Positions 1 through 41,496 of a DNA stretch of 41,496 nt are shown one piece after another (positions within the stretch are counted from its first letter, which is position 1; each line of letters opens with the position of its first letter). The DNA comes from Saccoglossus kowalevskii (taxonomy: Eukaryota > Hemichordata > Enteropneusta > Harrimaniidae): assembly GCF_000003605.2 (NCBI RefSeq), contig NW_003135334.1, forward strand, positions 349,533 through 391,028. The letters are read 5' to 3'. The position numbers were made by a program, and so were the translations under genes. Below the pieces are notes generated by a model that worked only from the letters and a program-made list of their open reading frames with translations, ran no database searches and was not told the DNA's origin.

Positions 1-1
1 C

Positions 2-133
2 AAATTACAGTTGACTGCAGATGAAACATACTACAAGCAACCTACAGGAAGGATATTTGTCTACGAGCGATTTTCTTTTGATGAAATGGAAAATTGTAAA
101 AAGCAAATTGACTTACTGTATATGTTTTATTAG
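2..133 (+). CDS. C-terminal coding piece of an unrecognised gene (partial at left edge)
   Basis: The frame beginning at base 2 is open for 43 codons and ends at TAG 131-133. The conceptual peptide is rich in charged and aromatic residues (core PTGRIFVYERFSFDEMENC, ending LLYMFY) and has a more protein-like mix of D, E, K and R than the phenylalanine- and isoleucine-rich chance frames elsewhere in the window. The upstream part lies outside the window; CAG triplets at 8-10 and 18-20 could be splice acceptors, but the left edge prevents judging the pyrimidine tract. An AATAAA at 308-313 sits about 175 bases after the stop, as expected for a short 3' UTR. I do not recognise the family. A chance frame of this length at the edge is possible (a few percent), so confidence is moderate. 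Confidence 0.42.
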   Translation, partial: KLQLTADETYYKQPTGRIFVYERFSFDEMENCKKQIDLLYMFY

Positions 134-307
134 AAGCACATCTTCTATAAAAGTGCATATAACTTTAAAATTGCTTTTTTGTATTAATTATTAAATTATT
201 ACTTATTTTTTACCGTGGAAATGCTTCTGTAATTAACATAAGCATGTCTGCATCTTATAGGGAAAATATGGTATATATATATTTTGATATTTCCCGCTTA
301 AAATAAT

Positions 308-313
308 AATAAA
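308..313 (+). promoter_or_regulatory. Candidate polyadenylation signal AATAAA
   Basis: The hexamer AATAAA lies about 175 bases after the stop codon at 131-133. In AT-rich DNA this hexamer is common by chance, so its support comes only from its position after a probable terminal exon. Confidence 0.35.
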
Positions 314-2640
314 GATTTTAGTTTAATAGATGTACTGTACTATCTTAGAATTGTAGTTGATTTAAGTATGATTGTAAACTCAATTCATGTTTGTTATAAC
401 TGTATGTAATTATTGTATAACAATATGAAAATACTACGATGACATTCCTTGATTTTACTTACTGGAATTTAACACTGAAAACAAAAAATCACATTTGTTA
501 TATACTGAATCATTAACGTTTTTTATAATTTACATAAGCTACTGATAGAGCAAATATGGAAGGTCATATGCACTTATAATTTCTGTATGTCGTCTGAGGG
601 GTGTTAATTTATTTTGGGTGGGGGGTGTGTGTGTCTATCACGGTATTCTCTGAGGCCAATATTGATTTATAAGTTTTGCAGTTTAAACAAAATTTTTTTT
701 TAATTTATTTAAAAGAATCCTACTTTCACATGTGTAATCTTGTACATAAAATACCTTTTGTTTTTTGGCGAATTTTGAAAGTTTGAGAACACCTCTAAGT
801 ATCAACCTTTGTAGGTAGTATGTTATTCCGATATTAAGTATTGATGTTGGCGGTTTACTCCACTCTCTAATTATATCTCATCCATGTTGTGATAACACAT
901 TCTGAGACACATCATTAAAAATAGAAGACTAAAATAGAAGTAAAGAAACACTCACTTAAGTCTTTATTTTGACAAAAACACTGTACAAATTTGTATGGTA
1001 TAATTTACGCTGGTAGATTGTTATCCAGAGATCTCTTTGCTGATAACAGATTATCTGATGGTATTTTGAAATCCACTCAGTTGGTGTTACTGTATGAATA
1101 GAATACAGATAATTGCTAATTGGCACAATCTTGTATTTAAAACTTAAGTTAAATTAGCTATTATTAATTTAATTAATAAAATTATTATTATTAATTAAAA
1201 CAGTAGTTTAATTACTATACATGTACATACCAGGATGACGACTATAATGGTGAGATGACGATATATTTTAACGCCGATTTACACAACGCAATTCTGAGGC
1301 ATCGCATACATTGCCTTAAAAGCCAGCTCAGACATATGTGTAGCGAAATGATAAAAAAGTCAATTTTATTGAAAAAAATGATATGAAAATGTTTAACAAA
1401 TACATTTTAATACACTGCTTGAGTAATTATGATACACCCTCCTTCACATGCACGTACTGCAAAGTTCAGCAAAGGTCATTTGTTATTCTTTTGTTGTTTT
1501 ATGTAATGTGTGGATAGGTAAAAACTAGACATGATTAGTATTAAGTTACATTATAACAACTGTTAGTTTAACCAATATAGTGAGGTACCCCACCTGTTGT
1601 CCTATTTCACATGTTTAAATTACCGTGTCCTTCAGTAAGAGTTCACTCAGTTACCTTGCTCCAACTAACTCGGTTGAACTCTTTGGTCATCAAAGTCATG
1701 TTTTGTCATGATTCAAAATGAACACTTGCATCAATAGACCATTTTCCATTCGCTAGTGCAGTATACTGTGGCATGAAAATTTTAATTATACCGTGGTGTT
1801 ATTGTGATTAATTATGCATGAAGACTGAACCAATTCATGCAAATGCTAGAATGGCAACAGACATTTTTATACCTGTTGAAAGACTTTGTTCAGGGAGTAA
1901 ACTTGCATACCATTCACAACAAATCACCAAAAAGCCACGGCAAAGTAAGATAGTTTTGAAAATGTTCTTTCATCTGTTCACGTGGTCCGTATTTGATATG
2001 TTTGATGCGTTAAACTATGGTTGTGTCATGCAGTTCTGTTTTTCGCAAGATTTTATAATAATGACCAACTTTTTAGGCTATTCATGTTTTCCACTATATC
2101 ACATTCTGACTCAAAACATATACAGATAATTTTACCTGTGTAGTAACTATACCCAGGCATCAGTCTCTTTCATTTGTAAATTTAACTCGCATAGTATGGT
2201 TGAAAAGCTGTTGGAAACCCTATTAACAAGAAGTACGGTACCTACTTTGTCTACTTTCTTTTCATAGTCTTTTACATTATGCGTTGTAATAATCGTTTGA
2301 CCCCGTCATTCTGTAAACAATATCCACAGAGGACCATATGAGACACCCCTCCCCCAAACTGTTTGGATTTCAAAGTAAGTTTTTATGAGAATAATAATCA
2401 GTTTGAGTCAAAATTTATATATATAAAGTAAATTAATTATTTATATGTCACAGCTGAAGTGAGTTCCATTAAGGATATTGTTTGCGAGCGTCCAATTTGT
2501 TTCCGTATGCATTTCGTAGTGTTTGCTAACAATGCTTACGAGGTGACTGTTTGGTGGAAGTCTCTTGGGTGGTGGAAATATTCGGATTTTAAAAGATTCT
2601 GTATTAATAAAGGCAGTCCAATATAGATGATTGCTTTGAG
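314..2640. other. Gene-free AT-rich spacer
   Basis: No convincing exon, RNA gene or repeat copy is seen. The stretch holds scattered A/T runs and a TAATTAATAAAATTATTATT-type low-complexity patch near 1160-1200. A 103-codon open frame at 1818-2129 has no recognisable motif, and frames of this length are expected once or twice by chance in a window of this composition. Confidence 0.5.
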
Positions 2641-2666
2641 TAATAATAATAATAATAATAATAATA
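2641..2666. repeat. (TAA)n microsatellite
   Basis: Twenty-six bases of uninterrupted TAA repeat followed by an irregular GAGAATGAGAATATTGAG-like purine-rich tail. Confidence 0.95.
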
Positions 2667-2724
2667 CGAGAATGAGAATATTGAGTATGAGAAGTATAAG
2701 AATAGAAGAAGGTCACTATATTTC

Positions 2725-2824
2725 GCATTTCCTAATATGGTAGGATGAAAATACCCAGTGCAATATCACAAAATTATGGCACGCTGTAACTTATGGCATT
2801 AAGGTGACAGTTGTATAATAATGA
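2725..2824 (+). repeat. Left copy of an inverted repeat pair (with 4650-4751)
   Basis: About 100 bases here match the reverse complement of 4650-4751 at roughly 80 percent identity. Shared landmarks are ATATGGTA, ATGAAAATACCC, CAAAATTA, GGCACGCTGTAACTTATG and GTATAATAAT. Both copies read inward, so they could be the terminal inverted repeats of a 2-kb element or two opposed insertions of one family. No clean target-site duplication is visible. Confidence 0.8.
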
Positions 2825-4649
2825 TTATTAGCAACTTTGTACAAAATAATTCTCAGTTATGATAGTTACTATAATATAGCAGATAATATTTGGTAATTCG
2901 AAATAGCTAGATGTTTGGAACAAATGTTTTTTTTTATCGAAAGCATAGAATTCATGATAGTACATGTAGCTATGTTTATTATCCCTGTTGGACGTACTCT
3001 AAAATGGGGAATTATGTTTTTGGTTCAGTTCGTGTGAGTGTCCGACATCATCTGTCGGAATGCCTGGACTGTTTGGTACGAAGACAAATCATATTTGTTT
3101 TCAGTTGCATGTTGATTTGACTTGTTGCCTTTAACTGACTCGTAGTCAGTTTGTTCCAAAAAACACCTTAGATAAATTTTGGGTACTTTTATTTATGTGA
3201 AGGCATTTTTTTTACATATAGGCAATTTATTTGTGCATGCTGCTACATGTACATGTATATGTTATAATAGTGTTACTTTATCCGAATATTGGTATCGATA
3301 TACTGTAAAACTATTTATTTTCACTGACATTTAATTTAATTTTGATGTTTTGAGCATTGTCAATGAAACAATAAGTGATTTTACATGTTCACGAAGATTT
3401 AATTTAGCAAATTTTACTTATCAGCGAAAAATAGCGAAATTAAAAGCCAGTGAATAATGAATACATTAACAGTAAAGTAAATGAAGTGCAAGTGAAATAA
3501 ATGAAATAAAATCAAATCATAATCTATTAATCACTGTTTATTCTATGTGACATCACAAGAAAAAATAATTCAACAGTTCAAATCATTAGTTTTTGTCAAG
3601 GCTTTACTTATTTCTGCCATGTTTTGCCCCAAAACATCACAAGGCTATATCTCTTCTTTTATTAAAAAATAAATATAAGATATTAAAAAAAAGTATGATA
3701 CAAGAAAACAAGTACGATTTTTTTGTTCAATTAAACATAAAAAACAGATCAAAGAGGGACTGAGGATGAATGCCCTATTGCTCATAGGCAAGGTTTCAAT
3801 AATTTAACTATGTTTAATAATAATATTCAATAAGACATGAACACTTATTAGCAATCTAACCTATCAACTTATCTTGTTGATTTATATCAATTCATGTTAA
3901 TGAGCCTCTATCATTTGGATTCTATCTGTGTCTGCTCTATTATCTTGGTACAGAAACTCTACAAACTGACATTATATGAATGATATCATTATTTCATTGT
4001 GCGCTGGATTGCCGCAACTTTGGTATGTCCAAACATGGCTACAAGAGACGCCTATCTACGTTTCATCATCATTGATATAAATATAATTTGTCTGCTCGGC
4101 TGTAACAAGCATTAAATAAAGTAGACTGCAAAACTACTTATAGTCAAATAATTTCCTTTTGTGAGTGAATTCAAGTAATTATGGAAAATACTCCGGAAAC
4201 ACAGCGAATTTCGTCTTAGACTGGGTTCAATTACGAATCTATTTATAGAATTGTTGACTATTTTACAAAATGAAGAAGTTAGAAACATGTAATTGGCAAA
4301 AAATCAAATGAAATATGACATTATTATTATATTGGTAATTTACACTTTGCAGGGATGCTAGTATTCACTGTGACCTAAGTTTATAAAATTGCTTGAGATG
4401 TTGTTGCTGATATTTTGGAGACGTTTGACGCACTGAAAACAGAAAAAAACATAATTTTGTTTTTCAATCGCAAAAATTGACCCCCTCTTCTAAATGAAAT
4501 ACTTTTTGAATGTTTTTTTGGGGGGGAGGGGGTGATATTTTTTTCATGTATATGAAGAGAATGTGTTGAGAGTTGAGTACATCTGTCTTTATAGCAGATG
4601 AAGGAAGCAAATTGCTCATAATAAAGTCAACATCAAAACAATACAATTT
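2825..4649. other. Interior between the inverted pair; non-coding
   Basis: No transposase-like frame is visible. The segment contains a family I MITE at 3301-3474 and two small perfect hairpins (7-bp stem, 5-nt loop) at 3041-3059 and 3133-3151. A G-run follows a T-run near 4512-4531. The remainder is AT-rich and unremarkable. Confidence 0.5.
3301..3474 (+). mobile_element. Family I MITE copy (TA-flanked)
   Basis: It begins TACTGTAAAACTATTTATTT and ends with the approximate reverse complement (ATGAATACATTAACAGTA), giving imperfect terminal inverted repeats of about 25 bases. The interior has the ATAGCGAAA and TCACTG words that mark the better preserved copies at 13255-13466 and 30203-30413. 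TA at both borders fits a Tc1/mariner-type two-base target duplication. It has no coding capacity and is the most diverged of the three copies. Confidence 0.7.
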
Positions 4650-4751
4650 ATTATTATACAGTACATCTGTCACCGTAACGTCATAAGTTACAGCGTGCCG
4701 TAATTTTGCGGTATTTAACGGGTATTTTCATTTTACCATATAAGGAAATAC
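4650..4751 (-). repeat. Right copy of the inverted repeat pair (with 2725-2824)
   Basis: This is the reverse-complement partner of 2725-2824 and shares the word CATAAGTTACAGCGTGCC on the plus strand. A minus-strand open frame at 4681-4893 overlaps it and is therefore probably a repeat-borne chance frame. Confidence 0.8.
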
Positions 4752-5456
4752 GAATTCCAAATATGAAATGATTACGCATGTAAGCGTCCTCTAATAATAA
4801 AAACAAACATGATTGGTACCAGAGTTTGACCGGACTCCACACAAAGAAGTTTGCTGATTCTGTTCTAAACTTTTTTGGTTTCGGCATGCTCATGATGTAT
4901 CCTTTGAAGGAAAAGATGTATAATAATAAGATTATTACAATGATACCTCAAAATATGTACTCAGACAGTACGCCGTTGCATCGTCCTTCGCTGCGCGTCG
5001 GTCGATACTCCAGCTGTACTGTCTTTGTGCATACTTTGAGGTATCCTCGTAATAACCTCATAGTATTACTAACCTGTCTTTGCTATACTTCAAAATATAT
5101 ATTTGCATCTCACAATTACCGATAGGTCATTCAAACTTTTTTGCTTTGTTTACGAATATTTACATGCAACATCAATGTTGTGTATGACTGAAACAGAATT
5201 ATGCTAACTTAATAAAGATTATGATGTGTTTTGTTGTTGTCCTTTCAAGGTGTTGTATCCTATATGTCAGTGAAAATGTGTAATAGTATTGAATAAGGTT
5301 ATCATGAGACGGTACAGGATATGTTACTCATTGGTCGATGTCATCACTATTCTGCCTTTGTGCAAACTTTGCCATATTCTTGTGATACCTTCATATTATC
5401 AAAAAAATATTTGTAAAGTAAATGAATGATGGACATATTAATATTGAAGTTAATTT
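4752..5456. other. Gene-free spacer
   Basis: No supported gene. Near 4930-5060 two similar stretches read toward each other: CTCAAAATATGTACTCAGAC and GTGCATACTTTGAGGTATCC. This gives a weak inverted repeat around the GC-richer segment 4970-5035, perhaps a decayed element. Confidence 0.4.
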
Positions 5457-5806
5457 AATAGGTGATTTTTTATTCAACTGCTAGTTTTCGTGAGTTGCAT
5501 GAAAGACGTGCACCGACCGTCTGCCAGTAAAATCGAATGATTTGATTTTGAACTTGAATTTCTTTATCTTGTAGGTCACATCGAAAGGCTGATCTTTAAC
5601 AGGGGAATGTTGCGTTTGAATACCTTTACTTCATTGAAATTGATCAAATCACATTATTAAGCATGGAAATATCCCCCAAAATACTTTTGTCAAATCCCAC
5701 ATGAAGTTTGTCGCCACTATGATGCTATAATCTTAGTTTGTCCTGTTTTTACGTTTGATTTCACGCATAGCGCGGGATCTCGCAGTGAACAAAAAATGGT
5801 CTATTA
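5457..5806 (-). mobile_element. Family II MITE copy
   Basis: This 350-bp element starts AATAGGTGATTTTTTATTCA and ends in GCAGTGAACAAAAAATGGTC followed by TATT, so the two ends are imperfect inverted repeats. Read in reverse complement it aligns along its whole length with 11345-11680 and 21948-22282. Shared landmarks include ATGGAAATATCCCCCAAAA, CACATTATTAAGCATGG and the AGCGCGGGATCTCGC segment. A TAATA-like flank on both sides may be a target duplication. It has no coding capacity. Confidence 0.82.
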
Positions 5807-7100
5807 TTCTGATGTTTTTTTTTTAATATGTTGCAGTCATGTCATGAGGGTCGCTCAATTCATTACAGTGCAAGCCTTGAGGGTAGGGGGGCTGCATCTG
5901 TAATTAACTAGCGTGTAATTGATTTCCATTTGTATATTCTTGGTATAAGCTGAGTAGAAAAAGTAATTTCCAATGACGATTGTAATTAAAGTATCTTTGT
6001 CAAGTGGTCGGTACGTTCATTTCTCACGTAGTGCCAATATTGTGTACCTCATATACCAGTACATTGTATACAATACAGCTCATATTTCACACAACCTGTC
6101 AGTGTTTTCACATTCCTACAGTGCATACAAAATTTTATTTGATTTAGTGAGTTCTGCCAAAATGAAAATGATGAAAATATACGATGCAAACACGAATGTG
6201 TGAATCTTAGTTGTACATGTATGATAATGTATAAAATCGTCTGTAAAATCGATCGACTGAGGCGCTTCCTGATAAGTCACCCGTCTTCAAACAATCCAGT
6301 AATTTTGGCCAAATTAGGAAATATGATATGATATTTAATTTAATATCACACAAATTAATATTCATATTTCCAATTTTAATTGTATTTTCATGAAAATTTA
6401 CAGGGATTATTTACTATATTGATTGTTAAACATGGTGACATTTTGTCAATCTGGAATAAAACATGTGTATTTTATATTTGACGATCATCAAAGTTAGTGT
6501 ATTCTGCACTGTCAACAAGTCTGATGCCCACCAACCTAGCAAAGTATATTGATTTTCCATCTTCCGATTCATCGTCTGTAATTAACTAGACTACACCCAC
6601 AGGTCAGAATCCCCACGTATTTGGTATATTTGCCCTGTGGAGATGGACTGTCATTTTTTTTTTAGGCTGAATATTCGCGTAGGTTAGTTTTAGCAATAAC
6701 TGAGGCATGTGACAATCAAATGCTAGTACGCTTGTTTGCAGGCGCAAATATAATATCGATATAGCTTTTTTTTATATCGATAATTAAATAGACGCTTTGT
6801 ATTGATCCAGCAAATACTGTGTCAGTACAGCTCGGAAACAGGTAAAAGCTTTGTAAACTACAATGTTGTATTGCTTTTACCGTGACAGTTAGACAGTGTT
6901 GATGCGAGCTCAACTACGTTTATGTTGATTTTACCAGTGTGATGGGGATAATCTATGCGTAAATATCAGTGATTAAGGCTTAATTCTTGTACATGTATCA
7001 ACGTGGTGTCTGAACATAAGAAATGTGGAGTATATAGCATCAATAATAAGAATGTATAGCTTGCCAATTCAGACCTCTACATGGAATTTATAAATTTAAA
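5807..7100. other. Gene-free spacer
   Basis: No supported exon. Short features only: a T-run at 5816-5824 and a TATCGAT dyad around 6755-6782 (ATATCGATATAGC then TATATCGATAATT). Open frames at 5973-6203 and 6716-6913 carry no recognisable motif. Confidence 0.45.
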
Positions 7101-7138
7101 ATAATCATGTCAATTTGAAATAATCATGTCAATTTGAA
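7101..7138 (+). repeat. 19-bp perfect tandem duplication
   Basis: ATAATCATGTCAATTTGAA occurs twice back to back (7101-7119 and 7120-7138) without mismatch, so it is probably a recent slippage or repair duplication. Confidence 0.95.
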
Positions 7139-8898
7139 GAGTTGATGCACAGTGAAACATTTTCTCAGCAGTTGGTCACTCTACAGAAAGTGCAGTACAC
7201 ACATGTAAGTCAATTTTTTTCAGATTGGGGCTTTTCTGCATACTTTCAAAATATGGTATTTCAAGATGAATATTTTGTTTCTTTATTAGAGGATGCATAT
7301 TATGTACTTGTGTGTTTATGTATAGTTTGACTGTAAGCAATGTGGCAGTGTGTATGTTTGACGTCGTGAATGGTTTCACTAGTATGTAAAATCAACTGAA
7401 TTGACTCCACGTGAACAATACAACTCATTGTTTCACTGCCAAGTTCAAGAACTCAACAAAATTATATCAAAATATCAAAATAATGAAATTAAACGCCTGA
7501 AAAAATAAATTGTTTTACTGCACTGCGGGAAAGTATAGAATAAAGACTCTCATTTGCATATTTGTGTTGGATAATTTAACTAATTTCCTGTACTTTATAT
7601 ATATAATTAAAACTTCATTGTGTGTCTTTTTATAATTGTATAATTTAATTAGTCAATTAGTAATTTTCTCTTTATAATTAATAATCTCTACTCATGACAG
7701 TATTTTATTTGATGTTATCTGTATACCCCTAGATATATGTGGTGTTGTCTCACTACATTTACAGGTAGTTAAGTTAATATTCATGGTAAATACATTGAGA
7801 TGTGTTTAATATTCTGTCCATTGTCTCAGACTTGATCAAACTGGAAACACCTATTAAATGTTAACAGCCAAAGCGACCGATCACTTACGAGGTAAAATGT
7901 GTACGGCCTAAAGTTAATTGACTGAATTTGCTTGGTGTGCCTAATTGAACCTAGCAGGATATTTATATTTAATAACAAGGACTCTGTCATTAAACTCTGT
8001 TTCATGGAGGCATGAACAGGTTTTTTAAAAAATGTTCTTCAGAAGACCTTGGAGAACCTTGAGCTTTATTCAAATTCAAAAAATGACTTTGGGTATGGAA
8101 GCTATTTGGTAATGCTCATTACCCATAAGTCTTTGCAAGTTTGTTTAAATCATTGGGCAATCTTTCTGTCATGTACGCAAAAGATTGGTGGTACACCTTC
8201 GCTAGGCGTGCTGATTGGTCAAGAAGTTTTTCAATCGTCATTTGGAATATATAATACATTTATAAATATTTTTTTGTAAAAACATTCATATCTTTATGAA
8301 ATGGAATGTAATTGAATTGTTTAACTCATAAAAGTACAAGGCTCAAATTAATAGAGGCTATGGAAGCAATTACTAATATGTTTTGATAATTTTTAGTAAT
8401 TTCTTCTTAATTTTAGTTGCTCATAGTACAACAACCAAGAGATAATGATATCTGGGGATAATGATGATAATTCTTGTTGGCAATTCTGATTCTTCAATGG
8501 TTGTGGGACACATCAAATCATGACGTGGAGATGACATTGAATGTACAATGTAACACGAAGCCAAATTTAAACCAAACGGCATTCAAAGTCGACAGTTCGT
8601 TTTTAGAAACCGAAAAAAAGAATTATGGTACTTTATGGTATGTCTATGTAAGCGATTTGAAATTGAGATCATTCATTTTAGATCATGCCTTATGACTTGG
8701 AGTTGGTCATGTGTTTTTTGTTGACTCCCTCAATAAAACTCAATAATTATTTTTACTTACAATTAATTAGATTCTGTTTAGCTTTGCGCGCATATGCACC
8801 AGATAATATAAAGCGGCGTCATATTTAATCTTCAACAGACCATATGTGGTTACTAGCAAATCAAATTATTTCTCCCTGTGCTTATAGTACTTTTACAG
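7139..8898. other. Gene-free spacer
   Basis: AT-rich with no recognised repeat family. Small open frames at 7142-7330, 8049-8279 and 8474-8695 show no domain and no good splice context. Confidence 0.45.
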
Positions 8899-9108
8899 AA
8901 TACTGATGTCCCATCATTTGTACCATCGGGCCTTGTGAAACCTTCACTTCTTATCCTGGCTATAAACGCAGCCAACCATCCGCTGCACAAACACGTTTGT
9001 AATACAAATGTTTTCAGTAACAAAACAGTTGAGGGATCTTGTACCTATATTAATTCCTTTGGCAAGGAATGTGGCAGGAAGCTGAGACGTTTCATGTTTC
9101 GATGTTAG
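8899..9108 (+). CDS. Weak candidate terminal exon, unrecognised
   Basis: An open frame runs through to TAG 9106-9108. Upstream lies TTATTTCTCCCTGTGCTTATAG, a fair pyrimidine tract and AG at 8886-8887, with a second possible acceptor TTTTACAG ending at 8898. From 8899 the frame encodes 69 residues, including NHPLHKHVC, NKTVEGSCTYINSFGKECG and a basic end RKLRRFMFRC, with four cysteines. The stretch is visibly less AT-rich than its flanks, and AATAAA lies at 9285-9290, about 180 bases downstream. Against it: no upstream partner exon was found and the opposite strand is also open (8944-9195). I do not recognise a family, and it could be chance or a repeat remnant. Confidence 0.2.
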   Translation, partial: NTDVPSFVPSGLVKPSLLILAINAANHPLHKHVCNTNVFSNKTVEGSCTYINSFGKECGRKLRRFMFRC

Positions 9109-9204
9109 TGTCCGAATGACGTGATTATTTGACCTGGTTGTAAATTTCCCAGGTCTTAATGTAGCAAGTCTGGTTGGTATAACTGGTTGAATCACAGTAT
9201 AGTG

Positions 9205-9205
<1 letters not shown>

Positions 9206-9258
<53 letters not shown>
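9206..9258. repeat. (TA)n microsatellite
   Basis: An uninterrupted run of about 26 TA units, just downstream of the candidate exon at 8899-9108. Confidence 0.97.
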
Positions 9259-9261
<3 letters not shown>

Positions 9262-10467
9262 AGGTAATATCGTATCTCATATGTAATAAATGAAACAGAC
9301 ATTACGATGATCAGATTCCAATATTGCAGTAACTATAGAGCCTGGGGCAAACAACAAAGAAAATTAGTCTTTCCTGTAAAGCTTGGTTATTACTGTAATT
9401 TGTAATTGGATTAACTGAGGCTAACGAAAGAGTTACCATGTGTAGTGCTGTCACAGTTGTTGAACCAGTGTCATTTTTGTGCACTGTTTTTGAAATAGTT
9501 TTGAAAACAACGATTCTAAATTGTCTGATTTCTGTCTTGACACTTTATGACCGGTGTTTTAATAAGCATTGTTTCTAAAAAAAAAATGGCATAGTGATTT
9601 TTGGGAGTTAGTACTTTTTTGTCCTTTTCTCAAAGAAATTAATTGTCATTCGCCACAGTGTAAGTCACGTGATTAATTGATCGATGACCTGTGTTACTGA
9701 ACAACAGTTATATACATCTCTACAAGGGTTTATTAAGGAATTTAGCATTTCTCTTTAACAATAATTATTGCTATAATCTATAAGTTATTAAAACAGATAA
9801 TTTGTAAATTAATGTTCACACATAGTAAATACTCCATTTGAGTTTTTGTTCACATGACAGAAAATATTTGGCACACTAGATTGCGTTTTCGTTCGAAGAA
9901 TTACATCACGCATGTAAAAAAATGTCTGTGAATGAATTTCAAAATAAAAATGTAGTGAAAGTAGGTTTTGAATGAATTTGATAACATTGTGTTTTCAAAA
10001 ATGGATTACACAAGTTGATTGATGTTGACAGGGCATTTTCTAAGTGAATATGATCCAAGGAAACAATAATATGGTATTTTTATTCATTGATTTTAAGTCA
10101 GTCAGACACAAGTCACAGTGTGATAAGGATGATTTTATCAAACGTGATGTGACAGGGCACAGAAAATGTGGGGTTATTGAACAATATTTTGAAAAAAGGC
10201 AATGTTTCCGATTTGTCTTTGTCTCTGCATTATTTTCCCAAGGTATTTCTTCATCTTGAGATATTGTGTTCAATGACTCGGGCTGAACAATTCAAATATT
10301 TTAATTTCTAATTTGATTTTCTTATCCAATCGCATTGGGATTTTATCTCCCATAATGCCTTGCATATATGCTCAGTAACATGCTCAGTCGATGTAAATTT
10401 TGAGTTTGGCGCATTTAATCATTAGTGTGTTTTCCTGATGTACTTTTTAAATATAACTAACTGATAA
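9259..10467. other. Gene-free spacer
   Basis: No supported gene. Opposed open frames at 10040-10273 and 10044-10259 overlap on both strands and show no motif. A TCCCATAATGCCTTGC word at 10348-10363 resembles a ZNF143/Staf-type binding site. Confidence 0.45.
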
Positions 10468-10894
10468 GGCCAGACTTTTTTCATTACTTGTTTCTCGCGT
10501 TTCTATAAGGCAATTTTTTTGAAGAGAGCAGAAAAAAAAAAATTAATTTGTTTTTTTCATTAGATTTGTGTGATTCTCAAACAATTGTAAGTGAGATCAT
10601 TGATCGGAGAAAAGAAATGAAATAAAATTGTATTCCATGTATAACTTTGTTTTTTCTCATCTGCGCGAGACTTTGGTACTTTGATCATGATACTCCCACG
10701 AAAATGCAACTTGGATTTGTTATGTGGCGGCGGTAAAAAAATGAAGATAAAAATAATATTTTTTTAGCATTTTTTTGCACTTACAAGTCGGCGGGCGCGA
10801 GAAATTACGCTGAAATAAAATTTTATTTTTATTTCATTTTCGGCTCCCGTTCAATCGGCTGGTTCGCGAAACAAGGGATAATAAAAGTCTGGCC
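10468..10894. mobile_element. Harbinger-like MITE with TAA target duplication
   Basis: This 427-bp element starts GGCCAGACTTTTTTCATTAC and ends AGTCTGGCC; the inverted ends share GGCCAGACTTTT and the nearby words CTTGTTTC and CGCG. TAA stands immediately outside each end (10465-10467 and 10895-10897), matching the three-base TWA target duplication of the PIF/Harbinger superfamily. The interior has GC-rich islands (GGCGGGCGCGAG near 10791) inside AT-rich DNA and no transposase frame. The superfamily is inferred from the TSD length only; the TIR and TAA are directly visible. Confidence 0.8.
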
Positions 10895-11344
10895 TAAGGT
10901 ATAATAAACCTCACAATAGTGATATTGAATGTCATCACTGTATGCATGTAATGGGAAATACCAAATTGTGCGGCTATGTCATTTTCATTGCAGTGTTAAG
11001 AGAATTTGGGTAACAATTATTATTTATATGAAAACATCTTGTAATAGTATTGACTGAAATTCATCAGTAAGAAAGTAATATTTCAGCCCATAACTAACCA
11101 TTTGTGATCGTAACGACAAATGCGACAAGATTAGATATCATGCAGTAGCAGCAAAAATTAGCATAAGATTTGTAAACATAGTTTCGTGAAATTCTGCTTT
11201 GTCTATTTTTTTAGTTCTCTGGGTCAGTCATGTTATAAAACGATTATCACCTTTTATCGCTTATTCATAGAACTGGTTAATACTCATGCCATTCATTAGC
11301 AGTATTATCCATTCATCTTTGGCTTGTAGCTTTTCAGTTTATAC
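10895..11344. other. Gene-free spacer
   Basis: Nothing recognisable beyond AT-rich sequence between the Harbinger-like MITE and the next family II copy. Confidence 0.5.
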
Positions 11345-11680
11345 TAGCTTGACCATTTTCTGTTGCCTGCGAGATCCTGTGTTATGCGTGAAATCGAACA
11401 AAATAACAAGACAAACAAAGGTCATAGTGTCGTAGTGGCTTCCAAACATCGCGTGGGGTTCGTCAAATGCGTAAATATTTTTGGGTATTTCCCGGATTAA
11501 TAATGTGCTTTACACATTAGATGATGGTCAATTTTGATGAAATATTCCTTTCCCAAGGATTGCCATTACGACATTGAGCTATAAAAATAAAACATAAATT
11601 CGAAATCAAATAGTGACAGACGTCCGCCCTTTCACGCAATATGCGAGATCTCAAGGTGAATGCAAAATCACCTCTTGATA
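11345..11680 (+). mobile_element. Family II MITE copy
   Basis: It starts near GACCATTTTCTGTTGCCTGC and ends near GGTGAATGCAAAATCACCTC. It aligns with 21948-22282 in the same direction and with 5457-5806 in reverse. Shared words include AATCGAAC, ACAAACAAAGGTCATAG, TTAATAATGTGCT, GATGATGGTCAATTT and GACAGACGTCC or CAGACGTCC. The minus-strand open frame at 11517-11780 overlaps it and is not a gene. Confidence 0.82.
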
Positions 11681-13254
11681 TCAGATGATAACCTTGTAAT
11701 ACTAGCATTGACATATTACTGGCTATTTTCTTGGTTTTACCATGTTTGTCATTTCGTTTCAAAATAAATAGTAAAAACAAAATGACAAATGCACTTGAGG
11801 CCTAATAAACTAAATTCTGTGTTTCCTGTAATCTTACCCACCCATTTTTGCAGGTGGAGGGGAGGGGATTGAAAAGATTTATTTTATGCAAATGACTCAG
11901 AATTATTTATTTACTAGCACTAAGTTGTATTAAGGAAATATATTCTGAAAACTAACTTAGTTGTCATTTTGTATATCCATAGTTAATAAAATAAAATAAA
12001 TCAAATTTAATTATTCTACCAATGTTGTATTTTGTGATGTCATTGTTCACATCTGTAGATAATCAAATAAAAATCTCTACCTACTCACCTAGCATTGTTT
12101 TTTTGCAATTACTTGGAAACACTATTTTTTTGTCAGATTCTTCCAATTTTTGTAAAGTGCCAGTTATGAAATATGAGTGAAGCACAGTATATGAAATGTA
12201 CAATACTAAGCGTGTTCAGGTTCACATGTCACACAGGAATGAACAACCATTAAATTTACTCATTAGATCTATTTGAGGTTACTAATGGACATATAGGGTG
12301 ATTAAATTCAGCACATGTCAGATCTACATACACTGATGACTGTTCATTATAAGACCTTTAATTTCAATCACTGATTAGTTTAAAATATCAGTGACTTCAC
12401 CAGCTGTAGTGACTGTGGATAAAAGAAAGCCACAGTCATTTTATTCAGATGATACATCATTTTATACTGATGTATTTAAACACTACTCTAATCCCTAATG
12501 TACATAATGAATGACCGGTCAGTATAATAAAAACGACACGGCTACACGTGTGCTTGAATCGAATATAAAATTAGCCTTGTCAGTGAAGTGAAATTCATAT
12601 ATTAAAGTGCCAAAAAATTTTCACTATTCATAAAAAAAATTTTTTTTTAATTTTTCTTCCAAACCTTTACCCAATAATAAACTATATAAGAATCCTACAA
12701 TATCTTCTCTTTAAGAGGTTGACATTTGCGGAGTGACTACCGTACTGCCAGAATTTGATATCAATCTGGGCTGAGCTGGTTGTGAGTCTCTGCTTATGTC
12801 AAAGTAAGATAAACTATCATTCGATTTTATATTTATCACGCGCATATTTTCACAGTCCAAAAAAATTGAAACAGCACAGTGTTAAAAATATAACTACTGT
12901 AGAAAGAACACCAAATATGAAGATATCGTTGTACATGCTTATTGAGCTGATGCCATGGTGTTCTATGTCATGCAATTAAACTGATATTTGTTTTAAATTT
13001 TAACCCACTTTTTTAGAAATTCTGAATAATATTCCAAAAAATAAAAAAACACATGCTTGCCAAGTTGAGTTATTTTCCACACAATCTCTAGCTGTAAGGT
13101 ATTGGACTGTGTTGAAACCTAGAAGCTCCAGGCAACCTTCACGTGAAGCCTACTACGAAAAGAGTTCAGCAATATGTTGCATCAAACTGCGTGATACAAC
13201 AAGAATGTATACATTTTTTATCTGTCCCATATTATGTAACACTCTTGAGATACG
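11681..13254. other. Gene-free spacer
   Basis: No supported exon or repeat copy. There is a purine-rich patch GGTGGAGGGGAGGGG near 11851-11866 and an A-run followed by a T-run at 12632-12648. Open frames at 12755-12979 and 13143-13346 lack motifs, and the latter runs into a MITE. Confidence 0.45.
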
Positions 13255-13466
13255 TACTATACAATAGTTTATTTCAGCTGGAATTAATTTTCGCTGGAAA
13301 GACTGTTTGGGTGTTTTGTAGGGAATTTATTTTCACTGATTTTTGACAAGTTGAATGTCAAATATAGGAAAAAAGGTATATTCGCTAGATTTTATTTTCA
13401 CTGAATCATTCCTTCAGCAAAAATAGCGAAAATAAATTCCAAGCGAAGTAAAGTATTTTTACAGTA
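13255..13466 (-). mobile_element. Family I MITE copy (inverted relative to 30203-30413)
   Basis: This 212-bp copy aligns nearly end to end with the reverse complement of 30203-30413. Shared words are AGCTGGAATTAATTTTCGCT, TTTTCACTGATTTTTGA, TATTCGCTAGA and TTTTTACAGTA at the end. The right TIR is well preserved; the left one (TACTATACAATAGTTTATTT) is decayed. TA borders both ends. Confidence 0.85.
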
Positions 13467-13619
13467 TGTTACATTGTATGCAAATTTCATTTATAAAGAA
13501 ATTATTAAAAATTACGTAAATTTGTAAAGCAAATAAATAATCCCGCGTGAGATAATGTTACATGTGAAAATTAATGTGGCCGAAAGATATCCCACATCAC
13601 ATTTCTGCCAACTTATGTC
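13467..13619. other. Short AT-rich spacer
   Basis: No feature seen. Confidence 0.5.
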
Positions 13620-13740
13620 AGTTGTGGTATTCTACAGCCAGCTAGGGTATCAGTCTTGCGACATTCTGCAACCAGTTAGGGTGCCAGTCATGTGACATTC
13701 TGCCTGCTAAGGTGAGTCTGTCATGTGGCAATCTGGTAGA
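13620..13740 (+). repeat. Degenerate 34-bp tandem repeat
   Basis: Three to four imperfect units with period 33-34, marked by ATTCT at 13629, 13663 and 13697 and by CAGTCTTGCG, CAGTCATGTG and CTGTCATGTG. This is GC-richer than its surroundings, and no coding frame is evident. Confidence 0.75.
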
Positions 13741-15239
13741 TCGGATTACGTGATTAGTGTCTCATCCAGGATTTTGAAGAAATGGGGGAAAATTTGCTGA
13801 TCATTCTGAAAAAGTGGGTCAGACAACTGAGACACTTATCGACGATTTCCAGTTGCAAATACAACAATTATAGGCAAAGTAAGCCACAAATTATGCATAT
13901 GTAAAATACTTTGTGATTAGTGATTCTTCAAAATGCTACCAATTTTGATGTTTAATAAAATACTGCAATGCAAGAATTGCAATTTTTCTTTGAAATCAGT
14001 AAAAGTTGTCAAATTTATTATCCGCTACAGTTAACATTGTCCAATCTGCCAAAAAATATAAAATGTCAATTTTTGTTTAAAAAATATGCAAAACATATTT
14101 TGGAGAAGCCAATTACTGAGTGTGCTGTGTTTTTTCCTCTATTGGTAGGTGCTTCTGGAAATGTTTGATGTGACTATGGTCAACCTAAACCATATTTTAT
14201 CGATCAACATACAATACCGGGGTATATGCAATTTCTAGTTCATTTGAGATACTCGTCTAATAGAGAAAATATGGTAGTCAGTGAAGCCTGAACAATAACA
14301 TATTGAGTCAGTAAATGCATGAATGTTGGAAAATTCAATAAAACATTGATACACTGATATAAATATTAAAATCAAATAATACTGAATAATTGAGTTGTGA
14401 ATTTTTGATATGCTGGCATTGCATTTATCTGTATCCCACGTTTTTTTATACCATGGTCCGTAGTGTTTTTTCTCGTAAGTACATCTGAGAGCGTGGGAGG
14501 TGAAGTGGAAAAACAAATGACACGTTCCATCAGTGTCTGTGTGGAAAATACAAATGAGATCAGTGAGATTGCACAGATAACATATATCAGTACTATAATT
14601 CAGTTTAACAATTTGTCGCATTTATGGATTAATTATTATTAATTAAGTGTGAAAAAAGTTATCTTACTCAATTAATCATTGTACCTTGTTTGCTATGTTT
14701 CACTTTTAACGGAAGATGAATCGTAACTTGTCAGTTTCTTCACAAAATGCAATAACAGTGATGTATTAAAATTGGCATTCAAATATAAGATTATAGTGAA
14801 ATGTCAAACAAGAAAAACGATTTTCATATCACGGTTAAATATTAATTACATTCATCGCTGTTAGACAATTTATTTCTCAGTCATTAATGAATGCATTTCA
14901 TTTAATCCGGGTCAGAGTGTCGAGAAAGGATGAAAGATTGTTTTTGTAATTCTGTATATTTCTTTTCGCACACTATGAATCATACATGACGCAATACTTA
15001 TGAATTTTTACATGATTATCTTTAGCATTCATTGTCTAATATTACAAATATTCTACATTCTGTTTATGATATTTTGGAAATTTGAATCTATGTTAGATCA
15101 ACCCAGCCCATCACTGCTGCTTACCTCATGATCCCCTCCAACTACATACATACATGTACATAATGTTACACATGTGCACAATTTCTTGTTTCATGTTTCA
15201 ATTCAAAATGACCAAATAGTGGACATTTTTGTGCTAAAA
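13741..15239. other. Gene-free spacer with one long chance frame
   Basis: A minus-strand open frame of 128 codons (14235-14621) is among the longest in the window, but it has no domain, no coding-like composition and no flanking splice context. A frame this long is borderline for chance in 41 kb of this composition. No repeat family is recognised here. Confidence 0.45.
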
Positions 15240-15500
15240 AAATCATTGAAATCATGCGTTTCTCTGATTCCAGATCTCTGTTATGCAGAAAGAATTTATT
15301 CAAACTTGGTACACACATTAAATATCATGGGACCTTGATCCACACCATCTTTTTTAACAGACTGGATGTAAAATGGCTGACTGGTAACCATATTGTTTTG
15401 AAGTATGCTCTTCTAGACCGATCAATTAGATTTCAAACATACATCTTAGATAATATGCACATAAATTTGTTCAGCAATCTGATTCCTGAATAGCAGCCAT
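15240..15500 (+). repeat. Dispersed GATGGCC-type repeat, copy 1
   Basis: It aligns with 35480-35650. Shared words are AAATCATGC(G/A)TTTCT, TTATTCAAACTTGGTACACA versus TTGTTCAAACTCGGAATAAA, CATTAAATATCATGGGACCT versus CATCAGACATTATGGGACCT, and ATGGCTGACTGGTAACCAT versus ATGACCGACTGGTGGCCAT. The open frame 15254-15493 lies inside it and reflects the repeat rather than a gene. Confidence 0.7.
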
Positions 15501-17757
15501 TTTAATGCTAAAATACATCTAAATCAGGAGCCGCATCTTGATTATGCATGGACAGATTTCACTCTAACATTGGTACATACAACTCTTGATGCAAGGCATT
15601 TTGCGAATTTGATTGATTTTATTTTAAGTTATTCTGTGGAGTAATATCTTTGACAAGTGTATACCGATTTCATTCAAACTGACTATACATATTACATCTA
15701 GGATTCAAGATAGCTGATGACTGGCATCAGTTGTCTTTGTTACGACTAAGTAACTTCTATACACTCATTTCATTTCATTTCAATTTTGTTTGTACATTAT
15801 GATGAGGACAAGTTTCAATTGGTCTATTCCCCAAGCCTATTGATTTTCATATTTTACAAAGAAATTTGACTGAATTCTTGTTTTTGTATAAACGTGTCAT
15901 TTTCTTCTTTATCACTACTGGAAGCATTGCTCTTTTCCTAAGCCTGATATGCTCACATATACGTCTGCAGGTTCACAGCAGACTTCATTTCTGTTTCTCT
16001 GTTTCTTCATGTTATGTCTAAACCTTGAAATTCACCAATATTATCGGATTAATGAATTTCCGAGATATTTGAGACTGTATCGAAGAAACCACATGATGTG
16101 CAGGTAGCCAGTGGTGACATTCATTGTGCACGTTGTCGGCCTCTTCAATTATTCATATCTTTTTCCCTGAGAATAATAACCTATCAGCTCCTACCATAGC
16201 ACTCTTGGCAATTGATATTGTTAATAGACTCAGTTGAGTGAAGGAATATTAGACAAGCTTTCTTCAGCTCATGTGTACGCACTAAACATTCACTTTTATT
16301 GTTTTCGTAGCAGATAGGTAACATTTTATGACATATGGTATATACTAATAATAAAAGCGTTACCATTATCAGGCCGTGCAGTTTTCAATACAGTGTATTA
16401 CTAAAATAAAATACATTGAATGCCTGTAGTGAAATATTGCACTTTAATAATTTAAGGTCTTACATGAATATTCAAGCCATTAAATATGAGCTAAAATTGT
16501 ATTTTTTTTCTTCATAAGTATTACATAATCATTAATTTGGATACAGGTCATCAACTTTTGTTGTTTTTACTGGATATGAAATATTTTGGGCTTTTGGAGG
16601 AAGGCGGGATTTCAAAATGAACAGTTTTGGAATTATGTTAAATGATTATTTCATAAAAAAATTATTATTTATTTATTGTATTTATTTCATAAAAAAATCT
16701 ATTATACAAAAAAAAATGTAATAGTGTAGGAATTGGGCTAATATGCTTTAACGATAGCTTTTATATGAAAATGTTCTATGTTTGTGTTTATGATTTGAAG
16801 TCACACTGACATTTCTGAAATTGTTTTAGCATAGAAACAGATTACACTAATTTAGTTATGTAATATAATTCTGAAATCTTTCATAAATCCCCGGTGTGAG
16901 ATTGCCTTAGTCAAATTTCATCGCTGATTTGATGGCTTTTCTGTTAAATATCCGATTATGGTAGATGTCAGATGGGTGGGTGGTGGCGTGAGTGGGTGGA
17001 TGGACGTGATCTATAATGTACATGATAGCTATATAGCTTTAGGTTATCCAAGAGATGCTCTTACCTTCCCAGAATGCATTTCACCATATGCAGTATGATA
17101 TAAGCTTCCAAGTGATTGGCAGAAGGATATCTATCTTGTATCAACTCTTATGTGTGCAGAATACAGAATGTTTTGGATTATGTCTCTGGATATATGGTTC
17201 AGTTTTTAAACTTTTCTGAAGATGTTCTTGCTCCTCTAGGAGATTGTACTTTTATGCAAACAAAACCCAATCTGTATATAAAGCACTTGAAGTGAAGATA
17301 TATCTCATATTTACTCAAAACATTATGATGTATGAAATGGGCAAATTAAAGTGACCGGGTGTCGAATTGCTCATAATATATCAGTTCCGTTCGATGTGTA
17401 AGATATGTAAATGTGCTCTGTACGTTGATTTCTTAATTATTATAATTTGTTTATGCATATGTGATGAGATCATGTTGTCATAATATTATCTCAAGTCAAT
17501 ATACTGCTGTTTTATTACATTCGTTTTTCTATAACTGTTTTTAACGCTTGTTGGCATCCGATACAAATTTGCAATATTTTATGCAGCACAGATTAATTTC
17601 ATTGCCTTAAATAGATTGATTCCAAGACGCCCACATCAGTACATCAAATTAAGCAGTTTAATCTTGGTCTTGGTTGCTTGTGATGTTAGGGTAATTTTTT
17701 ATTGCACCAAAAGGAATTTAATTAATTAATAAACTGGTGGCTGCACTGCAGTTATTT
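15501..17757. other. Gene-free spacer
   Basis: The first 300 bases may be decayed extensions of the 15240-15500 repeat (ATGGACAGATTTCACTCTAA, TTGGTACATACA). A TTTCATAAAAAAAT duplication occurs near 16648-16697. A canonical-looking ZNF143/Staf word TTCCCAGAATGCATT lies at 17066-17080. No exon is supported. Confidence 0.45.
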
Positions 17758-17952
17758 TAACCTATTCACCAGCAGACTTTCTTGCCCAAATTTTTCTGTA
17801 TTTTTTTCTTATATTCTTCAATAATTCTGCAAATGAACCCTAATTTAGGAGCCAGCAGACGAAATTTAAGTCAATTTCCCGTTTTTACTCAAAAAATTTG
17901 GCTATTTTTGTGAATTTTTGATGAAAAGGGGGAACTGGTGGTGAAAAGGCTA
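17758..17952 (-). mobile_element. Family III MITE copy
   Basis: This 195-bp element starts TAACCTATTCACCAGCAGAC and ends ACTGGTGGTGAAAAGGCTA, so the ends are imperfect inverted repeats of about 18 bases. Its reverse complement aligns with 28784-29009 and 33070-33262. Shared words read on that strand include TTCACAAAA, ATAGCCAAATTTTTTGAGTA and TAGGGTTCATT, followed by ATTGAAGAATATAAGAAAAA. It has no coding capacity. Confidence 0.82.
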
Positions 17953-18984
17953 AAACACAATGATTTACATTAACCCATCAACTGCTGATGTAGTTTTTTA
18001 TTTCCAATCCGTGTTAACTCACCCAAATACTGAAATTCAGATTTGTGATTGGATGTTTGCTCTATTCAATTCAAATCCTCTAGAAGTTGTTTGTTTGTAG
18101 GATGTTTCCACCAATGTGATTGACTAAACAGCAAATAGCAAACATATATGCGTTTTGACATTGCAATTATTAATTAATTTTGACACATCTGTTCCATATT
18201 TGCAAATTTCCTCGATGTTGTATCGATGCTACAATAAATTAAATCAGCCATTATTTGATTAAATATCATTATTAGCATTGTCTTCTGACATTAATGTGAA
18301 ATGTAAGGTGCTGTTAGAATCAAAATAACAAATAAAAAGCTTGTTTATGCGTAATATACTAGTACTCGCGCTAGTTCCAATGAGAAGGCATACTTCACAA
18401 TATTCAAGACTGATAACTGATGTCTTCTTGACACTTATTTCTGTTTAGATTCTATAATTCATTAACCTAAAAGGTATACATGAATATGTACACCGATTCT
18501 AAAATATTTTTTATTACATATATTTATATATTTTCACTAAATGTTAATTTCGGTATAAATTATATTAGCCAGTAAAATGCCAATAAAACTGGTAGAAAAT
18601 AAGTTGTAAAATATAATATAATTTAATCTATAATATATAAAAATATTCAATAAATGTTCACGTATTTTACATGTACTAATTTTAGTTTCTATTATCGTTT
18701 ATTGTTCATTTAAATGAAATAATAGAACATTGGACACGTACTGCACTGCAGTTGTGACCATTTTAATCCTATTGTTAACAATGTCTGTGTGTGATGTGGC
18801 TTTCAAGTGACTTTGATTATTCAGTAATAATTTTTGAATGAGAGCGTCAATGTTTGTATAACATTTTTACATTATAAATTTTGGATTATGTTGGTGATCG
18901 TTAATGGTTGTTACAAAATGTAGTTTGTGAAATACTGTTAATCACTTTATTTTTGCTTCACACACTGGAGTCAAACTGGAGGTT
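17953..18984. other. Gene-free, very AT-rich spacer
   Basis: Bases 18500-18680 are almost entirely A/T. No gene or recognised repeat copy is seen. Confidence 0.5.
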
Positions 18985-19170
18985 TTGGTTCAAAACCATG
19001 CATATTAATTACCTAATTTGCATGATAATTAGCTGACTTTTAGCTGTTCCATGATTATTCCACTGATTTCTAAATAACCTCTCATTGAATTTTAATGAAA
19101 CATGGTACATATATGCCCTGGGATAATGCACAAACCTGATTTGTTTGGGGTTGAAATCAATTTGATATAC
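18985..19170 (+). repeat. Dispersed GCATATTAATTACC-type repeat, copy 1
   Basis: It carries CCATGCATATTAATTACCTA, TTTGCAT, AATGAAACATGGTACATA, CCTGGGATAATGCACA and GGGGTTGAAATCAA. The same words in the same order recur at 24046-24515, so this is a dispersed repeat unit. The minus-strand frame 19009-19227 lies within it and is not a gene. Confidence 0.75.
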
Positions 19171-20300
19171 CGGTAAGTACTGTTGCTGATAAGGGACAAC
19201 TCGTGCTATAATTTCTTCGTCTGACAAGATATATAACTAACATATCAACTCATCATATATGGTTCATTATTTCATTAAATATTTATAATTGTTAAACCAT
19301 AGTTATTTAGAACCCTCCAGATCATTGCTTGCAGTTATATTTTTAAATGCTGTATTTGTTCTAATAGAAGCACATGTGGTAACTTCATGTACCAATACCT
19401 TCAGCACACGGGAGTTTCTTTCTAAGCTTTCTTTGATCACAAATGTCAAGGAAATTTTGTAGGAATTAACATTTCATTAGAGACTATTGCAAAATGTCAT
19501 CACCCACAAATACTGCAAAATTATTCCGCACAAAATAATGATTACTAAGAAAATTTGTTTGAAAAGTGTTTACCAGTGCCTTCACAATCTCATAATTCAG
19601 ATTCAACAAAATTTTGTGATCATTTTTTTTTAGTTTTAGACACACATTTTATCACAGACGAAAACAGACAACCTGTGGTTCATGCAACTCACAAGTGTTC
19701 ATGAAACGAACATGAAGTTTACTCATTAGCTTTTTATTCTCATCATCAAATTCATATTAACTTAAAGTATCCTTTTGTAAAACTGTCTCCAAACTTGAGT
19801 TCTGATTTTTGGAAAAGAATCATGCATTCATTGCTTTAATAAATTAGGTATACGAGACTGATATCAAATATCAGTACACAGATTAATGTGTACTGTCGTC
19901 AAATAAAACTATACATCTACCACCTGAGGGTTCTCAGTTGAATCTTGAAGTAAATTGAACACGTACATTTCTTCCATGCTAATTAAATGTACAGGTGCGT
20001 TCAAGTTTCACTGATATCCTCAGAATATATACCGCATACATCGTTTTTTTTCTAATACTCTTGTTTTGCCCTAGGCACTCTTTTTTTTCCCCCACTCGAT
20101 TATTTCTGCATCTTTAATAGTAACGTAGTATCAGCTAACTCAGGATTCAATGCATGTATGTACGGTTTTTAAAAAAATCAATTCATTTCAGAAATTATAA
20201 TTGTGTTATTTCATTTGTTACATAATTCTCCAGATTTGTCAAGTATATGAATATTTTAACCAAGTGATTTGGTCAGTGCAGTAGTTGGGGAAATAGTCTT
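19171..20300. other. Gene-free spacer
   Basis: No supported exon. T- and C-rich tracts occur near 20040-20098. No repeat family recognised. Confidence 0.5.
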
Positions 20301-20304
20301 TTTT

Positions 20305-20335
20305 AGCTCTGCTGTCGACTTTGTCGAGCGGAGCT
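20305..20335. repeat. Hairpin leader of a dispersed repeat
   Basis: AGCTCTGCTGTCGAC, a TTTG loop and TCGAGCGGAGCT form an imperfect dyad, followed at 20352-20371 by a GTC-GTC run. A short hairpin followed by GTC repeats is a pattern I associate with abundant dispersed repeats of molluscs and relatives. The dyad is directly visible; the taxonomic link is from memory. Confidence 0.7.
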
Positions 20336-20381
20336 TATCATATGAGTGATTGTCCGTCGTCGTCGTCGTCCGTGTCAATGT

Positions 20382-20990
20382 TTTACTTTTTCGACTTCTT
20401 CTTGAAAACTACAAGCTTGAATGCTTTGATACTTGGTGTATATGTACCTTGGGTAGACCTCTCTCAGATTTGTTCATTTTGTAATGATATCTTTAATTCT
20501 CTAATTTTGGTGAATGTTTTTGTCATTTTTGGTAAAAAGTGATATTTTCGACTTCTTGTTAAAAACCGCAAGTCCAATTGCTTTGATATTACATATATAG
20601 GTACTACATGTGGACCTCTCTCAGATTTGTTCATTTTGTAATGATATCTTCAATTCTCTAATTTGGGTGAATATTTTTGTCATTTTTGGTAAAAAGTGAT
20701 ATTTTCAACTTCTTGTTAAAAACCGCAAGTCCAATTCCTTTGATATGACATATATAGGTACTACATGTGGACCTCTCTCAGATTTGTTCATTTTGTAATG
20801 ATATCTTTAATTCTCTAATTTTGGTGAATATTTTTGTCATTTTTGGTAAAAAGTGATATTTTCTTGTTAAAAACCACAATCATTTATGGTGAAAAATGAT
20901 ATTTTTGAATTCTTGTTGAAAACAGCAAGTCCCATTGCATTGATACTATCCATATTGTTCATTTTCTAATGATATCTTCTGTTCTTTAAT
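20382..20990 (+). repeat. 157-bp tandem repeat following the hairpin leader
   Basis: Units begin at about 20384, 20541, 20698 and 20854, with period 156-157 bp. Each carries TTCGACTTCTTGTTAAAAAC or a variant, then TTTGATA, TGGACCTCTCTCAGATTTGT, TAATGATATCTT and TTTTTGGTAAAAAGTGATAT. Units 2 and 3 are nearly identical, unit 1 is diverged at its start, and unit 4 is rearranged with an internal deletion. The open frame 20321-20542 is within the array and is not a gene. The array may end near 21050-21090, where TAGCTTTGCTGTCAGCAATA echoes the leader. Confidence 0.9.
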
Positions 20991-21947
20991 TGAAATGTGC
21001 ATCGCTAACAGCGGATCTATCTCAGCCGAGAGGCTGCTTGTTTTTTTACCCCAGTAGCTTTGCTGTCAGCAATATCGAGTTGACTGATATTACCTGTCTA
21101 TCATCCTTACGTCTGTCATCAGCTTTTCTCAAGGCACTTAAGAGTCCTGGAAAACTTCTATTCATATGTATTGTAGCTGCTATATTATTTTCACTATCGG
21201 ATCAAAGAAACCAAATAAGAACATTGTGTACTAGATTATTCGCAAAATAACAGAATTGATGTTTTGAGTGTATCATGAGGCGAGGGCACATATATTGATA
21301 AGGACAATAACTGTAGCATGTGTTGTACGAGAGCGTAAATGTCTGTAGTTATACAACCTTATTATGCGCCTCATTGTGACCAAAAAAAAACAAAACAGAG
21401 CAGTCTGATCTGCGCTTGATAAAAATTTACAGGAGGTCAAGGGTACGTCAAACAGTACAATAACAAAAATTATTGTTACGCTCATAGGTTACAGAGCTAA
21501 GCGTAAAATAATTCTTGATATTGACGACAACAGTCAAAGTGTTCTATTATACCAATGGTACGCTCTAGAGACAATCCACGTACATCCTGTTTTATGTAAA
21601 TGATGCCCCTGATTTAGGCCAATAACAGTGCAGTGACAATGTCAGTCGCTGAAACACTTAATGCAGATATCAACTTTAATACTGTATAGAGCTTAAGTAT
21701 TCACTGTGTTTTATTTTTAGTTTAATGAATTATTTATTTGAGTTACGAGTCTTTCAACAAAGACAAATGTTCTGTTAACTGTTAATTGAACATCAAGGTG
21801 AAACTTGGGCGTGGTTTCTCAAAAGTGGCACCCACTTTCTAAAATATGGGTATAGTCATTTTTGTAACTTTTATAACTCTATGTTGGTATAAACTCAGAC
21901 AATTGCGCATCTCAGTCAATTACCACTGATATATTAAATCTGCTGCA
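20991..21947. other. Gene-free spacer
   Basis: A plus-strand frame at 20990-21250 has a hydrophobic stretch (LLFICIVAAILF) and slightly higher GC, but no start context, splice signal or known domain, and it begins inside the decaying end of the 157-bp repeat. No other feature is recognised. Confidence 0.45.
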
Positions 21948-22282
21948 ATAGATCATTTTCTGTTCACTGTATGCGTAAAATCGAACGTAAAAACAGGATA
22001 AACAAAGGTCATAGCCGTAGTGCAACAAACATCACTTGGGATTCAACAAATGCAAAATATTTTTGGGGGATATTTCCATGCTTAATAATGTGCTGTACAC
22101 ATTTGATGATGGTCAATTTCGATGAAGTAAGGGTATTCAAACTCAATATTCTCCTGTCAAAGATCGGTCTTTCGATGTGAAGAAATTCGAATTCAAAATC
22201 AAATCGATTTTTGCGGCAGACGTCCAGCACGTCGTTCACGCAACTCGCAAATCTCGCAGTTGAATGGAAAATCACCTATTAA
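21948..22282 (+). mobile_element. Family II MITE copy
   Basis: It starts ATAGATCATTTTCTGTTCAC and ends GAATGGAAAATCACCTATTA, with imperfect inverted ends. It is the best-preserved plus-orientation copy and aligns throughout with the reverse complement of 5457-5806. Open frames on both strands (21971-22180 and 22009-22275) are repeat shadows. Confidence 0.85.
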
Positions 22283-23423
22283 AGACTATAACTATTTCCC
22301 CGCTACAGTATACTAATACCTTTAGGGTTATCATCAATTGAGTAAAATCAAGACTTATTGGAAATATAATAATATTACTTACAAGTGCACTCAGAACTAT
22401 ACAATATAGAACAAATCTAACTTCCATAAATTAGTATTATTGGTACTGTTGCTATGGTGATTGCAGGGTTATAATTTTATTTCTGTACCAAGAGTTGTAT
22501 ATATCATAATTTAGTTGTACCATACAAGAGAAACCCTGATGCTGAAGATTGTCTGCAATATGTATAAATTACAAGGGACATTGCAAGGGTAACTTATCTC
22601 TGTAGTTATGGCAACTGTGAGTTTAATATGCATATCAGAATTAAAATGAAATAAAACAGTGTTTTGATGCTTTGCCAATACATTGTAGTTGGTGCGGGTA
22701 AATAACACACTATAATATACAGAATATAGAAATGTACAACACGTTATTATGTATCATTATAACTAATGATGTGTAATTAAAAATGAAATCTACTTCCTAT
22801 TACATTATAATTAGTCATATTGAAATACGAAAACTTGTTGCTGCATGTTAGTTTGTGTATTTGTGATATAAGTGCAGAGAACGTGCAGAAACATGAATGG
22901 TTGTGGTGTATTTATATTGTATTCTGTCCATTATTCACATTTTATCCCAACCATTCAGAAATTTTTACATTTCTAATTTGGTTACATTAGAAATGAAGTT
23001 ACAGGAAATATAATAAGGTTTCAATAATAATAAAATATAAAATGAGGTAACTGATTATGGTAATAACAAATATGGTGCGACAGAGATACCAGGGCTACAT
23101 TTATTAACTGTATGTTACAGGATTATTATGCCAAGATTGTTTCTTGTGCTTTTAAGGTGTGTTTGAGTAAAGCAAACAGACATCAGTGAATTCAGAACTG
23201 ATTTTCTAATTTGTTCCTTCAAGAATAACCTATGCCACCAGTGGCCAAAACCATCAAAACTACCGTGATAAAACCATTACACTAATACTGAATACTAGTA
23301 ATCACGATTCCTTCCAGTAATCCAATGGATATATTATTATCAGATTTTGAATTTATCGGTAAATGATGAAAATGAACATGCCTATCAAGCATGCCTATTT
23401 TTTTTTAGCAAAGCAAAGAATTG
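22283..23423. other. Gene-free spacer
   Basis: AT-rich and without recognised repeats. Degenerate X-box-like words occur (GTTGCTATGGTGAT near 22449 and GTAGTTATGGCAAC at 22602-22615). Confidence 0.45.
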
Positions 23424-23437
23424 GTTGCCATGGTAAC
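23424..23437. promoter_or_regulatory. RFX X-box consensus site
   Basis: GTTGCCATGGTAAC matches the RFX-factor X-box consensus GTNRCC-N2-RGYAAC at every defined position. RFX factors control ciliary genes in animals. No adjacent ciliary gene is visible, so function is unproven. Confidence 0.35.
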
Positions 23438-24045
23438 CTATTTAAAAAATCTCCATACATGTAGCTATACAAATTTCTTCGTGTGATTAATTCTGAATTA
23501 ACAAGTTATTTGATAGGATGTACCGATAGTTGTTTTTATTTATATTATAGAACACAAACATATTTTCTTGATACTATTAAGTATTTAGATAACATTGCAC
23601 AATAAATGACAGTGCAGTGGATGATTCATACATGCGCACATCAAACATAATCTTTCAATTTATCATTCAACTGTTCTCCTATCACCTCAACAAAAGTTTG
23701 CAAACAAAAATGAAAAAACATTAAAAACAAGTCAATGGATTTTTGCACACAGTAATTAATTAAAATCACCTCAATGCCCCCCTTCCCCCCCCCCAAAAAA
23801 AATAACTTGTATAACTAAGATATTAGCTTACTGTGCATATGTTTTGATTATCCATGTCCCTAATATTTCCACTGATGTACAGTGTTTCATTTATTCTGAA
23901 ACACATCCTGTGTAACGGATATTGCCTTTTAGATAACACAAAGGGTTCTATTGTGTTTTGACATGATATTTATATCATCTTCTGATCTTTCACATAATAT
24001 TTCTGACATGTATTTTGATTTATTATTTTAATAATATTTAGTTAA
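23438..24045. other. Gene-free spacer
   Basis: It contains a C-run followed by an A-run at about 23776-23808. Nothing else is recognised. Confidence 0.5.
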
Positions 24046-24515
24046 TTTGCATTATAATTTAGCCAATTTTCAGCTTTCTCACTGATATCTCAAAAACCAA
24101 TCATTGGTATGCAGATGCGCTAGGACAATGTGTGGACCAGATTAGCTTTTGGCAGATTTCAATGAAACCTGGTACATAAGTGACCCAGGGTAATCCACAG
24201 ACTTGGTTATTTCTTAGTTTATATTCATGATTATTAAATATCAAAATTTTCTTCATTCATTCATTCAAAATTCATTCGAGGTTGGATTCGGTGCATAGTA
24301 ATTACCAAATTTGCATGATTTAGCCTATTTATAGATGTTCCACAAACATATCTGGAGCTCTTTGGAATAAATTTGCATAAATTAGATTATTTTCTGATAT
24401 CGCATAATTGTTGGTACATAGGTGCTTTTATATTATCCATAGATCTGATAACTTTAGGGTTGAAATCCATGCATATTAAATACCTATTTTGCATAAATAT
24501 GGAATTTTCTGATAT
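24046..24515 (+). repeat. Dispersed GCATATTAATTACC-type repeat, two further units
   Basis: Two consecutive diverged units match 18985-19170. The first carries TTTCAATGAAACCTGGTACA and CCCAGGGTAATCCACAGA. The second carries TTGGTACATAGGTGC, TTATCCATAGATCTGATAAC and GGGTTGAAATCCATGCATAT, then re-enters the unit start with TTAAATACCTATTTTGCATA. This shows the units are joined head to tail. Confidence 0.72.
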
Positions 24516-26063
24516 TTCAATTGCCACTTATCACTGCTACAAAATATTATGATTTCTCAGACTCATAAAAATAAAGTGATTTATACTATCTTAAGTCACC
24601 TTGTATTCATAAATCATTTATGAATTCCAGCAAACTCCAAAGCCATGATAAAATTGGAAAATAAATTGATAAAGCTTCTGCCATAAAAATGCCTGATTGA
24701 GTGATTTATATTTTGTCTGTTATTGATGGCACATAGTTTGAACTTTGTGTCTGCGTGTATTTTACTTTCGATATGATATGATTCACCTTGGGAAGCCCAG
24801 ACTTATATGTCAGTAAAATGCACTCTGAGATCATTCCTGAAGATTTATTGGAGACTTGGGACTGTGATGGGAAATATTTAATTGTCTGAAGTTGAGCAAA
24901 TTGAGGAAGTATAGGTATTACATGTTCAAATTTAAATGATTTTCTCCGTGTCTGATTATTTTGGATTCCAATTTAAATCGTGTGTTGCTTTTGAATAGTA
25001 TTCTGACAGGCGTGAATTCACTAAGATTTATCTCTTACCTACAGTAATTCAGAATCTAGCTGATTCAGAAGTTTCAGGTATTTCGCAAATACTGTATTTG
25101 CTGTTTTAGTTGCACATGTGCTGACATCAATGACAGAGCTGCGTTTATCGTCAAAATTATCCAACATACAATAAATGGTATTTTTGGTGCGCTTCTATTG
25201 GACATGTGCTTCTAATACGTAAGTGTGCATTCATGCCGACAAATGTGTTGCACAATAGTCCTAAAACACTACTACAAAGTAGGAATGATCTCAGATTGCT
25301 ACAAACTGTGGAGGGGAGTAGCTTTATTTTATCATACATCTTCCTAAAGTTTTGGTTTCAAGGTCTGTAATTAAAGAAAATGCAGAAAATGCAAACAGTG
25401 TATCAGGAACCATTATCACTCAATTCTCTGCTTCTCTATTCTTAAAAAATTAAAACTTCACAGATGCTGTGGTATTTCCAGTTCTGCTATTGCGACTGCA
25501 ATATGGGTGGATAGATTAGGCCACAGCAAGTCAACAATCCCTAGCCCTTCTCAAACGAAAGATAAAATTTAATCTCTTAATCCCTATGTTTGTGGAACAT
25601 ACTGTATTGGGATTTCCATCTTTGATTCCTATTTGGCTTAAAGGTACCGATAGGGATATGAACATATGTTAATGACGTTACATTTCACTAAGATAAAAAT
25701 GAATATCCCTTGATGCTGTAAAAGAGCAAAAATAAAACGTAATCAGAGTATTCAGTATTTAAATACTACTATCGAATTCAGAATCTGGAAATATCTGTAT
25801 TTCGATTTTGCTAAATATTAATTTCAGGCATTTTTATTCATTTCAACAGTTATTCTAAGTATTCATCCCCCCTCCCCCCAATACACATTTACTGAGCATC
25901 AGTTTGACCTTATAAAAACAATTATTACGCAGAAGATGCCAGAGTTTCCTGTTCTCACTGTGTACAAATGCCTTACAGGATGCAAACGTAAATCTTGCCG
26001 CTGCATATACCACCTGAGATCTGGATCATTAAAAAAAGGAAGTATCATCGCTATGGTGATGAT
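24516..26063. other. Gene-free spacer
   Basis: No supported exon or repeat copy; minus-strand frames at 25157-25339 and 25899-26093 show no domain. A C-rich tract lies near 25866-25879. Confidence 0.45.
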
Positions 26064-26077
26064 GTTACCATGGTAAC
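26064..26077. promoter_or_regulatory. RFX X-box consensus site (perfect palindrome)
   Basis: GTTACCATGGTAAC is a perfect 14-base palindrome and a full match to GTNRCC-N2-RGYAAC. It is paired with a second full match 94 bases downstream. Confidence 0.4.
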
Positions 26078-26157
26078 TCTTCATCTCCAGCATCTCTATA
26101 CATGCTGCAATGAAACTATCTTCTGATATTGTGCGTGTATTCTTTCATTTCTCAGTT

Positions 26158-26171
26158 GTAACCATAGCAAC
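26158..26171. promoter_or_regulatory. RFX X-box consensus site
   Basis: GTAACCATAGCAAC matches the X-box consensus at every defined position. It lies 94 bases after the site at 26064. No convincing downstream first exon was found on either strand. Confidence 0.4.
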
Positions 26172-26906
26172 AAAACAAAATTATTCTTCATCATACCAAA
26201 GGTATGACTTCACAAAAATGTTCAAGATATTCCCTTCATAATTTCATTAAGTGCATAAAAATTAAGTTCTTGTATTGTCTATGCTATATTTTTTCTCATG
26301 AAAAGTGAGAATTTCTTGTTTCATCTCAACTAATGTATCCCAGGTCATATACTTGCCTATGGTAAAGTTTGTTTCTATTAGAAGTGTTTTTCCAGTATAG
26401 AACTGCATTTAACTACTGAATGTTCATTGTATATTCAATGAGTTCCATGCCATGTATCCAACATGTGTGAATTACATTTCACAGCGTGTGCAGCTACCTC
26501 TAAAACAAATTTCTTTGATTATTTGCAATTACAATATGTTTTTATTTAATGTTGTTGTTCACAAAACCTACATAAAAATATATGGTAATTTTTTGCACAA
26601 AAGTCGAAACACAAGTCAAACGTCATTTTTTGAATCATTTATCATTAGTTCCTAATAATTTTTAACATAGCTTTCGAAAATGTCTATTTTTACACCATTT
26701 TAGGCAGTTTTTTTTCCAACAAAATATTTTGTTCTTAATCAAAAATAAAATCCGAACAGTTGAAATGACATGTGTCAAAATCAATAATTTTATGACACTT
26801 TTGAAAACAAAATTGTGATAAATTTGTTGCACTTATTTCTTAGGTTGAATACCCATGATGCACAATAATAATGTCACATTCACTGTCATTAACTATAGTA
26901 CGCTTT
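26172..26906. other. Gene-free spacer
   Basis: No gene supported. The stretch near 26795-26850 resembles 40480-40540 (TTTTATG-CACT-TTGAA-ACAAAATT), possibly an old shared repeat. Confidence 0.4.
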
Positions 26907-26974
26907 TAATAGAACAATTACTGTCCTACATACATAGCATTAATAGAACAATTACTGTCCTACATACATAGCAT
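26907..26974 (+). repeat. 34-bp perfect tandem duplication
   Basis: A 34-base unit beginning TAATAGAACAATTACTGTCC occurs twice without mismatch (26907-26940 and 26941-26974), so it is probably recent. Confidence 0.97.
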
Positions 26975-28783
26975 AGATTACTTCCTGTCTAGTTCACCTT
27001 CTCATATTTAGCTTGCTTAAAGCTAGCTCAGATTGTTTTGAAAAAAAAATACATTCATTATTTAAATTATTCTGAGTAATCTGCCTAATTTGTAAATACA
27101 TGTATGTGATCAGTGAATAGTACAAAAAAAGTTGAAATTATTGATGGCTATGATGAAAAGGCAGAGCTAGTTACGTGTAAAGCCAGTAGTGATGTTACGC
27201 TTGGACAGCACAGTACCCATGATGTACAATGTGACTCAAATATTAAAACCAAATAAGGAGGTTACATTTATACAAATTAATACTCAGAATCTATATTTAA
27301 TGAGTATCATATTCACATGGTTCATTTGTTCTGTGGTAAAGAACTATGACCTCAAATTTCACTCGTAATAAAATACGATATTTAATTATTTTCTCTCCAT
27401 ATGTGGTTTGAACTATTGAAGGGTTACATGAAATGCCAACATCATGCGTCAATTGGAGCATTATTTGAATACCAATACGGTGTCAACTCTTGCCTAAATA
27501 CTGGATTTAAAACATTAGTTATACTAGCCATTTATTTAGCCAGTCGCAAATAAAATAAATATGAAAATGAGCCGTCAGATTAACTTTATTTGAACCATGG
27601 CTTAATCAAATTGACAGAACTATCTATGTTAAATAGGTTATTTGTATAACATGAAAAAAACAAATATATTGCGGTGATTTCCGTGTATCTTTGTAGTTGG
27701 ATTTGAATTCTTACTTTAATAAAATATAATAGCTGCGTGTTGTGACTGGGCCAATGCGTGCTAAAATGTGTGTGTAATTGATCAGTTTTGATCCCAATAG
27801 AGAGCCAAGATCAAACTCAGCACTAACTGAATTGGCATGTCTGAGCACTCCACGAAAGCTGAAAAAGAGAACTTGATTGTGAGAACATAGCAATTCATGC
27901 AAGTGTAGCTAGCTTGATTGTCTAGAAAACTGTGTTCAGATCCCAAAGTAATATCATAATGGTACTTATATGGAGAGAAGATGAAATTATGGTTTAAGTT
28001 GATAGCTCAAGTATTGAAAGGAAATTAGAAGCAACTGGTTTTGCTGGATGGTACTCTGTGTACGTGTCCACACTGTACAAAACAATGTAGTGGCTTGAAC
28101 TCCAGCGCTTGCCATGAACAAAATAAATGCTGAATGTTGTTGGCATTATGTATTTATATACTACTGGTAGCTAATGTAATCTATTTCAATTTGAAATGCT
28201 ACAAGACCCATGATAGGATAGCTATTCTGCGGATTGTTCTTTGCCATTCTTTGGCACATATTAAAAATAAATGCAACAACAGCAAAGACACATTTTAGGA
28301 CATGTATATCGCCATGCCAACTAACAGATGAACACATGAAAGCTCAATTTTGGCATGACCTAGTGGGTTCCAATAAATGCAACAGTGATAGTTTCTGAAG
28401 GATGATCATTATTCGGCATGTACCAAGATCTAGTATTGTAAATGCTAATTTTGCAATTACTCCAAAATACACATCGGCGGTACATATATCTGTGTGTCGA
28501 CAGATGGCAGGATTAATAGAGATTTGTTTTTCAATACAGATACTGATATGATACCATATGCCCTATAGCTTGTGTCAACAGGCTAAATTGACTGGAATAT
28601 ACCTATTAATGTTTCAGCCATGCAGTTACATTTACGTTGCCATATTCCTTATGCACAATGAAAGTAGATAAAATATGTAATCAACTACATGTAGATAGTG
28701 TGAATTCGATCCCATTGTAATTGTGACATGTGAATTTGTGAACAAATTAATTACATAACTCATTGTTATCCACTATGTAAACT
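26975..28783. other. Gene-free spacer
   Basis: No supported exon, RNA gene or recognised repeat family. Confidence 0.45.
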
Positions 28784-29009
28784 TAACCTTTTTTCACCAC
28801 AAATTCACAAAATAGTCCCGTTTATAGTATGCATTTTCCAGAAGATTGAAACACAAATAGCTAAATTTGTCTGAATAAAAACTGAAAATTAATTCAAATT
28901 TTGTCTGTTGGCCCCAAAATTAGGGTTTATTCCTAGAAATATTGAAGAATGTAAGAAAAAAGTAAAAAAAAAACAATTTAGGCAAGAAGGTCTGGTGGTG
29001 AAAAGGTTG
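28784..29009 (+). mobile_element. Family III MITE copy
   Basis: This 226-bp copy begins TTAACCTTTTTTCACCAC and ends TCTGGTGGTGAAAAGGTTGA. It aligns with 33070-33262 in the same direction and with 17758-17952 in reverse. It contains a T/G-rich insertion (TTCAAATTTTGTCTGTTGGC) not seen in the 33-kb copy. It stops 24 bases before the foldback element. Confidence 0.83.
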
Positions 29010-29040
29010 AATTAAATAAAAATAAAAAGTAACCCTTACA

Positions 29041-29453
29041 AAAGTTTCCTATAGGATTCCTATAAGAATCCTATAGAACAAATTCCTGTAGGATTCCTAT
29101 AATATTTTGACACGTGTTTTCCTATAGGAATCCTATAGGATTTTGTGTCAAAATATTATCGGAATCCTATTGGATTTTGTCCTATAGGAATCCTATATGA
29201 TTTTGTCCTATAGGAATCCTATAGGATTTTGTGTCAAAATATTATAGGAATCCTATAAGATTTTGTCCTATAGGAATCCTATAGGATTTTGTTCTATAGA
29301 AATCCTATAGGATTTTGTCCTATAGAAATCCTATAGGATTTTGTGTCAAAATATTATAGGAATCCTATTGGATTTTGTCCTATAGGATTTTGTATCAAAA
29401 TATTATAGGAATCCTACATGAATTTGTCCTATAGGAATCCTAGATATATTTCC
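29041..29453. repeat. Left arm: TCCTATAGGA palindrome array
   Basis: Twelve exact copies of TCCTATAGGA start at 29047, 29120, 29131, 29180, 29206, 29217, 29266, 29277, 29303, 29329, 29378 and 29427, plus several one-mismatch copies. They are arranged in units of about 26 bp (GGAATCCTATAGGATTTTG plus TCCTATA) interleaved with 34-bp units in which TGTCAAAATATTATA replaces the second half. Confidence 0.95.
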
Positions 29454-30202
29454 TGGAGGTTCCAGCTCTTTTGGGGAAAGAACCCATCAATCACTTACAT
29501 AAATAACATTATAAATTAAAATTAGTTAAACAAGAGTATTTTATTGCTTAACATGTGCCAGACATAAATTTAATACAATTGTAAGAAAAATATAAAAAAA
29601 GATAAAACTATTACTATAAATAATTATATATTGCACAACATTTCTTGAAATGCAATGAAAATATATATATATAAAATGAAGTTGATGACAGTTTGAATAA
29701 TAAATGTAATTTCCTCCACTCATTGTCATTGTTTCTAAGTACTAGAGTTTTTTCATAAAAATTAGTTTATATTACAGAGTAATTCCGAAAAACAAAACAG
29801 TGAACAATCTCAACCAGCAATTACAAACTTTTCAGTCAATCAAGAAATGTACACTGAAATAAAATAAAAGTTTACTGCCTTGGAATAAAATGATGTACAC
29901 TGAGTGATACATAGTATCCAGACAATTTAAAAAATAAATGTATAAAAAGTACAATTACAAAAATACTGGTATGCATATTGTGTTTCTAAAAAAAAAGCAC
30001 AGAACCCTCAATTCAAATTTAATGATTTCTAACATGAGAGAGTCTTCATTTTGGGTCAGAAGGTTCAATTTGTGATAAAGAAATACAAAATAAAATATTG
30101 TCAATGCAGTCTTCTGTGAGATATGTCATTCATAGGATTTGAGTATTGGACCTGTAATACAAAAAAGAATTTGTTTCAAATGTTTCATTAAAATATTCCA
30201 AA
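29454..30202. other. Foldback element interior, left part
   Basis: Very AT-rich, with a short TA run near 29661. The only frame (minus strand, 29541-29729) is a low-complexity chance frame rich in I, Y and F. Confidence 0.5.
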
Positions 30203-30413
30203 TACTGTGAAATACTTTATTTTCACTTGCAATTAATGTTTGCTATTTTCGCTGAAGGGATTATTCAGTGAAAAAAAAGTCTAGCGAATATAACTTTTTT
30301 CCTGTATTTCAAACTCACTCATCAAAAATCAGTGAAAATAATTTCCTCACAAAATACCCAAAAGGCCCTTTCAGCGAAAATTAATTCCAGCTAAAATAAA
30401 GTATTTTACAGTA
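30203..30413 (+). mobile_element. Family I MITE copy nested in the foldback element
   Basis: This 211-bp element has TIRs TACTGTGAAATACTTTATTT and AAATAAAGTATTTTACAGTA (about 24 bases, near-perfect inverted match) and TA at both borders. Its reverse complement aligns throughout with 13255-13466. It is the best-preserved copy and lies inside 29033-32575, so it inserted after that element did, unless it moved with it. Confidence 0.88.
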
Positions 30414-32256
30414 GATAAAAAACTACCATTTACTGTATATGCACTATTAGATGCGTATTCCCAATAGAAGTGCATATAAACCCAACATTGCATTGGCTGT
30501 GTATTAAAATTTACTTATTTTGCCATAGACAAAAATTCTGTATTTTTTATAAGCAAATTCATTACTTAATGGAGCAAATATGCTAAAACAGTAAAATTTG
30601 AAGGTACATATGTGTGTAATGTTTTTAAATACTACATGAATTTCATTGATTTTATTAAATGCATTCCTCTAAATTTGGCTTTCACAAATTTAGTAAAAAA
30701 AATTACTAGTAATATGAAAAAAATGGTAGCATTTAATTATAATTTCCCAAAATTAAAAGTTGTTAGAGAAATCAAAATTGGTTCAACGGGGTAAATATTA
30801 GAATATAATATTGAAATTCACTGCTGTTATGAGTGAATTTCCCCCCAGAAAAAGCCATGCACTGAGTGACCACCAGATGCACACACAAATAACTATTTTG
30901 AAATACCAGCGATACTGATTACTTTTAGAAATAGTGTCCGAGTCCACTAACTCATTAATTCCAACTATTTCAAACTTTTCATAATATGTATAATGAAATA
31001 CATGTATATCTAATGTTTTTGATGGAAAAAATAAATTATAAATACAGTTTACTCCCATCGCACGTACATGAACACTTTGTCTAATGGTAGAGTACTACCT
31101 ACATTCATCGTCAGTCAGACATTCATATGATAACAGCGGTACGCGCAGCATTGAGCCGAGACAACAAAAGTTAAATTATGAAAAATGATCAGAAACCTTG
31201 AAATATTTGTAATTGCAAATGGTTATGTACATCCCAGCCCCATCATGATCACAACTGTCTTTAAATTTAAAGGATAAATGGTATACTTTTGAGGTCAACA
31301 GTCAGCTAGTTAATTAATTCAGTGTTACTAATCCTTAAGTACACAGTCACAGTACCTTTTTGTGTTTGTGTTTTTTGAAGCTAAAAAACACATTAAAAAC
31401 ACCAAGATATACCATAATTATGTTACTCACATGTTCTCTACAAGTTTATAGTCTTCTTGGTCCAAAAATTAGGTAAAATTACATCAGTTTCTCCATATTA
31501 CAAGGTCATTGTGACAGCATGGTCCACAGTCACTGGCACAAACAATGTGTAACTTATAGTGCATGATGGGTAAAACACTCAGAAGGAGGCTGATGGTAGT
31601 ACACCATCTGTGGTCACAGGAAGTTCAGGCTCTGTGTTCAGTAACCTGTCTCTCAATAATTTAATAGTTATAAAATTTCTCAAAACGCTTTACTTATGTT
31701 TTTCTTCTAATCTGCCAAATATGAATTAAAATAAAGCTGATCCCAAGAATATTAAAATCATGGTTATTTGTTCTAAAATTACTCAAATCTTTTTATGAAG
31801 TTTTAACAATTCAGTAAAAACTAGAGACTTTCTGTTTTTGTGTGATAAAAATAGACATTTGGAAAGTTGAAAGGAAAATTAAACTAAACATGGATATTTT
31901 TAATTTTTTACAAATGATTTTTCATCAGTATTTGTTTATATTTTTTTCAAAATGTGCTGACAAAACTTTTAAAAGTCTATAGAAATAACGCATATCAATC
32001 TGATTTTTTTAATAATTTTTTTTTTAAAGTAAAATTTTATTTTAATATATTAATCATTTACTGGGAGTTTTTGAAGATGCAAGATGGATAAAAACAAATA
32101 TAAATGCAATAAAAAAACATGCCGTACAATACAACTTATTGTAATGAGATTGACTAAAGTTCAATTTGAAAAAATGTTGACATCTTATGACAGTATGTAA
32201 TATTTTTGTAGGGGAGTGATATGAATCTAGGTAACTTACTCTACATGTAGAAATAT
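30414..32256. other. Foldback element interior, right part
   Basis: Mostly AT-rich and non-coding. A GC-richer patch at about 31525-31665 stands out. On the minus strand it has an open frame from 31689 down to a TGA at 31579-31581, including RDRLLNTEPELPVTTDG. It may be a captured fragment or chance. The minus-strand frame 30798-31058 has no motif. Confidence 0.4.
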
Positions 32257-32575
32257 CCAGTCCTATAGGACTGGCAGTGTAAAGTCCTATAGGAATTGTA
32301 TAGTCCTATAGGACTTATGATCTCACACACCAGTCCTATAGGACTGGCAGTGTAAAGGCCTATAGGAATTATATAGTCCTATAGGACTTATGATCTCACA
32401 CACCAGTCCTATAGGATTGGCAGTGTAAAGTCCTATAGGACTTGTTGATTCCTATAGGAATTTACATAAAATCCTACAGGACTATACATGTCCTATAGGA
32501 TTTCATGAAAAGTCCTATAGGATTTTTTAGAATCCTATAAGATTTTAAAAATCCTATAGGAAACTTTTGTAAGGG
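32257..32575. repeat. Right arm: TCCTATAGGA palindrome array
   Basis: Eleven exact TCCTATAGGA copies start at 32261, 32285, 32304, 32334, 32377, 32407, 32431, 32450, 32491, 32513 and 32552. The inner part is a 73-bp tandem unit (starts 32261, 32334, 32407) containing GGCAGTGTAAAG and TTATGATCTCACACAC. In the first two units the palindrome extends to the perfect 18-base CCAGTCCTATAGGACTGG. Confidence 0.95.
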
Positions 32576-32584
32576 AAAAATTAA

Positions 32585-33069
32585 TGGTTTTACAGTATTT
32601 ATTTAGTGCCAGTGTATTTGTATAGCATTGATCATTTCAGTTTATCATCATTTAACTTTTTCTATAGCTAGCAGCTAGTTTGACAATTGTGTGTTTCTAG
32701 AATTTTCAAATACATTTTATACACAGAAATTCCTGTCACTTGATTTCTTTTCTGCCTAAATTCACATATTACAATAAACTTCCTATAGATGACAATGGAA
32801 AAGTACAAGTACACAAAATAAAACAAATAACAAATGGTTTGTCTAGTTTTTGAAATAAATTAGCTAATAAATAGTATCATTGTGCGAGTTAGTTGCCAAC
32901 GTGAACCCTATTCAACCATACTGATGATATTGGATCAGTTTACCCAGCTGCTGTGATATTTCAAAACATGTTGGTTATTAGCTTATTAGGGCTATTGGTT
33001 ATTAGGGTTTAGGTATCCAATACAAGTTTAGCTGTCATTTTGATTCTTAAATATGTTATTTGAATTTGT
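32585..33069. other. Gene-free spacer
   Basis: AT-rich sequence between the foldback element and the next family III MITE. A short near-duplication, TTGGTTATTAGC and TTGGTTATTAGG, lies near 32970-33008. Confidence 0.5.
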
Positions 33070-33262
33070 CATCCACCACTTCTCTGACATCACAAATTCA
33101 CAAAATGGTCTTGTTTATAGTCTACACTTTCCTTTAGAAGATTGGGACAAAAATAGCCAAATTTTTTGAGTAAAACCGAAAATTAGGGTTCATTCACAGA
33201 AATATTGAAGAATATAAGAAAAAAAGTGCAGAAAGTAAGAAAGTCTTGTGTTGAAAAGGTTA
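33070..33262 (+). mobile_element. Family III MITE copy
   Basis: It aligns with 28784-29009 in the same orientation. Shared words are CACAAATTCACAAAAT, GTTTATAGT, AGAAGATTG and GAAATATTGAAGAAT, and the copy ends TTGAAAAGGTTA. The left end is decayed (CCACCACTTC). Confidence 0.78.
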
Positions 33263-34639
33263 ATTCCCAGTAACGCTTAAAGTACTTGCATGACAGCTTA
33301 CACAAAATACAGATAATTCAGATGAGTGATGTGTCCGTATAGATTACCTTACTGATCAGACAACATAGTGTTTATAATGAAGTTGAAACCTCTAATGATA
33401 CAAATCAAACTGATAATCTTGTCAGATTATTTATAAATGGAAACTAGCACAATACAATAAATCCGATTAAACTTAATCTGTCACTAATGATCTACTGCTC
33501 TCCTGGCAATTTTAAATCTTACTGTGTTAATAAACACCTACCCTCACTGTGTATTATTCTGAATGCCATTGTATGCTCATGAAATAAGCATTAAAAATGA
33601 CAACTGCCTCGTCTTTGAAAAGTGCAGTTTATTTTAATAGTGCACATTCAGACTAAATCAGAATTGAAGGTTTTAAAGAGTATTTAGATTCATTTGGTCA
33701 ATCCATCATCGCTTTCACTTAATAAAATTTGTCACTTCAAATGTCAAGCATTGTCATTTTGTTTTACAGTCTGAAAACAGTTCTCATTTTTCCGTCTTCC
33801 CTGTTGAGCCTTCATAAGCTGCACCGGATAATCTTATGCATATTAACATAGGCTTATGTGTCAGCTTCTGGATAATATGTATGATAGATAGTACAAATCC
33901 GCAGAACGGCAATTTTTTTTTTTTTTTCCCATATTTAGTGTCTGATGCAATTGATCATCAGAACAACTCTGGTGTAAATTTTATAATATTGTTCGTACAT
34001 ATGAGTATGTTACAACCAAGCAGCACATCTAGAACCCATACAGAGCCCATACAGATCTATTTACCAACCTAAACTGAAAATATGAGCACCTACACCTGCT
34101 TTGAACTGAATTATTAAATACATGATATGATACTTTCAAACGAATATATTATAGCTGAGACCAATTTTCAATTTCTCTAACACAATTTATACTAGCACAA
34201 TTTTGCACCATATCAGTATAAATTAAATTAATAAAACCGTTTGTATATATTGTATTTTCTGCTTCATTTCATTCATTAATATACAAATCGTGTCATATGA
34301 TGTATATACTTGATTTTAGTAAGAATTACTGTGTATACATGTACAGTGTATACTTAAGTGAATCTGTGTAGTTATAATTAACCTTCATGTGGCCTCTGTA
34401 ATGAGAATCGCACATCGTTTTTTTTTAAGGAATTCAACCGTGTCTAGATATTCCCTGTGCATGCCGCCTTAGATGTCATCACACTTACAATAAGCTCAAT
34501 GTGCAGACAGTCTCCCTCATCTAAACCTATTAGTCTTCATCCAAAAACTGCATCTATTAAGTTAACTATCTATCCCTCTGTCTGCACATGTGTTTTTGTG
34601 GACCAACGTAATTTTTATGGGTATACATTTATGCTTGGA
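33263..34639. other. Gene-free spacer
   Basis: No supported exon. There is a T-run at about 33912-33926. Frames at 33836-34072 and 34457-34654 show no domain. Confidence 0.45.
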
Positions 34640-35110
34640 AGTCATATTTATTAGTCCCTGTTCGAACAAATTCATTCGAATTCAGTCTTCATCAGTCCAT
34701 CCGTTTAGTCAGTTTTTGTTCAAATTTAGTATATACATTATATATGTTAGGATACATGTCTATGGCGATTCGTTTCACATCCGGATCAAAGATGGCCGAC
34801 TGGCAGCCATTTTTTTCTTTAAATGTGGCATCTTATGCATACTTTGTCATTTTTTGTTCAAATTTGGTACATACATTGTACATTTTAGATTACATGTCCA
34901 TGACATTTTGTTTTACAATCAAATTAAAGATGGCCAACTGGCTGCCATCTTGCTTTTTCGACCATACTACGGTATATCCCCAAGGCTTATAAACCCTTTT
35001 TCATTCATATTTGGCACATACATCATACATATAGGAATACATATTCATGTCAGTATGTTCCATAATCTGATGGCCAACTGGTATCCATCTTGTTTTTTTG
35101 AAAATGTGGT
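34640..35110 (+). repeat. 138-bp tandem GATGGCC repeat
   Basis: Three units are marked by GATGGCCGACTGGCAGCCAT at 34791, GATGGCCAACTGGCTGCCAT at 34929 and GATGGCCAACTGGTATCCAT at 35069 (spacing 138 and 140). Each is preceded by TTCAAATTTGGTACATACAT or a variant and ACATGTC-ATG. The marker is itself an imperfect dyad (ATGGC...GCCAT). Because 138 is divisible by 3, a 175-codon frame (34590-35117) stays open across the units and gives 46-residue repeats; this is a property of the repeat, not evidence of a gene. Confidence 0.88.
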
Positions 35111-35479
35111 CTCTTAGGCAGGATTTGTCAATTTTCAAATTTGATACAAACATTATACATGTTGATATACATGTTGATGATGATTCGTTTCATGTTCCGT
35201 ATCTCTGTACATGAGCCTGGACAAATGAAATTTGGTTTGGATACTAAAAATGCATGATTAGCATATCCTGTTTAATTTCTGACCATATATTATGATTATG
35301 ATATCTTGGCTGATTTCATTCAAACATGCCAGTAAAAAGTTAGTTATGACCACTTGATTTAGAATGGCTGACTGGTGGCCATACAAATGTTAGTCCATGT
35401 TGGACATAGTCTGAAATCAATGACTTGTGTTTTTCGTCCAATCGTTTCACGATTTGCTACAATAAAGCCAAGGTGGTAA
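35111..35479. repeat. Decayed continuation of the GATGGCC repeat
   Basis: Fragments of the unit recur: TTCAAATTTGATACAAACAT, ACATGTTGATGATGATTCGT, TTCATTCAAACATGCCAG and ATGGCTGACTGGTGGCCAT near 35364. Confidence 0.6.
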
Positions 35480-35650
35480 TTTTTGTGCTGAAAAATTCAT
35501 CAAAATCATGCATTTCTGTCATTCTGGAACTACGTATGAACAGATTTTGTTCAAACTCGGAATAAACATCAGACATTATGGGACCTTTTTCAACTTCCAA
35601 ATGACCGACTGGTGGCCATTTTGTTTTAAAGCTGTACATGTACCTCTGAC
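35480..35650 (+). repeat. Dispersed GATGGCC-type repeat, copy 2
   Basis: It aligns with 15240-15400 (CATGCATTTCT, TTGTTCAAACTCGG, CATTATGGGACC, ATGACCGACTGGTGGCCATT). Frames on both strands (35508-35813 and 35457-35669) are repeat shadows. Confidence 0.75.
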
Positions 35651-35745
35651 ATTTCCTGACTTGTGTCATGCAGTTTTGGAGCCATATTTCTGTTATGCAC
35701 TACTAGTATCTGTTCGTATTCAAACTTTATATATTTCAGTTACTA

Positions 35746-35776
35746 ACCCCCCGCCCCCCACACACACACAAACACA
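35746..35776. repeat. C-rich plus (CA)n low-complexity tract
   Basis: CCCCCCGCCCCCCACACACACACAAACAC-type sequence, with no function inferred. Confidence 0.9.
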
Positions 35777-36113
35777 TAGACACTTAGGCATGAAACTTAA
35801 TCCATTGATTTAGCTCAAAACGTTACACATGTATACTCTTGATAGTACGTGTCATAATCATATTCCCTATGCGGGTAATGTAAGCCCTAAAAACGTTGCA
35901 CATAAGTGCACGTAGCTTGCAGCTATTGTAATGTTTATATCACCTCTACGCTGTCACCCCCGCCTATATAATACGTTAGTATTGGAACATGTAAATCAAG
36001 CTTGACAAAAAGATGAAGCTTTAAAGCTAGAATGTACCTGCCGTCCTGTAAGTCTTCAACATGACTTGCAAACTGAGCATACTCACATGAACACTAAAAA
36101 GCATTCAAATTTA

Positions 36114-36147
<34 letters not shown>

Positions 36148-37693
36148 CCAAATTCATACTTAATTTGTGCGACACATGTTTCAACTCTCTATTTGAAATG
36201 TGACTTGAAAGCACAAAAATAGGTCCCGGAAGTGCAACAGATAACCATAAATGATGTATGCTAGGATATATTCGATGCAAAATACCTTACAATACTGATA
36301 CATGATATCAAAATATACATATGCTGTCTATGGCGATCGGCAAACCAAATGTTCAAGGTTTGATGCACTATTTCAAACTATGACAATATAATGAAAACAT
36401 CATATACAAGATTTTGTCAATTAATGGAGCGGCGCTATTTACAACTGATTACAAGTCATTTCTTCAACTGGATTAATTTGCAAATTACTTTTGAATTAAT
36501 TATGATGAGACTAACGCTGGAAATTACATTAAAGACCTGTATTTTGATCTATATTGTTTGTGTTTAATAATTACCCACTAGAACTTGAATGACTTAAGTC
36601 CATCGCTATCACTTTGAGCGCTATGGCTTCTAAAATACAATGCTACATCAACCGAACTGAACTTTTTGGCATTTGCATGTGTCTTATCTGTCTGGGAATC
36701 TGTCTAATATCTGTCTGCAATCTAAATATCAACCTGGTTTTTAATTAGGATTAGGAATAAATTGTATGTTAATTATTGAAATCTTTGCTGCTAAAACTAT
36801 TATGTAAAAATAAACAAAATCATTCCTCAAGCATTGAAATTCACTATTTTTAGTGGGAAAAGAAATATAAAATATTCTAAATGGGGGAGGGTGTACTCAT
36901 TTTTTGGTAGTGATTTGGAATTACTAGTGCCATATCTATTTCATATTTTATTAGTGTTTAACTAATTTATCGTTTTTTGAATTGGAAGATGTTTTTATTT
37001 GGAATTGAAAATTGAGTTTGAATCTATAATCTATGAAATGACAGCACTCTTTACGCGGCTTTATCTGTTCAATACTCATGTTCTTAGTAAAAACGTATTG
37101 ATTTAAACTAAAACCTTTAGTCGTGTTCAGAATAACGACAATAGAGAGGCCCAAATGTCAGCAGTGTTTTGAAATCCTGTTAAATTGAACATTAAAATAG
37201 CGCCCACATACATCACAATTAACTGTTTGTTACCTATATATTTCACAATGCACGTATTGACGCTGTGAAAGACGATGTATATATTAAAGTAACAAACCAT
37301 GTTTCCCATGAAGTGCTCCAATCAGCGACATTAACATTACGCCCATAAGCCGGTGTAATTGGCATGCAAGTAGAATCACCAATCAACACCTAGGAAGTTG
37401 TTTAGCCTGCGTGCGTACACCTATATCTAACCTTTATTTCTATTCTTCCTTCTTAGTAATTTGCTAATCACACCCACGGGAATACTTTCCCATACAAATG
37501 AGATTGCTGTGTAATAGTTATGCATTCTTAGTTTAGAATCATTGGTTCTCGGTTTACTACCACCAATCACTTTAAGTCTTAATTCATTTTGGAATTCTAA
37601 TTGCTAAATATTAAAAAATGCTTTTGGGTGACATAATTTTTCCGCCCGAATTACGGTGCACCATTCTACATATTTTTCTACAGTTTTGTTAAG
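35777..37693. other. Gene-free spacer with a (TC)n tract
   Basis: A C-run and (TC)n microsatellite lie at 36114-36149. No exon or recognised repeat family is seen; minus-strand frames at 36083-36280, 36951-37154 and 37127-37321 show no domain. Confidence 0.45.
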
Positions 37694-37753
37694 AATTTAG
37701 GGTCAATGCACTTAATTTAGGGTCAATGCACTTAATTTAGGGTCAATGCACTT
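37694..37753 (+). repeat. 20-bp perfect tandem triplication
   Basis: AATTTAGGGTCAATGCACTT occurs three times in a row without mismatch. Confidence 0.97.
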
Positions 37754-39911
37754 ACTTTCCCCCATGTGCTACTGGTGTTGATTAAGATTACTGAAAACAC
37801 AACTAAACAATGTATTCAGGATTGTTTTGTGAAAGGTGTTATAATTTGACTTGCATTCAAAAGGTTATCGAAGAGTTTGTCAGTCATTTTGTGGATTTGA
37901 AAAATTTAGTGCATATAATAAACACTTCATTATGTACGTGATTCGGTTACATTTATTGCTACATACTTTCATGTAAAACTATGGAAATCATGGATTATTA
38001 TACTGTTTTTACTGAAATGTTTGTTGCTAGGCAACTGAAGTTGATATTAATAGCTTTCAAATTATTGTATAGCTGTACCAATCAGCTCACATGGTCTAGT
38101 TCTCGTTTTCATCAGATTTAATAAATTGCATCAAAATCTAAAAAAATTTGTTTTATGAATGCTTTCTTTAAGACAGATGTAATTTGTATCTCATAAATGA
38201 TCTTATACATATAGTAATCTTGGAAGCATGGATAAGTTGACATTGGCATTCTGCCAATTTTATCATACTGTGATGTCACATGTTTGCATTGTTCTGATTG
38301 GCTGACACTAGTTCTGTAAAATCTGTATTAAAAGCTGTAGCTTTTATTAACAAAGGGCATGAGATTGGATATATTACTTATTTTGTGACAATTGCTGGAA
38401 CCACTGATAATGCTGAAATGTCACTGAAAACCGCCATCAATAGTTGTTCAGGGAATAAAGGACAAAGCATTGTCCATTATTGCATTTAATGAATTACCAT
38501 ATCCATCAGAATTAGAGCTTTTTATGGCGTCATAGATTTACATTATCACACGATAATATAAACCTATATTTGCAAGGAAATTCAACAAAAAGCCTCAAAA
38601 AGTAACTATTTGTTTAAAGTTCTGATGATGATTTATAACAAATAATGGTCTACACATGATAATGTGTTCGGCTTTTACCTTGTGTGTCATTTTGCCATAG
38701 ACCGTTCTCATCATTCAATACTTAGCACTGCGGGGATTTATATTTTCTAAATGATGGGGATGTACGTAATAATGGACGAGACATTGTCAAGACCATTTCA
38801 GCAAACATGCCCGTCCAAGTCCTGCTATCACTCTATACGAACTTGTTAACATTCTCTCAAAGGACAGGGTGATATTTATACATGTATATATATATATATA
38901 TATATTAATAATTGCTTATAGTAAAGGTTAATCGCATGACAATGTTCATGTTATTTTTTGTAAAATCCTGGGGTTATAATTCCATGGTAACATGAATCAG
39001 CATTCTCTTGTACAGTGCCATATTTTGAGAAAGCTGGCCAAGTTCAAAATAGTTAATTTTAGAAATGATTTATTTTGCAAAACTAAATTTTTATCACTTT
39101 GGGATAACATAATTTTAAAAAAATATAATTTTTTCACCGTATGTCACTAGGTATCTATACAATCTGTATTAGAAGCTGCGACTTTTATTAAAATGGTACA
39201 ATGTAACACAGAGGATGGGGCTTCTATTTAGAGCGTCTACATATCTGAGAAATAAAGAAATTTCGGTTCTCAGTTTTCAGAAGGAATAGGAGCAAATTCT
39301 TATACAGATTTTTTCGTTACCTTTTGAAATATAGACCAAATGGTAGAAACCTTCCATTGGCCATTATGTTGGTTGGCCAGGAGAACAAATTATTGCAAAA
39401 ATAATGAATTCTGTTATAATCAGAGAATAGAAGTTGACTCATTATACATACTTTTTTTCAGTTTTGTATCTTGTAATGTACATACGAATGGATACTAAGA
39501 TGTCATAATTTATGGGTTTTTTTCTTTTATTTGTGTGTATGATAGTAGAAATACAATTTTAATATTCTCTGAACATTTTGTAAACTTTTAAAGACAGGGA
39601 CTATGTCATCAATGGTGAAATGTTCATAGATGCATAATACCATTCAATTAGGAATATTGGATATATCAGCTCTTGAAATTCACCAAGGCCACCTAGGCCA
39701 GTGCCTAAATGCTTTGCTGCTCTTCAAAATTGTTAACTATTTCATTCAGATTTTTAATCAGTCCAAAGCAATTTTTGATTTTTTTTTCTCTGAAATTGGA
39801 TACCCTTAGAATTCTGAAGTTCAAATTCTGGGGTTGATACATGTATTCATATTGCAAATCAAGTGTGGTATGCATGATCTTATTATTAATATGCAATTTT
39901 TTTCATTTTAG
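37754..39911. other. Spacer or upstream intron of the right-hand gene
   Basis: Because the exon at 39912 begins with an acceptor, part of this stretch is probably intron, but I could not place an upstream exon with confidence. A near X-box (GTTGCTAGGCAAC, 38023-38035) is present. Two related stretches, AATCTGTATTAAAAGCTGTA at about 38320 and AATCTGTATTAGAAGCTGCG at about 39162, suggest a small dispersed repeat. A TA run lies at 38885-38905. Confidence 0.45.
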
Positions 39912-39986
39912 ATATGGTGGTGTGTGTATGAATCCTCCGCCTCCACAACTAGATATTGCAAACACGTTGTGGAATGTTATTGGAAG
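39912..39986 (+). CDS. Internal exon of an unrecognised gene, first in window
   Basis: A pyrimidine tract and acceptor (TTTTTTTCATTTTAG, ending 39911) precede a 75-base exon, closed by the donor G|GTACGT at 39987. In the open frame it reads YGGVCMNPPPPQLDIANTLW and then NVIG. The first base completes a split codon and the last two bases (AG) begin another, which the exon at 40961 completes as arginine. The proline run, cysteine and tryptophan differ clearly from the chance frames nearby. I do not recognise the family; no named domain is claimed. An exon further upstream is required by the acceptor and phase. Confidence 0.62.
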
Positions 39987-40124
39987 GTACGTTTTTTTTA
40001 CTTTCTTCATCAAAAATCGCTAATAACATTTTTCTCAATGATTCTGTTTAATTCCAGTTTGCCCCCCCCCCCCAAAATACAATTATTGAAATAATTCATA
40101 ATTTTTTTATTTCACTTATCAAAC

Positions 40125-40408
40125 ATAAAACAGTGAAAACAACAATCATAGCATTCTAGTTGTGTCAAAACATTGTGCGATTCAAAACAAAAGTATATTT
40201 ATATGCTATATACATTTGATAATGGTCAATTTTGATGAAGTAAAAGTATCTCATTGCCATCTTCCTCTGAAAAGTCAGAATTTTGACATTGAACTTTAAA
40301 AAAAAAATTATTTTCAGAATTAAATTATTTGGTTTTGTGCATCAAATTTTCAGTCTGCTTTCATGCATTACATGAGATCTGGCAGTGAACACAAAACCAT
40401 CTATTAAT
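40125..40408 (+). mobile_element. Partial family II MITE copy within the intron
   Basis: The internal and right parts match 21948-22282: ATACATTTGATAATGGTCAA, TTTTGATGAAGTAA, TTTTCAG and the end GGCAGTGAACACAAAACCAT. The left end is badly decayed or missing. Confidence 0.65.
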
Positions 40409-40654
40409 AATAAAGTGATTTTTCCTCGCACAGTTACTGTTAACCACTTGATTTTCGCTGCTTTTCCTGATTTAAAGATTTTATGGCACTCTTGAAGACA
40501 AAATTTTGTGAAAGCTGTTGACACTTTGTGTTGTAGAAATCCTGATTTTCATCATCATGCTACAACGTTTCCTGATTTTCGCTGACTAGCGTAATGCATG
40601 AAATTTGTTAAAAAATCATCTCTCGTGAAATTAAAGCAGTTAACAGTATTAAAG

Positions 40655-40805
40655 CAGCGAGTTGTCACCCGCGCATGCGTTAGATGGCCATAGCGTGTCA
40701 TTGTTTACAAACAAGTGTCTACCCATGAGCCTTTGCGTTTTTTTAGTGTGTGTTGTTATCGTCGCTTGGGACTCAATTTCCGCGCGTGTGCAGCTGACGA
40801 CCCTC
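40655..40805. promoter_or_regulatory. CpG-rich patch, possible internal promoter
   Basis: About 12 CpG dinucleotides occur in 150 bases, against almost none in the flanks. GCGCATGCG at 40671-40679 matches the NRF1 palindromic core, and AGATGGCCAT at 40682 resembles a YY1 site. ATG at 40725 opens a 29-codon frame. This looks like a small promoter-type island inside the intron; transcription is not shown by sequence alone. Confidence 0.35.
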
Positions 40806-40960
40806 CCACTTTAACACATTGCTATCCATGGTAAAGACAGATTATTAAATTCTGTATTTCAGTCTGTAACTCTAACTTTAATGCCAATCTCTGATACATG
40901 TACTTTTCAACAAGACATCTACCAAATACAATTATTGAAATACGTTTTATTTTTTTGTAG

Positions 40961-41066
40961 AGTTCCCAGTTCTGGATGTAGAAAAGAAATCTTGGAATCT
41001 TACTGTTCTTACCATTACAATTTAGATGGCGGGTGTGTACCACCGGTATTACTACAACACCCCCAG
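40961..41066 (+). CDS. Second exon of the unrecognised right-hand gene
   Basis: The acceptor TTTTATTTTTTTGTAG (ending 40960) precedes a 106-base exon closed by the donor CAG|GTAAAC at 41067. Its first base completes the arginine codon left open by the exon ending at 39986, then it reads VPSSGCRKEILESYCSYHYN and LDGGCVPPVLLQHPQ, ending in phase 0. Three cysteines here plus one in the previous exon suggest an extracellular or disulphide-bonded segment, but that is only inference from composition. The next exon is not seen before the window ends. Confidence 0.65.
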
Positions 41067-41496
41067 GTAAACAGTATTTTGTGTTTTCTTTGAGTGGACG
41101 TGCGATGCAATACAGAGGTATTGGGTGTTATTTGAAGAGACGCCAGTTGAATTTTACTGAAATGTCAGATGTACAAAATGTACTTATAATAGATGTTTTG
41201 AGATTAGCAAATCTGTTTTTGGCTGAAATCTGTGCATATAACAATTTGTATGTAAATTACATATTAATAACATTATTAGCTAGTTTTATGTTTTTTCTGT
41301 TGATCTCAAATTCATTTGGTATTAAGACTTTATTACAAGTACACTGTTACATTGTGAATATTTAATGACTAAGGGACGACGTCAAAAGATCGATGTCGGA
41401 TAAAAAACTTATTTGCTTTAGTTTGGGGGGGTTGACCTCAAAAAGTTTCCATTCTACAAAAACGATTTTATTTTTTAATGAAGTAAAAAAAATCTT
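41067..41496. other. Downstream intron and window-edge repeat
   Basis: No further exon is recognised. From about 41366 the composition changes: AAGGGACGACGTCAAAAGAT, CGATGTCGGAT and a G-run (GGGGGGG near 41426). This resembles the end of another dispersed element cut by the window edge. Confidence 0.4.

Follow-up and report, generated by a model that had tools for sequence, protein, structure and literature searches.

The window, which is the whole 41,496-nucleotide stretch of Saccoglossus kowalevskii DNA analysed here, contains at 29033..32575 on the forward strand a 3543-bp element with no recognised coding sequence, bounded by terminal inverted repeats (TIRs). The TIR, CCCTTACAAAAGTTTCCTATAGGATT, is perfect over exactly 26 bp at both ends of the element, and inverted-repeat alignment places its two copies at 29033..29058 (+) and 32550..32575 (-), each with the outermost copy of a palindromic decamer, TCCTATAGGA, inside it. 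Arrays of this decamer run inward from both ends: with up to 2 mismatches allowed, the left array (29047..29436, +) has 26 sites, 12 of them exact, and the right array (32261..32561, -) has 14, 11 of them exact. These 23 exact decamers are the only ones in the window, for which 0.02 would be expected by chance, and 0 of 100 shuffles gave 23. Recount and alignment thus agree with the earlier note, which had described a perfect 26-bp inverted repeat with 12 and 11 exact decamers behind its two ends and none elsewhere. The interior (29451..32256, +) is non-coding and A+T-rich, and parts of it are common to nine other copies at 69-94% identity. Within it, at 30202..30413 (no strand assigned), is nested a short inverted-repeat element unrelated to its host; a related copy lies at 13255-13467 of the window, and the insertion is present in one other copy of the host element (L037) and absent from that on contig C1605. 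Seventeen stop-to-stop open reading frames of at least 45 aa overlap the element, the longest being 98 aa; a Pfam scan of 10 of the 17 gave no match above the cut-off, the sole match being FN3_Tor_3rd at E 0.072, below it.

The two arms are built differently. In the left arm, the decamers are mostly in pairs spaced at 11 bp, with 15 or 23 bp between pairs, and there are inverted segments around 29114. In the right arm, the spacings are 19-30 bp, and the inner part is a repeated 73-bp unit made of spacings of 19, 24, and 30. At their outer ends the arms resemble each other over 44 aligned bases (88.6%), beyond which spacers and periods diverge; a second cross-arm match, of 47 bases at 85% (29292-29338 versus 32532-32491), consists mostly of decamers. 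Folded as single-stranded DNA and compared with shuffles, each arm is strongly self-complementary (z -18.4 for the left arm, 29033-29450; z -13.7 for the right, 32257-32575). The earlier note had called the element foldback-like, and this stands in so far as each arm consists of internal repeats and can fold back on itself; it fails for the long, mutually inverted arms of such elements, since similarity between the arms stops after 44 aligned bases and the spacings differ. The element is, then, two different arrays of one palindrome and not a foldback of the classical kind, with long arms complementary to each other.

The genome searched comprises 572 Mb in 4830 contigs, with the window on contig C2715. 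Exact decamers number 690 genome-wide, versus 160 for the reversed string, and pairs of decamers no more than 30 bp apart number 182, versus 0 for the reversed pattern. The terminal 24 bp, at up to 3 mismatches, occur as 15 ends in 14 loci, two of these ends being in the window, while the reversed control gave 1. By eye, the sequence outside the initial CCC differs from place to place among the 13 other occurrences, and for this reason the boundary of the element is placed at the CCC. Defined inverted ends at several genomic sites with different flanks are what is expected of a TIR DNA transposon, and window positions 29033-32575 are one copy of a non-coding, non-autonomous transposon family, as had been proposed from the sequence of this one copy.

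The ends fall into two types. Left-type ends occur in the window and at L035, L037, and L038, and in part at L041, L042, and L043; right-type ends occur in the window and at L032, L033, L034, L036, L039, and L040; the end at L044 is left unassigned. Ten of the 13 other ends have 3 or more decamer-like sites, that of the TIR included, so that the association of end and array seen in the window holds elsewhere. At the remaining three there are two sites (L040), one (L044), and one followed by a resumption of the array after about 0.8 kb (L041). Matches to the left arm lie on 18 contigs, that on C2106 being confined to the end of a right-type copy, and matches to the right arm on 13. Both arms are found on C1605, C4613, and C2960 as well as on C2715, with order and strand unchanged, which is the fixed inverted arrangement by which the earlier note's reading was to be judged; on C3767 a left arm is accompanied by an inverted TIR. 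The sequence breaks off at 11 of the 13 other TIR loci, 8 meeting a stretch of N and 3 the end of their contig, and the arrangement of the arms can be checked at few of them. A second end was looked for at L041 and L043 and was not found.

Identity of the interior to that of the window copy is 94% in L036, 92% in L032, 90% in L037, 88% in L034, 78% on C1605, 75% in L041, 72% in L058, 71% in L059, and 69% in L052, over 352 to 1775 aligned bases, the search for copies having covered the interior outside its left part (29460-30190). All copy counts are lower bounds, since 40 of 80 candidates were scored for the interior, 18 of 18 for the left arm, and 14 of 15 for the right arm. Remnants of the arrays can still be discerned in the diverged copies L052 and L061, which suggests that the arrays are long established in the family and did not arise by recent local expansion.

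Array length, nevertheless, differs from copy to copy. Where the arrays can be read through, the left arm has 26 sites in the window, 22 in L035, and 16 in L037, and the right arm has 14 in the window, 17 in L032, 6 in L033, 16 in L034, and 18 in L036. Judged by eye from the lists of spacings, the differences are mostly whole spacing blocks, which bears out the idea that the arms change length by repeat units; smaller steps are seen near the end of L035 (11 bp) and in L033 (12 bp). In L032, some 190 bp of other sequence split the array, and on contig C3686 a left arm and part of its flank form a tandem duplication with a 407-bp period. The ends at L042 and L043, which deviate at 2 and 3 of 24 positions, have 3 and 4 decamer-like sites, respectively. 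Such few-site arms may represent the state before amplification; with one known end apiece, they could also be decayed or truncated.

The 73-bp unit of the right arm has a second existence as a satellite. The first 3000 bases of contig C3557 (32,492 bases) are one array with a period of 73 bp and 40.8 copies according to Tandem Repeats Finder, with the decamers spaced at 24/30/19 as in the right arm. The series of decamer pairs extends, among the matches listed, at least from 186 to 8083, and the satellite probably occupies over 8 kb of the contig. Its identity to the right-arm unit is about 90%, and the majority units of satellite and arms agree at 70 of 73 columns, with the other three confined to spacers. 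In its first 3 kb, 48 of 118 decamer-like sites are exact, and no TIR-like 12-mer (at least 10 of 12 positions) is present. C3557 is missing from the list of right-arm contigs; the right-arm search passes over very common words. A satellite on C1211, with a period of 77-78 bp and one decamer per unit, was considered as a relative and judged a coincidence, the spacers being different.

The window copy lies in A-rich flanks that carry a candidate 9-bp target-site duplication, AAAAAGTAA on the left (29024..29032, +) and AAAAATTAA on the right (32576..32584, +), matching at 8 of 9 positions and found in this one copy. The match has a p of 0.0001 at length 9 against random flank pairs, with 11 lengths tried, and of 0.009 by local shuffle; the same flanks match at 3 of 7 positions at 7 bp and at 6 of 8 at 8 bp. 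No target duplication was found in L058 or L059, nor by eye in L061; none adjoins a TIR in six one-ended loci, and at C1605 the best flank match is 7 of 9. Target duplications are 8-10 bp, usually 9 bp, in the Mutator superfamily, 7-8 bp in the P superfamily (Galileo), which has a THAP or P-type transposase, and 8 bp in the hAT superfamily, which has a transposase of its own type. The imperfect 9-bp duplication of one copy hints at Mutator. TTAA stands outside none of the 15 ends, which does not fit piggyBac, and a TIR that starts with CCCTTAC and is flanked by unequal triplets (TAA and AAA) does not fit CACTA.

A longer relative carrying a transposase, which the earlier note had envisaged, was not found with the 24-bp TIR, an 18-bp TIR, the interior, or the MULE domain, in a genome in which most copies are cut by gaps. 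With 2 mismatches allowed, the 18-bp TIR occurs at 32 places and its reversed control at 35, which puts the 16 places with 2 mismatches at chance level; two ends facing each other at close range are seen in the window only. MULE domains were detected at 12 places in the genome, 11 of them on contigs without any TIR place; the sole one sharing a contig with a TIR lies some 542 kb away from the window element. Seven open reading frames of at least 110 aa from 14 retrieved loci were scanned with Pfam: one gave a Kringle match, another gave two reverse-transcriptase-type matches below the cut-offs, and five gave no match.

Repeated sites near transposon ends are familiar from other systems. In CACTA/Spm and Ac/Ds elements, multiple short subterminal motifs, arranged differently at the two ends, are bound by the transposase or an accessory protein; the present element differs in having a TIR without a CACTA start and in that neither a 3-bp nor a perfect 8-bp target duplication was seen in the window copy. 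For Galileo, of the P superfamily, footprinting and gel shifts showed binding of the THAP domain within the repeats of the long TIRs, and repeated sites in long ends are proposed to confer specificity (PMC3688188). This is a likeness to the putative sites described here; the Galileo sites, three of which were shown, lie in long inverted repeats, whereas the present element has an uninterrupted palindrome in 14 and 26 copies on non-homologous arms. Tm1, a Mutator/Phantom foldback of root-knot nematodes, has composite terminal repeats of variable length, mostly non-autonomous copies, and 9-bp duplications, for which there is only a candidate here; it differs in possessing a copy with a MULE/FLYWCH transposase and paired TIRs averaging 93% identity, neither of which was found in our family (PMC3169594). 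The nearest known system is Tetris (DAIBAM), a foldback element of Drosophila virilis, which has non-coding copies, arms of tandem repeats that also form satellite-like arrays, and no autonomous partner found (PMC4079207). The same paper places Tetris in Mutator from target duplications of 8-10 bp and earlier foldback proposals, and reports a role for foldback elements in the origin of satellite DNA in Drosophila (PMC4079207). The Tetris repeat units are about 220 bp long and lie within terminal inverted repeats, unlike the element studied here, in which the arms are unlike each other and have in common the outer 44 bp or so and the palindromic 10-mer.

Outside this genome there was no exact match to the TIR in viral_contigs or genome_contigs and no match to the array in viral_contigs or phages; one 60-bp match to the interior was found in plasmids (83%, E 1e-6). 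Twelve matches in genome_contigs to three decamers were rejected as unrelated, since they have other spacers and by eye resemble bacterial coding repeats or operator-like sites. A description of the family was not found in literature text searches, whose scope excluded Repbase and most subscription papers.

From these data, the reading that we favor, and consider probable, is that of a non-autonomous cut-and-paste element moved in trans, with arms that are amplified, dyad-symmetric, putative transposase sites. A transposase encoded elsewhere would act on an outer cleavage end, CCCTTACAAAAGTT, and the TCCTATAGGA adjoining that end, together with the copies behind both ends, would be putative docking sites for a dimeric DNA-binding domain. 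A symmetric site has no orientation, and so two arms of unlike layout could serve as a pair. Repeat units in each arm would expand and contract by unequal exchange or slippage, and amplification of the right-arm unit outside the element may have produced the satellite, the direction from arm to satellite being the one that we infer. That this is a transposon is argued by the recurrence of the end at 14 loci with different flanks and of the two arm types, and by an arm order that is fixed on four contigs while array lengths differ between copies. Docking on the decamers is suggested by the precedent of the Galileo THAP domain, which binds sites within long-TIR repeats (PMC3688188), and by the fact that units of the element, unlike those of the satellite, vary less in their decamers. 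Moreover, ends like L042 and L043, with 3-4 sites, would be expected if arrays were built up later from a few initial sites. The same reading is weakened by the failure to find a transposase-bearing copy, by outer-arm decamers that are no better kept than their surroundings, and by a target duplication that amounts to one imperfect case in A-rich flanks.

The evidence on whether the decamer is constrained is mixed. In the non-repeated outer stretches of the arms, where 4 left and 5 right copies could be read, variable columns number 6 of 70 in decamers versus 3 of 37 in spacers on the left and 10 of 50 versus 10 of 52 on the right, so that decamers show no better conservation than spacers. Among 14 of the 73-bp right-arm units from four copies, decamers vary less than spacers (0.064 versus 0.110; p 0.034 by column shuffle), one nominal result among three tests on the element arms, on units that are not independent. 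In 23 units from the 3 kb of satellite, the decamers were not less variable (0.081 versus 0.064; p 0.49). In both cases, the units were ungapped and picked for likeness to the window's unit. A stronger argument than the p of 0.034 is the qualitative one that spacers are unlike one another within the unit and between the arms, and yet the ten letters recur unchanged.

The main alternative is that the transposon family is real but its arrays are passive products of slippage, of template switching at hairpins, and of unequal exchange, binding being limited to the outermost site at most. Passive arrays explain the outer-arm result better than docking does, and the mostly unit-wise changes in length, the strong self-folding of the arms, which favors such copying errors, and the satellite, in which 48 of 118 sites are exact over the first 3 kb, all agree with them. 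They do not readily explain why the same 10-mer is kept in both arms despite unlike spacers and periods, why the 73-bp unit by eye has three identical decamers set between unlike spacers, why one-ended relatives retain 3-4 decamer-like sites beside the end, or why decamer changes are fewer in element units and not in satellite units. On balance, we regard purely passive arrays as unlikely, if a serious contender. It is quite improbable that the satellite came first and that a 73-bp, decamer-bearing repeat was captured as the right arm of a transposon: the satellite on C3557 is indeed some 90% like the right-arm unit, with majority units differing at 3 of 73 columns, but the outer right arm by eye has decamers in contexts foreign to the 73-bp unit and grades into the TIR, decamers occur in the left arm where that unit is absent, and 3 kb of satellite contains no TIR-like 12-mer. 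Ordinary minisatellites or an assembly artefact beside a chance inverted repeat, to which a gapped assembly with many copies broken at or near arrays might lend some color, are refuted almost beyond doubt by the same end at 13 other places with different flanks by an arm order kept on four contigs, and by a shared interior.

A further and more tentative idea can be offered, which we put forward as possible and rather doubtful. The element might have non-homologous but functionally equivalent ends, each a separately built array of the same site, in which number and phasing (11-bp pairs versus 19/24/30) would tune synapsis, and the arms might keep spilling out as a satellite in which the site is preserved and which might serve as a sink for transposase or as a seed of heterochromatin. 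The set of copies now in hand, with left arms of 16-26 sites, right arms of 6-18, relatives with 3-4, and a satellite of the same units without the transposon end, makes it testable whether repeats of an end site are maintained by selection for recruiting the transposase or multiply by mechanical processes, and makes testable as well the route from transposon ends to satellite DNA.

The element (window 29033-32575) is flanked on both sides by a second short repeat family, at 28795-29015 and 33088-33234, in direct orientation, and self-comparison placed a third copy farther off, in reverse, at 17752-17911. Nested inside the transposon is a short inverted-repeat element (30202-30413) with a related copy at window 13255-13467; it is present in the L037 copy of the transposon (left type) and missing from the C1605 copy, and sequence related to it occurs at locus L014.

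A frame at window 20297-20539, neighbouring a 157-bp tandem repeat (20388-20863), resembles, when the translations are compared by eye, the frame at 1161-1520 of L033, a locus with a right-type end, where it sits just inside the right arm. Imperfect repeats at window 34566-35192, the closest two lying at a distance of about 140 bp, fall within and just beyond the longest open frame in the window, whose 183 residues gave no Pfam match. At L039 (C2066), also right type, a long tandem repeat (1-2719 and 5161-7281) has all three frames of one strand open and translates as periodic His/Trp-rich peptides. Among the bacterial contigs matched in the wider search with three decamers, GGTCCTATAGGACC recurs at regular spacing in L001-L003, L007 and L008 (Bdellovibrionales, Halobacteriovorax and deltaproteobacterial contigs), and by eye this looks like a repeat encoding Gly-Pro-Ile-Gly-Pro.

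The palindrome of the arms, TCCTATAGGA, or a near copy, also occurs once per unit in a satellite of 77-78 bp period at L053 (C1211:834601-835700), with spacers different from those around it in the element. Arm sequence itself is found in tandem: the 73-bp unit of the right arm forms a satellite at L060 (C3557:1-3000, in a contig of 32,492 bp), which also gives longer-period rows of 295 and 372 bp. Left-arm-like matches of 65-66%, one every 231 bp at C1760:14804-15656, are perhaps a further tandem array. Finally, at L054 (C3686:73000-76000), the left arm is repeated together with genomic flank at a period of 407 bp, possibly a first step toward another satellite.
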